DNA of 64,000 nt from contig NZ_AP022619.1 of the NCBI RefSeq assembly GCF_010731655.1, forward strand, positions 682,001 through 746,000, read 5' to 3'. A model generated the notes under the pieces. That model saw only the letters and a list, made by a program, of their open reading frames with translations. It was not told where the DNA came from and did not search any database. The translations under genes were made by a program, and so were the position numbers. Below, piece after piece: positions 1-64,000 of this stretch (position 1 is its first letter; each line of letters opens with the position of its first letter). This stretch comes from Mycobacterium paraseoulense (lineage in GTDB: Bacteria > Actinomycetota > Actinomycetes > Mycobacteriales > Mycobacteriaceae).

Positions 1-1
1 G

Positions 2-442
2 CAACGGAACACCAAATGGTCGCTGGCGCACGGGGGCAAGGAATTCGGCCGTGAACACTACCCGGCGATGGTCAGCATGCATGCGCTGCTGCTGGTTTCG
101 TGTGTCGTGGAGACCTGGGTCTTCGGCCGGCCGTTCATCGGATGGCTGGGCTGGCCGATGCTCGCGGTCGTGGCGCTGAGCACGGTGGTGCGCTGGCGCT
201 GCGTGAGCGTGCTCGGCAGGCACTGGAATCCGCGGCTCATCGTGATTCCGGGCGCGCCGTTGGTTCGCGAAGGCCCGTATCGATGGGTGCGCCATCCCAA
301 CTACGCGGCGGTCGCAGCGGAGGTGGCCGCGCTGCCGCTAGTCCATTCGGCGTGGCTGACGGCGATCGTGTTCAGCCTCGCGAACGCGCTGGTGCTCACC
401 GTCCGGATCCGTGCGGAGAACGCCGCATTGGGCCTGGTGTGA
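2..442 (+). CDS. Isoprenylcysteine carboxyl methyltransferase (ICMT) family protein, 3' part only
   Basis: The reading frame is already open at the window edge, so the true start lies outside; 146 residues are visible. They hold two or three hydrophobic segments and the ICMT-type C-terminal signature: GPYRWVRHPNY, a later conserved Glu, and Asn in the last helix. ICMT-fold enzymes are membrane methyltransferases that use S-adenosylmethionine. In actinobacteria such genes often follow a type III polyketide synthase and methylate its product; that partner would lie upstream and cannot be checked here. The gene is convergent with the SDR gene, with 14 bases between the stops. Confidence 0.8.
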   Translation, partial: QRNTKWSLAHGGKEFGREHYPAMVSMHALLLVSCVVETWVFGRPFIGWLGWPMLAVVALSTVVRWRCVSVLGRHWNPRLIVIPGAPLVREGPYRWVRHPNYAAVAAEVAALPLVHSAWLTAIVFSLANALVLTVRIRAENAALGLV

Positions 443-456
443 GGACGGCCAAGCGA

Positions 457-1302
457 TCAGGGCGCGACGGGACGATTCGTCCACTCGCGATCGGGCCGGC
501 GCGACGAGCGGTACCAGCCGCCCGCCGCGCCGGTGCCGCCGTCGGTCGGGACGGTGTGGCCGGTGACGAACGCCGAAAGATCAGACGCCAGGAACAGGAT
601 CACGCGGGCCTGATCCTCGGGAACGCCCATGCGGCCGACCGGAACCCACTGCGGCCACTGCGCCTGCTCGTCGGCCGAGAGCCACTGCGAGTAGGGCACC
701 TGTAGCGATTCCGTGACGTCCGGGGCGATCGCGTTGACCCGCACCCCATGCCCGCCCACCTGCACCGCAAGGCTGCGAGTGAACTGGATGACGGCGGCCT
801 TGAACGCGGCGTAGACCGGATCTTCCGGGTAGCCGCGCAGACCCTCGACGGAGGAGACGTTGACGATCGCGCCGGCCCGCCGGGCGACCATCGCCGGCAG
901 GAATGCGTGGGTGACCAGGAAGACGTGATGCAGGTTGATCCGGTAGAGCTCGTCCCAGAATCGGGGGTCGGTGTCGACGAAGTTTCCCGGATGCCGCAGC
1001 CAGTGGCCCACGTTGTTGACCAGCACGTCGACCCGGCCGTTGCGATCCAGCACCGATCGGGCCAGGTCATCGACCGCGTCCGCGTCCCGGACGTCGCTGA
1101 CCACCGCCACGGCCGACCCGCCCGATGCCGCGATGTCGTCGACGGTCCCGGCGGCCAGCGCGGCGTCGACGTCGACGATGACCACGTGCGCGCCCTGTTC
1201 GGCGAACAGCCGTGCGGTGGCCGCACCGATGCCGCCGCCACCGCCCGTCACCACCGCCACCCGGTCGCAAAGCAACCGGTCAGCGCGCGTTTCGCCGTTC
1301 AT
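457..1302 (-). CDS. SDR family NAD(P)-dependent oxidoreductase
   Basis: A 281-residue classical short-chain dehydrogenase. The N-terminal Rossmann motif TGGGGGIG follows strand one. An acidic residue at the end of strand two (VIVDVD) favours NAD(H). NNVG stands where NNAG is usual, and the catalytic Ser and YxxxK are present (NVSSVEG; YAAFK). The C-terminus carries the usual TGHTVPTDGG. The tail after GGWY is longer and more basic than in most relatives. It is divergent from the hydrolase at 1492. Substrate unknown; a secondary alcohol or ketone is expected for the family. Confidence 0.85.
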   Translation of the reverse strand: MNGETRADRLLCDRVAVVTGGGGGIGAATARLFAEQGAHVVIVDVDAALAAGTVDDIAASGGSAVAVVSDVRDADAVDDLARSVLDRNGRVDVLVNNVGHWLRHPGNFVDTDPRFWDELYRINLHHVFLVTHAFLPAMVARRAGAIVNVSSVEGLRGYPEDPVYAAFKAAVIQFTRSLAVQVGGHGVRVNAIAPDVTESLQVPYSQWLSADEQAQWPQWVPVGRMGVPEDQARVILFLASDLSAFVTGHTVPTDGGTGAAGGWYRSSRRPDREWTNRPVAP

Positions 1303-1478
1303 CGCTCATATCTTGGGCCACCGCTCGGAGATCGGCGAGACCCGGGTGGCGAAAACGCCGGAATGGCCCCTGATACCCACCCGTCCCGGCGATAAACCGT
1401 GACGTACGCAACATTCGTGCCGTCTTCATCCGCAGTTTTTCTTCGCCGCCCGCGGGTATTCCGTCCGCACTTGGCACG

Positions 1479-1486
1479 AAGGAGGG
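1479..1486 (+). promoter_or_regulatory. Ribosome binding site deciding the start at 1492
   Basis: AAGGAGGG lies five bases before ATG 1492. The open frame runs back to 1399, but no comparable site precedes the earlier start, and the extra 31 residues are arginine-rich and unlike hydrolase N-termini. Confidence 0.7.
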
Positions 1487-1491
1487 ATTGC

Positions 1492-2529
1492 ATGGTTAAT
1501 ACCACCGGTCCACACCGTGTATTGCCAAGTGGCGCAGTGAAGCGGCGAGTTCACCATCGCCACAGCCCGCAATCGGTCGCCGTCTCGCTGGCCAGCAGGC
1601 TGATCGTGAAGAACACCGTGCGCGCCTGGGCCGTTACGCCGAACTTGCGCTGGCCATTCGACTACATCGACAGTTTCGCGGGATTGGTGCCGCGCTTTGG
1701 CATCTCGGCGGACATCGAACCGGTGCAACTGGAAGACTGTGCCGCCGAGTGGGTTTGCGCCCCCGGTGCGTCGACGGACCGGGCCATCCTCTATCTGCAC
1801 GGCGGTGCGTTCCTCACCTGCGGCCTGAACACGCATCGCTCGGTGGTCACCCGCTTGTCGCAGGCGGCGGACGCCGCCGTGCTGACCCTGGGATACCGAA
1901 AGCTGCCCTCGCATCACATCACCGACGCGATCGACGACGGGATGAGCGGGCTGCGCTGGCTGCAGGACCGCGGCTTCGACGGCGACCAGGTGGTCGTCGC
2001 GGGCGACTCGGCCGGCGGCTATCTCGCGTTCATGACCGCGTTGTCGGCCATTCGGACCGGGCTGATGAGGCCGGCGGGGATTGCGACCATCTCCCCGTTC
2101 ACCGACGCCGACCCGGCCCGAAAGCTGCGGCACCGCAACGCGCGCAAGTGCTCGATGTTCACCCGCGGGGCGTTGTCGGTGTTCGCCGAGTACCTCAGCC
2201 AGGCAAAGGTTTTGGAAGGGGCGGGGGAGTCCACTGTGGCTTCGCCGGTGGACGCCGATCTGTCCTCCTTGCCGCCGGTGACGATTCACGCCAGCTCCGA
2301 CGAGCTGCTGCTTCCTGACGCCGAACTGATGGCAAAGCGCTTGGAGGCCAGCGGAGTTCCATGCGATCTGCACCTTTGGGACGGTCAGATTCACGATTTC
2401 CCGCTGGCGGCGGACATCCTGCCGGAAGGAAGGCGGGCGATTCGCTACCTCGGCGATTTCGTCAAGGACGTCACCGCCGTGCCCGTGCCGTGGCGTCGCG
2501 GCCTGCGCACCGCGGCCGTGGCCGGCTGA
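1492..2529 (+). CDS. Alpha/beta hydrolase (HSL/Lip-type esterase or lipase)
   Basis: 345 residues. The oxyanion-hole motif HGG (LYLHGGAF, about residue 103) and the nucleophile elbow GDSAGG (Ser173) are clear. The acid is likely the Asp in ASSDELLLPD and the base the His in QIHDFPL, so the catalytic set is complete. Length and motifs fit the hormone-sensitive-lipase family that is expanded in mycobacteria as Lip proteins. It is probably cytosolic or cell-wall associated, since no clear signal peptide is seen. The strong ribosome binding site at 1479 fixes the start. It stands alone between the divergent SDR and the exporter. Substrate not predictable; short acyl esters are likely. Confidence 0.85.
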   Translation: MVNTTGPHRVLPSGAVKRRVHHRHSPQSVAVSLASRLIVKNTVRAWAVTPNLRWPFDYIDSFAGLVPRFGISADIEPVQLEDCAAEWVCAPGASTDRAILYLHGGAFLTCGLNTHRSVVTRLSQAADAAVLTLGYRKLPSHHITDAIDDGMSGLRWLQDRGFDGDQVVVAGDSAGGYLAFMTALSAIRTGLMRPAGIATISPFTDADPARKLRHRNARKCSMFTRGALSVFAEYLSQAKVLEGAGESTVASPVDADLSSLPPVTIHASSDELLLPDAELMAKRLEASGVPCDLHLWDGQIHDFPLAADILPEGRRAIRYLGDFVKDVTAVPVPWRRGLRTAAVAG

Positions 2530-2833
2530 CGCACTCGCGGAAGCCGTTGGGCCGCAGTCGAATCCCGAAATCATGAGGCGCCGGTGCTGCCCGTCGCCGT
2601 ACTCCGGGTGCGTCACCACCGTCTCGTGCCGGTCGTGCCGGTCGGGGCCGGAGGCCTCGATGGGAACGCCGAGTCCGGCAGTGTCGCGGGGCGTCGGTGG
2701 TGCCGCGCTCGCTGCCCCACGGGATCGGTCGCCCACACGCACCGACGGTGCGCCACCCACCGTCCGCGACGCGGCGTGGCGCATGGCGGTTGCCCGGTCG
2801 GGATTCGCCGACCCAGATCCGCGCGCCTGCCGA
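2530..2833. other. Intergenic stretch with no gene seen
   Basis: About 300 bases between the hydrolase and the FHA-ABC exporter. The exporter frame stays open through most of it, but the translation is Arg/His-rich without family resemblance and lacks a ribosome binding site. I see only G+C-rich sequence and, at its end, the exporter -10 box. No kinase gene is present here. Confidence 0.6.
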
Positions 2834-2839
2834 TACAGT
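2834..2839 (+). promoter_or_regulatory. -10 box for a leaderless mRNA of the FHA-ABC exporter
   Basis: TACAGT fits the mycobacterial TANNNT -10 pattern and ends eight bases before ATG 2848. No purine-rich binding site precedes that ATG, which suits a transcript starting at or next to the start codon. Inference from spacing only. Confidence 0.5.
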
Positions 2840-2847
2840 TGGTCGTA

Positions 2848-5463
2848 ATGAGCCGACCAGCCCCACCTGTGTTGACCGTGCGGTACGAAGGGTCCGAGCG
2901 CACGTTCGCCGCAGGCAACGATGTCGCGATCGGGCGTGACCTTCGCGCCGACGTCCGCGTGGCACATCCCCTGATCTCCCGTACGCATCTCATCGCCCGA
3001 TTCGACCAGGGCCGATGGATGGTCATCGACAACGGCAGCCTCAACGGCCTGTTCGTCAACCACCAGCGCGTGCCCATGGTCGACATCCATGACGGCCTGC
3101 GCGTCAACGTCGGCAACCCCGACGGCCCGGCGTTGACCTTCGAGGTCGGCCGCCACCAGGGCTCGGCCGGGCGGCCCCCGCTGACGACGTCGATCCCGAT
3201 CGTCAACCCGGCCAGCGCGGCCAGCCCGCGCGCGCCCCACCCGCCGCCGCCCGGCGCGCACTGGCCCGGCCAGCCCCAGCAGCCGGCCTCGGCCCCGTTC
3301 CGGCAGGCCACGCAGCCCCCCAGCGGCCCGCAGCCCCGCCACCCGACCGGCGGCCATCCGGCGGCACCGCCCAGCGGGGCCCAACAGGCCCCGCACATCT
3401 ACCGCCCGCAGCCCATGAACGGCCCGCCGTCACAGCCCGGCCAGCCGACCGGGCTGGAAACCGGACGGGTCGGCGGTGACGCGTCGAACATCGCGACGTC
3501 GATGATGAAGATCCTGCGGCCCGGCAGGGCGGCGGAGTCGGCGCCGGGTGCGATCAAGATCGGCCGGGCCAACGACAACGACATCGTCATTCCCGAAGTG
3601 CTGGCCTCGCGCCATCACGCCACCTTAGTCCCGACGCCGCACGGCACCGAGATCCACGACAACCGCAGCATCAACGGAACCTTCGTCAACGGCGCGCGGG
3701 TCGACTCGGCCGTGCTGCATGACGGCGACGTCGTCACGATCGGCAACATCGACCTCGTCTTCGCCGGCGGCACGCTGGCCCGCCGCGACGAGAGCGCGAC
3801 CGCGACCCCCACGGGTGGGCTGGACGTGCGCAGCGTGTCGTGGACGATCGAGAACAACAAGACGCTGCTGGACGACATCTCGCTGGGCGCGCAGCCCGGA
3901 ACACTGACGGCCGTCATCGGGCCGTCCGGGGCGGGCAAGTCGACGTTCGCCCGGCTGGTCGCGGGGTATACGCACCCGACCAGGGGCACGGTCGCGTTCG
4001 AGGGCCACAACGTGCACGCCGAGTACGCCTCGCTGCGCAGCAGGATCGGCATGGTGCCCCAGGACGACGTGGTGCACGGGCAGCTGACGGTGCAGCAGGC
4101 GTTGATGTACGCCGCCGAGCTGCGGCTGCCGCCCGACACCACCAAGGACGACCGGGCCCAGGTGGTCGCCCGGGTCCTCGAAGAACTCGAGATGACCCAG
4201 CACCTGCACACCCGGGTCGACAAGCTGTCCGGCGGTCAGCGCAAGCGCGCGTCGGTCGCACTCGAGCTGCTGACCGGGCCGTCGCTGCTGATCCTCGACG
4301 AGCCGACCTCCGGCCTGGACCCCGCGCTGGACCGCCAGGTGATGACCATGCTGCGTCAGCTGGCCGACGCCGGCCGCGTGGTGCTCGTCGTCACCCACTC
4401 GCTGACCTACCTCGACGTCTGCGATCAGGTCCTGCTGCTGGCACCCGGTGGCAAGACCGCCTTCTGCGGGCCGCCCAGCCAGATCGGCTCCGCCATGGGC
4501 ACGACGAACTGGGCCGACATCTTCAGCACGGTCGCGGGCGACCCGGACGGCGCCAAGGCGCGGTACCTGGCGCGCACGGGCCCGCAGCCGCCGCCGCCGC
4601 CGGCCCAGCAGCCCGCGGACCTGGGCGACCCGTCGCACACCAGCCTGTTCCGGCAGTTCTCGACGATCGCGCGGCGGCAGGTCCGGCTGATCTTCTCCGA
4701 CCGCGGCTACTTCGTCTTCCTCGCGGTGCTGCCGTTCATCATGGGCTCGCTGTCCATGTCGGTGCCCGGCAACGTCGGGTTCGGCATCCCCAACCCATAC
4801 GGCGCCGCGCCCAACGAGCCCGGGCAGATCCTGGTCCTGCTCAATGTCGGCGCGGTGTTCATGGGGACGGCGCTGACCATCCGCGACCTGATCGGCGAGC
4901 GCCCGATCTTCCTGCGCGAACAGGCGGTCGGCCTGTCCACCAGCGCCTACCTGCTGGCGAAGGTCTGCGTCTACACGGTGTTCGCGGTCATCCAGTCGGC
5001 AATCGTGACGATCATCGTGCTGATCGGCAAGGGCGGTCCGACCCAGGGTGCCGTGGCGCTGGGCCGGCCGGGTCTCGAACTGTTCGCCGACGTCGCCTTG
5101 ACGTGCGTAGCCTCGGCGATGCTCGGGCTGGCGTTGTCGGCCATCGCCAAGTCGAACGAACAGATCATGCCGCTGTTGGTGGTGGCGGTCATGTCGCAGC
5201 TGGTGTTCTCCGGCGGCATGATCCCGGTGACCGGGCGGCTCGGGCTGGACCAGATGTCCTGGGCGACTCCCGCGCGCTGGGGATTCGCGGCCTCAGCCTC
5301 CACCGCCGACCTGACCAAATTGGTGCCCGGTCCGCTCAGCCCGAAGGACTCGCACTGGCGTCACACGCCCGGCGCATGGTGGTTCGACATGGCCATGCTG
5401 GTGGTGATCAGCGTGTTCTACCTGAGCTTCGTCCGCTGGAAGATCCGGCTACGGGGCGGCTGA
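2848..5463 (+). CDS. Double-FHA ABC exporter, Rv1747-like
   Basis: 871 residues, close to the 865 of M. tuberculosis Rv1747, which it closely resembles by recall. Order: FHA1 (about 20-105; RTH and NGSLNG core), a Pro/Gln-rich linker (about 105-230), FHA2 (about 235-310; SRHH and NRSINGTFVNG), ABC ATPase (about 325-560; Walker A GPSGAGKST at 358-366, signature LSGGQRKR near 460, Walker B LLILDEPTSGLD), then about six membrane helices (about 620-871). The family exports cell-envelope lipid-linked glycans in M. tuberculosis. FHA domains bind phosphothreonine; Rv1747 is phosphorylated in its linker by PknF. Thr155 (QATQPPSGP) may correspond to Thr150 there. The pknF gene found next to Rv1747 is absent here. 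Confidence 0.95.
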   Translation: MSRPAPPVLTVRYEGSERTFAAGNDVAIGRDLRADVRVAHPLISRTHLIARFDQGRWMVIDNGSLNGLFVNHQRVPMVDIHDGLRVNVGNPDGPALTFEVGRHQGSAGRPPLTTSIPIVNPASAASPRAPHPPPPGAHWPGQPQQPASAPFRQATQPPSGPQPRHPTGGHPAAPPSGAQQAPHIYRPQPMNGPPSQPGQPTGLETGRVGGDASNIATSMMKILRPGRAAESAPGAIKIGRANDNDIVIPEVLASRHHATLVPTPHGTEIHDNRSINGTFVNGARVDSAVLHDGDVVTIGNIDLVFAGGTLARRDESATATPTGGLDVRSVSWTIENNKTLLDDISLGAQPGTLTAVIGPSGAGKSTFARLVAGYTHPTRGTVAFEGHNVHAEYASLRSRIGMVPQDDVVHGQLTVQQALMYAAELRLPPDTTKDDRAQVVARVLEELEMTQHLHTRVDKLSGGQRKRASVALELLTGPSLLILDEPTSGLDPALDRQVMTMLRQLADAGRVVLVVTHSLTYLDVCDQVLLLAPGGKTAFCGPPSQIGSAMGTTNWADIFSTVAGDPDGAKARYLARTGPQPPPPPAQQPADLGDPSHTSLFRQFSTIARRQVRLIFSDRGYFVFLAVLPFIMGSLSMSVPGNVGFGIPNPYGAAPNEPGQILVLLNVGAVFMGTALTIRDLIGERPIFLREQAVGLSTSAYLLAKVCVYTVFAVIQSAIVTIIVLIGKGGPTQGAVALGRPGLELFADVALTCVASAMLGLALSAIAKSNEQIMPLLVVAVMSQLVFSGGMIPVTGRLGLDQMSWATPARWGFAASASTADLTKLVPGPLSPKDSHWRHTPGAWWFDMAMLVVISVFYLSFVRWKIRLRGG

Positions 5464-5483
5464 GCCTGCGCCCGGTCAGGCTC
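5462..5483. terminator. Hairpin between convergent genes, likely bidirectional terminator
   Basis: GAGCCTG and CAGGCTC form a perfect seven-base stem around an eight-base loop, starting inside the exporter stop codon and reaching into the stop codon of the small minus-strand gene. A short T run (TTT) follows on the plus strand. Good position, weak T tract. Confidence 0.5.
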
Positions 5484-5640
5484 CCTTTCGGATCACCTGC
5501 TCGGCCGCGGCGCGCATGCGGTCAGACAACTGCAGCAGCGCATGCTCGCCCACGCCGAGCGGAAGCGTGTATGCCAGTTGCCGCAATTCGACCGCATAGT
5601 TGCGCATGTCTTCGCGGAGGCGTGTCTCAACAGTGGGCAT
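5476..5640 (-). CDS. Small helical protein of 54 residues, hypothetical
   Basis: ATG at 5640 is preceded on its own strand by GAGGGAG at a suitable distance, which supports translation. The 54-residue product begins MPTVETRLREDM and continues as two amphipathic helices with regularly placed Leu/Ala and charged residues. There is no signal peptide, membrane segment or cysteine. The frame extends upstream to 6048 as a shadow of the dehydrogenase gene, but the binding site favours the short form. It ends head-on against the exporter gene at a shared hairpin. I do not recognise the family; a small helical scaffold or regulator is possible. Confidence 0.55.
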   Translation of the reverse strand: MPTVETRLREDMRNYAVELRQLAYTLPLGVGEHALLQLSDRMRAAAEQVIRKGA

Positions 5641-5899
5641 GACATCTCCCTCGGGCTGCGGCCGGGCAAAGGTCCTGGTCCGCGTCGACCAGCCGATCCG
5701 AAAATTTTTGCAGCCATGCCGCGGATCTGCGAGAGCGCCGATGCGAATTAACGGAAGTTTGACAGCGTATTTACAGTCGGCGCCGGGACCGTCGGTGCCA
5801 CCGGAGGTAACGCCACGGCGAAATCCGGGGCGCGATCTCGCCGCCGCGTTACGCTGGCGCTGCTTGGTGTAAGGCCGGCAGAAAGGCACAGGCGCCCGA

Positions 5900-7078
5900 A
5901 TGGATTTCGAACTCGACGCCGGGCAGCGAGCCTGGCTGGCCGAGGTCCGCGAATTCCTGCACGAGAACGTCACCCGCGAGCTGCGAGCCGAGCTCGCCGA
6001 GCACGACCTGGAGTTCCCCGGCGGCGAGGTGGCGCGGTTCCGTCGCAAGATCGGGGAGAAGGGCTGGTTCGGGCTGAACTGGCCGCGCGAGTACGGCGGT
6101 CTCGGCCTCGGCGCCGTTCACCTGCATCTGCTGATGAGCGAATTCGAGTACTGGGGCGTCCCCGGGCCCGACCTGACGGTCACCTCCGTCGCACCGATGA
6201 TCATGCGGCACGGCACCGAGCAGAACAAATCCCAATGGCTGCCGCTGATCGCCAGAGGCGAAATGATTTGCGCCGTAGGGTATTCCGAGCCCGACGCCGG
6301 TACCGACCTGGCCAACCTGCGCACCAGCGCGGTCCGCGACGGCGACGAATGGGTGATCAACGGCACCAAGATCTGGAACAGCGGCGCGCAACGCGCCACC
6401 CACGAGTGGCTGTGCGTGCGCACCGATCCCCACGCCGTGCGCCATCGCGGCATCTCGGTCATCGTCATCGGACTCGACAGTCCCGGGGTGACGATCCGGC
6501 CCCTGTACGCGTGGTCGGGCTATCGCACCAACGAGGTGCACTTCCGCGACGTCCGGGTGCCGGTCACCAACCTGGTCGGCGAAGTCAACCGCGGCTGGAC
6601 GTACATCACCGGCGCACTGGATCTGGAACGCGGCGCGCTGACCAACGCGGGCGACCTGCGTCGCGCCGTGGAGGAATTGCGCGAGCTCGCGCGGCGGCCG
6701 CGCCGTGACGGCACGGTGTCCTACGAGAGCCCGTCGCTGCGGCGCCGGCTCGCGCAGGCCGAGGCCGACGTGGCCGTGGCCACGCTGATGGGCTACGAGG
6801 CCGCCTCGATCCTCGACACCGGCGTCATCCCGTCGGTGGAGGTCAGCGTCGAAAAAGTGTTCACCAGCGAGCTGCGCCAGCGCATCGCCCTGCTCGCGCT
6901 CGACCTGCTCGGGCCGGACGGCCTGCTGGCGCACCGCAGCGATCAGGCGCCGCTGGCCGGCACCTTCGAGCGGCTCTACCGGGCCGCGCCCCTGATGCGT
7001 TTCGGCGGCGGGACCAACGAGGTGCTCCGCGACATCGTCGCCCAGCGTGGGCACAAGATGCCCAGCTATGGGCGCTGA
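5900..7078 (+). CDS. Acyl-CoA dehydrogenase, first subunit of a predicted heteromer (FadE type)
   Basis: 392 residues with the three-domain acyl-CoA dehydrogenase fold. FAD/substrate loops are visible: CAVGYSEPDAGTDLA and the WVINGTKIWNSGA strand. The C-terminal motif FGGGTNEVLRDIVAQRGH resembles FadE17/FadE26-type mycobacterial enzymes. The usual catalytic Glu of the MCAD position (YEGT) is replaced by Gly; Glu243 in LDLERG is a possible base at the alternative helix position. It is the first gene of a nine-gene operon, three bases before a second, shorter dehydrogenase. Such adjacent unlike pairs form alpha2beta2 enzymes acting on steroid side chains (ChsE1-ChsE2 type). Role proposed: desaturation of a bulky acyl-CoA. 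Confidence 0.88.
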   Translation: MDFELDAGQRAWLAEVREFLHENVTRELRAELAEHDLEFPGGEVARFRRKIGEKGWFGLNWPREYGGLGLGAVHLHLLMSEFEYWGVPGPDLTVTSVAPMIMRHGTEQNKSQWLPLIARGEMICAVGYSEPDAGTDLANLRTSAVRDGDEWVINGTKIWNSGAQRATHEWLCVRTDPHAVRHRGISVIVIGLDSPGVTIRPLYAWSGYRTNEVHFRDVRVPVTNLVGEVNRGWTYITGALDLERGALTNAGDLRRAVEELRELARRPRRDGTVSYESPSLRRRLAQAEADVAVATLMGYEAASILDTGVIPSVEVSVEKVFTSELRQRIALLALDLLGPDGLLAHRSDQAPLAGTFERLYRAAPLMRFGGGTNEVLRDIVAQRGHKMPSYGR

Positions 7079-7081
7079 CGC

Positions 7082-8206
7082 ATGAGAGCGACGCCCACCG
7101 GCGAACAGCGCGAGTTCGCTTCCTCGCTGCGCGCCCTGCTGGCCGCCGAGTGTTCCGTGTCGCTGGTGCGCGCACTCAACGAACCGGCCGCCGACCGTCG
7201 CATCCCGCGGCTGTGGAAGGCGCTGACCGACGCCGGTGTTCTCGGGCTGGCCATCGGCGAGGAATACGGCGGCTCCGGCGGCTCGCTGGACGATCTCGCC
7301 GTCTTCTACACCGAGGCCGGCCGCGCGCTGTGCCCGACGGCCGTCCACAGCAGCATCCACGCCGCCCTCGCGATCGATCAGCTCGGCCGCCCGGAGGCCA
7401 AGCAGGCCTGGCTGCCGCGCCTGGCGTCCGGCGCCGTCCGCGGCACCACCGCGCTGTGGGGCGCGCACGACGCCGCGGTGGTGTCGCCCGCGCTGCGGGC
7501 CGAGCCGGCGTCCACGCGATGGCGGCTCAACGGCGCCGCGGACTACGTCGCCGACGCCGACGCCGCCGATGTCATCGTGATATCGGCTGCGGCGCAATCG
7601 TGTTCGCTGGTGTTTCTCATCGACACCCGTGCACCCGGTGTGACGATGGAACCGCTCGCCATGGCGGGCGGGCACCGGGCATGCAGCGTGCGCTTCGACG
7701 ACGTCACTGTCGGCGCCGACGCGCTGGCGGGCGAGGTCACCGCCGCGGCCTTGCGGCGCCTGGCCAACACGGCGGTGGCATTGGGGTCGCTCGACCTGGT
7801 GGGGGTCGGGCAGGCCGTCATCGAGCGCACCGTCGACTACACCAAGCTCCGGCACCAATTCGGCCGGCCCATCGCGTCGTTCCAGGCCGCCCAGCACTTG
7901 GTCGCCGACATGCACATCGCCCTGGCGGCGGCGCGGCTGGCCGCCCACGCGGCGGTCTTCTGGATCGCCCGCGGCCGCACGGCGACGAGGGAGACGGCGA
8001 TCGCGCGCATGCACGCCGCCGGCGCGGCCAGGTTGATCACCCTGGATGCCCACCAGTTGCACGGCGGCATGGGGTATGTCACCGAGACCGACCTGCACCT
8101 GTGGTCCGAACGGGCGCGGCTGGGCTCGACGTGGGGCGGCGGAACCGATGTCGCCGCGTCGTGGCTCGAGGAGACGTTGGACGAGAACACCGAGGAGCGC
8201 CGGTGA
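7082..8206 (+). CDS. Acyl-CoA dehydrogenase, second subunit of a predicted heteromer (FadE type)
   Basis: 374 residues. It starts three bases after the first dehydrogenase. The N-terminal helical domain is short; the FAD-binding stretch RHQFGRPIASFQAAQH and the C-terminal LHGGMGYVTETDLHLW are typical of the FadE28/FadE27 side of heteromeric mycobacterial enzymes. It lacks the catalytic Glu at the standard position (WGGGTD). The middle beta domain is poor in the usual Ser/Thr FAD contacts, as expected when FAD is held at the subunit interface. Its stop overlaps the next start by four bases (GTGA), implying translational coupling to the MaoC-type gene. Confidence 0.88.
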   Translation: MRATPTGEQREFASSLRALLAAECSVSLVRALNEPAADRRIPRLWKALTDAGVLGLAIGEEYGGSGGSLDDLAVFYTEAGRALCPTAVHSSIHAALAIDQLGRPEAKQAWLPRLASGAVRGTTALWGAHDAAVVSPALRAEPASTRWRLNGAADYVADADAADVIVISAAAQSCSLVFLIDTRAPGVTMEPLAMAGGHRACSVRFDDVTVGADALAGEVTAAALRRLANTAVALGSLDLVGVGQAVIERTVDYTKLRHQFGRPIASFQAAQHLVADMHIALAAARLAAHAAVFWIARGRTATRETAIARMHAAGAARLITLDAHQLHGGMGYVTETDLHLWSERARLGSTWGGGTDVAASWLEETLDENTEERR

Positions 8207-8703
8207 GCGAAAACAGCCTGATCGACGCGGAGTCGGCGTCGCGCGTCGGCACGGTCGCCGCCACGGCGACGGGCGAGGTGAACCGGCGCGACTGGCAACG
8301 GTGGGCAGCGGCGATCGGCGACCATAATCCGTTGTGGTTCGATCCGGAGTACGCCAGGGCCAACGGCTTTCGCGACATCATCTGCCCGCCCCTTTTCCTG
8401 CAGTACGCCGTGCTAGGTGTCACGCACCTCGAGGCCCTGCGGCCCGACGGCTCCTCTGGCGCGATCTCGGGCAGCCTCGCGTTTCCGCGCGCCCCCAAGC
8501 GGATGGCCGGTGGGGAGAGCTTCGCCTTCCACCTACCCGCGTACCACCGCGACGAGGTGGAGATGGTGCGCAGCATCGCTTCCATCGTTGAAAAGCAGGG
8601 CCGCTCCGGCAGATTCGTTCTGGTCACCTGGCACACCGTGTACCGCAATCAGCACCAAGACCTGCTCGCCGAAGCGTCGACGTCGATGATCGCCCGCCCC
8701 TAG
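8203..8703 (+). CDS. MaoC-like (FAS1-type N-terminal) dehydratase subunit, probably non-catalytic
   Basis: 166 residues from GTG 8203, overlapping the preceding stop. The hot-dog fold hydratase-like core is seen in WAAAIGDHNPLWFDPEYA, where the hydratase motif normally has His after NPL; Trp here suggests the half-site is inactive. This matches the N-terminal half of ChsH2, which pairs with an active ChsH1 in cholesterol side-chain breakdown, but the DUF35 half of ChsH2 is encoded separately here (10356). Expected partner: the MaoC protein immediately downstream. Role proposed: hydration of the enoyl-CoA made by the dehydrogenase pair. Confidence 0.8.
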   Translation: MSENSLIDAESASRVGTVAATATGEVNRRDWQRWAAAIGDHNPLWFDPEYARANGFRDIICPPLFLQYAVLGVTHLEALRPDGSSGAISGSLAFPRAPKRMAGGESFAFHLPAYHRDEVEMVRSIASIVEKQGRSGRFVLVTWHTVYRNQHQDLLAEASTSMIARP

Positions 8704-8710
8704 GAGCGCC

Positions 8711-9154
8711 ATGACCGGCCAAGTCTTTTACGAGGACGTCGAGGTGGGCCAGCGCATGCCAGAGCTCACCGTGAGCGTCGACGAGACGCAGTTGTTCTTC
8801 TTCAGCGCCGCCACCTACAACGGTCACCGCATCCACTACGACAAGGATTGGGCGCGCACGGTCGAAGGTTACGACGACGTCCTGGTCCACGGCCCGTTGC
8901 AGGCCGCGCTCCTCGGCCGGGCCATCGGGGACTGGATCGGCGGGCGCGGCCGGCTGGTGTCCTTCGCCGTGCAGAACCGGGCGGTCGCCCACCCCGGCCA
9001 GCCGCTGACCTTCGGCGGCACGGTCACCGGCAAACGGCTCTCCGACGAAAGCGCGGGGCTGGTGGACCTCGAGATCGCCGGCCGCCGGGGGGAGACGGTG
9101 CTGACGCCCGGAACGGCGACCGTCGAGCTGCCCCGACGCGGAAACCGGTCGTGA
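8711..9154 (+). CDS. MaoC family enoyl-CoA hydratase subunit
   Basis: 147 residues, with AGGAG just before ATG 8711. The hydratase signature appears as SAATYNGHRIHYD, the YN-H-RIH-D variant found in several MaoC hydratases, with His and Asp kept. HGPLQAALLGRAI forms the long central helix. It is the probable catalytic partner of the preceding protein, as ChsH1 is of ChsH2. Its stop overlaps the thiolase-fold gene by four bases. The expected product is a 3-hydroxyacyl-CoA, tertiary if the substrate is alpha- or beta-branched. Confidence 0.85.
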   Translation: MTGQVFYEDVEVGQRMPELTVSVDETQLFFFSAATYNGHRIHYDKDWARTVEGYDDVLVHGPLQAALLGRAIGDWIGGRGRLVSFAVQNRAVAHPGQPLTFGGTVTGKRLSDESAGLVDLEIAGRRGETVLTPGTATVELPRRGNRS

Positions 9155-10353
9155 CCGGCCTGCGCGGCGAGGCCGCGATCGTCGGCATCGCCGAACTGCC
9201 GGCCGAACGCCGTCCCACCCGCACGCCGCTGTTCACCCTCGACCAGTACGCGTTGCTCGCCAAGATGGTGATCGAGGACGCCGGCGTCGACGCCGCACGC
9301 GTCAACGGCTTGCTGACCCACGGCATCGCCGAGTCGGCGATGTTCGCGCCGGCCACGCTGTGTGAATACCTCGGGCTGGCACTGGATTTCGGCGAGCGGG
9401 TCGACCTCGGCGGGGCCACTGCGGCGGGCATGATCTGGCGGGCCGCGGCCGCCGTGGAGCTCGGTATCTGCGACACGGTGCTGGCCGTGGTGCCCGGATC
9501 GGCATCGCAACCGCAGTCCGAGAAGCGGCCGCCGCCGGCCCCGAATTGGTACGGGGCGTCGTCGAACAACTACGGGTCCCCGCAGGCGGAATTCGAGATC
9601 CCCTACGGCAACGTGGGGCAGAACGCGCCGTATGCGCAGATCGCCCAGCGCTACGGCGCCGAGTTCGGCTACGACCCCGCGGCGGTGGCCAAGATCGCCG
9701 TCGACCAACGCGCCAACGCCTGCGCCCATCCCGGCGCGGTCTTCCACGGCACCCCGATCACGGTCGACGACGTCCTCGGAAGCCCGATGATCGCCGACCC
9801 CATTCACATGCTGGAGACCGTGATGCGGGTGCACGGGGGAGCGGGCGTCCTGATCGCCGACGCCGACATCGCCCGGCGCGGCCGCCACCGCCCCGTGTGG
9901 ATCACGGGTTTCGGCGAACACATCGCGTTCAAGACCCCGACCTACGCCGAGGACCTGCTGCGCACCCCAATCGCCCGCGCCGCCGACCGGGCGTTCGCGA
10001 TGGCCGGCCTCACCCGCTCCGACGTGGACGTGGCGTCGATCTACGACTGCTACACCATCACCGTGCTGATGACCCTCGAAGACGCCGGCTTCTGCGACAA
10101 GGGCCGGGGGATGTCGTGGATCGCCGGCCGCGACCTCACCTGCCGCGGCGACTTTCCCCTCAACACAGCCGGTGGGCAACTGTCGTTCGGTCAGGCCGGC
10201 ATGGCCGGCGGCATGCACCACGTCGTCGACGGTGCCCGGCAGATCATGGGCCGGGCCCGCGACGCGCAGGTACGCGACTGCCACACCGCGTTCGTCACCG
10301 GCAACGGCGGCATCATGAGCGAGCAGGTCGCGCTGCTGATGCGGGGGGACTAG
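9151..10353 (+). CDS. Thiolase-fold lipid-transfer protein (Ltp2-like), predicted retro-aldol lyase subunit
   Basis: 400 residues from GTG 9151. The fold is a degenerate thiolase: the position of the thiolase nucleophilic Cys reads VDLGGATAAG, with no Cys, and the second active-site stretch is SIYDCYTITVLM. The C-terminal GNGGIMSEQVALLM is typical of the SCP-X/Ltp group. Ltp2 of M. tuberculosis splits a 3-hydroxy-steroid-CoA by a retro-aldol reaction together with the DUF35 domain of ChsH2, using Tyr rather than Cys. The adjacent DUF35 gene two bases downstream supports the same chemistry. The substrate may differ from cholesterol. A plain 3-ketoacyl thiolase is unlikely without the Cys. Confidence 0.85.
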   Translation: MTGLRGEAAIVGIAELPAERRPTRTPLFTLDQYALLAKMVIEDAGVDAARVNGLLTHGIAESAMFAPATLCEYLGLALDFGERVDLGGATAAGMIWRAAAAVELGICDTVLAVVPGSASQPQSEKRPPPAPNWYGASSNNYGSPQAEFEIPYGNVGQNAPYAQIAQRYGAEFGYDPAAVAKIAVDQRANACAHPGAVFHGTPITVDDVLGSPMIADPIHMLETVMRVHGGAGVLIADADIARRGRHRPVWITGFGEHIAFKTPTYAEDLLRTPIARAADRAFAMAGLTRSDVDVASIYDCYTITVLMTLEDAGFCDKGRGMSWIAGRDLTCRGDFPLNTAGGQLSFGQAGMAGGMHHVVDGARQIMGRARDAQVRDCHTAFVTGNGGIMSEQVALLMRGD

Positions 10354-10355
10354 CG

Positions 10356-10757
10356 ATGGACATCCCCGTTCCCGAACCGACGCCGGTGTCGCGGCCCTTC
10401 TGGGATGCCCTGGCCCGGCACCGCATCCTGATCCAGTACTCGCCCTCGCTGGGGCGCTACGTGTTCTATCCGCGCACACTCGCCCCGGGAACGTTGGCCG
10501 ACGACCTGGAATGGCGTGAAATCGACGGCGCCGGAACGCTGTACACGTTCACGATCGCCCGCCGGCCCACCGGCCCGCCCTGGGCGGACGCGCTGCCACA
10601 GCTGCCCGCCGTCGTGCGGTGGGACGCCGGACCGAAAGTCAGCACCGAATTGGTCGACGTCGAGCCAGGCGACGTCCATATCGGCATGCGGGTCGCGCCG
10701 GTGTTCTACGATCTGCCCGAAGACGGAATCACCCTATTGAAGTACCGGCCGGCGTGA
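10356..10757 (+). CDS. DUF35 / OB-fold protein, partner of the Ltp2-like protein
   Basis: 133 residues. The C-terminal OB-fold is recognisable (GAGTLYTFTIARRP, LVDVEPGDVHIGMRVAPVF). DUF35 proteins usually open with a rubredoxin-like zinc knuckle of four Cys. Here that part reads LIQYSPSLGRYVFYPR and contains no Cys at all, so zinc binding looks lost. In the cholesterol pathway a DUF35 domain fused to ChsH2 is needed for Ltp2 aldolase activity; here it is a free protein, two bases after the Ltp2-like gene. A 27-base gap with a good ribosome binding site separates it from the esterase. Confidence 0.85.
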   Translation: MDIPVPEPTPVSRPFWDALARHRILIQYSPSLGRYVFYPRTLAPGTLADDLEWREIDGAGTLYTFTIARRPTGPPWADALPQLPAVVRWDAGPKVSTELVDVEPGDVHIGMRVAPVFYDLPEDGITLLKYRPA

Positions 10758-10784
10758 CCCTCCACGACGAGGTCGGAGGTGTAC

Positions 10785-11741
10785 ATGGACGACCCCTTTG
10801 ACGGCGTCCGGGCGATGTTGCGCGAGTTGGACGCGGGATTCCCGCGCGTCGAGACCATGACCGCCGCGCAGGCCCGCGCGGCCGTCGCCGAGCGGCGCCG
10901 GCCCGTCGACAACCTCGACGACGTCCGCCGCACCGAAGAACGGTCGATTCCCGGCCCCGCCGGCAGCATCCCGGTGCGGATCTATCACCCGCACGGCGAG
11001 CCACAGGACGACCGCGCCGCGATCGTGTTCTGCCATGGCGGTGGATTCGTGTTGTGCGACATCGACTCCCACGACGGCTTCTGCCGTGCCCTGTCCCGCG
11101 GCACCCGGGCGGTCGTCGTGTCGGTCGACTACCGGCTCGCCCCCGAACACCCCGCTCCAGCGGCCGCCCTGGACGCCTTCGCGGCGTTCCGCTGGGTGGT
11201 CGACCACGCGTCCGAACTGGGCATCGACCCGGCGCGGACGGCCATCGCCGGAGACAGCGCCGGCGGCAACCTCGCCGCGGTCACCGCCATTCGGTGCCGG
11301 GAAAGCGCGGTGGCCGGGCCCGCCGCGCAACTCCTGGTCTATCCGGTCATCGATCCGAGTTTCGACACCGACAGCTATCGGCGCTGTGCCACCGGTTTCT
11401 TCCTGACCGCCGCCGCCATGCAGTGGTACTGGCGCCAGTACCTCGGCACCGGAACCGCCTGTGCCGAAACGGCTTTGGTGGCACCGGCCCGCGTGGATTC
11501 GCACGCCGACCTCCCACCCGCGGTGATCGTCACCGCCGGCCTCGATCCGCTGCACAGCGAGGGGTGCGACTACGCGCGCCGGCTACGCGACGCCGGGGTG
11601 CCCGTGGTGCACCGTGATTTCCCGGGTCTGTTCCACGGCTTCCTGACCATCCCGTCCTTCCCACCGGCGGCCTCGGCGCTCGACCTGATCTGTGCCGACC
11701 TTCGTGGGCTGCTCCGGTCGACCGTCGGCGAGGCGACATGA
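10785..11741 (+). CDS. Alpha/beta hydrolase, HSL/Lip family esterase
   Basis: 318 residues. HGGG oxyanion motif (FCHGGGFVLCD, about residue 84), nucleophile elbow GDSAGG (Ser158), Asp in TAGLDPLHSEG and His in GLFHGFLTI make a full triad. GGAGG five bases before ATG 10785 favours that start over GTG 10779. The gene overlaps the monooxygenase start by four bases (ATGA). An esterase beside a Baeyer-Villiger-type enzyme is a common pairing: the monooxygenase turns a ketone into an ester and the esterase opens it. This context is the best hint to its role. Confidence 0.88.
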   Translation: MDDPFDGVRAMLRELDAGFPRVETMTAAQARAAVAERRRPVDNLDDVRRTEERSIPGPAGSIPVRIYHPHGEPQDDRAAIVFCHGGGFVLCDIDSHDGFCRALSRGTRAVVVSVDYRLAPEHPAPAAALDAFAAFRWVVDHASELGIDPARTAIAGDSAGGNLAAVTAIRCRESAVAGPAAQLLVYPVIDPSFDTDSYRRCATGFFLTAAAMQWYWRQYLGTGTACAETALVAPARVDSHADLPPAVIVTAGLDPLHSEGCDYARRLRDAGVPVVHRDFPGLFHGFLTIPSFPPAASALDLICADLRGLLRSTVGEAT

Positions 11742-13348
11742 GCCGCGATGCGGGGGCCGCCGTGGCCGACGTGATCGTTATCGGTGCGGGGTTCGCCGGG
11801 CTCTACGCCGTGCACCGGGCCGCGTCGGCCGGCCTGTCGGTGATCGGCCTCGAGGCGGCGCCCGACGTGGGCGGCACCTGGTATTGGAACCGCTACCCGG
11901 GTGCCCGGTGCGACGTCGAAAGTGTGGACTATTCCTACTCGTTCGATGAGGAACTCCAGCAGAGCTGGACGTGGACCGAGCGGTTCGCCGCGCAACCGGA
12001 GATCCTTGCCTACCTGCGCCACGTCGCCGACCGGTTCGATCTGCGCCGCCACTACCGGTTCGGGGTCGACGTTACCGGCGCCGCCTTCGGAGAAGGCCGA
12101 TGGCGGGTCCGCACCCGAGACCAGCGCACCTACGCCGCCCGGTTCCTCGTCGCCGCGACGGGCTGCCTGTCGGCGGTCAACCGGCCGGATATCCCCGGTG
12201 TCGACGACTTCGCCGGCGAGGTGTACTTCACCGCTGCGTGGCCGCGCCAGGACCCCGACCTGCGCGGCAAGCGGGTGGGCCTGATCGGCACGGGATCCTC
12301 TGGCATCCAGGCGGTTCCGATCGTCGCCGCCCAGGCCGATCGGCTGGTGGTGTTCCAGCGATCCGCGAACTACAGCATCCCGATGCCCAACCGCCCCTGG
12401 ACGCCGGAGGAACAACAACAGATCCGGGAGCAGTATCCCGAGCGTCGCCGCATCTCCGCCTACGCGGCATCGGGCACACCGCACGGCACGTACCACAAGA
12501 AGGCGGTCGACACCGACCCGCAGGAGCGCATCGACGCGTTGTGGCGGCGCTGGCGCGAGGGTGGCGTGCTGTTCGCCAAGACCTTCCCGGACCAGAACTC
12601 CGACCTGGCCGCCAACCACATCGCGCGGGAATTCGCCGAGGAGCGCATCCGCGAAATCGTGGCCGATCCCCTCGTCGCCGGCGATCTCATCCCCGCCGAC
12701 CACCCGATCGGGACGAAGCGAATCTGCACCGACGCCGGCTATTACGCGACGTTCAACCGGGACAACGTCCGGTTGGTGAACCTGCGCCGCGAACCGATCG
12801 AGGCGATCACCGCCGGCGGCGTGCGGACGAGCGCCGCGACGTATCCCTGCGACGTGCTGGTCTTCGCCACCGGCTTCGACGCGCTGACGGGTGCGCTGAC
12901 CCGCATCGACCCGGTGGGGCCCAGGGGAGTGCGACTGCGCGACGTGTGGGCCGACGGCCCCCTGACCTTCCTCGGGCTGATGGTGCCCGGCCTGCCGAAC
13001 CTGTTCGCCGTCAGCGGGCCCGGCAGCCCCTCGGTGCTGGCCAACATGGTGCTGCACGCCGAGGTTCAGGTCGACTGGGTCATCGAGCTGATCTCGGCCG
13101 TCCGCCGCCTCGGGGTGACGGAGGTCGAACCGCGCCGCGACGCCGCCGAGGCCTGGACGGACCATGTCGCGGAGGCGGCCGAGCAGACGCTGTTCCCGAA
13201 AGCGGCGTCGTCGTGGTATCTGGGCGCCAATATCGAAGGCAAGAAGCGGGTCTTCATGCCTTACGCGGGTGGGTTCGGCACCTATCGGCGCCACTGCGAC
13301 GACGTGGCGCGTCGGGATTACGCCGGGCTGGTGCTCACCACCCGATGA
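11738..13348 (+). CDS. Baeyer-Villiger-type flavin monooxygenase with altered fingerprint
   Basis: 536 residues. The FAD-binding GAGFAGLYAVHRA is N-terminal; the NADPH Rossmann motif GTGSSGIQAVP is central; the cyclohexanone-monooxygenase features EAAPDVGGTWYWNRYPG and CDVES are clear. The Baeyer-Villiger fingerprint FxGxxxHxxxWP is present as FAGEVYFTAAWP, with Phe in place of the His, confirmed in the DNA (tac ttc acc). In studied enzymes the His is important for NADPH-linked turnover, so activity may be altered. It overlaps both neighbours by four bases, tying it to the esterase and the acyl-CoA ligase. Likely role: oxygen insertion into a ketone or cyclic ketone. Confidence 0.88.
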   Translation: MSRDAGAAVADVIVIGAGFAGLYAVHRAASAGLSVIGLEAAPDVGGTWYWNRYPGARCDVESVDYSYSFDEELQQSWTWTERFAAQPEILAYLRHVADRFDLRRHYRFGVDVTGAAFGEGRWRVRTRDQRTYAARFLVAATGCLSAVNRPDIPGVDDFAGEVYFTAAWPRQDPDLRGKRVGLIGTGSSGIQAVPIVAAQADRLVVFQRSANYSIPMPNRPWTPEEQQQIREQYPERRRISAYAASGTPHGTYHKKAVDTDPQERIDALWRRWREGGVLFAKTFPDQNSDLAANHIAREFAEERIREIVADPLVAGDLIPADHPIGTKRICTDAGYYATFNRDNVRLVNLRREPIEAITAGGVRTSAATYPCDVLVFATGFDALTGALTRIDPVGPRGVRLRDVWADGPLTFLGLMVPGLPNLFAVSGPGSPSVLANMVLHAEVQVDWVIELISAVRRLGVTEVEPRRDAAEAWTDHVAEAAEQTLFPKAASSWYLGANIEGKKRVFMPYAGGFGTYRRHCDDVARRDYAGLVLTTR

Positions 13349-14934
13349 TCGAGACGGTTCAGCAACTGCTGCGGCAGCGCCGGCACGACGACACCCCGGC
13401 GCTCGCCCACGGCGACCGCGTGTGGACCTGGCGAGAACACCTCGCGGAGGCCGAGGCGGAGGCCGCCGCGCTGATCGCCGTCGCCGACCCTTCCCGTCCG
13501 CTGCACGTCGGGGCCCTGCTGCCGAACTCCCCGGCGATGCTGCGCGCCATGGCCGCGGCCGCGCTGGGCGGCTACGTGCTGTGCGGGATCAACACGACGC
13601 GGCGCGGGGCGGGGCTGCTGGCCGACATTCGACGCTCCGACTGCCAGCTGCTGCTCGCCGACCCCGAACACCTCGCGCTGTTGGATGGCTTGGACCTCAA
13701 CGGCATTCAGGTGCTCGACGTGACCGGCGCACGCTACGCCGAACTGGTCTCCGCGGCGCCGCCCCTGGTTCCGCACCGCGAGGTCACCGGCGGCGACACC
13801 CTGATGATGATCTTCACCTCGGGGACCAGTGGCGACCCGAAGGTCGTCCGGCTGGCCCACGCGATGGCGATCATGTGCGGCGCCAGCCTGATCTTCCAGT
13901 ACGACATCACCGCCGCCGACGTCTGCTACCTGTCGATGCCGCTCTTTCACTCCAACGGTGTCGCCGCAGGATGGGCGGTCGCCATCGGCGCCGGCGCCAC
14001 CATGGTCCCGGCCAGGTTCTCGCCGTCCCGCTTCCTGGACGACGTGCGGCGCCACCGCGTGACGTACCTCAACTATGTCGGCAAGCCCCTCGCGTTGATC
14101 CTGTCCACTCCGGAGCGGCCCGACGACGCGGACAACCCGCTGCGGGTGGCGTTCGGCAACGAGGCGACCGACCGCGACATCGCCGAATTCGCAAGGCGGT
14201 TCGGCTGCCGGGTGGTGGACAGCTTCGGCTCCAGCGAGTTCGCGGTGATCGTCGTCCGTGAGGACGGCACCCCGCCGGGATCGATCGGCAGGCCGTACCC
14301 GGGCGTGAGCGTGTACAACTCGACGACGCTCACCGAGTGCGCCGTCGCCGAATTCGACGAACACGGGGCGCTGACGAATTTCGACGACGCGGTCGGCGAG
14401 CTCGTCAACACCCAGGGCGCGGGGCCGTTCGCCGGCTACTACAACGACCCGGCGGCCACGGCCGAGCGCATGCGGCACGGCATGTACTGGTCCGGCGACC
14501 TGGCCTACCGGGACGCCGACGGCTGGATCTACCTCGCCGGACGCACCGCGGACTGGATGCGGGTGGACGGCGAGAACCTGGCGGCGGGGCCGATCGAGCG
14601 CATCCTGGGACGCCTGCCCGAGGTCAGCCAGGTCGCGGTCTACGCGGTGCCCGACGACCGGGTCGGCGATCAGGTGATGGCCGCGCTGGTGTTGCGCGCC
14701 GGTACGCGGTTGACGCCGGATCGCTTCGCCAAATTCCTTGCCGCGCAACCTGACCTGTCGCCCAAAGCCTGGCCCCGATATGTGCGCATCAACGCCGACC
14801 TGCCGACGACCGCGACCAACAAGATCCTCAAGCGTGCGCTGATTGCCGCGGGCGTCAGCGCGGAGGGCGGCGTCTTGTGGACGCGCCCGGCGCGCGGCAC
14901 CGCCTACCGTCAGCTGACGGCTTCGTCGGCCTGA
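13345..14934 (+). CDS. fadD: Acyl-CoA synthetase, FadD1/FadD17-like
   Basis: 529 residues. AMP-binding motifs: P-loop IFTSGTSGDPKVV, GNEATDRDI, DSFGSSEFAV, the ATP-binding YWSGDLAYRDADGW and the C-terminal hinge GRTADWMRVDGENL, with the catalytic Lys in TATNKILKR. It resembles FadD17 by recall; M. tuberculosis also has fadD1 (Rv1750c) near Rv1747, so synteny points to FadD1, and I cannot separate the two. Role: activation of the acid released by the esterase, feeding the dehydrogenase-hydratase-aldolase genes of the same operon. It is the last gene of the operon and overlaps the end of the convergent membrane-protein gene. Confidence 0.9.
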   Translation: MIETVQQLLRQRRHDDTPALAHGDRVWTWREHLAEAEAEAAALIAVADPSRPLHVGALLPNSPAMLRAMAAAALGGYVLCGINTTRRGAGLLADIRRSDCQLLLADPEHLALLDGLDLNGIQVLDVTGARYAELVSAAPPLVPHREVTGGDTLMMIFTSGTSGDPKVVRLAHAMAIMCGASLIFQYDITAADVCYLSMPLFHSNGVAAGWAVAIGAGATMVPARFSPSRFLDDVRRHRVTYLNYVGKPLALILSTPERPDDADNPLRVAFGNEATDRDIAEFARRFGCRVVDSFGSSEFAVIVVREDGTPPGSIGRPYPGVSVYNSTTLTECAVAEFDEHGALTNFDDAVGELVNTQGAGPFAGYYNDPAATAERMRHGMYWSGDLAYRDADGWIYLAGRTADWMRVDGENLAAGPIERILGRLPEVSQVAVYAVPDDRVGDQVMAALVLRAGTRLTPDRFAKFLAAQPDLSPKAWPRYVRINADLPTTATNKILKRALIAAGVSAEGGVLWTRPARGTAYRQLTASSA

Positions 14935-15785
14935 GCCGGATCAGCGACCGCGTGCGGCGCTTCACCGAACCGCGCCAGCACGAGTGTCGCCGACACCGCC
15001 ACCACGAAGCCCGCGATGACCAGCCAGCCGAGCCCGTCGCGCGCGCTGTCGCCCAGCCACACCGCTCCGACGAACGCGGGCGCGACGGTCTCACCGACGA
15101 CCATCCCCGCGACGGCCGTGGTCACCGAGCCGCGGTGCAGGGCGGAGGTCAGCAACAGGAAACCGGCGGCCCCGCCGGCGGCCGCCGCATACAGCGCCGG
15201 GTTGGCGTAGAAGGCGCGTTCGGTCGGATCGATCACCTCGATCAGCCGCACGCCGACCTCGATGACCCCGAAACCGGTCCCGGCCGCCAGCCCCAGCGCC
15301 AGCGCCCGCGGCCGGTCCGGCAGCCGGCCCGCCACGGCGCCGGCGACGAATATGGTGGCCGACACACCGAGCAAAGCCCAGCCGAGCCCGGCCGGGGCGT
15401 GCCGGAAGTGCCCCGGGCCCGCCGCGAGTGCGAGCACGACGAGGCTGGCGCAGACCACGCCCACCGCGGTCCATTCCCCCCGCGACAACCGTGCCGACAG
15501 CAGCCATGCGGACGCGACGCCGGTCACCGCGATCGACGCGGCCAGCGCCGCGGCGACCACGTAGATGGGTACCAGGCGCAACGCCGCCACCTGAAGGAGG
15601 AAGCCGATCCCGTCGAGGCCGACGCCGACGACGTAGCGCCATTGCCGCGCGGCGCGCATCAGCAGCACGGTGTCGACACCCGAGCCGCTGCCGGCCTCCA
15701 CCGAACGCGTCGCCGCTGCCTGTAGCACCGACGCCGTGCCGTAGCAGACGGAGCAGCCGAGCGCGAGCAGGAATCCGATCAGCAC
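14910..15785 (-). CDS. DMT/EamA-like integral membrane protein
   Basis: 291 residues from GTG 15785 with about nine or ten hydrophobic helices. The first helix is LIGFLLALGCSVCYGTAS and a second inverted half begins near GLGWALLGVSATIFV, as in two-repeat drug/metabolite transporters. The frame opens at 15887, but the first 34 residues are Arg/Pro-rich; GTG 15785 places the first helix directly at the N-terminus. Substrate unknown. The 3' end overlaps the convergent ligase gene by 25 bases, so transcriptional read-through between the two operons is possible. Confidence 0.75.
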   Translation of the reverse strand: MLIGFLLALGCSVCYGTASVLQAAATRSVEAGSGSGVDTVLLMRAARQWRYVVGVGLDGIGFLLQVAALRLVPIYVVAAALAASIAVTGVASAWLLSARLSRGEWTAVGVVCASLVVLALAAGPGHFRHAPAGLGWALLGVSATIFVAGAVAGRLPDRPRALALGLAAGTGFGVIEVGVRLIEVIDPTERAFYANPALYAAAAGGAAGFLLLTSALHRGSVTTAVAGMVVGETVAPAFVGAVWLGDSARDGLGWLVIAGFVVAVSATLVLARFGEAPHAVADPAQADEAVS

Positions 15786-16031
15786 ACGTCGAACAATAGG
15801 CCTCCGGCCGGGCAGGTGCGGGCGGGCGGCTCGCTGGGAATCCTCTGAACAAATGTTTGGGCGACGGCCCGTGTGGGCACCTGACAACTACGCATGGCTT
15901 CGGGCCCAGTCGGGGCCCCAATGAGAATTGGTGAACAGCCATGCGTTGTCTTTGTGTTCATTGACTGTCTGTCAAACAAGTGCGCTGCAAGGCAATTCAA
16001 AGTGGACGTTTAAACTCAGTGTACAACTGTG

Positions 16032-16037
16032 TACTCT
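16032..16037 (+). promoter_or_regulatory. -10 box for leaderless mRNA of the reductase-desaturase operon
   Basis: TACTCT ends six bases before ATG 16044 and there is no ribosome binding site, so the transcript probably starts at the ATG. Two direct copies of GTGTAC (16019-16024 and 16029-16034) overlap the box and could bind a regulator. Confidence 0.55.
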
Positions 16038-16043
16038 AGCGCC

Positions 16044-17141
16044 ATGGCTGAACGAGGCGCGGAACCCCAGGTCCCACGCGGACGCCGGCTGTTCCTGCGG
16101 GCCGTGCGGCGGTTGTTCAGCCCGCTGCAGCCGGACGACTATCTGGAGATGATCAACCCGCTCTGGACCACCAAAGAGCTGCGCGGGAGGGTCGAGGCCA
16201 TCGAGCAACAGGGCTCGGAAGCTGCCAGCGTCCTGATTCGCCCCGGTTACGAGTGGCCCGGGCACAAGCCCGGTCAGTACGTGCGCCTCGGCGTGGTCAT
16301 CGACGGTGTGTACCACTGGCGGGCGTACTCGCTGACATCGGATCCCGCGCCCGAGGACGGGCTGATCAGCGTCACGCCGAAGCGGGTCGACGGCGGCGTG
16401 GTGTCACCGTATCTCGTGCACAAGATTCAGCCGGGGGACCTGGTGCGGCTCGGCGAGATCGAAGGCGTGTTCACCCTGCCGGAGCCCGTGCCGGACAAGA
16501 TGCTGTTCATCAGCGCCGGCAGCGGCATCACGCCGATTATCAGCATGCTGCGCGACCTCGACCACCGCGACGAAATGCGCGACGCGGTGGTCATACATTC
16601 CGCGCGCACCCGCGAGCAGGCCATGTTCCTGTCCGCGCTGGAAGAGCTCGAGGAACGCCACGAGGGCATGCGGCTGGATCTGCGCCTCACCTCCGAACAG
16701 GGACGGCTCACACCCGCCGACTTGGACGAGGTGTGCCCCGATTGGCGCGAGCGCGAGGCGTTCTGCTCGGGTCCCGGCGAGATGCTCGACGCGCTGATCG
16801 AGCACTGGGAGGACAACGGGGATCGGGACCGCCTGCATTTCGAGCGCTTTCAGCCGAAGATCGGGGGCGACGCCAACGCCGGCGAGGGCGGCATGGTGTG
16901 CTTCCTGGACAGCGACAAGGAAGTCGAATGTGACGGGGGCACATCGATTCTCGAGGCCGGTGAGAAGGCCGGTCTCAACCTCGCTTATGGCTGTCGCATC
17001 GGAATCTGCCATACCTGCGTCGGGACGCTGAAATCGGGCAAGCTGCGCGACCTGCGCTCGGGTGACGTGATCGAACCGACCGAGCAGGACGTCCGAATCT
17101 GCATCAACACCGCCGAGGGCGACGTCGAACTCGAACTCTGA
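16044..17141 (+). CDS. Flavin/2Fe-2S oxidoreductase, electron donor to DesA3 (Rv3230c-like)
   Basis: 365 residues. N-terminal FAD domain (RAYSLTS), NAD(P) domain (FISAGSGITPIISML; FCSGPGEML) and a C-terminal plant-type 2Fe-2S ferredoxin domain with CRIGICHTC and a final Cys in RICINTAEGD. In M. tuberculosis Rv3230c passes electrons from NADPH to the DesA3 stearoyl-CoA desaturase Rv3229c, and the same gene pair is seen here with the desaturase 16 bases downstream. It is soluble and works at the membrane face. The leaderless-type promoter decides the start at 16044. The assignment rests on order plus strong resemblance by recall. Confidence 0.93.
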   Translation: MAERGAEPQVPRGRRLFLRAVRRLFSPLQPDDYLEMINPLWTTKELRGRVEAIEQQGSEAASVLIRPGYEWPGHKPGQYVRLGVVIDGVYHWRAYSLTSDPAPEDGLISVTPKRVDGGVVSPYLVHKIQPGDLVRLGEIEGVFTLPEPVPDKMLFISAGSGITPIISMLRDLDHRDEMRDAVVIHSARTREQAMFLSALEELEERHEGMRLDLRLTSEQGRLTPADLDEVCPDWREREAFCSGPGEMLDALIEHWEDNGDRDRLHFERFQPKIGGDANAGEGGMVCFLDSDKEVECDGGTSILEAGEKAGLNLAYGCRIGICHTCVGTLKSGKLRDLRSGDVIEPTEQDVRICINTAEGDVELEL

Positions 17142-17157
17142 TGGAAAGGAGCGGCTT

Positions 17158-18564
17158 GTGACAACTGCCGTGAAGAGGATTGGGGAGTCACCGCTTTCCC
17201 GCCTGGGGGAACAAGAACTGGAAAAGCTCGCGAAGGAATTCGACGCGATCCACGACGAGGTGTTCGCCGATCTCGGCGATCGCGACCGCCGTTACATCAA
17301 GAACGTGATCTCGGCGCAACGGCAGATCGTGGTGGCCGGCCGGGTGCTGTTGCTGGCGTCCCGCTCGAAGACCGCGTGGCTGCTGGGCACCGCCTGCCTT
17401 TCCATGGCCAAGATCTTGGAAAACATGGAGATCGGCCATAACGTGATGCACGGGCAATGGGACTGGATGAACGATCCCGACATCCATTCCTCGGTATGGG
17501 ACTGGGACACGGCGTCGACCGCCGAGTCGTGGAAGCACTCCCACAACTACATCCATCACACCTTCACGAACATCCTCGGCAAGGACAAGGATCTCGGCTA
17601 CGAGATCATGCGCATCGACCCCAACCAGAAGTGGGCCCCGCGCTACCTGGGCCAACCGATCTACAACCTGCTGCTGACGATCCTGTTCGAGTGGGGCGTG
17701 GCCGTCCACGACATGGACATCGACGCGATACGTAAACGCGAGAAGCCGTGGTCGGAGGTGCGCAAGGACCTGCGCGGCATCGGCGTCAAGGCGCGCGCGC
17801 AGATCTACAAGGACTACCTCGGCTGGCCGGCCATCAGCGCCGGCGCCTTCGCGCTCACCCAGCTGGCTTTGCGCGGCCGGCTCGAGCAGCCGGCCAAGTC
17901 CCGGTTGGGCAGGAGGCTGCGCACGATATCCAACGGGGGCCGCATCGGTGCCGCGGCGACCTTCCTGGACAAGGTCGCTCCGGGCGTCGAGAGCACCTAC
18001 CTGCGCACGCTGGCCGCCGATGCGCTGGCAAACGTCGTCCGCAACGTGTGGGCGCACGCGATTATCTTCTGCGGCCACTTCCCGGATCAGGCCTATACGT
18101 TCACGCAGGAAGAAGTCGAGAACGAGACGCGCGGCGGTTGGTATGTACGCCAGTTGCTCGGCGCCGCGAACATCGAGGGCAGCCCGCTGTTCCACATCAT
18201 CAGCGGCAATCTCGGTTACCAAGTCGAACACCACCTCTACCCGGACATGCCGAGCAGTCGATACTCCGAGATCGCGCCGCAGGTCAAAGACATCTGTGAG
18301 CGCTACGAGCTCCCGTACAACTCGGGGCGGTTCGGGAAACAGTGGTTGATGGTGCACCGCAGCATCTTCCGCTTGGCCTTTCCCGGGGGAAAGCCGCGGC
18401 CGAAGCCCGGTCCCTACCACGGCAATGTCCATCGTCCCGACCCCGAGCGGCCCAGCGAGAGCGCCACGTTCCGCGACCGCGTCCCGGCCGAGCACCCGGC
18501 CGCGGGCCCCGAACACGAGGCCAGCGGCGTCGAGGTGCAGCCCCCGCCGCGGGGCAAGGACTGA
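17158..18564 (+). CDS. desA3: Membrane acyl-CoA delta-9 desaturase DesA3
   Basis: 468 residues. Three histidine boxes hold the di-iron site: HNVMH (about 95-99), HSHNYIHH (about 127-134) and QVEHHLYP (about 356), with membrane helices between. Together with the preceding reductase it is expected to make oleoyl-CoA from stearoyl-CoA at the inner membrane. M. tuberculosis DesA3 has about 427 residues; the extra length here lies in a Pro/Glu-rich tail after FPGGKPRPK that looks disordered. AAGGAG before GTG 17158 supports the start. In M. tuberculosis the N-terminus of DesA3 carries a degradation signal; whether this one does cannot be read from sequence. Confidence 0.93.
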   Translation: MTTAVKRIGESPLSRLGEQELEKLAKEFDAIHDEVFADLGDRDRRYIKNVISAQRQIVVAGRVLLLASRSKTAWLLGTACLSMAKILENMEIGHNVMHGQWDWMNDPDIHSSVWDWDTASTAESWKHSHNYIHHTFTNILGKDKDLGYEIMRIDPNQKWAPRYLGQPIYNLLLTILFEWGVAVHDMDIDAIRKREKPWSEVRKDLRGIGVKARAQIYKDYLGWPAISAGAFALTQLALRGRLEQPAKSRLGRRLRTISNGGRIGAAATFLDKVAPGVESTYLRTLAADALANVVRNVWAHAIIFCGHFPDQAYTFTQEEVENETRGGWYVRQLLGAANIEGSPLFHIISGNLGYQVEHHLYPDMPSSRYSEIAPQVKDICERYELPYNSGRFGKQWLMVHRSIFRLAFPGGKPRPKPGPYHGNVHRPDPERPSESATFRDRVPAEHPAAGPEHEASGVEVQPPPRGKD

Positions 18565-18674
18565 CGCTGCGGCACGTCGAGACCGGCGACATCACCATCC
18601 GGCCGACAGTCCAGGGCTAGCACCAAGTCGCGGGATCTGAACCATTTTCGTCGACCGCTCGTGCATGATCATCG

Positions 18675-20042
18675 ATGATGCAGCGCATCCGCAGATCCGA
18701 TAGCGAAGACACCGAGCCGACGGGTGATTCCGGCGGGTACGGGTTTCCGGTGCGGCTGTGGCGCGTGCTGGACGAGCACCCGCCCCCGGGCGTCGCGCGG
18801 GCGCAACGGTGGCGCAGCCCGCTCCGGGGGCCGTGGCTGACCTCCGTGTTCGGCGCGGTGCTGCTCGTGACGCTGCCGATCGTCGTCGTCACGGGCCTGC
18901 TGTCCTACATCGCCTACGGGCCGCGGTTGGGGCAGGCCATCCCCGGCGACGTCGGCTGGCTGAAGCTGCCGACGTTCGATTGGCCCACCAACCCGTCATG
19001 GCTCTACCGGTTGACCCAGGGACTGCACGTGGGGCTGGGGCTGGTGCTGATCCCGGTGGTGCTGGCCAAACTGTGGTCGGTGATACCCAGGCTGTTCGCG
19101 TGGCCGCCCGCCCGGTCCATTGCCCAGCTCCTGGAACGGGTTTCGCTGCTGATGCTGGTCGGTGGTGTCCTGTTCGAAATCGTCACGGGCGTGCTGAACA
19201 TCCAGTACGACTACGTCTTCGGCTTCAGCTTCTACACCGCGCATTACTTCGGCGCGTGGGTATTCATCGCCGGGTTCGTCGTGCATATCGCGATCAAGAT
19301 CCCGACCATGTGGTCGGGCCTGCGCTCGATCTCACCGCGCGACGTCCTGCGCACCGGGCGCGCCGCCACCACCGCCCAGGCGTGGGAACCGGACGGGCTG
19401 GTCGCCGCGGACCCGCGCCCGCCCACGATGAGCCGCCGAGGCGCCCTGGCCCTGGTGGGCGGCGGCGCGCTGTTCATGGCGGTCATCACCGCGGGCCAGA
19501 CCCTGGGCGGCTACGCGCGGCCGGCCGCGCTGCTGCTGCCGCGTGGGCGCACCCGTGGGGACGGGCCCAACGACTTCGAGATCAACCGGACCGCGGTGGT
19601 GGCCGGTATCTCCGCCGAAAACGCCGGTGAGCGCTGGCGCCTGACCTTGACTGGCGGCCCGGGCCAGGTGGTGCTCGATCGCGCCGCGCTGCTGGCCATG
19701 GCGCAGCACACTTCCGTGCTGCCGATCGCCTGCGTGGAGGGTTGGTCGACCACCCAAACCTGGAGCGGGGTGCGGCTGGCCGACCTGGCTCGCCTGGCCG
19801 GCGTGCCCGCACCGGAGTCGGCGCACGTCTCTTCGCTGGAGCGCGGGGGCGCGTTCGGCCGCGCGACGCTGCAGGGGAGCCAGGTGCTGCACCCCGACGC
19901 GCTGCTGGCCTTGCGCGTCAACGGTACCGACCTGTCCCCGGACCACGGCTTCCCGGCGCGCATCATCGTGCCCGCGCTGCCCGGGGTGCACAACACCAAA
20001 TGGGTGGAGTCCATCGACTTCCGGGTGGTAGGAAATGCCTAG
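18675..20042 (+). CDS. Membrane cytochrome b fused to a sulfite-oxidase-type molybdopterin domain
   Basis: 455 residues. The N-terminal half has about five membrane helices with candidate haem His (QGLHVGLGL; YTAHYFGAW; FVVHIAIKI), like cytochrome b561/MsrQ proteins. Then comes MSRRGALALVGGG (252-264), a twin-arginine-like motif before another hydrophobic segment. The C-terminal half is an oxidoreductase molybdopterin-binding domain with the Mo-ligand Cys353 in PIACVEGWS and DHGFPARIIVP. The layout joins what MsrQ and MsrP do as two proteins: quinol electrons to an exported Mo enzyme that may reduce oxidised methionine or a similar compound. It overlaps the next gene by eight bases. Substrate unproven. 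Confidence 0.82.
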   Translation: MMQRIRRSDSEDTEPTGDSGGYGFPVRLWRVLDEHPPPGVARAQRWRSPLRGPWLTSVFGAVLLVTLPIVVVTGLLSYIAYGPRLGQAIPGDVGWLKLPTFDWPTNPSWLYRLTQGLHVGLGLVLIPVVLAKLWSVIPRLFAWPPARSIAQLLERVSLLMLVGGVLFEIVTGVLNIQYDYVFGFSFYTAHYFGAWVFIAGFVVHIAIKIPTMWSGLRSISPRDVLRTGRAATTAQAWEPDGLVAADPRPPTMSRRGALALVGGGALFMAVITAGQTLGGYARPAALLLPRGRTRGDGPNDFEINRTAVVAGISAENAGERWRLTLTGGPGQVVLDRAALLAMAQHTSVLPIACVEGWSTTQTWSGVRLADLARLAGVPAPESAHVSSLERGGAFGRATLQGSQVLHPDALLALRVNGTDLSPDHGFPARIIVPALPGVHNTKWVESIDFRVVGNA

Positions 20043-20559
20043 CGCGCGAAAGGGTTTCGTAAGGGTCTACGGGTCCCGCCCGCTGCATCTGCTCATCCTG
20101 ATCGCCGGTTTCGCGCTCTTGGGCTATGTGGTGGCCACCATGAAGCCGGACGCGTTGTGGAACCCACCGGTGTGGTGGCAGTCGATCATCGTGTGGTTCG
20201 CCGCGGCCATCGTCGCCCACGACCTGGTGTTGTTCCCGGTCTATGCGTTTCTCGACGGGGTGCTGTCGCGGGGCGTCGCCCACCAAGCACCATCGCGCGT
20301 GCCGGTGGTCAACCACATCCGGATGCCCGCCCTGGGCGCCGGCCTGACGCTGCTGGTGTTCCTTCCCGGCATCATCAAGCAGGGCGCCCCCACGTACTCG
20401 GCCGCGACCGGTCAGACCCAGGACCCCTTCCTGGGGCGCTGGCTGCTGCTGACGGCGGCGATGTTCGGGGCCAGCGCCGTGGTTTACGCGGTCCGCGTGG
20501 CGACGGCGCATCGACACACCGAGGAAGCGGCCGACCTACATGTTGGCGATGATCTGTAG
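20035..20559 (+). CDS. Small integral membrane protein linked to the Mo/cytochrome b gene
   Basis: 174 residues with about four membrane helices (LLILIAGFALLGYVVA; WWQSIIVWFAAAIVAH; LGAGLTLLVFLPGI; LLLTAAMFGASAVVYAV). The start at 20035 overlaps the preceding gene by eight bases, which implies coupled translation and a shared role, perhaps as a membrane subunit. The C-terminal tail is acidic with His (HRHTEEAADLHVGDDL). I do not recognise a named family. Its last 24 bases overlap the end of the convergent SHOCT gene. Confidence 0.75.
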   Translation: MPSARKGFVRVYGSRPLHLLILIAGFALLGYVVATMKPDALWNPPVWWQSIIVWFAAAIVAHDLVLFPVYAFLDGVLSRGVAHQAPSRVPVVNHIRMPALGAGLTLLVFLPGIIKQGAPTYSAATGQTQDPFLGRWLLLTAAMFGASAVVYAVRVATAHRHTEEAADLHVGDDL

Positions 20560-20856
20560 ACGCTGGGCGCAGTACTCGGTGTCGGTGATGGCGCCCCGGG
20601 CGTGCAGATCCTCGAGTTGTTTGAGGCGGTCGTAAAGCGGCGGCTCGGGCCGGGGCATCGTTGCGCCCTTGGTGGTCCATCCCGCGCCCAGATCGATGAG
20701 CCGCAGCGCGAACAGCACACCGGCGCCGGTGATCGGCAAACCGAGATACAGCATCCACTCCAGTGGCACGCCCGCCCGGCTCAGCGCGAAATACCGCGTC
20801 AGCAGCACCAGCGCGAGCATCCCGCCGGCGAGCAGCACGACGACCTTGCTTTTCAT
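20536..20856 (-). CDS. Membrane protein with C-terminal SHOCT domain
   Basis: 106 residues with two membrane helices (VVVLLAGGMLALVLLT; LYLGLPITGAGVLFALRLI) and a C-terminal SHOCT motif, LKQLEDLHARGAITDTEY. SHOCT segments are short helical hairpins found at the ends of many unrelated membrane proteins and probably mediate binding to partners. GGAGG lies ten bases before ATG 20856 on this strand. It is convergent with, and overlaps, the preceding membrane gene, and is divergent from the two small secreted-peptide genes. Function unknown. Confidence 0.78.
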   Translation of the reverse strand: MKSKVVVLLAGGMLALVLLTRYFALSRAGVPLEWMLYLGLPITGAGVLFALRLIDLGAGWTTKGATMPRPEPPLYDRLKQLEDLHARGAITDTEYCAQRLQIIANM

Positions 20857-21050
20857 CCCCGGTGTACCTCCGTGTCGTTCGCTGCGGTCGGCAGCGGTGG
20901 TGAGCCGAGTCCAACCCACCCGCACCGCTACCGATCCCAAAGGGCGTCGGGCGACTTCACCGTCGGGGGCGGCCCTGGAAGGATCCTTGCGGACTTCTTG
21001 GAGTGTTCTTGGAGGCCGGGCGTGTCGGTACGCATCGTTCGGCACGCGAT

Positions 21051-21056
21051 TACAGT
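21051..21056 (+). promoter_or_regulatory. -10 box before first GLNCGC peptide gene
   Basis: TACAGT ends seven bases before GTG 21064. The second copy of the gene has TAGAGT (21393-21398) in nearly the same relation to its GTG, so the promoter seems to have been duplicated with the gene. Confidence 0.45.
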
Positions 21057-21063
21057 GGGAATC

Positions 21064-21357
21064 GTGGTCGATGGGCACGGACGGGCAGCGGCCGCGATGT
21101 GCGGCTTCGTGGCCGCACTTGTCTTCGCGCCGGGGAACATTGCGGGGACGCCGGCAACGGCAAATGCCTTGGCGCCGTCCACATCCTCATGGGGCCACGG
21201 AAGTGCCGTTGGGGCCGGGCTCCCCGGTTCTCCCTGCTTCATCGGCCTCAACTGCGGATGTGTTCAGCACTGTCAGCAGCCGCCACACCCCCGTCCTCCG
21301 AATGTTGCCGTGGATCCGCAGCGCCCCCCTCACGCGTCGGTGCCGCCGAATCCCTAG
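21064..21357 (+). CDS. Small exported Cys-motif peptide, copy 1 (GLNCGC family)
   Basis: 97 residues from GTG 21064. An N-terminal hydrophobic stretch AMCGFVAALVFAPG followed by an Ala-rich part looks like a signal peptide or signal anchor. The core is CFIGLNCGCVQHC (C-x5-C-x-C-x3-C) and the tail is Pro-rich (PPHPRPPNVAVDPQ). The core and tail match the next gene closely, so the two are tandem paralogues. I do not recognise a described family. Four closely spaced Cys in an exported peptide could form disulfides or bind a metal. GTG 21064 was chosen because it aligns with the start of the paralogue; the open frame runs further upstream without support. Confidence 0.6.
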   Translation: MVDGHGRAAAAMCGFVAALVFAPGNIAGTPATANALAPSTSSWGHGSAVGAGLPGSPCFIGLNCGCVQHCQQPPHPRPPNVAVDPQRPPHASVPPNP

Positions 21358-21392
21358 TCCCGCCGCGACATGCGTAGCCCGCGTCGAGTAAC

Positions 21393-21398
21393 TAGAGT
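21393..21398 (+). promoter_or_regulatory. -10 box before second GLNCGC peptide gene
   Basis: TAGAGT ends nine bases before GTG 21408; GGAGAG directly after it could act as a ribosome binding site if transcription starts upstream. Confidence 0.4.
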
Positions 21399-21407
21399 GG
21401 AGAGATC

Positions 21408-21716
21408 GTGAAGTATCGACAAGCCCGGTCCGTGACCGCGTTGTGCGGTGTTCTGGCGGCGCTTGTCGTCGCATTCGCATGGTCGCCCGGTGACGTGGCC
21501 CCAAGGGCATCGACCGCCGGTTCGTCCTCGAGTGTGACCCCCGCGCCCCCGACCCCGGGCGGCGCCCTGCCGGTGCAGCCCGCCGGCGGGGGCGGCTGCA
21601 TCATCGGCCTCAACTGCGGTTGCACCCGCAACTGCCACAAGCCCCGCCCGCGCCCACCGGACGTCGCGGGCGACCCGCAACACGCCGCGCCCGCACCCGC
21701 CCCGCAGGACCCCTAG
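21408..21716 (+). CDS. Small exported Cys-motif peptide, copy 2 (GLNCGC family)
   Basis: 102 residues from GTG 21408. A better signal peptide than copy 1: basic MKYRQAR, hydrophobic VTALCGVLAALVVAFAW, then a small-residue region with a likely cut near VAPRA. A Ser/Pro/Gly-rich spacer leads to CIIGLNCGCTRNC and a Pro-rich tail (KPRPRPPDVAGDPQ). Identity with copy 1 is concentrated in the Cys core and the first part of the tail, while the spacer is free to vary, which points to selection on the core. Fifty bases separate the two genes. Function unknown. Confidence 0.65.
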   Translation: MKYRQARSVTALCGVLAALVVAFAWSPGDVAPRASTAGSSSSVTPAPPTPGGALPVQPAGGGGCIIGLNCGCTRNCHKPRPRPPDVAGDPQHAAPAPAPQDP

Positions 21717-21751
21717 CGGGCATTGGCCAACACGGCCGCGGACGGCTTTCC

Positions 21752-21757
21752 TATCAT
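21752..21757 (+). promoter_or_regulatory. -10 box for leaderless ligase-aldolase-amidohydrolase operon
   Basis: TATCAT ends six bases before ATG 21764, and no ribosome binding site is present. This spacing fixes the start against the longer open frame that begins at 21620. Confidence 0.55.
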
Positions 21758-21763
21758 CTGCTC

Positions 21764-23371
21764 ATGGAGACCGCGGGCTCGCCGGCATTCACCGACGAGG
21801 ATTCGGCCCGGTTCCGAGCGGCCGGCTTTTGGTCTGACACGACTCTGTCGGACGCGGTGCGCCGCAACGCCGAACGGTCACCGGATCGTCTCGCCTACGT
21901 AGACCATTGCGGAACCGCGCTGACCTGGCGTGAATTCGACTGTGCCGCAACACGTTTAGCTGAACAGCTGGCCGGCGCGGGGATTTCGCCCGGTGACCGG
22001 GTGGCGGTGTGGCACGGCGACTCCGTCGCCCTGCACGTGCTCTTCGTGGCCGTCGAGCGCTGCGCGGCCGTCGTCGTCGGCATCGGCGCCCGGGCGGGCA
22101 CCCGTGAGGTCGCCGCGATACTGCGCGGCGCGCGGCCGAAGATCGTGATCAGCGATCGGCAACGCGGCGACGCGGCGGCGGCTGTCGCCGACGAGCTTTC
22201 GCTTCCCGCCCTGGGCTTGAGCGCCGACGCCGGCGCGCCGCGACTGGACGTCCCCGTGCGGCCCAGGCCGCTGGCCGACGGAATCCGACTGGGTCCCGAC
22301 GACGTCTTCCTCATCAACTCCACCTCCGGGACCACGGGCCTGCCCAAGTGCGTGGTGCACACCCAGAATCGTTGGCACTACTTTCACCAGAAGGCCGTCG
22401 CCAACGGCCGGCTGACGCCGGCAGACGTCTTCCTGCCCGTCATCCCGACGCCGTTCGGCTTCGGGCTGTGGACCAGCCACACCACGCCGATCTATCTCGG
22501 CGCCACCGCGGTCATCCTGGACCGGTTCAGCACGGGGGCGACCTGCGAGGCCATATCAGAGCATCGGGTCAGCGTATTGTGTTGCGTCAGCACGCAATTG
22601 ACCATGCTCATCGCCGATCCGGCGACCCGCCGCCACGACCTGAGCTCGCTGCGGGTCGTGTTCACCGGGGGCGAGGCGCTGCCGTACCGACCCGCCGCCG
22701 AGTTCGAGGAACTCACCGGCGCGAAGATTCTGCAGTTCTACGGCTCGAACGAAACCGGGCTGCTCAGCGCCACGACGGTGGACGACCCGCGCGAACGCCG
22801 GCTACGCACCGGCGGCCGGATCGTCCCCGAGATGGCGGTGCGGCTGTTCGACGGGGACCGGGACGTCACCGAGACGGGACGGGGACAGCCGGCGTGCCGC
22901 GGCCCGGCGACCAGCCTGGGCTATCTGGGCGGGACCGATCACGACAAGCTGTTCACCCGGGACGGGTGGATGCGCATGGGCGACATCTGCGAAATCGACG
23001 CCGACGGATATCTGACGGTCACCGGGCGGACCTCGGATTTCATCCTGCGCGGCGGCAAGAACATCAGCGCGACCCAGGTCGAGGACGCCGTCGCGACCCA
23101 CCCCGCCGTCGCGGTTGCCGCGGCGGTCGCGATGCCCGACCCGGTGTTCGGGGAAAAGGTCTGCCTCTACGCCGAACTCGTCGACTCGGCCACCGTGGAC
23201 CTGCCCGAGCTGACCGAACACCTGCTGGCGCTGGGGGTGTCCAAGGAGCTGCTGCCCGAACGGCTCATCGTGGTCGACGAGCTTCCGCGATCGTCCGGCG
23301 GGAAGGTTGCCAAAGGCCGGCTCCGCGAGGATATTCGAGCCAGAATGGAGGCCGGTCATGAACGCTCCTGA
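21764..23371 (+). CDS. AMP-dependent acyl/aryl-CoA ligase
   Basis: 535 residues. Motifs: INSTSGTTGLPKCVVH (P-loop), FYGSNETGLLS, WMRMGDICEIDADGY, GRTSDFILRGGKNIS and the catalytic Lys in SSGGKVAKGRL. Overall form is like medium-chain or aromatic acid ligases such as benzoate- or cyclohexanecarboxylate-CoA ligases. It heads a three-gene operon and overlaps the aldolase gene by 14 bases. The natural acid cannot be named. A leaderless promoter suggests tight transcription from the ATG. Confidence 0.88.
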   Translation: METAGSPAFTDEDSARFRAAGFWSDTTLSDAVRRNAERSPDRLAYVDHCGTALTWREFDCAATRLAEQLAGAGISPGDRVAVWHGDSVALHVLFVAVERCAAVVVGIGARAGTREVAAILRGARPKIVISDRQRGDAAAAVADELSLPALGLSADAGAPRLDVPVRPRPLADGIRLGPDDVFLINSTSGTTGLPKCVVHTQNRWHYFHQKAVANGRLTPADVFLPVIPTPFGFGLWTSHTTPIYLGATAVILDRFSTGATCEAISEHRVSVLCCVSTQLTMLIADPATRRHDLSSLRVVFTGGEALPYRPAAEFEELTGAKILQFYGSNETGLLSATTVDDPRERRLRTGGRIVPEMAVRLFDGDRDVTETGRGQPACRGPATSLGYLGGTDHDKLFTRDGWMRMGDICEIDADGYLTVTGRTSDFILRGGKNISATQVEDAVATHPAVAVAAAVAMPDPVFGEKVCLYAELVDSATVDLPELTEHLLALGVSKELLPERLIVVDELPRSSGGKVAKGRLREDIRARMEAGHERS

Positions 23372-24131
23372 CGCCCGCCGGGGCGGCCTGGAAGTCTGGG
23401 CGCCGTCGGTGGTTCCTCCGATCGGTGTCGAGCTCTCCAACGAGCAGGCGCTCGCCGTGGCCTTCCGCCACCTGGCCGGCATCGGATTCGCCGAGAACAT
23501 GGCGGGACACATCACCTGGCAGCCGGACGGTCGCACGGAGATGCTCGTCAACCCGTGGGGGCTGTGGTGGCAGGAGATGACCGCGTCCGACATCTGCGTG
23601 GTCGACGCCGATGCGCGGGTGCTGCGCGGCCGCTGGGACGTCACCCCGGCAATCCACATTCACACCGAGCTGCACCGCGTCCGCGCCGACGCCCGGGTGG
23701 TCATCCACAACCATCCCTACTACGTCTGCGTGCTCGCGGCGCTGGGCAGGCTGCCCGAATTGGTGCACCAAACCGGCTCGCTCTTCCTCGACGACCTGTG
23801 CCTGGTCGACACCTACGACGGCGAGGTCGACAGCCCCGCGCGCGCGGCGGAACTGGCGGCCCGCATCGGCACCGCCAACCTGACCATCCTGGCCAACCAC
23901 GGCGTCATCGCGACCGGCCGCAACCTGGCCGAGGCCGTCTACCGGGCGGCGTCGATCGAACGCGTATGCAAACTGGCCTACGACGTGCTGCTCACCGGCA
24001 TCGAGCCGATGGCCATGAAGTGGTCGGACATGGCCGGCATGCAGCGGTCGCTCGTCGAACGCGCGGCCGACGTGTACTGGGCGGGGGCGGCCAGAATGAC
24101 CATCAAGGCCGATCCCGGCGTGCTCACGTGA
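23358..24131 (+). CDS. Class II aldolase/adducin-like protein
   Basis: 257 residues. Zinc-ligand His are seen in HIHTELHR, VIHNHPYY and ANHGVIATG, as in fuculose-phosphate aldolase and related decarboxylases. GGAG seven bases before ATG 23358 supports the start within the end of the ligase gene. The substrate loop differs from sugar-phosphate aldolases, and the neighbours (CoA ligase, amidohydrolase) suggest a non-sugar hydroxy or keto acid. Cytosolic. Relatives are often annotated only as class II aldolase. Confidence 0.82.
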   Translation: MNAPDARRGGLEVWAPSVVPPIGVELSNEQALAVAFRHLAGIGFAENMAGHITWQPDGRTEMLVNPWGLWWQEMTASDICVVDADARVLRGRWDVTPAIHIHTELHRVRADARVVIHNHPYYVCVLAALGRLPELVHQTGSLFLDDLCLVDTYDGEVDSPARAAELAARIGTANLTILANHGVIATGRNLAEAVYRAASIERVCKLAYDVLLTGIEPMAMKWSDMAGMQRSLVERAADVYWAGAARMTIKADPGVLT

Positions 24132-24183
24132 GCGGCACCGTCGCCCCACACGCAACGACCCCGTCCGGCAAGGAGATTGACGA

Positions 24184-25452
24184 GTGAAATCGATCGACGA
24201 GCTGGCCGCCGACCTGAACTTCACCACCGCCAAGACCGGCGGGCAACGCTCGGTCACCTTCCTGCCGGACCCGCCGCGGGCGCCCCGGCGCTACACGGTG
24301 ATCTCGGTCGACGACCACATCGTCGAACCGCCGGACACCTTCACCGGGCGACTGCCGCGCAAGTTCGCCGACCGGGCGCCCAAAGTCGTCGAGACCGCGG
24401 GCGGGGGACAGACCTGGGTCTACGACGGCCGGGAACTGCCCAACGTCGGATTCAACGCCGTCGTCGGCCGCCCGGTTGCGGAGTACGGCTTCGAACCGGT
24501 CCGGTTCGACGAAATGCGCAGGGGCGCTTGGGATATCGACGAGCGCGTCAAGGACATGGACCTCAACGGCATCTACGCCTCGCTCAATTTCCCGTCCTTT
24601 CTGCCCGGGTTCGCCGGCCAGCGGCTGCAGCAGGTGACCACCGACCGCGACCTGGCGCTGGCGTCGGTGCGCGCGTGGAACGACTGGCACCTCGAGGTGT
24701 GGGCGGGCTCCTATCCCGAACGGATCATTCCCTGCCAGCTGCCCTGGCTGCTGGATCCGGAGCTCGGCGCGCAAATGATCTACGAGAACGCCGAGCGTGG
24801 CTTCCACGCGGTGACGTTCAGCGAGAACCCGGCGATGCTGGGGTTGCCGAGCATCCACTCCGGGCACTGGGACCCGATGATGGCGGCGTGCGCCGAGACG
24901 GACACGGTCGTGAACCTGCACATCGGCTCGTCGGGGTCCTCGCCGTCCACCACCGACGACGCGCCGCCGGACGTGCAGGGCGTGCTGTTTTTCGCCTACG
25001 CCATCTCGGCGGCGGTCGACTGGCTGTATTCCGGCCTGCCCAGTAGGTTCCCCAGCCTGAAGATCTGTTTGTCGGAGGGCGGAATCGGCTGGGTCGCCGG
25101 GCTGCTGGATCGCCTCGACCACATGCTCAGCTATCACGCGATGTACGGCACCTGGCAGGCGCTGGGCGAAAGCCTGACGCCCGCGGAGGTTTTCACCCGT
25201 AACTTCTGGTTCTGCGCCGTGGAGGATAAATCGTCGTTTGTGCAACGCGACCGGATCGGCGTCGACAACATCATGCTGGAGGCCGACTACCCGCATTGCG
25301 ACTCCACCTGGCCGCATACCCAGCAGACGATCCACGAACAGATCGGCGACCTGCCCGCGGACGTGATCCGTAAGTTCAGTTGGGAGAACGCCTCTCGCCT
25401 GTACCGCCACCCGGTGCCGGCAGCGGTGCAGCGCGACCCCGAGGCGTTCTAG
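24184..25452 (+). CDS. Amidohydrolase 2 family protein (ACMSD-like metal enzyme)
   Basis: 422 residues from GTG 24184, with AAGGAG eight bases upstream. The N-terminal metal motif appears as SVDDHIVEPPDTF (DxH variant), with a later His in VVNLHIGSSG and the C-terminal Asp in MLEADYPHCDSTW. This is the TIM-barrel amidohydrolase group that includes amidases and non-oxidative decarboxylases. It ends an operon with a ligase and a class II aldolase. A second member of the family occurs at 52277, in another operon. Reaction not predictable; C-C or C-N bond cleavage next to a carboxylate is typical. Confidence 0.85.
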   Translation: MKSIDELAADLNFTTAKTGGQRSVTFLPDPPRAPRRYTVISVDDHIVEPPDTFTGRLPRKFADRAPKVVETAGGGQTWVYDGRELPNVGFNAVVGRPVAEYGFEPVRFDEMRRGAWDIDERVKDMDLNGIYASLNFPSFLPGFAGQRLQQVTTDRDLALASVRAWNDWHLEVWAGSYPERIIPCQLPWLLDPELGAQMIYENAERGFHAVTFSENPAMLGLPSIHSGHWDPMMAACAETDTVVNLHIGSSGSSPSTTDDAPPDVQGVLFFAYAISAAVDWLYSGLPSRFPSLKICLSEGGIGWVAGLLDRLDHMLSYHAMYGTWQALGESLTPAEVFTRNFWFCAVEDKSSFVQRDRIGVDNIMLEADYPHCDSTWPHTQQTIHEQIGDLPADVIRKFSWENASRLYRHPVPAAVQRDPEAF

Positions 25453-25530
25453 CCGCGTCAGTGGGTGACCAGCCCCGCGGAGAAGACACGTGCCAACGCT
25501 GAGGCTGTTCCACGACGGCCCCCGCCGTAT

Positions 25531-25558
25531 ACTACGTTCAGTATGTACTTAACGTAGT
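25531..25558. promoter_or_regulatory. Perfect palindrome before the MarR gene, likely auto-operator
   Basis: ACTACGTT (25531-25538) and AACGTAGT (25551-25558) form eight-base arms around twelve bases. The right arm touches the GGAGG ribosome binding site of the MarR gene, so a bound dimer would block both transcription and translation start. Typical placement for MarR self-control. Confidence 0.65.
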
Positions 25559-25566
25559 GGAGGATC

Positions 25567-26037
25567 ATGTCGCCGGAAGAGGCCGAGTTCGCCGACCGCA
25601 TGGGGCTGTTCTTCGAACTTCTCGGTGCCACTCGCACCATGGGGCGGGTGTATGGGTGGCTACTGATCTGTGATCCACCCCGCCAGTCGTTGACCCAGCT
25701 GGCTGACGCGCTGTCGGTGAGCAAGGCCTCGATCAGCACCGTTGCCCGGCAGTTGCTGGAAGGCGGGATGGTGGAGCGATTGCCCAGCCCGAACCGCCAA
25801 CACCTTTACCGGGTCACGCCGGGCGGCTTCACCAGCGTTCTGGAAACGCAGTTGTCCCTGATGCGGATGGGGATCGAGCCCGCCGAGTTCGCCCTGGCCG
25901 TGCTGGGTGAGGACCGTGCCGACCAGCGCCAGCGGGTCGAGGATTTCCGCGATTTCTGCGAGTTCTGCACCAACGCCTACCGCGACCAGCTCATGCAGAT
26001 GTGGACCGAATATCGGGCGGCAAGGAGAAAGCCATGA
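25567..26037 (+). CDS. MarR/GbsR-like transcriptional regulator
   Basis: 156 residues. A winged helix-turn-helix is visible (LTQLADALSVSKASISTVAR with MVERLPSPNRQHLYRVT as the wing), then a long helical dimer arm. GbsR-type MarR proteins often start with an EFADRMG-like helix, as here. Its stop overlaps the next start (ATGA), so it is translated together with the methyltransferase. The palindrome directly upstream is the likely operator. The ligand is unknown. Confidence 0.85.
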   Translation: MSPEEAEFADRMGLFFELLGATRTMGRVYGWLLICDPPRQSLTQLADALSVSKASISTVARQLLEGGMVERLPSPNRQHLYRVTPGGFTSVLETQLSLMRMGIEPAEFALAVLGEDRADQRQRVEDFRDFCEFCTNAYRDQLMQMWTEYRAARRKP

Positions 26038-26855
26038 CTTCGACGGACAAGGTCGACTTCAGCGGGGTTCCGTGGGGCTCGGTGGAATGGACCAACCTCG
26101 TCACCCTGTATCTGCGTGCCCATGAAAGCCGTTCCAAGCGGCCAATTCTGGGTGACAAGGCGGCCGCGGAAGCGGTGGAGGCCATCGAATACGACTTCAA
26201 GAGAATCCATCGGAGCTCGCTGCCGGCGTCGAACCAATACCTGGTCGCCTTGCGGGCCAAGGCGCTCGACGACTGGTGCGCGGACTTCTTAGAGCGACAC
26301 TCCGACGCGGTGGTCCTGCACCTGGGTTGCGGCCTCGATGGCCGCGCCTTCCGGCTCGCCGTGCCGCCGTCGGTTTCGTGGTTCGACATCGACCAACCCG
26401 GTGTCATCGAGCTGCGACGGCGCCTCTACGACGACACGGAGCGCTACCGGATGATCGGCTCGTCGGTGACCGACGCGGAGTGGCTGGAGCAGATCCCGAC
26501 CGGGCGCCCCACGCTGATGGTCGCCGAGGGCCTGCTGATGTATTTGACCGAGCAACAGGTGCGGCAGCTGCTGCAGCGCTTGACCGACCGATTCGATTGC
26601 GGCGAAATGCAGTTCGACACGCTCTCGGCGCTGGCGCCGCTGCTGTCGAAGCTTTTCACCAGGGGGATCATCAAGTGGGGCATCCGCGACGCGCGGGAGT
26701 TGCAGGCGTGGAACCCCAGGATGCGGTTGCTCGAGCGGGCGTCGACCCTGGCCGGGTATCAGCAGATCGAATCGACGGCGGTGCGGTCGATCTACCGGTT
26801 GATGTGGTACGCGGGGGGCCGCAACTACGACGTGCTCAACCGCTTCGAGTTCTGA
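26034..26855 (+). CDS. Class I SAM-dependent methyltransferase, PPM1/LCMT-type
   Basis: 273 residues. SAM motif I is VLHLGCGLDGRAF, the acidic loop is WFDIDQPGVIELR, and MVAEGLLMYLTEQQV is the signature of the leucine-carboxyl-methyltransferase-like group that is numerous in mycobacteria. It probably O-methylates a small molecule. AAGGAG and the ATGA overlap with the regulator show that it is the controlled gene, so the pair may respond to and modify the same compound. Ends two bases before the convergent flavoprotein gene. Confidence 0.85.
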   Translation: MTSTDKVDFSGVPWGSVEWTNLVTLYLRAHESRSKRPILGDKAAAEAVEAIEYDFKRIHRSSLPASNQYLVALRAKALDDWCADFLERHSDAVVLHLGCGLDGRAFRLAVPPSVSWFDIDQPGVIELRRRLYDDTERYRMIGSSVTDAEWLEQIPTGRPTLMVAEGLLMYLTEQQVRQLLQRLTDRFDCGEMQFDTLSALAPLLSKLFTRGIIKWGIRDARELQAWNPRMRLLERASTLAGYQQIESTAVRSIYRLMWYAGGRNYDVLNRFEF

Positions 26856-26856
26856 A

Positions 26857-30241
<3,385 letters not shown>

Positions 30242-30251
30242 CCCTTGACAA

Positions 30252-30291
30252 TACTCCATACTGGAGTAAATTTTGCTCTACCGTGGAGTAT
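30252..30291. promoter_or_regulatory. Operator in the PadR/DinB-like divergent promoter: palindrome plus a third half-site
   Basis: TACTCCA (30252-30258), three bases, then TGGAGTA (30262-30268) form a perfect palindrome. A further TGGAGTAT half-site lies at 30284-30291, about two helical turns away. The site sits between the two divergent starts. Confidence 0.65.
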
Positions 30292-30301
30292 AGGGGCTGC
30301 T

Positions 30302-31120
30302 ATGTACGACGCAGGCGTCGCCGCCTTGGTCGACACGACCAGAGACGAGTTGCGGGAACGCATTGCGCACGCATTGACACGCTTCGACCAAATTTCCCGA
30401 TCCGCCGATCCGCACTCTCGGGTGCCGCGCTCCGACTGGACCGTCCACCAGACGGTCGCCCACGTACTGACCATCGCGCAGCGGTATCTGCGCTATGCGC
30501 AGGGCGGGTACCGCCTCGCCGCCCGCCCGGGTGAGGTGAGCGTGCTCAATCAGACGGAGCTGGAAACGGTGATGGCCCCCGCATCGGAGCTCGCCGACCA
30601 CGTGCAGGCCCTCGCGCCAGAGCTGGATGCGCTCTTCGATGCGACCGCAGACGAAGGCCGCTCATTGCAGTTCCATTGCGGTGCTCTTGTCGACGGCGTG
30701 ACGTGGCAGACGAACTGGCTCGGGGAGCTGTTGCTCCACGGGCACGATGTGGCCCGCGCCGTCAAGGCGCCATGGGGACTTCCTGAACGGGACATGCTGT
30801 TGGTAGCCCGCGGGTTGATGCAGATCGGGCCCGCCTACGTGCGTTCCACGCTGCCGCCCGACACCGATGTAACCGTGGCCCTGAAGATTCCGCGGGCGCG
30901 CCCATATCTCATGCGCATTCGCGGTGCGGCCGGCGAGATGCGTCCGCCTCGCGACGACGATCACCCTGATGCTGTGTTGCGAATGCCCGCATCGACATTG
31001 ACGCTGCTGCTCTACCAACGCATGGGTGCGGCAACGGCGGCCCGCCGAGGTCTGCGGCTCGTTGGGGGCCGGCGACCCTGGGTCGCGCTCAAACTGCAGT
31101 CCCTCTTCGAGGCGGCGTAG
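30302..31120 (+). CDS. Maleylpyruvate isomerase/DinB-like (mycothiol-dependent fold) protein
   Basis: 272 residues from ATG 30302. The N-terminal four-helix DinB-like domain has SDWTVHQTVAHVLTIAQR and ELLLHGHDVARAV, whose His would bind a metal, as in mycothiol-dependent isomerases and transferases (TIGR03083-type). The C-terminal part (ALKIPRARPYLMRIRG to MPASTLTLLLYQRMG) resembles an SCP2-like lid. It is divergent from the PadR gene and shares its operator, so it is probably PadR-controlled. Likely role: thiol-dependent detoxification; substrate unknown. Confidence 0.78.
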   Translation: MYDAGVAALVDTTRDELRERIAHALTRFDQISRSADPHSRVPRSDWTVHQTVAHVLTIAQRYLRYAQGGYRLAARPGEVSVLNQTELETVMAPASELADHVQALAPELDALFDATADEGRSLQFHCGALVDGVTWQTNWLGELLLHGHDVARAVKAPWGLPERDMLLVARGLMQIGPAYVRSTLPPDTDVTVALKIPRARPYLMRIRGAAGEMRPPRDDDHPDAVLRMPASTLTLLLYQRMGAATAARRGLRLVGGRRPWVALKLQSLFEAA

Positions 31121-31196
31121 GTGGTCAATTGCCGATAAGACGACAATGGTTGGGTGCCATGGCAACTCACGAGGCAGAACTGACGATCGGAACACA

Positions 31197-32600
31197 ATGA
31201 TGAGCATGCGCGGTCACCACGCGGTCGTTCTCGGGGCGAGCATGGGCGGGCTCCTGGCCGCGCGAGTATTAGCCGATTTCTATCACTCGGTGACGATTAT
31301 CGAGCGGGATAACCCGCCTGAAGTAGCCGGTAATCGACGCGGCGTCCCGCAGGGCCGCCATATACACCTGTTGTGGGGCCGCGGTTCTCGCGTTCTGGAT
31401 GGGCTGTTTCCCGGGTTCAGTGCTGAGCTCATAGCCGCGGGGGCGCCGTCGTTCGACGGCGACCTGTCGAAAATTTACATCAACACCGGCGGACATCCGC
31501 TTCCCCCGTCGGGTCGCATCAAAAACTTCTCGCTGCTCACACCGAGCAGGCCCATGTTGGAGTGCCACGTCCGACGCCGGTTACTCGCGCTACGGAACGT
31601 CAACATGCTGGCCGAGCATGACTTCGTCCAACCGACCTGCACCGCCGCACAGGATCGTGTCACCGGTGCGCTCGTCAGGTCGCATGCCACTGGAGCGCAG
31701 AAGGAACTCGAAGCGGATCTCGTGGTCGACGCGACCGGTCGCGGTGCGCGTACGCCCACGTTCTTGGAGACCATGGGCTATGGCCGTCCGGCCGAAGACT
31801 GCCTTGACGTGCGGTTGGCGTATTCGAGCCAGTCACTGCGGCTGCCGCCAGACGCGTTGCGCGAGACAGCGGTCATTGTCGGCCCCGTGGCGGGACGCCC
31901 CACCGGGGTGGGAATCCTGCGCAACGAAAACAACTCGTGGATGTTCACCGTGTCCGGGATGGCCGGGCGTGAACCCCCGAGCGGGTTGCCCGAAATGTTC
32001 TCCTACATCGAAGAATTTGCTCCCGCGCATGTGGTGGCAGCGATGCGTGAGGGCGAGCCGCTGGGAGCCGTTGTGGGCCATCGTCTGCCAACGAGTCGAT
32101 GGCGTCGATACGACAAGATGCGGCGATTTCCGCGCGGCCTACTCGTTCTCGGGGACGCGATATGCAGTCTCAACCCCATCTACGGCCAGGGTATGACGGT
32201 GGCCGCCCTGGAAGCATTGGCGCTGCAACGCTGCCTTCAACGAGGCGAAGCAGACTTGGCGCGACACTTCTTCGGCGCGGCCGCCAAGATAGTCGACGAT
32301 GCTTGGCAATTGGCGACCGGCGCGGATCTGAGCCTGCCCGAGGTCGAGGGGCCACGACCGCTTCCGGTGCGGATCATCAACAACTACGTGGGACGGGTGC
32401 AGGCAACGGCCGAGCGGGATATCGTTGTCGCGGAGCGGCTTTCCAGCGTCGTCGGGCTGATCGAGCGGCCCGGCCGACTGCTGAGCCCAATGATTATGGC
32501 CCGCGTCGCGGGGGCCGGAATGACCTTTCGCCGTCCCCCGTCACTGCGGCCGCCGGGCGCCCAGGCGTGCGAACGCGCGACCGCGAACCGCGCCCGGTAG
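31197..32600 (+). CDS. FAD-dependent oxidoreductase (halogenase/geranylgeranyl-reductase-like)
   Basis: 467 residues. FAD motif VVLGASMGGLLAARVLADF, then GRHIHLLWGRG, the DATGRGAR strand and the second FAD motif LLVLGDAICSLNPIYGQGMT. This resembles flavoproteins annotated in mycobacteria as FAD-binding monooxygenase or squalene-epoxidase-like. ATG 31197 and 31200 are equally possible; no strong ribosome binding site is present. It follows the DinB-like gene by 76 bases on the same strand. Substrate unknown; a lipophilic compound is likely. Confidence 0.8.
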   Translation: MMSMRGHHAVVLGASMGGLLAARVLADFYHSVTIIERDNPPEVAGNRRGVPQGRHIHLLWGRGSRVLDGLFPGFSAELIAAGAPSFDGDLSKIYINTGGHPLPPSGRIKNFSLLTPSRPMLECHVRRRLLALRNVNMLAEHDFVQPTCTAAQDRVTGALVRSHATGAQKELEADLVVDATGRGARTPTFLETMGYGRPAEDCLDVRLAYSSQSLRLPPDALRETAVIVGPVAGRPTGVGILRNENNSWMFTVSGMAGREPPSGLPEMFSYIEEFAPAHVVAAMREGEPLGAVVGHRLPTSRWRRYDKMRRFPRGLLVLGDAICSLNPIYGQGMTVAALEALALQRCLQRGEADLARHFFGAAAKIVDDAWQLATGADLSLPEVEGPRPLPVRIINNYVGRVQATAERDIVVAERLSSVVGLIERPGRLLSPMIMARVAGAGMTFRRPPSLRPPGAQACERATANRAR

Positions 32601-32617
32601 CCGAATTGGGCCGCGCT

Positions 32618-32623
32618 TATGCT
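32618..32623 (+). promoter_or_regulatory. -10 box for leaderless flavin monooxygenase mRNA
   Basis: TATGCT ends nine bases before ATG 32633; no ribosome binding site is seen. It lies just after the stop of the preceding gene, so the two flavoproteins may be transcribed separately. Confidence 0.4.
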
Positions 32624-32632
32624 TGGGCGCTG

Positions 32633-33868
32633 ATGGCTGAGACAACGAACTGCGCGATCATCGGTGGCGGCCCGGCCGGCATGGTCCTGGGGCTGCTGCT
32701 GGCTCGGGCGGGCGTGCAGGTCACCCTGATGGAGAAGCACGGCGACTTCCTGCGGGACTTTCGCGGCGACACCGTCCACCCGACCACCATGCGGCTCCTC
32801 GACGAGCTGGGCCTGTGGGAACCCTTCGCCGCCTTGCCCTTCACCGAGGTCCGCACCGCGAAACTCGAATCCAACGGGCGGTCGGTGACCTACGTCGACT
32901 TCGAGCGATTGCGCCAGCCCCATCCCTTCGTCGCGATGGTGCCGCAGTGGGATCTACTCAACCTGCTCGCCGACGCCGCGCAGGCGGAGCCGAGCTTCTC
33001 GCTGCGGATGAACACCGAAGTCACCGGGCTCCTGTGGGAGGGCGGCCGGGTTGCCGGGGTGCGCTACCGCGGACCGGAGGGCCCCGGCGAACTGCGGGCG
33101 GAGTTGACCGTAGCCTGCGACGGCCGTTGGTCGATCGCGCGCCGGGCGGCGGGCCTGACGGCGCGCGAGTTCCCGGTGAAGTTCGACGTGTGGTGGTTCC
33201 GGTTGCCGCACAAGGAAGAAACCGAATACTCGTTCCTGCCCCGCCTCGGCCCTGGCAAGGGTCTGGCCGTGATCCCCAGGAAGGGTTACTTCCAGATCGC
33301 CTACCTGGGGCCCAAAGGCGTCGACGCCCAACTGCGGGCGCGCGGCATCGACGCATTCCGGCGCGACGTCGAAGAGTTGCTGCCCGATATGCCGGAGTCG
33401 GTGGCGGCGTTGCAATCCATGGATGACGTCAAACATCTTGACGTACATGTGAATCGGCTGCGCCGCTGGCACACCGACGGGCTGCTGTGCATCGGGGATG
33501 CGGCGCACGCGATGTCGCCCCTGGGCGGTGTCGGTATCAACCTGGCGGTTCAGGATGCCGTCGCCGCCGCCACCGTGCTGGCCGAACCGCTGCGGCGACA
33601 CCGGGTCCGCACCCGCGAGCTCGCCGCGGTGCACCGCCGGCGCGTGTTCCCCACGGTGGTGACGCAACTGGTCCAGCAGGTGCTGCACCGGCTGTTGCTG
33701 GGGCCGTTGCTGCGCGGCGCGGATCCCACGCCGCCCGCCGCGCTGCTCGGCCTGATGCGGCGGTTCCCGTGGCTGTCGGCCGTGCCGGCTTACTTCGTCG
33801 GCGTCGGAGTGCGGCCCGAGCACGCCCCGGAGTTCGCGCGCCGCGCGCCCATCGACCACGATGGCTGA
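32633..33868 (+). CDS. FAD-dependent aromatic-hydroxylase-type monooxygenase
   Basis: 411 residues. GGGPAGMVLGLLLARAG (FAD), the DG motif in ACDGRWSIARRAAG, and GDAAHAMSPLGGVGINLAVQ (second FAD motif) place it in the UbiH/p-hydroxybenzoate hydroxylase class. FRGDTVHPTTMRLLDELG is typical of actinobacterial members. Catalysis would use NAD(P)H and oxygen to hydroxylate an aromatic or polyketide-like substrate. The extended C-terminus has hydrophobic helices (LLLGPLLRG; LSAVPAYFVGVGV) that could touch the membrane. Confidence 0.85.
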   Translation: MAETTNCAIIGGGPAGMVLGLLLARAGVQVTLMEKHGDFLRDFRGDTVHPTTMRLLDELGLWEPFAALPFTEVRTAKLESNGRSVTYVDFERLRQPHPFVAMVPQWDLLNLLADAAQAEPSFSLRMNTEVTGLLWEGGRVAGVRYRGPEGPGELRAELTVACDGRWSIARRAAGLTAREFPVKFDVWWFRLPHKEETEYSFLPRLGPGKGLAVIPRKGYFQIAYLGPKGVDAQLRARGIDAFRRDVEELLPDMPESVAALQSMDDVKHLDVHVNRLRRWHTDGLLCIGDAAHAMSPLGGVGINLAVQDAVAAATVLAEPLRRHRVRTRELAAVHRRRVFPTVVTQLVQQVLHRLLLGPLLRGADPTPPAALLGLMRRFPWLSAVPAYFVGVGVRPEHAPEFARRAPIDHDG

Positions 33869-34020
33869 GTCAGCGCCCAGGGCGGGAAGAGCGATCGCCG
33901 GCCCGTGGAGGCGGTTTGATGTTTCGCGGGCGAGGGTAACCTCTGCCGACGATGTGAGGTCGTGAAATCGGTCCTGTCTCCGCGGTGCGGACGCCGCCTC
34001 TGGCGAGCCATGGGACCGAG

Positions 34021-34026
34021 AGGAGG
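34021..34026 (+). promoter_or_regulatory. Ribosome binding site of the small secreted protein
   Basis: AGGAGG, nine bases before ATG 34036, is the strongest translation signal in this stretch and confirms a gene only 82 codons long. Confidence 0.6.
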
Positions 34027-34035
34027 CCAGTGCTA

Positions 34036-34284
34036 ATGGATCTCAAGAAATTTGCAGGTAAAGCCGCGGTCGCCGGTGCGTTGAGTGCCGTGGCGCTCGG
34101 CTTCGGTGCGGGTATGGCACAGGCCCACCCCGGGCCGTGGCCGCCGCCGGGCCCACCGGGTCCGCACGTCGTCGACGGTGGTCATTGGAATCCGCTGCCA
34201 CCTGGGCAAGTCAAGCAGATTTGTCCCTGGCAGGCGCCGCCCGGTCATTGGGTTGGTGGCCCGCACGGCGTTCCCTGTACCTGA
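34036..34284 (+). CDS. Small secreted Pro/Gly/His-rich protein
   Basis: 82 residues. A clean signal peptide (basic MDLKKFAGK, hydrophobic AAVAGALSAVALGFGAGM, cut at AQA-HPG) leads to a mature chain of about 52 residues rich in Pro, Gly and Trp (HPGPWPPPGPPGPH). Two Cys near the end (QICPWQAPP; GVPCT) could form one disulfide loop. Similar tiny secreted proteins occur widely in mycobacteria without known function. Followed by a strong hairpin shared with the convergent lipoprotein-like gene. Confidence 0.8.
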   Translation: MDLKKFAGKAAVAGALSAVALGFGAGMAQAHPGPWPPPGPPGPHVVDGGHWNPLPPGQVKQICPWQAPPGHWVGGPHGVPCT

Positions 34285-34307
34285 TCTCCGGGACGTTGAT
34301 GGAGCCG

Positions 34308-34335
34308 ACCCGCCGCGCTTCTGCGCGGGGCGGGT
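34308..34335. terminator. Strong hairpin between convergent genes
   Basis: ACCCGCC pairs with GGCGGGT, and the inner GCGC pairs with GCGC around a TTCT loop; two G bulge on one side. It lies between the stop of the secreted-protein gene and the stop of the minus-strand gene, as expected for a bidirectional terminator. No U tract, which is usual in mycobacteria. Confidence 0.6.
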
Positions 34336-34941
34336 TCAGGTGGGCCGGGCGGCCAGTTGGGCCAGTTGCGCGGCGACCTCGGCCGTTTGGGTGGTCAGCA
34401 CGATTCGGCCGGAAGTCACCGGTTCCTCGATGATCGGTGCCTCGAGAACGAGATTGTCGCGGACGAAGGCGACATGGTCCTTCAGGTGCGCCGCGGTGTA
34501 GGACGCCCACGCGGCCGCCGATGGCTGGTCCAGGATCAGGGTCACCTCGTAGAAACCCGCGGTCAGCGACTTCGGTGGGTCGACGTGTATCAGCCCGAGC
34601 TGCAGGGTCTCTGGAGCGAGCAGGTACGAGGTGATCCGGCCGATGTCGCATGCGGTGAGCGCATCAGTAGGCGCCACCCCGTGATTCGGATCGCTGGCCG
34701 GGCACTTCTGCGGGCTGGCCGGCTGCGATTTGTCGACCGGGCGGACGGGCAACGGCGCGATCTTCACGATGGGTGCAGCCGGCGCGGCCGATGGTGTCGT
34801 GGTGGGCGCCGCGTTGGTGGTTGTCGACGTGGTGGGTGCGGCCGGGTGCCGCGTCGGGTGGCACCCGCATGTCAGCGCCACGAGCAGGCCGACGCACGCG
34901 AGCCAAGCGCCGGCTTTGACATCCATTCGGCGTTGAACCAT
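34336..34941 (-). CDS. Putative lipoprotein with a SecDF-P1-head-like domain
   Basis: 201 residues from ATG 34941 (ATG 34926 is also possible). A hydrophobic N-terminus (WLACVGLLVALTCGC) ends in two Cys that roughly fit a lipobox, followed by a Thr/Pro/Ala-rich tether. The C-terminal half, from ACDIGRITSYLLAP to the end, matches the SecD/SecF periplasmic P1-head pattern: FYEVTLILD, a THR-like helix, then FVRDNLVLEAPIIEEPVTSG. The family is seen in exported actinobacterial proteins apart from true SecD. It is probably anchored outside the membrane. Function unknown. Confidence 0.72.
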   Translation of the reverse strand: MVQRRMDVKAGAWLACVGLLVALTCGCHPTRHPAAPTTSTTTNAAPTTTPSAAPAAPIVKIAPLPVRPVDKSQPASPQKCPASDPNHGVAPTDALTACDIGRITSYLLAPETLQLGLIHVDPPKSLTAGFYEVTLILDQPSAAAWASYTAAHLKDHVAFVRDNLVLEAPIIEEPVTSGRIVLTTQTAEVAAQLAQLAARPT

Positions 34942-35098
34942 TCGGTCATTGTTCCAGTCGTTGTCCGGCGGTCGGTTTCGCCCGCGCCGGCGCACACGCG
35001 CTTGGTGGCCACTCACGTCCGCCGTCCTGCGTCATCGCACCAAATCTCGCATCTCGATCCGGCCTGCATACGCGATTGTCGCGCGGCTGGCGCGTGGG

Positions 35099-35104
35099 TA
35101 GGCT
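35099..35104 (+). promoter_or_regulatory. -10 box for leaderless VOC protein mRNA
   Basis: TAGGCT ends seven bases before ATG 35112; the intervening bases are gcggcgg with no good ribosome binding site, supporting a leaderless transcript. Confidence 0.5.
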
Positions 35105-35111
35105 GCGGCGG

Positions 35112-35918
35112 ATGGGAGTCCGCACCGGGTACGCGGAGGGGACGTTCAGCTGGGTCGACCTCGCCACTTCCGACCCGGAGGCGGCCACAGTGTTCTATGG
35201 GACGCTCTTCGGCTGGACGCCGGACGAGCGGCGTATGTCGGACGGTCGCGCGTACACGGTGCTGCGCCGCGAGCAGCAGGATGTCGCTGGGCTCTATGCG
35301 CTCCATGCGACCGACCCCGGCGGCGGTGAGCCACGCTGGAACTCGCACGTATCGGTCGCCGACGTCGACGCGGCGGCCGCGCGCGCCCGCTCGTTGGGAG
35401 GCACCGTCTTAGCCGGGCCGCTGGATGTCGGAGACCGCGGGAGGTTGGTGGTCGTCCGCGATCCGCACGGGGCCGTTATCCATCTCTGCCAGCCCGGCCG
35501 GCACTTCGGCGCGACGTGCGTGAACGAGACCGGGTGCCTGACGTGGAATGAGCTCGCCACCCTGGATGTCGATGCCGCGATCGCCTTCTACTCGCGACTG
35601 TTCGGCTGGCGCATCGAGTTCCTCGCCGGCATGCCCGTGCCTTACTGGGTGATCCGCGTGGGAGCGCCCGCGGTGCCGGTGCTTTCCGGCGACAACGGCG
35701 GACTGCGCGGTCTGACGGCGGCGGACGCCGGCGTGCCGTCGCGCTGGCTGCCCTACTTCGTCGTGGCCGACGTCGCCGAGGCCGGGGCAGTCGCCATCGC
35801 CGGCGGCGGCGCGGTTCTCGCGGGGCCGACGGAGCAGCCGAAGGGTCGCTTCAGCTTCCTGCGCGACCCCCAGGGGGCGAGCTTCCTGGTCTTCGAAAGC
35901 AGCAAGCTCGACCCGTGA
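35112..35918 (+). CDS. VOC family protein with two glyoxalase-like domains
   Basis: 268 residues made of two tandem VOC repeats. Each has the start pattern (FSWVDLATSDPEAATVFYG; LTWNELATLDVDAAIAFYS), a second half with VADVDAAAARA or VADVAEAGAVA, and an end strand (VVRDPHGAVIHLCQP; FLRDPQGASFLVFE). This is the layout of hydroxylaconase CFP32-type proteins (M. tuberculosis Rv0577), which also have about 260 residues. Metal-binding residues are only partly kept, so catalysis is uncertain. It ends 16 bases before the unusual binding-protein gene. Confidence 0.85.
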   Translation: MGVRTGYAEGTFSWVDLATSDPEAATVFYGTLFGWTPDERRMSDGRAYTVLRREQQDVAGLYALHATDPGGGEPRWNSHVSVADVDAAAARARSLGGTVLAGPLDVGDRGRLVVVRDPHGAVIHLCQPGRHFGATCVNETGCLTWNELATLDVDAAIAFYSRLFGWRIEFLAGMPVPYWVIRVGAPAVPVLSGDNGGLRGLTAADAGVPSRWLPYFVVADVAEAGAVAIAGGGAVLAGPTEQPKGRFSFLRDPQGASFLVFESSKLDP

Positions 35919-35934
35919 AGGGGCGGAAGCGGAC

Positions 35935-36810
35935 GTGATCCTGGCCGAGACGTTGGTGTTCGGCTCGGGCCCCGAGTGTCCAACCGAATTGCTCTGTTTG
36001 CCGCTGTTGCGCGCGCGGTATGGGCTCACCTTCAAGAAGTTTCGTGTTACCGACGCTGGGGGGCCACGCACCGTCGAGGCGCTCGAAACGGGCGCGATTC
36101 AGGTTGGCGTGCTCTTCACGACCGATCCACGCCTTCTCGCCGGCGACTTCGTCCTGCTCGAGGATGACCGGCACGCCCAGCCCGCCGAGAGCGTGACGCC
36201 GATTCTGCGCGAAGAGTTAGGTGTCGCGCACGGCGCGCACCTCGCCGCGACCATCGATGCGGTGAGCGCGGAACTCACGACCGAGCGCCTCGCCGAGCTC
36301 AATCGTCGCGTCCTTCTCGGGTGGTCGCCCGCGGCGGCGGCGGCTGAATTCCTCACCGAGCGGCGGTGCAGCCCGACGCCCCGCGTATCGCGGAGAAACC
36401 GACCGGCGATTGTCGTCGGCTCGGCCAACTTCGCCGAGAGCGTGACCGTGGCCGAGCTTTACGCCCACGCGCTGGCGGACGCCGGCTTCCCGGTCGAGCG
36501 GCGCCTCGGGATCGGCAACCGCGACACGTACTTTCCGCTGCTCCGCGACGCCGCAGTGGGACTCGTCCCTGAGTACGTGGGTAGCCTGCTCGCGTATCTG
36601 GACGGGGGCCGGGGCGAGATCTCGGATGCGCGCCAAGCCCATGGGGTGCTCGCCCGGGCGCTGCAGGGAACGGGCCTCGTCGCGCTGCAGCCGGCGCCGG
36701 CCGAGAACAAAAACGGCATCGTCCTGACCGCCGCGACCGCGGCGCGCTACGGCCTGACCAGGATCAGTGATCTCGGCCGGGCGATCGGCGATGCGGACGG
36801 GAGCGGGTGA
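35935..36810 (+). CDS. OpuAC/ProX-type osmolyte-binding protein with halves in swapped order, no signal peptide
   Basis: 291 residues from GTG 35935. Residues 7-141 match the C-terminal half of glycine betaine/choline-binding proteins (SGPECPTELLCLPLL, DAGGPRTVEAL, QVGVLFTTDP, LLEDDRHAQPAE, then DAVSAELTTERLAELN, the usual C-terminus). A 15-residue basic linker follows. Residues 157-282 match the N-terminal half (VVGSANFAESVTVAELY, GNRDTYFPLL, GLVPEYVGSLLAYL, APAENKNGIVLT), stopping just before the point where the first segment would continue. Together they make about one complete fold in permuted order. No signal peptide, ABC permease or ATPase is nearby. It could be a true circular permutant with a cytosolic sensing role, or debris of two tandem genes. 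Confidence 0.75.
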   Translation: MILAETLVFGSGPECPTELLCLPLLRARYGLTFKKFRVTDAGGPRTVEALETGAIQVGVLFTTDPRLLAGDFVLLEDDRHAQPAESVTPILREELGVAHGAHLAATIDAVSAELTTERLAELNRRVLLGWSPAAAAAEFLTERRCSPTPRVSRRNRPAIVVGSANFAESVTVAELYAHALADAGFPVERRLGIGNRDTYFPLLRDAAVGLVPEYVGSLLAYLDGGRGEISDARQAHGVLARALQGTGLVALQPAPAENKNGIVLTAATAARYGLTRISDLGRAIGDADGSG

Positions 36811-36970
36811 CTCGCGGCGGCGTGCAAAGCGCGTTGAATTATCCGACCATTCTTGTAGTCGAGAGTTGGTGAGTGGTCGGCCGTTGTCCGGCAGCCGTTT
36901 CGCTCGGAGGTGCAGGCCCCGCTCGCTGGCCACGCGCCCGCCGCCGTCGGTTATCAAAGCAGATCTTCAG

Positions 36971-36999
36971 CAACACTACGAATATAGAGTAAAGTGTTG
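36971..36999. promoter_or_regulatory. Palindromic operator/promoter of the TetR gene
   Basis: CAACACT (36971-36977) and AGTGTTG (36993-36999) are seven-base inverted arms. Inside lies CTACGAATATAGAGT (36976-36990), which recurs with 13 of 15 bases before the P450 gene. TAGAGT (36985-36990) may be the -10 box. Confidence 0.6.
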
Positions 37000-37016
37000 G
37001 TCCGAGACGAAGGGCC

Positions 37017-37703
37017 ATGGACAGACGCCGAAAGCCTAATCCCGGGGAGCGCCGCCGCGACTTGTGCGACGCGGCGATTCAGTTGTTGGCCGACGACGGG
37101 GCCAAGGGCGTGAGCCATCTCAAGGTCGACCGCAAAGCCGGCGTGCCCGACGGGACGACGTCATTCTATTTCCGCACCCGCTCGGCGCTGCTGCGCGCGG
37201 TGGCCGAGCGGCTGGCCGAACTCGATCTCGCCGACCTGCAGTCCGTCGCCGACGACTCCGACGGCCGTGGGGCCAACCCCTCACCCTCGAGGCTGTCCCA
37301 GGTGGTCATCAGGTCCGGCAACGAGCCGCAGCTGTTCCGGACCAAGGCCCGCTACGAGCTGACCATGCAGGCCGCCCGCGATCCGTCGCTGGCCGCCATC
37401 CTGCAGCGGGCCACCGACGAGTTCACCAAGCTGCACCGCGAAATCCTGGTTGAACTCATGCCGCACGGCGCGGACCTCGACCCGGCCGTGGTCGAGGACC
37501 TGAGCAATGTGACGCTGACGTTCATCAACGGCCTGCTGGTTCGGTTCGCGCACGGCGACCGGGTCGTCGACAGTCCCGAACAGCTCGACGGGATCTTGTC
37601 CGCGATCGCCGCCGGCATTCTGCACAGCCCACGGCAGGGCCGGCTCACCGGCGCGGCCGGGCGGGGCCCTGCGGGCGGGAACCGAGCCACGGCGCTCGGA
37701 TGA
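37017..37703 (+). CDS. TetR family transcriptional regulator of the P450 operon (predicted)
   Basis: 228 residues. N-terminal TetR helix-turn-helix: RRRDLCDAAIQLLADDGAKG, then VDRKAGVPDGTTSFYFRTRS. The recognition helix is of the type found in regulators of lipid and sterol genes. The ligand domain has helices around RYELTMQAARDPSLAAIL. GAAGGG lies just before ATG 37017. It is followed on the same strand by the P450 operon after 196 bases, and a shared 15-base element before both suggests that it controls itself and that operon. The C-terminal tail is Gly/Arg-rich and probably disordered. Confidence 0.87.
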   Translation: MDRRRKPNPGERRRDLCDAAIQLLADDGAKGVSHLKVDRKAGVPDGTTSFYFRTRSALLRAVAERLAELDLADLQSVADDSDGRGANPSPSRLSQVVIRSGNEPQLFRTKARYELTMQAARDPSLAAILQRATDEFTKLHREILVELMPHGADLDPAVVEDLSNVTLTFINGLLVRFAHGDRVVDSPEQLDGILSAIAAGILHSPRQGRLTGAAGRGPAGGNRATALG

Positions 37704-37743
37704 GCACGGCATGGGGTCTTGCCAGACCATTCCCCGTATGGTT

Positions 37744-37760
37744 CTCTACGAGAATAGAGT
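37744..37760. promoter_or_regulatory. Second copy of the TetR operator, before the P450 operon
   Basis: CTACGAGAATAGAGT (37746-37760) repeats the element at 36976-36990 with two mismatches. CTCTA at 37744-37748 and TAGAG at 37755-37759 form a small palindrome, and TAGAGT may be the -10 box. It lies 140 bases before GTG 37900, leaving a long 5' untranslated region. Confidence 0.55.
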
Positions 37761-37899
37761 TAGGCCACGCTGACGGGCCGATTTCAGCCCAGCCCGATGC
37801 GCAATGTCATAGCAATGCAATTAAGCGGAGTGTATAGATGCCCGACCTGGATCCGGCGCTGCCGGATAACCGTGGAACGGCAGCCGTAGGAGGGATTTC

Positions 37900-39102
37900 G
37901 TGACGACGAGCACCGATAGCCATGTGCGTTTCGATCCGTACGATGTCGAGCTGATCGCCGACCCGTACCCCATGTTCAAGCGCCTGCGCGACGAGGCGCC
38001 GCTGTATTACAACTCCGAATACGATTTCTACGCGTTGAGCCGATACGCCGATGTCAACAAGGGAATCATCGACCACGGCACCTACAGTTCCGCGCGTGGC
38101 GTGATCATGGAACTGATCAAGGCTAACCTCGAAATCCCTTCGGGCATGCTGATTTTCGAAGACCCGCCGATCCACGACGTGCACCGCAAGCTGCTGTCGC
38201 GCATGTTCACCCCTCGCAAGATCGCCGCGTTGGAGCCGATGATCCGCGAGTTCTGCGCACAATCGCTCGATCCGCTGGTGGGGTCGGGCCGGTTCGACTT
38301 CGTCACCGACCTGGGTGCGATCATGCCGATGAAGGTCATCAGCGCGCTGCTCGGCATCCCCGAAGAAGATCAGGAATACATCCGCGATCGCGGCAACGCT
38401 CAGTTGCGCACCGAGCCCGGCAAGCCGATGAGCGCCGCCGAACATGGGTTGTCGGTGGGGGAGCAGTTCGAGGCCTACATCGATTGGCGCGCCGACAATC
38501 CGTCCGATGACATCATGACCGAACTGCTCAACGTCGAGTTTGTCGACGAGACCGGCACCACGCGGAGGTTGAGGCGCGAGGAGATCCTGGTGTACCTCAA
38601 CGTGGTGGCGGGAGCGGGCAACGAAACGACCACGCGTCTGATCGGTTGGGCGGGCAAGGTTCTCGCCGAACATCCCGATCAGCGTCGAGAGCTCGTCGAG
38701 AACCCTGCACTCATCCCGCAGGCCATCGAGGAGCTGCTGCGCTTCGAGCCGCCCGCGCCGCACATGGCACGCTATGTCACCCGCGACGTCAATATTTACG
38801 ACCAGACGGTGCCGGAAGGCAGCGTCATGCTGATGCTGATTGGTTCGGCGTGCCGCGACGAGCGGCAGTTCGGTCCCGACGCAGGCGAATTCAACATTCA
38901 TCGCGCCGCCCGGCCGCACCTCACCTTTAGCGTTGGCGCCCACTTCTGCTTGGGTTCGGCGCTGGCCCGGCTGGAAGGCCGTGTCGCGCTCGAGGAAATC
39001 CTCAAGCGCTTCCCGGAGTGGGAGCCCGACCTGGCTAACGCAAAGCTGAGCCCGACGTCGTCGGTGCGAGGTTGGGAAACCTTGCCCACCGTGGTGCCCT
39101 GA
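37900..39102 (+). CDS. Cytochrome P450
   Basis: 400 residues from GTG 37900 with AGGAGGG upstream. I-helix AGAGNETTT with the acid-alcohol replaced by Asn-Glu-Thr order, K-helix EELLR, and haem-binding FSVGAHFCLG with Cys350 as the iron ligand. N-terminal ADPYPMFKRLRDEAP is typical of bacterial class I enzymes; no membrane anchor. A family number cannot be given from memory, but the overall style is that of terpenoid/steroid-acting mycobacterial P450s. It starts a six-gene operon; its stop overlaps the SDR start by one base (TGATG). The SDR could oxidise the alcohol made by the P450. Confidence 0.92.
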   Translation: MTTSTDSHVRFDPYDVELIADPYPMFKRLRDEAPLYYNSEYDFYALSRYADVNKGIIDHGTYSSARGVIMELIKANLEIPSGMLIFEDPPIHDVHRKLLSRMFTPRKIAALEPMIREFCAQSLDPLVGSGRFDFVTDLGAIMPMKVISALLGIPEEDQEYIRDRGNAQLRTEPGKPMSAAEHGLSVGEQFEAYIDWRADNPSDDIMTELLNVEFVDETGTTRRLRREEILVYLNVVAGAGNETTTRLIGWAGKVLAEHPDQRRELVENPALIPQAIEELLRFEPPAPHMARYVTRDVNIYDQTVPEGSVMLMLIGSACRDERQFGPDAGEFNIHRAARPHLTFSVGAHFCLGSALARLEGRVALEEILKRFPEWEPDLANAKLSPTSSVRGWETLPTVVP

Positions 39103-39938
39103 TGACCGGGCGCGTCGAGGGCAAGGTCGCGTTCGTCAGCGGCGCCGCCCGCGGTCAGGGGCGCAGCCACTCGGTCCGCTTGGCGCAGGAGGGCGCCGAC
39201 ATCATCGCGGTCGACATCTGCGGGCCGGTCGAGCACCTGGCCTATCCGCACTCGACGCCGGAAGACCTGGCCGAGACGGCCGACTTGGTGAGGGCCCAGG
39301 ACCGGCGCATCGTGACCGCGCAGGTGGACGTTCGCGACTACGAGGCGCTGAAATCCGCGGTGGACAATGGTGTCGAACAACTCGGACGGCTCGACGTCAT
39401 CGTCGCCAACGCCGGCGTCGGCACCGACGGCAGGAAGCTGCACAAGATCCGCGAAGACGTCTGGCAGGACATGATCGACATCAACCTGACCGGCGTCTGG
39501 CACACGGTCAAGGCCGCCGTGCCGCACGTCCTCTCGGGCGGGCGCGGTGGATCTATCGTGCTCACCAGCTCGGTCGGCGGGCGCAAGGCCTACCCGAACA
39601 CCGGCCACTACATCGCGGCCAAGCACGGCGTCATCGGCTTGATGCGTGCGTTCGCCGTAGAGCTCGGCCAGCACATGATCCGCGTCAATGCGGTGCTCCC
39701 CACCCAGGTCAGCACGACGATGGTGATGAACGACAACACCTTCCGCCTCTTTCGCCCGGACTTGGAGAATCCAGGGCCGGACGACTTCGCCCCCATCTCG
39801 CAGCTGATGCACACCCTGCCCGTGCCATGGGTGGAAGCCGCGGACATCAGCAACGCGGTCCTGTTCCTCGCCTCTGACGAATCTCGTTATGTCACCGGCG
39901 TTTCGCTTCCCGTCGACGCGGGCAGTTTGCTCAAATAG
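39102..39938 (+). CDS. Mycofactocin-coupled SDR family oxidoreductase
   Basis: 278 residues. GKVAFVSGAARGQGRSHSVR followed by GADIIAVDIC is the hallmark of the mycofactocin-associated SDR subfamily (TIGR03971), in which NAD stays bound and is re-oxidised through the peptide-derived cofactor mycofactocin. Insertion after strand two (GPVEHLAYPHSTPEDLAETA) also fits. Catalytic Ser in LTSSVGG and YIAAK are present. It is translationally coupled to the P450, which suggests oxidation of a P450-made alcohol. The mycofactocin genes themselves are not in this window. Confidence 0.9.
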   Translation: MTGRVEGKVAFVSGAARGQGRSHSVRLAQEGADIIAVDICGPVEHLAYPHSTPEDLAETADLVRAQDRRIVTAQVDVRDYEALKSAVDNGVEQLGRLDVIVANAGVGTDGRKLHKIREDVWQDMIDINLTGVWHTVKAAVPHVLSGGRGGSIVLTSSVGGRKAYPNTGHYIAAKHGVIGLMRAFAVELGQHMIRVNAVLPTQVSTTMVMNDNTFRLFRPDLENPGPDDFAPISQLMHTLPVPWVEAADISNAVLFLASDESRYVTGVSLPVDAGSLLK

Positions 39939-39967
39939 CGCTCATTCAAGAGAAGTTGGAGAAGGCC

Positions 39968-40936
39968 ATGCCCGAATACGACTACGAAGAAATGAAGAAG
40001 GAAGCCGAGCAGTACATCAAGTTCGAGAAGGACAAGAAGAACCGGATCGCCTACATCACCTTCGATCGGCCGGAGGCACAGAACTCCACCACGTTGGGAA
40101 TGCGGCAGAACTACGCCGATCTGATCCACAAGTGCAACGTCGACGACGAGGTCAAGGTCGTGGTGATCCGCGGCGAGGGGCAGGATTTCGGCAGCGGCGG
40201 CGACCTGCCCGAACAGCGCGGAATGCTGGAAAACCCCGGCATGCCCCTGCTGCATGAACTGGCGATCAACGACGACGACGTCAAGTACCCGCCCGGCGGA
40301 TCGTACCGCTACCTGTCGACCGTGACCGACTTCTACGCCAAGGCGCGCGCCGGGAACCGCCCGCTTCAGGAGCTGCGCAAGATCAGCATCATCGAGGCCA
40401 AGGGCTACTGCTACGGCTGGCACTTCTACCAGGCCGGCGACGCCGATCTCGTCGTCGCCTCCGACGACACCCTCTTCGGGCATCCGGCCTTCCGCTACGT
40501 GGGCTGGGGACCGCGGCTGTGGTGGTGGGCCGAGACGATGGGCCTGCGTAAGTTCTCCGAAATGCTGTTCACCGGGCGACCGTTCACCGCCAAAGAGATG
40601 TACGAGTGCGGCTTCGTCAACAGCGTGGTGCCGCGGGAGAAGCTGGAGGAGGAGACGCTGAAATACGCGATGGCCTGCTCCCGCTCCCGCCCGACCGACA
40701 CCGTCGCGGTGCAGAAGACCTTCCTGGAGCTCTACAAGCAGCACAAGGGCGAATACTTCGGCAGCTTGCTCACCGGCATGGTCGAGGGCATGTTGCCGAT
40801 GATCGCCAACGACGCTGAGGAGGTCGACCTGACCGCGGGCACGTTCGAGAAGGGCCTCAACAACGTGGTCAAGGACAACGACCTGAACTTCCCGCCGGAG
40901 TGGCGCCTGAGCCGCTCGGGACGCGCGAAGCCCTGA
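39968..40936 (+). CDS. Enoyl-CoA hydratase/isomerase (crotonase) family protein
   Basis: 322 residues, longer than a typical crotonase. The oxyanion-hole strand is GQDFGSGGDLPEQ. The second half-site reads EAKGYCYGWHFYQAGDADLV, where most hydratases have a GGG run. An extended middle (KYPPGGSYRYLSTVTDFYAKA) and an aromatic-rich VGWGPRLWWWAE suggest a bulky ring substrate. GGAGAAGG before ATG 39968 supports the start. It lies 29 bases after the SDR and 13 before the CoA-transferase. Ring-opening or hydration of a CoA ester is likely. Confidence 0.85.
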   Translation: MPEYDYEEMKKEAEQYIKFEKDKKNRIAYITFDRPEAQNSTTLGMRQNYADLIHKCNVDDEVKVVVIRGEGQDFGSGGDLPEQRGMLENPGMPLLHELAINDDDVKYPPGGSYRYLSTVTDFYAKARAGNRPLQELRKISIIEAKGYCYGWHFYQAGDADLVVASDDTLFGHPAFRYVGWGPRLWWWAETMGLRKFSEMLFTGRPFTAKEMYECGFVNSVVPREKLEEETLKYAMACSRSRPTDTVAVQKTFLELYKQHKGEYFGSLLTGMVEGMLPMIANDAEEVDLTAGTFEKGLNNVVKDNDLNFPPEWRLSRSGRAKP

Positions 40937-40949
40937 CCGCCGAGCTTGC

Positions 40950-43295
40950 ATGTCCGCGCTGACGGGCTTCAGGGTTATCGAGCTGGCCGGGTCGGTGGCG
41001 GGGGAGTATTGCGGAAAACTGTTGGCCGACTTCGGCGCCGAGATCATCAAGGTCGAGGCGCCGGAGTGCGGCAGCCCGACCCGGGCGATGGCGCCCATCG
41101 TGGCCGGCGGGAGCGACGGTAGTGGGCTTTTCGCGTACCTCAACACCAACAAGCGGTCCGTCGTGCTGGACCTCGGCTCGGACGACGGCCTCGAGACCGC
41201 CCACCAGCTCATCGGCACCGCGGACGCGGTCATCGACGACCGTGCCTTCAATTGGGCCACCGACCGGTCGTCGCGGCACCCGGATGTGGTGTGGTGCTCG
41301 ATCTCGCCGTTCGGCCAGGACGCGCCCGCCGAGTACGGCAATGCCAAGAGCATCAACGTCTTTCATGCCAGCGGCTGGGGGTACCACACGCCCAGCCACC
41401 CTGACCCCACCAAGCCGCCGCTGCAGGGGCCTGGCCGGTTCCTGCCCGACTACGAAGCGGGGCTGGAAGCCGCGCTCTGCGTGACGGCCTCGCTTTTCGG
41501 GCGCCTGCACAACTGCCACGGCGAGTCCATCGACGTTTCCGCACACGCGGTGCTGGCCTCCCGCGCCGACTGCATCATCGGGCGATTCATTACCGGGGAG
41601 GTGACGCCCGACGGCGACCGCGCCGACTACGACCAGGCCGGCCCCGCGGCGTTTTTCGCGTGCGCCGACGGTTTCGTTTACCTCTACATGACCAGCCGCG
41701 CCCACTGGCGCGGGCTGAGAGAACTGCTGGGTCAGGCGGACTGGCTGGACGCCTTCGAGGACGACTGGCTGGAGTTCTCCGTCACCGCGGAAAAGGTCGC
41801 CGCATTCCGGCGGGGCTTCGCGGCCTGGATCCGCGACCTTGCCAAGAACGAAGCATCCGACCGGGCCCAGCGCCTGGGTGTGCCGCTGGTGCCGGTGAAC
41901 GGCGCCGCGGACCTGCATGATTCGCCGCAGTACCGCCACCGGGGATTCTTCCAGCAGGTGACGCACCCGGTGCTGGGCGACGCCGCATATCCGACCGTGC
42001 CGTACTTGTTCAGCGCGTCACCGGCCCGAATCACCGCAGCCGCGCCCACTCTCGGCGAGCACACCGGACGGGTGCTGGAAACCATCGGCTGCCGGCGCCG
42101 GCGGCCGCGGGCCAAATCCGCACAACTCAAGCCGCCCAGGGATCGGCGCGGTGGGCCGCTGGAGGGGGTGCGGGTCGTCGAGCTCACCAAAGTGTGGGCC
42201 GGCCCGTACGCGGGCAAGCTGCTGGCGATGCTGGGCGCCGAGGTCATCAAGGTCGAAACCGCGGGCAGCCCCGAGGAGATGCGCGCCTACGGCGGCACCG
42301 ACGTCAACCACGCGCCGTACTTCCTGAGCATCAATCCGGAAATTCTCAGTGTGGACCTCGATATCAAGTCCGCCGAGGGCATGGCGCGGTTGCGCGAGCT
42401 GATCGCCCGTAGCGACATCGTGATCAACAACCTGCGCCCGGGCGCGATGGAGCGCCAGGGCCTGGACTACGCGCGGCTCGAGGAGATCAAGCCGGACGTC
42501 ATCTCGGTGTCGATCAAGATGTGGGGCAACGACGGACCGCTGGGCCATCAGACCGGTTACGCGCCATGCTTCGCCGCACTCGCCGGGCTCGCCCCGCTGG
42601 TGGGCTACCCCGGCGGGCCGCCGCTCGGGACGAGCATGCGCTACGGCGATTCGACCGTCGGGGCAGCGGCCGCGTACGCGGCCGTGGTGGCGCTGCTGCA
42701 CCGCGAACTCACCGGAGCCGGGCAGTTCGTCGACCTGTCGGCGGTGGAGACCCTCTCGTCGATGATCGGGGACTGCCTGCTCGAGGAAGCCCTGACCGGG
42801 CGGCAACTCGCGCCCAACGGCAACCATCACCCGGACCTGTGCCCGCACGGCTGCTACCCCTGCGCGGACGGCGCCTGGATCGCGATCGCCGTCGCCGGCG
42901 ACCCACAGTGGCGCGGGATGTGTGACGTGCTCGGCGCGGGAGCGCTGGCCCGAGAACGCCGCTACGCCACCATGGGCGAGCGGCGGCGCCACGCCGAATC
43001 CCTGGATGCGGACCTGTCGCGCCTCACCCGGAGCCAGGATGCCGAGCACCTCGCGCATCGCCTGCGTGCGGCGGGTGTCCCGGCCGTCAAGAGCGCCACC
43101 GCCCTCGACGTGATCGGTGATCAGCGACTGTGGGACCGCGGCCTGTATCGATTCGTCAGCGATCACCGTGAGGGCCAGCGGCCGATCGTGGGGCCGTCCT
43201 GGCGGATGGCACGTGACCCGGCGCGCATCGCTCGCGGCGCGCCGGACCTGGGCGAGCACACCGAATACGTCCTACAGGAAATACTTGGCGCATGA
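40950..43295 (+). CDS. Tandem-fused family III CoA-transferase (two CaiB/BaiF domains)
   Basis: 781 residues, twice the usual size. Domain 1 (about 1-385) and domain 2 (about 405-781) each start with the family pattern (FRVIELAGSVAGEYCGKLLA; VRVVELTKVWAGPYAGKLLA) and GAEIIKVEAP or GAEVIKVETA. The candidate catalytic Asp is kept in both (FLPDYEAGLEAAL; MRYGDSTVGAAAA). Family III enzymes move CoA between acids as knotted dimers; a fused pair would make an internal heterodimer. Such a protein lets an acid be activated without ATP. Stop overlaps the next SDR start by four bases. Fused versions occur in actinobacterial steroid and bile-acid loci. Confidence 0.9.
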   Translation: MSALTGFRVIELAGSVAGEYCGKLLADFGAEIIKVEAPECGSPTRAMAPIVAGGSDGSGLFAYLNTNKRSVVLDLGSDDGLETAHQLIGTADAVIDDRAFNWATDRSSRHPDVVWCSISPFGQDAPAEYGNAKSINVFHASGWGYHTPSHPDPTKPPLQGPGRFLPDYEAGLEAALCVTASLFGRLHNCHGESIDVSAHAVLASRADCIIGRFITGEVTPDGDRADYDQAGPAAFFACADGFVYLYMTSRAHWRGLRELLGQADWLDAFEDDWLEFSVTAEKVAAFRRGFAAWIRDLAKNEASDRAQRLGVPLVPVNGAADLHDSPQYRHRGFFQQVTHPVLGDAAYPTVPYLFSASPARITAAAPTLGEHTGRVLETIGCRRRRPRAKSAQLKPPRDRRGGPLEGVRVVELTKVWAGPYAGKLLAMLGAEVIKVETAGSPEEMRAYGGTDVNHAPYFLSINPEILSVDLDIKSAEGMARLRELIARSDIVINNLRPGAMERQGLDYARLEEIKPDVISVSIKMWGNDGPLGHQTGYAPCFAALAGLAPLVGYPGGPPLGTSMRYGDSTVGAAAAYAAVVALLHRELTGAGQFVDLSAVETLSSMIGDCLLEEALTGRQLAPNGNHHPDLCPHGCYPCADGAWIAIAVAGDPQWRGMCDVLGAGALARERRYATMGERRRHAESLDADLSRLTRSQDAEHLAHRLRAAGVPAVKSATALDVIGDQRLWDRGLYRFVSDHREGQRPIVGPSWRMARDPARIARGAPDLGEHTEYVLQEILGA

Positions 43296-44056
43296 CGGGG
43301 ACACTTGCGCACACCGCGGCCCTGGTGACCGGGGCCAGCAGCGGCATCGGGGCCGCGACGGCCAAAGCGCTGGCAGCCGAAGGCGCGGCGGTGGCCCTGC
43401 TCGCGCGCCGCGCGGACCGGCTGGCCGAATTGAAGGCCGACATCGAATCCGCCGGCGGCACGGCGCTGGCCGTGGCGGCCGACGTCACCGACGCCGAGCA
43501 GGTGTCGACGGCGCTGCGGCGCACCGTCGCGGAGTTCGGCCGCCTCGACACCGTGGTGAACAACGCCGGGCTGATGCAGTCGGGGCCCGCTGCCGAGGCG
43601 CCGCTGCGGGATTGGGACGCCATGGTGGCGGTCAACATCCAGGGGGTGCTGTATGTCACCCGCGCGGCGCTCCCGCACCTGATCGACGCCGCCGCCGACT
43701 CGCCCCGGGGCGTCGCAGATCTCGTCACCATCAGTTCGACCGCCGGGTGGGTGGCCCGGCCCAACACCGCGGTGTACTCGCTGACCAAGTTCGGGGTGAA
43801 CGCGTTCAGCGAGGGCATTCGCCAGGAGGTGCTCGGCAAGCGAGTGCGGGTCGGCGTGGTCGGCCCCGGAACGGTCGACACCGAGATCTTCAGCCACCTT
43901 GCCGACTCGTCGCGCGAGGCGTTCGAGCGCCAGACCGCGGGCATGGTCAAGTTGCGGCCGGAAGACATCGCCGACGCGGTGCTGTTCATGGTGACGCGGG
44001 AGCGCCGGGTTGCCGTCAATCACATGCTGGTTCGCGCGGCCGAACAGACCTGGTGA
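43292..44056 (+). CDS. SDR family oxidoreductase (classical)
   Basis: 254 residues. TGASSGIGAATAKALAAEG, LLARRADRLAEL (basic residues after strand two favour NADPH), NNAGLMQSGP, TISSTAGW and YSLTK complete the classical set. It resembles YdfG/serine-dehydrogenase-like members. The ATGA overlap with the CoA-transferase indicates coupled translation. This is the second SDR of the operon, and its cofactor preference differs from the first. Substrate unknown. Confidence 0.88.
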   Translation: MTGTLAHTAALVTGASSGIGAATAKALAAEGAAVALLARRADRLAELKADIESAGGTALAVAADVTDAEQVSTALRRTVAEFGRLDTVVNNAGLMQSGPAAEAPLRDWDAMVAVNIQGVLYVTRAALPHLIDAAADSPRGVADLVTISSTAGWVARPNTAVYSLTKFGVNAFSEGIRQEVLGKRVRVGVVGPGTVDTEIFSHLADSSREAFERQTAGMVKLRPEDIADAVLFMVTRERRVAVNHMLVRAAEQTW

Positions 44057-44060
44057 CGGC

Positions 44061-45335
44061 TTGGTTGCGAGGTGGGTTGTCGGCGACCGCTATGGTTCGC
44101 CGTTTCCGGCCGACCCCGCGACGCTGGAAAGCGCCGGGGTGGGCATCCTCACCGAGGCGTTCCAAGCCTCGGGAGTGTTGCGGGACAACCGCATCACAAG
44201 CGTCGCCGGGTTTCGCGAGATAGCGGGCGGCAGCACGGGACGCAAGGTCGTGCTCTCCGTCGCGTACGCCCGGCCGGCCCCGGATCTGCCCACCGACTTG
44301 TTCGTCAAGTTCTCGCGCGACTTCGACGACCCGACGCGTGATCGGGGAAAGACCCAGATGGAGCCGGAAGTGCGGTTCGCCGCCCTCTCGCGCCGCCCCG
44401 AGTTTCCCATCGCCGTGCCCAGGGCGCTTTTCGCCGACTATCACCGCGACACCGGCACCGGCGTCCTCATCACCGAACGAATATCGTTTGGCGCCAACGG
44501 AATCGATCGGCAATATCACAAGTGCCTCGACTACGAGATGCCCGAACCGCTCGAGCACTACGCCGCGCTGCTCACCGCGCTGGCCCGGCTTGCCGGCACT
44601 CAGCGATCCGGGCGGCTGCCGGAGCTGACCGCGGCCTTCCCGCTCGACGTGGGGGCCGCGACGGTAGGCGAGCGGGCGCCGCTGTCGCCGGCCAAGCTGG
44701 AACGCCGGGTGGACCAACTGGCCGAATTAGCCCAACGAGGTCGTGGGTTGCTTCCGGTCTGTTCACCGGAGTTCATCGCGCGCCTGCGACACGACGTGCC
44801 GCGGTTCGCGCAGCACGAGCGGACGATCGCCCGCCTGCTCGCCGAGGACTCGGACTATGTCGCGCTGTGCCATTGGAACGCGAACATCGACAACGCCTGG
44901 TTTTGGCGCGACACCGGCCTTCTGCGCTGCGGCCTGATGGATTGGGGATGTGTGGGCCAGATGAACCTGGGCATGGCGCTCTGGGGAGCCATGTCCGGCG
45001 CCGAAACCGACCTGTGGGAGACCCATCTCGACGACTTGCTGCGGCTGTTCGTTACTGAATTTCGCCGATGCGGCGGTCCGGAACTCGACCCGGTGCGATT
45101 GCTCCGGCACGCGTTGCTCTACGCGGCGGCGATGGGGGTCGCGTGGCTGCTGGGCGTTCCGGCGCTGATCCGCAGCCGATTCGAGGCGATACCGGACAGC
45201 CGCATGCATCCCTTGATCAGGAACGACGAGAGCGTGCGCGCGCCGCTGCAGATGTTGTCCAACCTGCTGTTCCTCTGGGAGCGGCATCGGGTCGGGGAGC
45301 TGCTGGACGCCGCCCTTGCGGAGGGGACCACCTGA
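44061..45335 (+). CDS. Phosphotransferase (APH/EcKinase-like) family protein
   Basis: About 424 residues if TTG 44061 is used; no ATG or GTG is well placed, so the start is uncertain. The kinase core is visible: LCHWNANIDNAWF stands for the HxDxxxxN catalytic loop with Asn in the usual Asp place, and CGLMDWGCVGQMN is the metal-binding DxG-like strand. Upstream, the Lys of DLFVKFSRDF is the ATP-binding candidate. Similar proteins next to acyl-CoA or steroid genes phosphorylate alcohols. It is the last gene of the P450 operon and is convergent with the HNH gene, one base away. Confidence 0.78.
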   Translation: MVARWVVGDRYGSPFPADPATLESAGVGILTEAFQASGVLRDNRITSVAGFREIAGGSTGRKVVLSVAYARPAPDLPTDLFVKFSRDFDDPTRDRGKTQMEPEVRFAALSRRPEFPIAVPRALFADYHRDTGTGVLITERISFGANGIDRQYHKCLDYEMPEPLEHYAALLTALARLAGTQRSGRLPELTAAFPLDVGAATVGERAPLSPAKLERRVDQLAELAQRGRGLLPVCSPEFIARLRHDVPRFAQHERTIARLLAEDSDYVALCHWNANIDNAWFWRDTGLLRCGLMDWGCVGQMNLGMALWGAMSGAETDLWETHLDDLLRLFVTEFRRCGGPELDPVRLLRHALLYAAAMGVAWLLGVPALIRSRFEAIPDSRMHPLIRNDESVRAPLQMLSNLLFLWERHRVGELLDAALAEGTT

Positions 45336-45336
45336 G

Positions 45337-46698
45337 CTAGGGCTCGTCGTCGTCGCCGTCCCGGAGCAATTTCTCGGGGTGCTGGAAGGTGTTGGTTCTG
45401 GGTTGACCACGATCCACGTGCGGTGGCGGTATCCATTCCGTGTCGCCCTTGCCGTTCTTGCGGGTGGTCCAGCCGCCGGGCTTGAGCAGACGATGGTGGG
45501 TCCCGCAGGCGAAGGTGAGGCCGTCGATGTCGGTGCGCCGGCATTTGACCCAGTCGGTGACGTGGTGCACCTCCGAGTAGTAGCCGGGCACCGCGCATCC
45601 GGGTGCCGAGCAGCCACGGTCCTTTGCGTACAGCACGATTCGCTGCCCGGGGGAGGCCAGCCGCTTGGTGTGATAGAGCGCCAGCGCCTTGCCTCTGTCG
45701 AAGATCGCCAAATAGTGGCGCGCATGGCGGGCCAGGCGGATCACGTCGCTCATCGGTAGCATGCTGCCGCCGCCGGTGAGGCCCCGCCCGGCGGCGGCTT
45801 CCAACTCCTGCAAGGTCGTGGTGACGACGATGGAGGCCGGTAGCCCGTTGTGCCGGCCCAGTTTTCCCGAGGCCAGCAGGGCGCGGTTCGCCGCCAGTAG
45901 CGCGTCGTGGTTGCGCTGCGCCGCGCTGCGGGCGTCGCGGTCGATCGCCTCTTGGCTCGGTGCGCCGTCCACGCAGGGGGTGTCGTCGAGCGGGTTGCAC
46001 ATGCCGGGGGCGGCCAGTTTGGCCAGCACGGCCTCCACGGTGGCGCGCAGCTCGGGAGTGATGGTGGCGCGCAGCTCGGACATGCCGTCGGGGCCCTGCT
46101 TGCCCAGCGTCAGGCCGCGGCGCCGCGCGCGGTCCTCGTCGGTGTAGGTGCCGTCGGGGTTGAGGCAATCGGCGACGTGATGGGCGAGCTCGGCCAATTG
46201 CTCGGGGCGGTATTGCGTTCCGTGGGTGGCCAGGTCGGCTTCGACGGCGGCGCGGGTGGCGAAGTCCACCCAGCCGGGAAGCTGGCGGAAGAACCGGCGG
46301 ATCACCGCGACCTGCCCGGTGCCGAGCGTGCCGTCGCGTTGGGCGGCGGCGGTCGCGGCCAAGATCGGCTCCATCGGCTCTCCGGTCAGCCCGTGCCTCG
46401 GCCCCAGGTCGGTGGCCTCTTTGATTCGACGGGAGGCCTCGGCGCGGCTGATCAGCGTGGCCTCGGCGATCGCATGGGACAGCTTGCCGCCGAGCTCTTC
46501 CGGTGTGGCCTGGCGGGCCAGGTCGTTGATCAGCGGATGCTCGATGGCCGGCAGCTGCCGGCGCACCTTCTCGCAGCGCGCCAACATGGCCAGCTGCTCG
46601 CGGGTGGCCAAGGCGTCACAGTCATGGCCGATCAAATCTTTGACCGCAGCGTCGATGACGTCGAACGCCGCCGACAACGCCTCCGGATCAACACTCAC
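45337..46698 (-). CDS. 13E12-family DUF222/HNH endonuclease
   Basis: 453 residues. A long helical DUF222 domain (about 10-320) precedes an HNH domain: [21 protein letters not shown], then [10 protein letters not shown], with the Cys pairs and His typical of the REP13E12 family. These are repeated many times in mycobacterial genomes, and some copies serve as prophage attachment sites. The gene appears intact. No flanking direct repeats were found by eye, so I treat it as a family gene and not a proven mobile element. Activity as a nuclease is expected from the motif but rarely tested. Confidence 0.9.
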
Positions 46699-46731
46699 AC
46701 TCCGAAACTATCGGCGCCCACCGACAAAAAG

Positions 46732-46746
46732 CGTCTCGCTGAGACG
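46732..46746. repeat. Short perfect hairpin upstream of the 13E12 gene
   Basis: CGTCTC and GAGACG flank a three-base GCT. It lies in the 117-base gap between the 13E12 gene start and the stop of the DUF1214-like gene, so it could end transcription of the latter, or bind a regulator of the former. Confidence 0.35.
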
Positions 46747-46815
46747 GCTGAAGCCACAGTGACGCAAGTGATTTCGGCGGAAAAACGGGCGAAACAGGCA
46801 CTGGCAATTCGTGAC

Positions 46816-47976
46816 CTAAAGAGCGTTCCGCTCCGCAAAATGACGAGTCCGGGCCTCGAGGGCGCGCCGTCGTTCTTCCGCGCTGATCCGCTGTCGCGGT
46901 CCGAAGTGTTCGCCCAGCTGATCCGCGCGGACGACGGTCAGGGTCGGTGTTGCCGGCTGATGCGGTGCGCTTGCCCGCCACGTCACCACGCCATTGCGAT
47001 ACCCGCGGGCGTCAAGCCAGTTGTGTACGCCGAAATCTTCTGTCGACAACAAGACCCGCACCCGTCCGTCGTCGACTTGGGATTGGGCGAGGTTGAGACT
47101 GGTTTGGCGGGTTTCGAAATCGATCATCTCGCTCCACCGATTGGTCAAGCAGATTCCGACGTACGGCGAACCGGGAGGTATCTCGTAGTCGATCACGAGC
47201 GCTTCGCCGTCCTCGAGTTCCCACGAGATGGGAACGAACCATGCACCAGCCATCGCTGAAGGAGGTTGGAGCGGGGGAATGGCGAAGTTCTTGGGTAGTG
47301 CACCGAACACGCGTGCCGGAATGTCTTTGACCCACATCGTGAATAGCTCGCGGGACGCCAGGAGGTGCGCATCGAAGGCGGCGATGGCCTGGTTGAGTGA
47401 ATCCGGCTCGAGCGGATCGCCTGGGTTCAGGCATTCGAGACGAATAGCGCCCTTGGCCTCATTGTCCCAGTCGCCGAAGGTTTGGTAACAGCAGAACGAG
47501 TCGGCTCCCGCCGGGGGCGGGTACCAGTTCGTGTCGCCCATCTTCTGGCGACTGAAGTAGATCTCGAACCAACCGTCATCACCGACAACGAGTTCTTCGG
47601 ACAGCACCTTCACCGCTTCGGCTTGGTCGTCCCTACCGGCATAGACGCCGAAGGTCGTCTGCGCAGCGGAACCCAGCTTCCCGTGAACGCGGTAGTCGTG
47701 GCCAGCGTCGATACGCGCGGTCAGATACAGCGTGTCGGGGTTGGAGTGGCCCCAGTTCCACGGCGCGTATTGGCCGTTGATGAGTTTGGGCCGCGCGGGA
47801 TCACTACGCAGTTGCAGGCCCATGTATTGGATGTGGCCGACGAGGCGTCCCAGCAAGGCCGCCGCGGCACCGTCGTCGAGATCGCCTTCGGCCAATGCGA
47901 TCTCGAGCAGCTCATCGTGAAGATCTCCAAAGCGTCGCCAGGCCGCACGCAGGAGGTGCTGTGAGTCATCGGTCAC
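46816..47976 (-). CDS. DUF1214-like conserved protein
   Basis: 386 residues from GTG 47976, overlapping the end of the sulfotransferase gene by 11 bases. The frame extends to 48099, but the extra part is a low-complexity shadow. The C-terminal half, with AWFVPISWELEDGEALVIDYEIPP and YVGICLTNRWSEMIDFETRQ, fits the all-beta DUF1214 domain. Middle part: PDTLYLTARIDAGHDYRVHG. Such genes often neighbour sulfotransferases or acyltransferases in mycobacteria. No signal peptide. Function unknown. Confidence 0.75.
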   Translation of the reverse strand: MTDDSQHLLRAAWRRFGDLHDELLEIALAEGDLDDGAAAALLGRLVGHIQYMGLQLRSDPARPKLINGQYAPWNWGHSNPDTLYLTARIDAGHDYRVHGKLGSAAQTTFGVYAGRDDQAEAVKVLSEELVVGDDGWFEIYFSRQKMGDTNWYPPPAGADSFCCYQTFGDWDNEAKGAIRLECLNPGDPLEPDSLNQAIAAFDAHLLASRELFTMWVKDIPARVFGALPKNFAIPPLQPPSAMAGAWFVPISWELEDGEALVIDYEIPPGSPYVGICLTNRWSEMIDFETRQTSLNLAQSQVDDGRVRVLLSTEDFGVHNWLDARGYRNGVVTWRASAPHQPATPTLTVVRADQLGEHFGPRQRISAEERRRALEARTRHFAERNAL

Positions 47977-49225
47977 GGCGGCCCTCGATTCCGTAGAAGT
48001 CGCGGTAGAACTGTAATTGCGGCCACAGCTCGTCGATGTCGAGCCCGTAGTCGGTCGCCTCGTAGATGTTGGGCTTGCGCTTCGCCAGGCCGCGCTCATC
48101 CATGAACACGCTCATCTTGCGATGCACGTCATCGGTGAGTTGGATGCCGAAGAAGTCATAGATCTCTTGTACGCACGACATGGGGTCGCGCACCATCCGT
48201 TCCATCGCAAAATCGATGAACCGCTTCGACTCCTGCGCGAACTGCCGACGCAGCTCGACGTTGCGCGTCAGCATCCTGCCGGTGCGCCACCGCATGTAGC
48301 GGCCATGGTCGTGCCAATCAACGTCATCTTCGACCATGCCGAAAACGGTCCCGGCCAGCTTGCAGCTGGAGGCGACGATCTCGGTCGGCTCGCGGTAGGT
48401 GGTGACGAAGCGCGCGTCGGGGAAGACGGCCAAGATGTTGTCGATGTTCTCCATGTGCGGCGGTGTCTTCAGCAGCCAGCTCTCCTTGGGGCGTAAGCCA
48501 CCGCTCTGCATGTACTGCAACAGCAGCTTCTGTTCCCGGTAGACCCAGGTGAGGTCCTGCCCGGTCAGCCACCGGTCGTAGCCCTGGCAGTTGAACATGA
48601 CGTGGAAAGTCGCGCTGTGGAAGGCATAGGCGTGGAGTAGCGCGCACTCCTGCGCCTCCCACGCGCCGATCGGATGCGCGGCGTCGAGGTCCGGGGCCAG
48701 CGACAGGATACGGCGGATCTGCTTGTCGCTGCGCTTGATTCGCGGGTCACTACGCATGGTGGCCGGATTCAGCGGCGGATGGAGTTCATCGCATTCCCAG
48801 GTGATCGGGTAGCGGAAACGGTCGTCCCGGCTCAGCAGATGGTGGGTGACGGTGGTGCCCGTGCGCGGTGCGCCGACGAGGAAAATCGGCTTCGTGATCA
48901 CTTCGTCACGAATCCCGGGGTGCTGGCGCAGGTGCTCGGTGAACAGCAGCCGCTGGCGCAACAGATTGGTGATGTGCGACGTGGCGAGTATCCGCCCGAA
49001 ACCGTTGAGGCGATCCTCGCTTTCGAGCGATTCGATCAGGCGGTCGAGGCCGTATTCGAAGCGGGGATCACCGAAGTCGGTAAGGCCTCTCGCGCGGCGT
49101 GTGGCCCGATCCATCAACGCGTGCTTGCGCAAGGGCAGCGGATGGGCACCCAGTCGGCGCGCCGCCCGGTAACCGCCATTGAGGATCCGGAAAGGCACGG
49201 GCCTGGGCGGTGAGTCGATCGCCAT
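47966..49225 (-). CDS. Sulfotransferase family protein
   Basis: 419 residues. PAPS phosphosulfate loop FLVGAPRTGTTVTHHLL, the 3'-phosphate strand FVTTYREPTEIVASSCKL, and a helical C-terminus (MSVFMDERGLAKRKPNIYE) match the large mycobacterial Stf-like family (PF13469). The role is transfer of sulfate from PAPS to a hydroxyl, probably of a lipid or sugar. Start ATG 49225 (MAIDSPPRP) is favoured; ATG 49279, inside the divergent operator, would add 18 residues. It is coupled by overlap with the DUF1214 gene and divergent from the TetR gene. Confidence 0.87.
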   Translation of the reverse strand: MAIDSPPRPVPFRILNGGYRAARRLGAHPLPLRKHALMDRATRRARGLTDFGDPRFEYGLDRLIESLESEDRLNGFGRILATSHITNLLRQRLLFTEHLRQHPGIRDEVITKPIFLVGAPRTGTTVTHHLLSRDDRFRYPITWECDELHPPLNPATMRSDPRIKRSDKQIRRILSLAPDLDAAHPIGAWEAQECALLHAYAFHSATFHVMFNCQGYDRWLTGQDLTWVYREQKLLLQYMQSGGLRPKESWLLKTPPHMENIDNILAVFPDARFVTTYREPTEIVASSCKLAGTVFGMVEDDVDWHDHGRYMRWRTGRMLTRNVELRRQFAQESKRFIDFAMERMVRDPMSCVQEIYDFFGIQLTDDVHRKMSVFMDERGLAKRKPNIYEATDYGLDIDELWPQLQFYRDFYGIEGRRDR

Positions 49226-49276
49226 GGTGGGGGAAGCGCCTCCTGGGACCGCGCGATTGGCTACCGCCGCGAAAAA

Positions 49277-49297
49277 CATTACGATCTTAACGTAATG
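49277..49297. promoter_or_regulatory. Palindrome overlapping the TetR start codon, shared divergent operator
   Basis: CATTACG (49277-49283) and CGTAATG (49291-49297) flank seven bases. The last three bases are the ATG of the TetR gene, and on the other strand the first three give the alternative start of the sulfotransferase gene. A bound TetR dimer would cover both starts. TACGAT (49280-49285) may be the -10 box of a leaderless TetR mRNA. Confidence 0.65.
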
Positions 49298-49909
49298 GAG
49301 TCAATAAGCGAGGCTGACGGGCAAGACCGGCGCAATGGCGTGCGGTCACAAGGACGTCCGAGGGACGCCCGCATCGACGAGGCGGTGCTGGCTGCGACGG
49401 TCGAACTGCTGGAAGAAATCGGCTACGCACGACTGACCATCCCGTTGGTCGCCGCACGCGCCGGCGCAACCCCGCCGGCGGTCTATCGACGGTTCCCGAA
49501 CAAGGTCGAATTGGTCTATGAGGCGGTATTTCCGACGCCGCCGAGTGCTGAGCTCCCGTTGACCGGCGATCCGGCCGACGTTGTCCGCACCCTGCTACAA
49601 GCGGCGATCGACCTGTTCAGCCGGCCAGCGGTACATACCGCGCTATCAGGACTCATGGCCGAATTGCCCTCGGAGCCAGGCCTGTCGGCACGCTTGCTCA
49701 GCCGCCTTCAGGGCGGCACGTACCTCTTGCTACAGCGTTACCTCGACGAGGCCGCAGCCGAGGGACGTGCCGCCGGCGACGTCGACGCCCGCGTATTGGT
49801 GGACATGATCGGTGGCACAGTGGTGATGGCGCTGGCCAACGAGCGAGTCCTCGACGACGTGTGGGTTGCGCAGAACACTGCCCTCATCGCCCACGGGCTG
49901 TCCCGATGA
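49295..49909 (+). CDS. TetR family transcriptional regulator
   Basis: 204 residues. N-terminal helix-turn-helix with GRPRDARIDEAVLAATVELL and LVAARAGATPPAVYRRFPNK; the C-terminal ligand domain is of the TetR_C-like type seen with many actinobacterial regulators. The palindrome at its start codon implies self-control and control of the divergent sulfotransferase/DUF1214 pair. It ends 13 bases before the convergent M24 gene. Ligand unknown. Confidence 0.87.
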   Translation: MESISEADGQDRRNGVRSQGRPRDARIDEAVLAATVELLEEIGYARLTIPLVAARAGATPPAVYRRFPNKVELVYEAVFPTPPSAELPLTGDPADVVRTLLQAAIDLFSRPAVHTALSGLMAELPSEPGLSARLLSRLQGGTYLLLQRYLDEAAAEGRAAGDVDARVLVDMIGGTVVMALANERVLDDVWVAQNTALIAHGLSR

Positions 49910-49922
49910 GGTGTCTTGAGCA

Positions 49923-51050
49923 TCAGTCTCGGTCAGACCAGGACGGGCTGGCCGTCATCACCTCCACGCCGTCCTCGGTGATGCGCACGGTGTCACGCCG
50001 GAACACCGCGCCGGCGCCCTCCTGCCAGACGTACCCGGTGATGGCCAGCACCATGCCGGCCTCGAGCTCGTCGAGTTCACCGGCGGCCAGCAATGTTTCG
50101 GACACCACCGGCGGATCGAAGCCCAAACCCAACCCGTGTGCGATCGGCATCGGCGGTATCGGTTCGCCGGCCGCCTGATACGCGCCGAGCAGGTCGGAGG
50201 TGGGCGCACCGGGACGACAGGCCGCAAGCATGTTGTCGTACAACGTGTTCGACCGCCCGAACAGTTTGCGGGTCGGTTCGTCGACCAGGTCGCCGGCCGG
50301 CCAGGTCCGACCCACTTCCGCGACGTAACCATTGGCCAGCGCCCCGGCGGCGAACGCGACCAGATCACCCGGGCGCACCTCGCCCGAATCGCCGCGGCGC
50401 CACGGGTGTTCTTTCGACGTCACCCACGCGGCGTCCTGCGTGGCCGGTGTGCTCACCCCGCCCGCGGCCATCGCCTCCATCATGGCCCCCGCCAGCGTCC
50501 GCTCCGGCACTCCCGGCGTGAATTCGCCCAGCGCGGCGGCCAGTCCGCGTTCGGCGACCCGCAACGACCTTCCCATCGCCACAATTTCGTCAGGCGTCTT
50601 GACGCGCCGCGCCGCCCGCATCGCCGGTTCGGCGTCGACGAGTTCGGCGTGGGGGAACGCCTCGGGCAGCAACGCGGCGAAAGTGGGTGTGATCGCGTCG
50701 GTCCCGACCCGCCGCGCCGTCTCGGCGCCGTCGATCTTCTTTAGCACGTCGATCAGCGTCATCGGGTTCCAGGCCAGTCCGTAGAGGTGATCGTGCCCGA
50801 TCTCCTCCGGAACACCCTCGTCCCACGTGCTATTGAGGTAGATGTCCCCGCTCGCGCGCACCAGCGCGCATATCGGGCCGAACGGCCGCGTCCCGGCGAT
50901 CCACAGCTGCGGTGCGCCGGTGACGTAACGAATGTTCGCCTGCCGCCCGAGCACCAGGATGTCGAGCCCGTGCGCATCCATTTGGGCCAGCGCCCGTTCC
51001 CGGCGGCCCGACCGCAACTCGTACGCGTCGGGCAGAACCTCAGTCGCCAT
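49923..51050 (-). CDS. M24 (creatinase/Xaa-Pro peptidase fold) protein lacking metal ligands
   Basis: 375 residues with the N-terminal creatinase domain (IRYVTGAPQLWIAG) and the pita-bread C-terminal domain. In metal peptidases of this fold the first Asp occurs as LIDxG and the second as SDITRT. Here these read VAFAAG and AEVGRTW, so both Asp are missing, while HGLGLGF keeps the His. It therefore resembles creatinase, which works without metal, more than a peptidase. It overlaps by 11 bases a sister gene that keeps all ligands. Last gene of the minus-strand P450 operon. Confidence 0.82.
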   Translation of the reverse strand: MATEVLPDAYELRSGRRERALAQMDAHGLDILVLGRQANIRYVTGAPQLWIAGTRPFGPICALVRASGDIYLNSTWDEGVPEEIGHDHLYGLAWNPMTLIDVLKKIDGAETARRVGTDAITPTFAALLPEAFPHAELVDAEPAMRAARRVKTPDEIVAMGRSLRVAERGLAAALGEFTPGVPERTLAGAMMEAMAAGGVSTPATQDAAWVTSKEHPWRRGDSGEVRPGDLVAFAAGALANGYVAEVGRTWPAGDLVDEPTRKLFGRSNTLYDNMLAACRPGAPTSDLLGAYQAAGEPIPPMPIAHGLGLGFDPPVVSETLLAAGELDELEAGMVLAITGYVWQEGAGAVFRRDTVRITEDGVEVMTASPSWSDRD

Positions 51051-52275
51051 AAGGGGAATAGGGGTAGTCGGTGATCGGCAGGTAGCCGTCTTCGGTGATC
51101 ACCACGATCTCCTCACTGCGATAACCACCCGTCCCGTCCTCCCACACCACGGGTTCCAGGACCAGAACCATCCCGGGCGGGAAGACGAAGTTGTCGTCGA
51201 ACTCTTCGCCGAGATCCGTTCCGATCATCGGCGCCTCGGCCGGATAGGTGCCGATACCGTGGCCCAGATAGAAATGCGGCAACCACGGTTTGCGGCCGCC
51301 GTTGGCGGCGATCGCGGCGCGCGCCAGATCACCGGAAGTGACACCGGCTTTCGTCACCGCGAGCACCGCGTCCAGGATGGCCCGCCACTGCCGGAACTGA
51401 TCCTGCTGCTTGGCTGTGGGCCGCTCGCCGACCACCCAGGTCCGGCCGAAGTCGGAGCAGTACCCGAGGTAGGTGATGCTGATATCGGTCCAGAGCACGT
51501 CACCGGCGGCCAGCTCACGATCGGTCGTGAGCAGCGGCAGCGCGAGGTCGCCATGCGTCGTCCACACCCCGGCTTCCCGCGAACTGGGCATCACCTGCCA
51601 GATGGCCTCCAGCATGTTGGTGGTGGCGCCCAACTCGAATGCGCGGCGTACCAGCTTGGCCGAAAGGTCGATCTGGCGCACCCCGGGCGCCAGGGCCCGC
51701 TGCACGTCCACCATGGCCTGTTCGGTGATGCGGGCCGCGCGGCGAAGGCAGGACAACTCGTCTCGGGTTTTCACCAGTTGCGCGTCGGCGAGCACGATCG
51801 CCGCATCCGTCGGCACCCCCGCGGGGAACAGCTTGGGGCCGGCCCTGCGCATCGCCCCGGTCAGCTCGTCGACGGCGATATTCGCACCCGGCGGGATCAG
51901 CCCGGCCAGCTCACGCGCGAATTGGTCGACGCCGTGGTCGAATTCAAGGTAGACCGGGCCGTGCAGATGGTCGTCCGGAACCGGCGCCTCCGCGGACGCC
52001 CCGCCGCGGAACGGCATGAACAGGTGCGGATGCTCGTCGTCGGCGAGCACGACCGCGACCGGCCGCTCCACGTGTGAGAGGCCCGCGTCCAGCAGCGGCC
52101 AACTGGCACCCGTCGCGTACCCCACGTAACCGTTCATCAGCAGGACCAGCACGTCGACGCCGTGGTCGGCCATCGCGGACCGCAGCCGCGCCCCGATCTC
52201 GGCACGCATGCGGGCCCGGTCCGGTTCGTCCGGAATCTCGATCACCGAGCCGTGGGTGGTGAGTGAATCGGTCAT
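51040..52275 (-). CDS. M24 family metallopeptidase (Xaa-Pro dipeptidase-like), intact
   Basis: 411 residues. All five metal ligands are visible: Asp in LWTDISITYLG, Asp in YCSDFGRTW, His in LGHGIGTYP, Glu in VLEPVVW and Glu in RSEEIVVIT. The N-terminal creatinase domain holds YVGYATGASWPL. Expected reaction: hydrolysis of an X-Pro-like or other amide bond using two metal ions. It sits one base after the amidohydrolase and overlaps the degenerate M24 gene, so the two M24 proteins may form a mixed dimer. Cytosolic. Confidence 0.87.
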   Translation of the reverse strand: MTDSLTTHGSVIEIPDEPDRARMRAEIGARLRSAMADHGVDVLVLLMNGYVGYATGASWPLLDAGLSHVERPVAVVLADDEHPHLFMPFRGGASAEAPVPDDHLHGPVYLEFDHGVDQFARELAGLIPPGANIAVDELTGAMRRAGPKLFPAGVPTDAAIVLADAQLVKTRDELSCLRRAARITEQAMVDVQRALAPGVRQIDLSAKLVRRAFELGATTNMLEAIWQVMPSSREAGVWTTHGDLALPLLTTDRELAAGDVLWTDISITYLGYCSDFGRTWVVGERPTAKQQDQFRQWRAILDAVLAVTKAGVTSGDLARAAIAANGGRKPWLPHFYLGHGIGTYPAEAPMIGTDLGEEFDDNFVFPPGMVLVLEPVVWEDGTGGYRSEEIVVITEDGYLPITDYPYSPYGD

Positions 52276-52276
52276 C

Positions 52277-53455
52277 TCAGAGCCCCAGGAAATTTCTGAT
52301 GTTTCCGCTGACGACGCGGACCGCGTCCTCGGGACCGACGGCGTCGACCACGGCGGCCAGCGACCGCTCCGAGTAACCGTACGTGCTTTCGTTGTGCGGG
52401 TAGTCGGAGGACCACATCACCTTGTCGATTCCTATCTCGCCGACTTGGGCGAGCCCCAGACCGTCCACCATGAACGACGCGCACATGTGGGTGTCCCAGT
52501 AGTAGCGGACATCGTGTTCGGGCTGGTGCGCGAGCATGTGCCGGTAGGACGCCAGCACATGCTCGGCATCCTGCAAAGCCGGTGGGACCCAGGCGATACC
52601 GCCCTCGAACCAGCCGACCCGCAGCGCGGGATGGCGGTCCAGAATGCCGCCGAAGATGTACTTGGAGAACATCTCCCGGAACGAGTCGATGTTGACCATC
52701 ATGGCCACCGCGACGCTGTTGATCTCGCTCGGGACCTTCGGCTGGCTCTCGCCGATGTGGTGGGTGACGGGCAGGCCCGCGTCCTCGATTTCGTCCCACA
52801 CCGCGCTCATTGCGGTGCCCGAGAAGTCGATGGCGTGCCCGTTGTCGTCGATGCCGGGGCTGATCGGCATCAGAAACGTCTTGAGCCCCAGCGACTTCAG
52901 TTCCGACAGTGTGCGCCGGGTGCCGCGCGGGTCCCACCAGTTGATCAGCCCGACGCCGTAGCAGTGGCCGTCGGAGCCCTCCTGCACCGCGGCGATGTGT
53001 TCGTTGTAGATGCGAAAGATGCGCTCGCGCAGATCCTTGTCGGGGTAGTGGAACAGCGCCAGGACCGCGTTGGGGAACACCAGTTCCTTGTCGACGCCGT
53101 CCTCGGCGAGCTCACGCACGCGGGCATCGATGTTGTTGCTGACCGCGCCGGCCAGGTCGTCGTATTGCATGAGCACCGCGCTGAAATCGCCGACCACCAT
53201 CGACTGCCCCGGCCGGCCGAGCAGGTAGGCGCCGTCCTCGTACCAGATCCGCGGCGCGTAATCCTTGAGGTCGTCGGGAAATTGCTCGTAGAAGATGTCG
53301 TCGGCCACCGAGATGTGGTTGTCGGCCGAGAACACCTCGGTGCCGGGTGGGAGGCCGGTGTCGAATGCCGAAGCGTGACCGCGACGGTGCTTGGGCGCGC
53401 CGATCACACCCTCGGGGTACGGCGTACGGGGTAGCAGCCGCCCCGGGTTCACCAT
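52277..53455 (-). CDS. Amidohydrolase 2 family protein (ACMSD-like)
   Basis: 392 residues. FSADNHISV stands for the first metal motif; VTHHIGES carries the barrel His; VMWSSDYPHNESTYG is the C-terminal Asp motif that defines this amidohydrolase group. It is a relative of the protein encoded at 24184 but in a different operon. The gene overlaps the P450 gene by seven bases and is one base before the M24 gene. With a P450 and two amide-cleaving folds around it, breakdown of a nitrogen-containing or carboxylated ring compound is possible; this is inference. Confidence 0.85.
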   Translation of the reverse strand: MVNPGRLLPRTPYPEGVIGAPKHRRGHASAFDTGLPPGTEVFSADNHISVADDIFYEQFPDDLKDYAPRIWYEDGAYLLGRPGQSMVVGDFSAVLMQYDDLAGAVSNNIDARVRELAEDGVDKELVFPNAVLALFHYPDKDLRERIFRIYNEHIAAVQEGSDGHCYGVGLINWWDPRGTRRTLSELKSLGLKTFLMPISPGIDDNGHAIDFSGTAMSAVWDEIEDAGLPVTHHIGESQPKVPSEINSVAVAMMVNIDSFREMFSKYIFGGILDRHPALRVGWFEGGIAWVPPALQDAEHVLASYRHMLAHQPEHDVRYYWDTHMCASFMVDGLGLAQVGEIGIDKVMWSSDYPHNESTYGYSERSLAAVVDAVGPEDAVRVVSGNIRNFLGL

Positions 53456-54672
53456 GTCACCGGAAGCTCATACAGGCCGTAGGCCAGCGCGTCGTGCTTG
53501 AACGGCAGCTCTTCCACCGGCACCGCGAGCCGAAGGGTCGGGGCGCGGCGCAGCAGGGTGGGCAGGACGATCTGCAGCTCCATCCGGGCCAGCTGCTGTC
53601 CGACGCATTGGTGCCGGCCGTAGCCGAACCCGACGTGCGGGCCGTCCTCGCGGCGCAGGTCGAGCCGGTCCGGGTCGGGGAATTGCCTGCTATCCCAGTT
53701 CGCCGGCGCGACGTCGAGGATGATGCCCTCGCCGGCGCGGATGGTCTCGCCGCCCACCTCGATATCCTCGACGGCGATGCGGCGCTGCCCGGTCTGAATG
53801 ATGCTCAGGTAGCGCATCAGTTCCTCGACCGCGGCGGCGATGACCTTCGGATCGTCGGTGTCGCGCAGCAGGGCCAGCTGGTCGGGATGGTCGAGCAGGG
53901 CCGCGACGCTCAGGCTGATCATGTTGGCGGTCGTTTCGTGCCCGGCGATGAGCACCCCGGTGGCCAACTGCGCCGCCTCGCGCACGCTGAGCTCTTCGGC
54001 GTTGACCCGCTCGGCCAGGTCGGACACCAAATCCTCCGACGGGCTTTCCATCTTGGTTCGCACCAAGTTCGCCAGGTACTTCGCCAGCGATGCGGCGCCC
54101 TGGGCGGTGTCCTCCTCGGTGGCGTAACGGCCCATGCCCCGCTGGGCCTGGCTCTGGAAGAAATCCGCGTCCTCGTAGGGCACGCCCAGCAATTGGCTGA
54201 TGACCAGCGAGGGGACGGGAAGCGCCAACGTGCTGACGATGTCGCCCGGCTTGGGGCCGGCCAGCAACGCGTCGATGTGGTCGTCGGTGATCTTCTGCAC
54301 CGCCGGCCGCAGCGCCTCAACCCGCTTGAAGGTGAACGGCTTCGACAGCATCCGGCGGAATCGAGTGTGTTCCTCGGCGTCGGAGGTGAACACCGAACGC
54401 GGGCGCTTGTGCACCGTCGCCAGCATTCCCTCGTTCCAATGCGGATAGCCCGGCAGCCGGTCGTCGACGCTGGCGCGCGAGTCGGTGAACAACGCCCGGA
54501 TCGCCTCATAGCCGTGGATCAGCCACGGCGTGCTGTCGTCCCAGATCCGCACCCGGCTCAGCTGCTTGTCGGCGTTGAGCTCCAACACCTTTGGCGGCGG
54601 CGCGAACGGGCAACCGGGCGCGCGCGACATCGGGAACTCCGGGATGTCGGTGGCGGTCGAGACGTCGGTCAT
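53449..54672 (-). CDS. Cytochrome P450 (CYP105-like style)
   Basis: 407 residues. N-terminal FPMSRAPGCPFAPPP is typical of CYP105-type actinobacterial enzymes; I-helix LIAGHETTANM, K-helix EELMRY, and haem loop FGYGRHQCVGQQLAR with Cys356 as iron ligand. GAGGAG lies just before ATG 54672. Stop codon and start codon overlap the TetR gene (ATGA) and the amidohydrolase gene, so all are made from one message. CYP105-style enzymes attack varied xenobiotics and polyketides; the substrate is unknown. Confidence 0.92.
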   Translation of the reverse strand: MTDVSTATDIPEFPMSRAPGCPFAPPPKVLELNADKQLSRVRIWDDSTPWLIHGYEAIRALFTDSRASVDDRLPGYPHWNEGMLATVHKRPRSVFTSDAEEHTRFRRMLSKPFTFKRVEALRPAVQKITDDHIDALLAGPKPGDIVSTLALPVPSLVISQLLGVPYEDADFFQSQAQRGMGRYATEEDTAQGAASLAKYLANLVRTKMESPSEDLVSDLAERVNAEELSVREAAQLATGVLIAGHETTANMISLSVAALLDHPDQLALLRDTDDPKVIAAAVEELMRYLSIIQTGQRRIAVEDIEVGGETIRAGEGIILDVAPANWDSRQFPDPDRLDLRREDGPHVGFGYGRHQCVGQQLARMELQIVLPTLLRRAPTLRLAVPVEELPFKHDALAYGLYELPVTW

Positions 54673-55397
54673 CGTTCTCCTCGCGTCGGGGATGTTCGGG
54701 TTTCGGTGGACACGCCGCCTGCCGCGCCCACGTGGACGGGTGCCCGCCACAGGCCGACGATCGCGTCGATCAGGCCTTCCCCGGCGACCGGCCACGCCGA
54801 ACGCGAACGCGGGCCGTGCTCGGCCAGCGCGCCTTCGTGCTCGGCGCAGGTGTGCATGAGCAGGTTGCGCACCATGACCATCCGTTCGGAGCGCACCCGC
54901 CTGGGCAGGTCGGGAAGGCAGCGGTTGATGCCGCCGATGGTCCGCACCAGCAGCGGCGACGTGAGGGCGTCTTTGGTGACGACGTGGCGGTACGTGGGAT
55001 CGGCCATGGCCTGGGCGGCGAACCGGGCGTACCAGCTGGGCGTGCCCAGCGCGTGCAGGTGATCGGTGAGTGGCCGCACCAATGCGCCCACCCAGTCGCG
55101 CAGCTCGGTCGAATCGTCGATGGCGCTCAGCATCTGCGCCCGCAGTTCCTCGATCGGCCCCCGATGTTTGCTTTCGATGGCTCGGAGCAGGTCGGTCCTG
55201 GTCCCGAAGTGGTAGCACGCCGCGGCGTTGTTGCCCTGCCCGGCAGCCTCGCTGATCTGCCGGTTGGACACCGCATACATGCCGCGTTCGGCGAACAGCA
55301 CCTCGGCGGCCGACAGGATGGCCTCCCGGGTGCCTGTCGACCTGTCGGAGCGGGCGACCCGCTCGGCGGTCATCGCCTCAGTGAACACCGCGCCCAT
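54669..55397 (-). CDS. TetR family regulator heading the P450-amidohydrolase-M24 operon
   Basis: 242 residues from ATG 55397 (ATG 55373 is possible). Helix-turn-helix: TREAILSAAEVLFAERGMYA and NRQISEAAGQGNNAAACYHF, the N-terminal type seen in regulators for lipophilic compounds. The four-base overlap with the P450 gene shows that regulator and enzymes form one operon, so it probably represses its own transcription through the palindrome at 55401-55416. The C-terminal tail (GAAGGVSTETRT) looks disordered. Confidence 0.86.
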   Translation of the reverse strand: MGAVFTEAMTAERVARSDRSTGTREAILSAAEVLFAERGMYAVSNRQISEAAGQGNNAAACYHFGTRTDLLRAIESKHRGPIEELRAQMLSAIDDSTELRDWVGALVRPLTDHLHALGTPSWYARFAAQAMADPTYRHVVTKDALTSPLLVRTIGGINRCLPDLPRRVRSERMVMVRNLLMHTCAEHEGALAEHGPRSRSAWPVAGEGLIDAIVGLWRAPVHVGAAGGVSTETRTSPTRGER

Positions 55398-55400
55398 GAT

Positions 55401-55416
55401 TAAATCAAGCAATTTA
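55401..55416. promoter_or_regulatory. AT-rich palindrome just before the TetR-P450 operon
   Basis: TAAAT and ATTTA arms enclose six bases (CAAGCA on the plus strand). It stands out as AT-rich in G+C-rich DNA and ends three bases before ATG 55397 of the minus-strand gene. Fits an operator overlapping the promoter. Confidence 0.5.
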
Positions 55417-55526
55417 CTTAGCGAGGTGGCCGAGCCGCGCGCGGCGGCCGGCGCCCGGATTCGCCAATCCCCGGCCCGTCAAGGTGATTTCATCGCGACG
55501 ACGCCCCGGGCCCGCCCCGCCGGGAA

Positions 55527-55532
55527 TACAGT
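55527..55532 (+). promoter_or_regulatory. -10 box for leaderless deazaflavin reductase mRNA
   Basis: TACAGT ends six bases before ATG 55539 and no ribosome binding site is present. Confidence 0.55.
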
Positions 55533-55538
55533 CTTCGT

Positions 55539-56015
55539 ATGAATCCGCTCCAGCGGGTGGCGCGTCGTCCGGCGGCCTACCGCCGGCTCGTCCTGAATGG
55601 CCGGCCGGTCGCAGAAGGCATCGAGGCGCTGCTGCGGTTCGCGACAGCTGGGCGGCTCGGCGTCCTCGACCTCGCCGGCCTGCCCAACGTGCAGGTCACC
55701 ACCTCGGGTCGCAAAACGGGGCTCGCACGCACGGCGACGGTGCAGTGCGTGCCCGTCGAGAACGGGCTGTTGCTGGTCGGTTCCAACTGGGGCCGGGATC
55801 GCCACCCGTCGTGGTCGGCGAATCTGAAGGCCACGCAGCGCGTTACCGTCCGCCGGCGCGGCCAGCATTTTGTGGCAACGGTGCGGTTGCTCACCGGCGA
55901 GGAGCGCGACGAGGCGTGGTCGACGGCGTTGGCGCACTGGCCGAATTATCAGGTCGCCCAGGATCGGGCGGGTCGCCGGCAATTCCGGCTGTTCCTGCTC
56001 ACGCCGATCCCGTAG
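55539..56015 (+). CDS. F420(H2)-dependent nitroreductase/quinone reductase family (Ddn-like)
   Basis: 158 residues. The family core is clear: VQVTTSGRKTGLARTATVQC, LLVGSNWGRDRHPSWSANLKA and a C-terminal LAHWPNYQVAQDRAGRR. Ddn of M. tuberculosis is a relative and reduces quinones and nitroimidazoles with F420H2. The N-terminal helix is basic and may sit on the membrane. Single gene with a leaderless-type promoter, divergent from the TetR operon and followed by a short tandem repeat. Confidence 0.88.
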   Translation: MNPLQRVARRPAAYRRLVLNGRPVAEGIEALLRFATAGRLGVLDLAGLPNVQVTTSGRKTGLARTATVQCVPVENGLLLVGSNWGRDRHPSWSANLKATQRVTVRRRGQHFVATVRLLTGEERDEAWSTALAHWPNYQVAQDRAGRRQFRLFLLTPIP

Positions 56016-56051
56016 GCCTCGGGCCAGGACTCAGGCCTCGGGCCAGGATTC
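56014..56051. repeat. 19-base tandem repeat, two copies
   Basis: Two adjacent 19-base units begin AGGCCTCGGGCCAGGA and differ at one base (CTC versus TTC at the end). The first unit starts inside the stop codon of the deazaflavin reductase. Two copies are too few to call a VNTR, but the number may vary between strains. Confidence 0.7.
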
Positions 56052-56064
56052 GCCCGCCGGACCG

Positions 56065-56556
56065 CTAACCCGGGTGAGACTTCTTCAGGTGGGCGATCTC
56101 GTCACCCCAAACCGATTGAGCCCCAGCATCGCCCACGCGGTAGATCTGGACCATCGACGCGATGGCGACAACCAGCACCAGGACCGCGACGACCGCCCGG
56201 GCGACCGCGCGGCCGGCTCCCGAGCGCCGTTCGGCCAGGCGGAGCGCGACGAGCACCAGCGCCGCCGCCAGCAGTGCGGCGGAGAAGTAGATCATCATGG
56301 CGCCCCGGTCGGCGTGTTCCTGCAGGATGGGGCTCGGTTTGGCCCTCAGGTCGATAAGCCATTCCCCGGCGTTGATGGTGATCGGGGTCAACACCATATT
56401 GCCGGCGGCCAATACCACGGTGAGCCACAACAGCTGGCCCCGCCGCGCCGCCGGCCAGAGCGCGCACACGATCTCCAGCAGGGCGATCAGCGGCACCAGC
56501 ACCAACACGAAGTGCAGCAGCAGGACATGGGCGGGCATCCCGTTGACAACGGTCAT
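56065..56556 (-). CDS. DUF2231-like small membrane protein
   Basis: 163 residues with four membrane helices. The opening MTVVNGMPAHVLLLHFVLVLVPL and the closing VGDAGAQSVWGDE follow the DUF2231 pattern, which includes His in the first helix and GxxGA at the end. The family is suspected to bind haem or to assist redox proteins; no experiment is known to me. It lies 32 bases downstream of the lipoprotein gene on the same strand and probably shares its transcript. Confidence 0.8.
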   Translation of the reverse strand: MTVVNGMPAHVLLLHFVLVLVPLIALLEIVCALWPAARRGQLLWLTVVLAAGNMVLTPITINAGEWLIDLRAKPSPILQEHADRGAMMIYFSAALLAAALVLVALRLAERRSGAGRAVARAVVAVLVLVVAIASMVQIYRVGDAGAQSVWGDEIAHLKKSHPG

Positions 56557-56588
56557 GTGATTCCTCGCTGGTCAGCGTCAGTTCGCGC

Positions 56589-57218
56589 TCAGCCGCCGAG
56601 GCCCTTCTTGATGGCCGCGTCTTGTTTCTGGCCCACGTCGTTGACGAAATCCGCCGGGGCCAGCGTGTCGGGGGGCCCGTCAAACTCCAGCGTGACGAAC
56701 GCCCTGCCCTCGGTGAACAGCAGTATGGTCACGCCCTTGCTCTTGTCCGGAGAGTTGCCCAACAGCGTCGTTCCGCCCGTGCCGACGTTGGCGGCTTGCG
56801 TCGTCGGGTTCTTGACCAGGTCACCCTGCGCGCCCTTGGCCGCGTTCAACGCGTTCGTGGCGGCGCCGGGGTCGGCGAACACCTGGATCGTGTCCTTGAT
56901 GACGTGGCTGCCGTCCTCGTCTTTGAACGTGGTCGCGACGCCCGGTTGGCCGTTCGGGTTGCTGGTCGGCGGGGTGGCCGTGAATGGTATCGGCGCGTTG
57001 ATGTCGCTTGCCTGAATCAACAGTCCGGTGTACTCGCTCGGTTGCGCGGACGCCGACGCCGACGACGTCGGCGCCGAGCTCTGGGCGCTGGTAGCCGAGC
57101 TGGACGAGCCGGGCTTGGATGTCGACGGCGTCGAAGTCTTGCCGCCACACCCCGCTACCGCCGCCGCCAGCGCCGTCGTCGCCGCCACGCCCGCGACCAG
57201 CGTTCGTGCAGTCCTCAT
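56589..57218 (-). CDS. Putative lipoprotein
   Basis: 209 residues from ATG 57218, with AAGGGAG eight bases upstream. The signal peptide TLVAGVAATTALAAAVAGC ends in a good lipobox (VAGC). A Ser/Thr/Ala-rich tether (about 25-60) leads to a folded domain beginning YTGLLIQASDINAP and containing VTILLFTEGRAFVTLEF. It is therefore anchored on the outer face of the inner membrane. Similar lipoproteins are common in mycobacteria without known role. It lies between a SigF-like gene and the DUF2231 gene on the same strand. Confidence 0.85.
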   Translation of the reverse strand: MRTARTLVAGVAATTALAAAVAGCGGKTSTPSTSKPGSSSSATSAQSSAPTSSASASAQPSEYTGLLIQASDINAPIPFTATPPTSNPNGQPGVATTFKDEDGSHVIKDTIQVFADPGAATNALNAAKGAQGDLVKNPTTQAANVGTGGTTLLGNSPDKSKGVTILLFTEGRAFVTLEFDGPPDTLAPADFVNDVGQKQDAAIKKGLGG

Positions 57219-57335
57219 CGCTCGAGCTCCCTTCCAGGCCGCCTTCGGCGCCACAGTCGAGTCCGTTCCCGAATCGCACAGTACATTGCGGCGGGGCGCG
57301 GGCGCGGCGCCGAAGGGCCTGGGGGTGATGAAGGG

Positions 57336-58145
57336 CTACTCCAGTTGGTCGCGCAAGCAGCGCAGGGTGCTGGCCAGGATGCGGGAGACCTGCATCTGCG
57401 ACACGCCGATGCGCTCGGCGATCTGGCTCTGCGTCATCGACTCGAAGAACCGCATGCGCAAGACGTCGCGTTCGCGCTCGGGGAGGTCGGCAACCAGGAC
57501 GCGTAGCGCTTCCCGATTGGTGATGTGCTCGATCTGCGGATCGAGGCCCCCTACCGCATCGGCGACCAGTCGGGGTGTGCCCGAGCTGTCGGTGCCCACC
57601 GGCGCGTCCAGGGAGTCCAGCCGGTAAGCATCGCCCGCCACCAGGCATTCGACGATTTCCTCGCGGGGAACGTCCAGCGCTTGCGACAGCTCGCCCGCGG
57701 TGGGCGCGCGGCCCAACTGCTGGGCCAGGTCGCCAGTGGTCCTGCTGATCTGGACATGCAGCTCCCGTAGCCGCCGCGGTACGCGCATGCCCCAGCTGTG
57801 GTCGCGGAAGTAACGCCGAACCTCGCCCATCATGGTCGGGACCGCGAAGCCGATGAAGCTGGGTCCCTTGGCGGGATCGAATCGGTTGATGGCGTTCATC
57901 AGTCCCAGCCGCGCCACCTGGACCAGGTCGTCAAGACCTTCGCCGCGGCGCGCGAAGTGGCTGGCCACGTGGTCGGCCAGGGGCAGGCAGCGGGCCACGA
58001 TCCGTTCGCGTTGGCGACCGTATTCGTGCGACTCGGCCGGCATCTGGCGCAGCAGCACGAACATTTCGACTACGTCGTCGTAGGAATCGTCGGACCTGGT
58101 CTCGCGGCGTGGAGCCGGACGGGTGGGAGTTATTACATCGGTCAT
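57336..58145 (-). CDS. SigF-class (SigB/F/G) alternative sigma factor, SigF paralogue
   Basis: 269 residues from ATG 58145. Region 2 is DDLVQVARLGLMNAINRFDP with FAVPTMMGEVRRYFRD, region 3 covers VPRRLRELH to EELSQAL-like helices, and region 4 has LPERERDVLRMRFFESMTQ and the recognition helix QIAERIGVSQMQVSR. By recall it is close to M. tuberculosis SigF (261 residues), but the N-terminus differs. M. tuberculosis sigF follows its anti-sigma gene rsbW/usfX; no such gene lies upstream here. It probably serves stress or stationary-phase genes. An N-terminal extension rich in Thr/Pro/Arg precedes the conserved part. Confidence 0.9.
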   Translation of the reverse strand: MTDVITPTRPAPRRETRSDDSYDDVVEMFVLLRQMPAESHEYGRQRERIVARCLPLADHVASHFARRGEGLDDLVQVARLGLMNAINRFDPAKGPSFIGFAVPTMMGEVRRYFRDHSWGMRVPRRLRELHVQISRTTGDLAQQLGRAPTAGELSQALDVPREEIVECLVAGDAYRLDSLDAPVGTDSSGTPRLVADAVGGLDPQIEHITNREALRVLVADLPERERDVLRMRFFESMTQSQIAERIGVSQMQVSRILASTLRCLRDQLE

Positions 58146-58620
58146 CGGCGCACGCGCCCTGTGCCGGCGCGGCTGATCCTGAAAAGTCTTGCGCACGAAC
58201 ATTTCTGCATTGCTGACTCACTCCTCGAGTCGCTTGCAGCGAGAGACGGCAGCTATGCGCACGGTCGCCTCACTGCAACCCTTATCCGCGGGACTGGTCG
58301 GTTATCCAACGCGCTCGGCCTACGAGGGGGAGATGACTCGGGGTGTTCGTCGCCGGAGCCATATCGAGCTCAGTAGCCGTGCGGCTGACTGGCCGCTTTG
58401 AGCTAAACGGCGACACGTCCATAACGGACTTCAATGGTGACTATACGCCTCATCGCATCCGCCCGCGATCGCTCACCGCGTTCCCCGGCTCCAGCCGCTG
58501 GTCGAACGCAAAACGCGCGGAGCCGGGCGCAACGCACCGGCCGCGGTTCTCAGTTCTGTGCCGGCTGGGTACTGTTCGACTGATGCTCACCACCGACCTC
58601 CCGCGAGGTGGCCTCGATCG
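58146..58620. other. Intergenic stretch with a SigF-type promoter, no gene seen
   Basis: About 475 bases between the sigma-factor gene and the SDR gene. Its middle is more AT-rich than the genes (for example around 58380-58450). No convincing open frame; short frames here lack ribosome binding sites. The one signal I can support is the SigF-like promoter at 58545-58572. Confidence 0.6.
58545..58572 (+). promoter_or_regulatory. SigF-like promoter upstream of the SDR gene
   Basis: GGTTCT (58545-58550), 16 bases, then GGGTAC (58567-58572) closely matches the mycobacterial SigF pattern GGTTT-N15-17-GGGTA. A start about seven bases further on would give a 40-base leader for the SDR gene at 58621. 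Confidence 0.5.
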
Positions 58621-59559
58621 ATGCCCAACGCGGTTCGCGCACAACACCTTACGGCCCCGACAGCAATGAACGACGGCGGGCGCCTGTTAGACGGACGCGG
58701 CGTGGTGGTGGCCGGCGGCAGCCGCGGGATCGGCCGCGCGGTCGCCGAACTGCTCTGCGACCTGGGCGCCGGCGTGGTCGTCAACGGGCGCGACGGGGAC
58801 GCCGTCGAGGAGACCGTCGCCGCGATCACGGCGGCGGGAGGGCACGCCAGCGCGGTGGTCGGACCCGCGGACCTTGAGCGCGTCGCCGAAACGCTGGTCG
58901 ACCACTGCGTGCAAAGCCACGGGCGGCTGGACGCCATGATCAACTGCGCCGGGATCGCCGAGCCGCCCGGCTCCTCGATCCTGAACATCTCGCCCGAAGA
59001 CTTCGACCGCCTGGTGAGCGCCCACCTCGGCTCGGCGTTCCACACGTCGCGGGCCGCGGCGCGCGTGATGGCGGCGCAGGGACACGGTGCCATCGTCAAC
59101 ACGAGCTCGGTGGCGTTTCTGGGCGACTACGGCGGCACCGGCTATCCGGCGGGCAAAGGCGGCGTGAACGCCCTGACCTTGGCCGTCGCCGCCGAATTGA
59201 AGTCGCACGGCGTGCGAGCCAACGTCGTGTGTCCCGGCGCCCGCACGCGCCTGTCGACGGGCGCCGAGTACGAAGAGCACATCGAGGACCTGCACCGCCG
59301 CGGGCTGCTGGACGAAGTGACCATGCAAGCCTCGTTGGACAGCGCCCCACCGGCCTTCGTGGCCCCGCTGTACGCCTATCTCGCGAGCGACCTGGCGGGG
59401 GCCGTGACGGGCCAGATCTTCGTCGCCGCAGGCGGATTCGTCGGTTGCTTCGACCGGCCGACACCGCGGCTGCTGGGCTATCGCGATCATCATGACGCGG
59501 CGCCGTGGTCGGTCGACGATTTGCACAACATGATCGGCGCCGCGCAAGCCGCGCGCTGA
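58621..59559 (+). CDS. SDR family oxidoreductase
   Basis: 312 residues from ATG 58621, with GAGGTGG upstream; ATG 58666 is an alternative without such a site. VVVAGGSRGIGRAVAELL (cofactor), INCAGIAEPPG, NTSSVAF and YPAGK are the classical SDR elements. Beyond the SDR core there is an extended C-terminus (FDRPTPRLLGYRDHHDAAPW) that recalls mycobacterial and FabG-like relatives acting on CoA or steroid substrates. A SigF-type promoter lies upstream, next to the divergent sigma-factor gene. Confidence 0.86.
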   Translation: MPNAVRAQHLTAPTAMNDGGRLLDGRGVVVAGGSRGIGRAVAELLCDLGAGVVVNGRDGDAVEETVAAITAAGGHASAVVGPADLERVAETLVDHCVQSHGRLDAMINCAGIAEPPGSSILNISPEDFDRLVSAHLGSAFHTSRAAARVMAAQGHGAIVNTSSVAFLGDYGGTGYPAGKGGVNALTLAVAAELKSHGVRANVVCPGARTRLSTGAEYEEHIEDLHRRGLLDEVTMQASLDSAPPAFVAPLYAYLASDLAGAVTGQIFVAAGGFVGCFDRPTPRLLGYRDHHDAAPWSVDDLHNMIGAAQAAR

Positions 59560-59653
59560 AGCGGCCCGTCCACCCGAAAGTCGCACGTTATGGGTGTGCG
59601 AGGCGGCCCCGCGTCCTACGCTGTCCTGCGAACCGCAGGAGGATGTTTTGACA

Positions 59654-60439
59654 ATGCAACCGAACCCGCTCGACCCAGTTGCCAGCGAACGGCTGTCGCA
59701 CGCAGGCAAAGTGTTCACCTCCGATTTGTCGATCAACGAATTCGCCTTGCTGCACGGGGCCGGGTTCGAGCCGATCGAACTCGTGATGGGCGTCTCGGTC
59801 TACCACGTCGGTTACCAGTTCACCGGGATCCGGCAACAATCCGAACTGCCCGTGCTCACCGACGCGACCTACCGGGCGCGCTGGAATGCGATGTCGAGGA
59901 TGCAGGCCGAGGCCGATTCCCTGGGCGCCGACGGCGTGGTCGGCGTCCGCCTCGAATGGCGTCACCAGGGGGAGGGCGAGCATCTCGAGTTCATCGCGGT
60001 CGGCACCGCGGTGCGCTACACGCAGAAGCCCGGCGCCTATCGGCGCCCCAACGGTCAGGCGTTCACCAGTCACCTGTCCGGGCAGGATCTGACCATCCTC
60101 CTGCGATCGGGGTTCGCCCCGGTGGCGTTCGTCATGGGCAACTGCGTGTTTCACGTCGCCGTACAGGGGTTCCTGCGCACGCTCGGCCAGGTCGGCCGCA
60201 ACGCGGAGATGCCGCAATGGACGCAGGGCAGCTATCAGGCCCGCGAGCTGGCGATGTCACGCATGCAGAGCGAAGCCGAGCGCGACGGCGGAACCGGTGT
60301 CGTCGGAGTGCATTTCGCGATCTCGAACTATGCGTGGGGGCATCACACCGTCGAGTTCTATGTGGCCGGGACCGCGGTGCGCCGCGGCGGTGAGGCGCAA
60401 ACGCTGACACCGTCGTTCGTCCTGCCCATGAGCGATTGA
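59654..60439 (+). CDS. Double YbjQ-like heavy-metal-binding-domain protein
   Basis: 261 residues from ATG 59654, with AGGAGGA nine bases upstream. Two repeats of about 105 residues each: FTSDLSINEFALLHGAGFEP ... MSRMQAEADSLGADGVVGVR ... EFIAVGTAVR and FTSHLSGQDLTILLRSGFAP ... MSRMQSEAERDGGTGVVGVH ... EFYVAGTAVR. The pattern fits the YbjQ/UPF0145 domain, which in bacteria is usually a single small pentameric unit. It is cytosolic, with no signal peptide. The stop overlaps the next start (TGATG). Named heavy-metal-binding in databases, but no ligand is proven. Confidence 0.8.
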   Translation: MQPNPLDPVASERLSHAGKVFTSDLSINEFALLHGAGFEPIELVMGVSVYHVGYQFTGIRQQSELPVLTDATYRARWNAMSRMQAEADSLGADGVVGVRLEWRHQGEGEHLEFIAVGTAVRYTQKPGAYRRPNGQAFTSHLSGQDLTILLRSGFAPVAFVMGNCVFHVAVQGFLRTLGQVGRNAEMPQWTQGSYQARELAMSRMQSEAERDGGTGVVGVHFAISNYAWGHHTVEFYVAGTAVRRGGEAQTLTPSFVLPMSD

Positions 60440-60819
60440 TGACGGGCCTCGATCACGAGCGGGTTGCCCAGGCCGTCGGAACGGCGTTGTCCGGTCCCGG
60501 CGGAGTCGGGCTGGTGCTCAAGGTGTTCGGCGGGGTTCCGGGGGTGATCGTCGTTCCCGCGCGGCGCGGCTTCTTCCGGTCGCAGCCGGAGCGGGTGCAG
60601 ATCGGCGACTGGCGCTACGAGGTCACGGTCGACGGCCGCCTGAGCGCCGCCCACGTGGTGAACGGCATCGTCCTGGCCGAGGAGGTCCTCGCCGCCGGCG
60701 CCGTCGGACCGCACATCGCCCGCGCGCTCGGGCGGCTGGTGAGCAGCTACGGTCCGACGATCGTCCCGAACATCGATGCGGCCCTCGAGGTCCTCGATGC
60801 CGGGACCGGGCCACGCTGA
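60439..60819 (+). CDS. Conserved hypothetical protein coupled to the YbjQ-like gene
   Basis: 126 residues from ATG 60439, one base overlapping the preceding stop. A small alpha/beta protein: VGLVLKVFGGVPGVIVVPAR, a beta hairpin IGDWRYEVTVDGRLSAAHVV, then a long helix EEVLAAGAVGPHIARALGRL. No Cys, signal peptide or membrane helix. Translational coupling to the double YbjQ protein suggests a shared role, perhaps a complex. I do not recognise the family. Confidence 0.75.
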   Translation: MTGLDHERVAQAVGTALSGPGGVGLVLKVFGGVPGVIVVPARRGFFRSQPERVQIGDWRYEVTVDGRLSAAHVVNGIVLAEEVLAAGAVGPHIARALGRLVSSYGPTIVPNIDAALEVLDAGTGPR

Positions 60820-60829
60820 CCCCGCACGC

Positions 60830-61294
60830 TCACCCGGCGGCGCCCGGTGGTGTCTGATCGATGCCCACCACCCACCGGCTGAACCGCCAGCTGCCGTCCT
60901 GTTTGACCGCAGTGAAGTCATAACACCCGGTCAGGTCGGGTGTGGGCGGGCCACCCTCCTTGATGGCGAAGACCTGAACGTAGCAGTGCCCGGTCGCCTC
61001 GGCGGGCCCCTGGCTGGCGAACCAAAACGAGTTCAGCGCGTGGCGGCGTTGATTGTTTTCGGCCTTGAACGCCGCCTTCCTGGCCGCGAGCAGGCTCATG
61101 ACGGTTTCGATGTCGGCCGAGAGCGGCTGGCCCTCGTGCAACAGGACCAGCTCCGGCGACTCGGTGAACAGCGTGCGGAAATCGTCGAGCCGGTTGTGGT
61201 CGTAGGTATAGGCGTAGGCGCCGAACAAGTTGATGATCGCCAACCGATCGGCGACGTCGAACGCCGCGCTTCCGACACCTTCGAGCCCGGCCAC
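60830..61294 (-). CDS. SnoaL-like / NTF2-fold protein
   Basis: 154 residues. Opening DVADRLAIINLFGAYAYTYDHNRLDDFRTLF (start of the cone-shaped NTF2 fold) and the closing strands GHCYVQVFAIKEG and GSWRFSRWVVGID are typical of SnoaL_4-type proteins. Asp in YTYDHNRLDD is placed where a catalytic acid sits in some members. Such proteins are cyclases, isomerases or dehydratases on polyketide or steroid substrates. Convergent with the previous gene, ten bases apart; 21 bases from the cutinase stop. Confidence 0.82.
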   Translation of the reverse strand: MAGLEGVGSAAFDVADRLAIINLFGAYAYTYDHNRLDDFRTLFTESPELVLLHEGQPLSADIETVMSLLAARKAAFKAENNQRRHALNSFWFASQGPAEATGHCYVQVFAIKEGGPPTPDLTGCYDFTAVKQDGSWRFSRWVVGIDQTPPGAAG

Positions 61295-61315
61295 GGGGTC
61301 AGTCTAAGCGCCGGG

Positions 61316-61978
61316 CTACAGGCGACCGGCGGCGAAATCGGCCGCCTGGTCGACCATGCCCGCCTCGACGTACTGCCGGTGCGCGACGGGGTTGGCGGCG
61401 TCCGAGCAGACCGGATCGCCGGGCACGCACAACTCGATGGTTTTGGGCGCATACGCCGCGCCGATCGTCACCGGCGGCTCGTTGAGGATGCTCATGAACT
61501 GGCTCGATGGCTTTCCGAACAGCGCCACCGCGGCGACGTGGCTGGCCACGCCGGCCGGCATCGGCTGCAGCGCCTGGACCAGGTGCACCCCGTCCGGCAC
61601 CGCGCTTTCGGTGACGAACCCCATCACGGCCGCTCCCTGGGAGTATCCGCCCAGCACGATCCTGGTCCCGGGGCAGGAGGCCGCCATGTGTTCGACGTGC
61701 GCGCCGGCGTCGCTGATGCCATCCACGGCCCTGGGAAAGTCGGTGGTCGCCGGGTAATCGACGGGGTACACACCGAGGGACCGGCCGCCGACGTGGGAGC
61801 GCAGGGAGTCGACGAAACTCTGGCCGATGCGGCCGACGCCGGGCGGTTCGTTGGTGCCCCGGGCGAACACCACCTCGACATCGGGGCACGGCTCGGCGAC
61901 CGCGCTGGGAAGGACCGGGAGGGTCCAAAAGGGTGCCAGCGCAGCACAAATCAGACCGCCGAGGGTATGCGCTTTCAC
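61316..61978 (-). CDS. Secreted cutinase-like serine esterase (CULP family)
   Basis: 220 residues from GTG 61978. Signal peptide GGLICAALAPFWTLPVLPSAVA then EPCPDVEVVFARGTNEPPGVG, the family start. Nucleophile in GGYSQGAAV, Asp in GDPVCSDA and His in AHRQYVEAGM give the full triad; four Cys form the two conserved disulfides (EPCPDVE, ASCPGTR, LCVPGDPVC). Size matches the M. tuberculosis cutinase-like proteins, about 217-220 residues. It is exported and hydrolyses lipid or polyester bonds. It lies on the same strand as the SnoaL-like gene downstream. Confidence 0.92.
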   Translation of the reverse strand: MKAHTLGGLICAALAPFWTLPVLPSAVAEPCPDVEVVFARGTNEPPGVGRIGQSFVDSLRSHVGGRSLGVYPVDYPATTDFPRAVDGISDAGAHVEHMAASCPGTRIVLGGYSQGAAVMGFVTESAVPDGVHLVQALQPMPAGVASHVAAVALFGKPSSQFMSILNEPPVTIGAAYAPKTIELCVPGDPVCSDAANPVAHRQYVEAGMVDQAADFAAGRL

Positions 61979-62039
61979 ATCGTGATCTTGTCACAGGGTG
62001 GGGAAGTGCGCGCGTTATGCGGTTTTGGCCGGCGCCGGG

Positions 62040-62510
62040 CTACCGCGGTGCGTCCGTCCCCTGGGGAGGCCGGTGCATGAACGCGCTGGCCGCCCGCAGC
62101 ACGCCGCGAAACGCATAGGCGGCGGTCACCACGGTCAGGATGATCAGCAGGACGAACATCGGCAGCCAGTTGCCCCGGCTGTGGTCGATGTCCCACCAGA
62201 TGATGGTGAACAGCACCACACAGAGCACGAGCACGAAGTCCCGCCAGTTCCCCTGGTAGGACAACGCCGCCTTGCGCAGCGCCCGGCTCCGGTCCGCGGT
62301 GTCGATCAGGTCGTCGATGCGCTCGTCGATGGTGCGCTGCAGCTCGGCGCGCCTGGCGCCCGCCTCGGCCGGGAGCCGGTCCAGCAGATCCATGTCCTGT
62401 TTGATCAGCCCCCGGAAATCCGGGGCGCGGAACTGGCCGGCGGCGACGGCCAGCATCGCGCCACCGAAAACGGGGGCACTATTGAGCGCGATCTGTCCGA
62501 GGCCCGTCAT
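62040..62510 (-). CDS. Small membrane protein with a coiled middle segment
   Basis: 156 residues: a weakly hydrophobic N-terminus (VFGGAMLAVAAGQF), a charged helical stretch (about 35-80; LLDRLPAEAGARRAELQRTI) and two membrane helices (FVLVLCVVLFTIIWW; WLPMFVLLIILTVVTAAY). The family is not recognised. It is downstream of the TetR gene on the same strand (41 bases), so may be its target. Confidence 0.72.
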   Translation of the reverse strand: MTGLGQIALNSAPVFGGAMLAVAAGQFRAPDFRGLIKQDMDLLDRLPAEAGARRAELQRTIDERIDDLIDTADRSRALRKAALSYQGNWRDFVLVLCVVLFTIIWWDIDHSRGNWLPMFVLLIILTVVTAAYAFRGVLRAASAFMHRPPQGTDAPR

Positions 62511-62551
62511 GCCCGCTCCTTGTGGTTGTCGTCAACGTCGTTCGATGACGG

Positions 62552-63223
62552 TCAGGACGCCTTGGAAGGGCGTCGCCGCGTCCGTGGCGGCTCGGGGCTT
62601 TGCAGCGCGTCCATCGCGCGCAGCAGCTGCGGATAGGCGATCGCCGGCCCAAGCCAACGCGTGAGATACCGCCGCAGATCGGCACCGCTGCGCGCGGGAC
62701 GCCCCGGGTCGGCGAGGAACGAGTGCAGCACCCGCAGGCTGAATTCGTTCAATTCGTCGAGACCAGCCTCGTCGAAACCGTAGCTCTCCCAATCTATGTC
62801 GTAACGGTGCAGCATCGACCGCCCGAACGCCAGCGCGGTGTCCGAGATGATCGAAACCTTCTGACCGCCGCGATGGCGCTGATTGAGCACGAAATCGACC
62901 TGGTTGTCCGAGGCCAGCTCTTCGATGGCGAAGGCCATTCCTTCCGTCATCGCCACGACGGGGTCGGTGAAACCGTCGAGGTGGGCGGCCATCCGATCCA
63001 GGAAGCCGTCGGCCGACCGCATCGCGGAAGCCACCAGCAGCGCCTGCGTCCCCGGAAAGTATCGATACACGGTCTGCCGGGTGACTCCGAGCGCCCGCGC
63101 CACGTCGGCGATCCGCATCGCCGACCCGCGTTCCTCGATGATCCTGTCGGCGGCATCGAGGATGCGCTCGATCGCCTCCTCGTCGGAGGCGGGCGTGTTT
63201 CCAGCCCAACCGTGACTGCGCAT
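62552..63223 (-). CDS. TetR family transcriptional regulator
   Basis: 223 residues. Helix-turn-helix: ILDAADRIIEERGSAMRIAD, then ARALGVTRQTVYRYFPG. The ligand domain contains VDFVLNQRHRGGQKVSII and DIDWESYGF. It is divergent from the amidohydrolase gene at 63401; the 177-base gap has mirror-image TATGAT boxes for both directions. It likely controls itself, the following membrane gene and possibly the amidohydrolase. Confidence 0.87.
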   Translation of the reverse strand: MRSHGWAGNTPASDEEAIERILDAADRIIEERGSAMRIADVARALGVTRQTVYRYFPGTQALLVASAMRSADGFLDRMAAHLDGFTDPVVAMTEGMAFAIEELASDNQVDFVLNQRHRGGQKVSIISDTALAFGRSMLHRYDIDWESYGFDEAGLDELNEFSLRVLHSFLADPGRPARSGADLRRYLTRWLGPAIAYPQLLRAMDALQSPEPPRTRRRPSKAS

Positions 63224-63265
63224 TTAACGAGTGGCAAACCCGTAGTCGGTGAACCCCACAGCTGG

Positions 63266-63271
63266 ATCATA
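63266..63271 (-). promoter_or_regulatory. -10 box (TATGAT) for the TetR gene
   Basis: Read on the minus strand, TATGAT lies 42 bases before ATG 63223. The same box followed by C occurs on the plus strand at 63353-63359, forming a perfect seven-base inverted pair. Confidence 0.45.
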
Positions 63272-63352
63272 GCGTCTGGTGGACCGTGATCGTCGCTGGT
63301 TAACGCCGCGCGGCGGCCCCGAAGAGCATGGCCAGACACTTCGGAAAGTATG

Positions 63353-63358
63353 TATGAT
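63353..63358 (+). promoter_or_regulatory. -10 box (TATGAT) for the amidohydrolase gene
   Basis: A -10 box here would start transcription near 63365. That excludes ATG 63350 and favours TTG 63401, which has GAAGGG seven bases upstream. Confidence 0.45.
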
Positions 63359-63400
63359 CACTGCGGATACCGGGGCGTCCGGCGGCAGAAGGGCCGAACA

Positions 63401-64000
63401 TTGCAGTACGACACCGTGATCGCGAACGGACGCTGGTTCGACGGGACGGGCGCGCCGTCGGCGCGCAGAAACCTCGGGCTGCGCGACGGCCGGGTCGCCA
63501 CCATCAGCCCGGAACCGCTCGACACGGCGGGCGCCGACGTCATCGACGCGACGGGCCAGTGGGTGATCCCCGGCATCATCGACATCCACACCCATTACGA
63601 CGTCGAGATCCTCTGCGAGCCCGAGCTTTCCGAATCGTTACGGCACGGCGTGACGACAGTGCTGCTGGGATCGTGTTCGTTGTCCACCGTCTATCTGGAC
63701 AACGTGGACGCCGGCGACATCTTCGGCCGGGTCGAAGCGATTCCCCGGCGCCATGTCATCGAGCACCTGGACGCGGCGCGCTCGTGGACCAATCCCGCGG
63801 AGTATGCCGCCGCACTGGACCGGCGGAACCTGGGTCCCAACGTCGCGGCCTTCATCGGCCACTCGGACATGCGCGCCGCGACGATGGGGCTGGACCGGGC
63901 GACGCGCAAGGACGTCCGGCCGTCGGCGGTGGAACTGGCGCGGATGGAGTCGATGCTGAACGAGGCGCTCGACGAAGGTTTCGTCGGGATGTCTTCGCAG
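63401..64000 (+). CDS. N-acyl-D-amino-acid deacylase-like amidohydrolase, 5' part only
   Basis: 200 residues visible, still open at the window end; full members have about 550-580. TTG 63401 follows GAAGGG at seven bases. The start YDTVIANGRWFDGTGAPSAR, the metal motif VIPGIIDIHTHYD (HxH) and HGVTTVLLGSCSLS are typical of D-aminoacylase/dihydroorotase-type enzymes (amidohydrolase 3). GHSDMRAATMG continues the barrel. It would hydrolyse N-acyl-D-amino acids or a cyclic amide. Divergent from the TetR gene. Confidence 0.87.
   Translation, partial: MQYDTVIANGRWFDGTGAPSARRNLGLRDGRVATISPEPLDTAGADVIDATGQWVIPGIIDIHTHYDVEILCEPELSESLRHGVTTVLLGSCSLSTVYLDNVDAGDIFGRVEAIPRRHVIEHLDAARSWTNPAEYAAALDRRNLGPNVAAFIGHSDMRAATMGLDRATRKDVRPSAVELARMESMLNEALDEGFVGMSSQ

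What the first reader, a model, noticed from the sequence alone, without database searches (positions are those of the whole stretch)
35935..36810. Osmolyte-binding protein fold in circularly permuted order and without export signal
The first half (7-141) reads as the C-terminal part of an OpuAC/ProX protein through to its natural end; the second half (157-282) reads as the natural N-terminal part and stops where the first would continue. The two make roughly one complete fold with a short new linker. No signal peptide and no transporter genes are nearby. A cytosolic, permuted binding protein would be new for this family and might act as a sensor. The alternative is a relic of two tandem genes.
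Basis: partly seen in the sequence, partly recalled or inferred. Interest (0 to 1): 0.75.

Follow-up and report, generated by a model that had tools for sequence, protein, structure and literature searches.

The report
Permuted binding protein without export signal
A mycobacterial gene encodes an osmolyte-transporter-type binding protein whose two halves are joined in swapped order and which has lost its export signal; its relatives show that the swap is real, kept by selection and has happened more than once.

Summary
The 291-aa ORF (35935-36810) is an OpuAC/ProX-type binding protein in the order C-half, linker, N-half, without signal peptide or adjacent transporter genes. It is no relic: five mycobacterial chromosomal copies are intact, both halves are under purifying selection, and AlphaFold2 gives one compact fold (pLDDT 85). 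The same order occurs in 8 of 151 genomes of the Chromohalobacter family (with signal peptide) and in 16 other actinobacterial loci, 12 of them complete ATPase-permease-permease-binding-protein operons; 14 of 14 readable 5' ends have lipoprotein signals. So the permuted form serves transporters elsewhere. New here: among close relatives the order has switched repeatedly (supported branches force at least 5 changes), mostly at one loop and once at another; and mycobacteria carry a leaderless form in a 1.7-kb two-gene cassette with a VOC-fold gene, at four different sites in six copies. The betaine cage is mostly replaced by polar or acidic residues, so the ligand is probably not glycine betaine. 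Cytosolic sensing or sequestration is inferred.

The parts
35935..36810 (+). circularly permuted OpuAC/ProX-type binding protein, 291 aa, GTG start, no signal peptide
35950..36363 (+). half homologous to the C-terminal half of canonical ProX/OsmF proteins (residues 6-143)
   Evidence: mean dN/dS (NG86, 10 pairs) 0.181
36364..36402 (+). new linker joining the natural C- and N-termini (residues 144-156)
   Evidence: mean dN/dS 2.34 over 13 codons, range 0.34-7.8, so unconstrained within noise; pLDDT dips to 65-73 in blocks 141-160
36403..36783 (+). half homologous to the N-terminal half of canonical ProX/OsmF proteins (residues 157-283)
   Evidence: mean dN/dS 0.283
35919..35934 (+). 16-nt spacer between VOC stop and GTG start with a purine-rich GGAAGC/GGAGCC motif; 14, 15, 15, 15, 16 and 17 nt in the six mycobacterial copies, so not held in frame
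   Evidence: spacers counted by eye
35076..35918 (+). VOC-fold (double glyoxalase domain) partner gene, likely real start ATG 35112; Rv0577/KbpA-like; upstream in 6 of 6 mycobacterial copies and present at 1e-70 in exactly the same 4 of 297 genomes
37017..37703 (+). TetR/BetI-like regulator downstream; conserved beside the pair only in the syntenic L035, so probably not part of the module

Best explanation
Shown: the ORF is a genuine, selected, circularly permuted binding protein of the ProX/OsmF-like branch of PF04069. It has the chain order of B. subtilis OpuAC. Relatives with this order in other actinobacteria carry lipoprotein signals and, where the contig allows, are the last gene of an Opu-type ABC importer operon, so the permuted order serves ordinary binding-protein work there (operon position shown, transport inferred). 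The window's own clade (mycobacteria plus Chromohalobacter) has no adjacent transporter genes, and the mycobacterial branch also lacks the signal peptide and is joined to a VOC-fold gene in a 1.7-kb cassette found at different genomic sites. Inferred: permutation arose by in-frame duplication followed by loss of the first N-half and last C-half; the mycobacterial protein folds in the cytosol, closes on a small, probably cationic or zwitterionic ligand other than glycine betaine, and works with the VOC protein as a ligand sensor or sequestering/detoxifying pair.
Against: Function of the mycobacterial form is not tested. The gene is rare (4 of 297 genomes), and the plasmid copy is frameshifted, so it is dispensable in places. 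dN/dS is higher than for the neighbours TetR (0.107) and CYP (0.028) in the window-L035 pair. Non-classical export cannot be excluded. Nothing shows physical contact with the VOC protein. Three of the five AF2 models had lower confidence (66.0, 64.3, 52.3).
Confidence: 0.72

Rival explanations
1. Relic of two tandem binding-protein genes: a chance in-frame remnant without function.
For: A C-half followed by an N-half is what a decayed tandem pair would leave; the M. ulcerans plasmid copy is frameshifted; the gene is patchy.
Against: Five intact chromosomal copies, the four others 85-86% identical to the window, with dN/dS 0.2-0.4; Chromohalobacter orthologue with the same ends at 48% identity; operon-encoded lipoprotein relatives.
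Confidence: 0.03
2. The protein still serves an ABC importer: it leaves the cell by an unrecognised route and feeds a transporter encoded elsewhere, for example the own canonical operon at G000 3.83 Mb.
For: Relatives are transporter binding proteins by operon position; the genome has one canonical OpuAC-type operon with ATPase and two permeases.
Against: No signal-like stretch upstream of the domain in the five intact mycobacterial copies; that operon has its own binding protein; constant VOC partner with a short spacer.
Confidence: 0.12
3. The permuted order with the window's break arose once, and half-wise gene conversion with canonical paralogues makes it look repeated.
For: The break lies in the same few residues in all 28 copies; the N-half of L059 groups with L099 (100/92) but its C-half does not.
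Against: Holding all permuted rows in one clade is rejected for the binding protein (p-AU 1.8e-5; 1.5e-4; 2.3e-72) and for the partner ATPase plus permeases (p-AU 5.6e-5). The four Actinomycetes copies sit inside the canonical actinomycete clade and lack the cysteine pair. One further lipoprotein, L094/L137, is permuted at a different loop, so at least one more event is needed anyway.
Confidence: 0.2
4. Cytosolic glycine betaine, choline or carnitine sensor.
For: Family membership; the downstream regulator is weakly BetI-like.
Against: By alignment, of the four A. fulgidus ProX cage tyrosines one is kept (Y63 to Y214), one is Phe (Y190 to F61) and two have no aromatic counterpart (Y111 to N260, Y214 to E85); F107 is Ala; carboxylate-binding R149 is Glu in 13 of 13 mycobacterial and Chromohalobacter rows (pocket residues from passages). 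The regulator is beside the pair only in the syntenic L035.
Confidence: 0.12

Closest known systems
B. subtilis OpuAC (2B4L, 2B4M, 3CHG, 5NXX)
   Different: Sequence kin are OsmF/ProX-type proteins, not 2B4L: no hit at E<=1 with the single sequence, E 0.063 with profile A2. No lipoprotein signal and no transporter genes here.
OsmF/ProX-type binding proteins (5teu, 1sw1, 4wep; NCBIfam GlyBetbindOsmF NF049931)
   Same: Closest by sequence: 5teu E 2.2e-15; A2 profile to 1sw1 E 1.2e-39.
   Different: Halves swapped, betaine cage mostly replaced, leaderless; NCBIfam score 65 against cut-off 400.
Circularly permuted TpMglB-2 (Tp0684) of Treponema pallidum
   Same: Natural circular permutation of an ABC binding protein, a lipoprotein that still binds its ligand (PMC4990184, passages).
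   Different: Type I sugar-binding fold, other break point, exported.
Rv0577 (3OXH) and KbpA-type VOC proteins
   Same: The partner gene matches 3oxh E 1.9e-47 and NCBIfam KbpA 112 bits.
   Different: Below the KbpA cut-off of 250; the calls made did not look for a known link of that family to binding proteins.

Membership tests
PF04069 OpuAC domain family | profile score above curated cut-off | tested here: met
   117.2 bits against 21.2, in two stretches in swapped order
PF04069 OpuAC domain family | bilobed type II binding-protein fold | tested here: met
ProX/OsmF quaternary-amine-binding proteins | aromatic cage of A. fulgidus ProX (Y63, Y111, Y190, Y214, plus F107) and R149 | tested here: not met
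   By HMMER alignment the window has Y214, N260, F61, E85, A256 and E18 there; residue counts in 5 groups
ProX/OsmF quaternary-amine-binding proteins | canonical N-to-C order | tested here: not met
ABC importer binding protein | signal peptide or lipoprotein signal | tested here: not met
   absent in the window and in the four other intact mycobacterial copies; present in relatives; judged by eye, no signal-peptide program
ABC importer binding protein | co-encoded ATPase and permeases | tested here: not met
   no tblastn hit beside the six mycobacterial and two Chromohalobacter copies examined; present in full in 12 of 16 other actinobacterial loci
B. subtilis OpuAC-type permuted binding proteins | same chain order and ends | tested here: met
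   model 2-282 to chain 9-272
B. subtilis OpuAC-type permuted binding proteins | clear sequence relationship to OpuA-type OpuAC | tested here: not met
   no hit at E<=1; profile E 0.063
B. subtilis OpuAC-type permuted binding proteins | glycine betaine or proline betaine binding | not testable with these tools
   needs a binding assay
VOC/Rv0577-like (partner gene) | double glyoxalase-type domain, sequence match to 3oxh | tested here: met

The most novel reading that the evidence does not exclude
Binding proteins of this ABC importer family are natural, repeated circular permutants. Within homologous operons the order of the two halves has switched several times independently, mostly at one favoured loop and at least once at another, with B. 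subtilis OpuAC as a further case. One permuted lineage has left transport altogether and travels among mycobacteria as a leaderless 1.7-kb two-gene cassette with a VOC-fold protein, a cytosolic ligand-sensing or sequestering pair of a kind not described before.
Probability: 0.4. Interest if true: 0.8.

Novelty: new variant of a known kind. Interest (0 to 1): 0.6.

Why it matters
Circular permutation is usually a rare, deep event. A family in which homologous operons carry the binding protein in either order gives a natural series for asking how permutation arises, why one loop is favoured and whether the order affects docking to the permease. The mycobacterial pair offers a ready cytosolic binding domain separated from transport. 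A PF04069 match or product name does not by itself show the order, so permuted members can hide under the name of glycine betaine binding proteins, as the plasmid copy does.

Tried and rejected
The viral collection gave no relative; one phage record gave only a two-piece match at 33.5%. Of 279 plasmid records with a match only the M. ulcerans one reached 80% identity; I did not check the order of the halves in the others. A search of 349 Pseudomonadota genomes found only the Chromohalobacter copy used as centre. Within the class of G407, 6 of 24 genomes have the permuted gene, all six already in the phylum sample. Relic of tandem genes: rejected by intact orthologues and dN/dS. Assembly artefact: rejected, because many independent assemblies agree, single-contig ones included. 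Single clade of all permuted proteins: rejected by AU tests, although long branches, reassortment of binding proteins between operons and half-wise gene conversion remain caveats. VOC dN/dS: the four pairs with L036 gave values above 1.8 because my slice was out of frame there, so I dropped them; the other six are 0.20-0.30 by NG86.

Rows dropped before tree counts: L094, L100-L103 and L105 (no match to the half profiles for the last five); also L104, L004, 18 near-duplicate mycobacterial canonical rows and 5 near-duplicate Chromohalobacter rows; L068 (cut by contig) and L071 (frameshifted) were in no tree. In one search my half test mislabelled L094 as canonical with a short C-half; the check shows it is permuted at another loop. 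The other 75 of 76 labels held. This find made me lower the single-origin rival from 0.25 to 0.2 and raise the novel case from 0.35 to 0.4. VIA-align lists only Foldseek's own best 1000 chains, so other permuted structures may be missed. I did not measure whether the AF2 model places C15 and C21 within disulfide distance.

Literature: nine searches over open PMC papers; apart from PMC2395249 I saw no paper in those listings on permutation in this family; listings were capped and subscription papers are mostly not held. Seen: PMC2395249 section 11 and passages; PMC4990184, PMC2861598, PMC10087775 and PMC9732360 passages only.

Full report
1. The observation. The ORF at 35935-36810 (+) encodes 291 residues from a GTG. 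Pfam OpuAC (PF04069) matches in two stretches. Mapped on the genome, profile positions 141-257 come first and 2-113 second. Against the solved protein 5teu, residues 9-140 match its C-terminal half and 160-285 its N-terminal half, leaving about 6 loop residues between the new ends. The two halves therefore make one whole domain. The open frame holds no start codon upstream of the GTG, and the upstream reading overlaps the VOC gene, so there is no hidden signal peptide. In L070 other GTG codons lie 6 and 64 codons upstream, but the reading there has no signal-like stretch. The L061 Opu-type permeases have no hit in the window at 1e-8.

3. Relatives. Full-length permuted matches occur in 4 of 297 sampled Mycobacterium genomes, the own one included, in Mycobacterium sp. 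4858, and at 48% identity in Chromohalobacter. Of 151 genomes sampled around Chromohalobacter at family level 8 have it. A sample of 346 Actinomycetota genomes gave 12 more outside Mycobacterium (one, G359/L068, is cut by the contig end), and a sample of 345 genomes of the window's own class gave 4 more. Of 349 Pseudomonadota genomes only the Chromohalobacter centre matched at 1e-45. Profiles of the two halves confirm the order in 28 of 28 copies with both halves readable (24, 4). All 28 have the same break: the chain ends just after the helix ending SDLA-like and starts just before the strand LVLGG-like.

4. A second break point. In the phylum sample the hit in G496 covers profile 68-283 in one piece. 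On re-inspection this lipoprotein (L094) runs C-half positions 62-142, then the N-half, then C-half positions 3-64. It is a circular permutant cut at a different loop, encoded after two permeases with a divergent ATPase gene before them. It was in none of the trees.

5. What the relatives do. Of the 16 other actinobacterial copies with the window's break, 14 have a readable 5' end and 14 of these begin with a lipoprotein-type signal, judged by eye (L065 and L068 are cut off). In 8 of the first 12 loci a proV-like ATPase and two permeases precede the permuted gene; two more show permeases up to the contig edge and two are cut off. In the four class-level loci the same three genes precede it in 4 of 4 (the ATPase hit in L135 covers residues 95-362). 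The L061 ATPase passes the proV cut-off (349.6 against 326.6) and carries a CBS match; its two permeases match BPD_transp_1. Of 19 regions fetched around canonical-order relatives, 10 have the same ATPase-permease-permease-binding-protein layout and 7 show no ABC genes nearby. Chromohalobacter copies have a Sec-type signal peptide by eye but no ABC-gene hit within about 9 kb in the locus tested.

6. Evolution. In a 75-row tree (24 permuted, 51 canonical) the permuted rows are not one clade (p-AU 1.8e-5). In a 54-row tree with the four extra copies (23 permuted, 31 canonical), well-supported branches force at least 5 changes of order. The tree of the partner ATPase and permeases (9 permuted, 14 canonical operons), which the permutation itself cannot bias, also rejects one clade (p-AU 5.6e-5). 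Two clear cases: L059 sits among canonical operons of its own family in the transporter tree, and the four Actinomycetes copies sit inside the canonical actinomycete clade. Half trees alone are weaker: starred branches force 4 changes for the N-half and 2 for the C-half. A single origin followed by half-wise gene conversion is the main alternative for the 28 copies, because their break is always in the same few residues. Mycobacterial and Chromohalobacter copies form one clade (100/98).

7. Selection. Over 10 pairs of five mycobacterial copies dN/dS is 0.215-0.412 (NG86) or 0.122-0.230 (YN00). By part (NG86 means): C-half 0.181, N-half 0.283, linker 2.34 over only 13 codons. For the window-L035 pair the gene (0.240) is less constrained than TetR (0.107) or CYP (0.028). 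The copy on M. ulcerans BS123 plasmid NZ_CP083743 is split between two frames near residues 40-43.

8. The mycobacterial cassette. A VOC-fold gene lies directly upstream in 6 of 6 mycobacterial copies, with a 14-17 nt spacer and a GTG start each time. At E<=1e-70 the VOC gene occurs in exactly the same 4 of 297 genomes. Comparison of the flanks shows four different sites for six copies: window with L035, L069 with the plasmid L071, L036 alone and L070 alone. Between sites the shared DNA is only the pair, about 1.7-1.8 kb at 84-88% identity. The VOC protein resembles Rv0577 (3oxh, E 1.9e-47) and, below cut-off, KbpA, named in NCBIfam as an AfsK-binding protein. Joint function is inferred from this linkage.

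9. Ligand. Mapping A. fulgidus ProX pocket residues (passages) by alignment: Y63 is kept as Y214; Y190 is F61; Y111 is N260, Y214 is E85, F107 is A256 and R149 is E18. E18 is Glu in 13 of 13 mycobacterial and Chromohalobacter rows; at that position the 11 other permuted rows of the table have Arg in 8, and the 18 non-mycobacterial canonical rows have Arg in 18. Two cysteines, C15 and C21, are invariant in 42 of 42 rows of this subfamily (24 permuted, 18 canonical) and absent in 27 of 27 mycobacterial canonical rows. I infer a cationic or zwitterionic ligand other than glycine betaine; this rests on sequence alignment, not on a structure with ligand.

10. Verdict. The feature is real and, by selection and conservation, functional. 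Permutation in the wider betaine-binding family was known; its recurrence among close relatives and operons, and the leaderless VOC-linked mycobacterial form, were not seen in the papers searched. It is filed as a new variant of a known kind.

Noticed in passing
L094 / L137 7418-8281 (G496:C1 4919420-4920280): A lipoprotein-type relative circularly permuted at a different loop (C-half late part, N-half, C-half early part), downstream of two permeases with a divergent ATPase gene.
   Followed up: partly
window 34336-35016 (-): Divergent ORF upstream of the VOC gene with a hydrophobic N-terminus and a SecD/SecDF P1-head match (below cut-off); 77% identical in L035, less than the other neighbours compared.
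   Followed up: no
L071 11874-12747 (NZ_CP083743.1, M. ulcerans BS123 plasmid): Plasmid copy of the VOC-permuted pair, near PE/PPE and integrase genes; permuted gene frameshifted and annotated with a later start as glycine betaine binding protein. The region is about 96% identical to the chromosome-size contig L069, whose copy is intact.
   Followed up: partly
window residues C15 and C21 of the permuted protein: Cysteine pair invariant in 42 of 42 rows of this subfamily, in exported and leaderless forms alike; a disulfide in the exported forms would not be expected in the cytosol.
   Followed up: partly
L133-L136: Permuted binding proteins of a second subfamily (EFKTR/EFQTR motif, no cysteine pair) in complete ABC operons in the window's own class: a further, apparently separate permutation.
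   Followed up: yes
L004 / L107 (G000:C1:2652002-2652757): A third, very divergent OpuAC-domain protein in the own genome with a long branch; an ABC ATPase hit lies at the edge of the fetched region.
   Followed up: no
L037 7081-8061 and repeats to 8878: YhgA-like transposase_31 gene with repeated copies and masked bases just downstream of the Chromohalobacter permuted gene.
   Followed up: no
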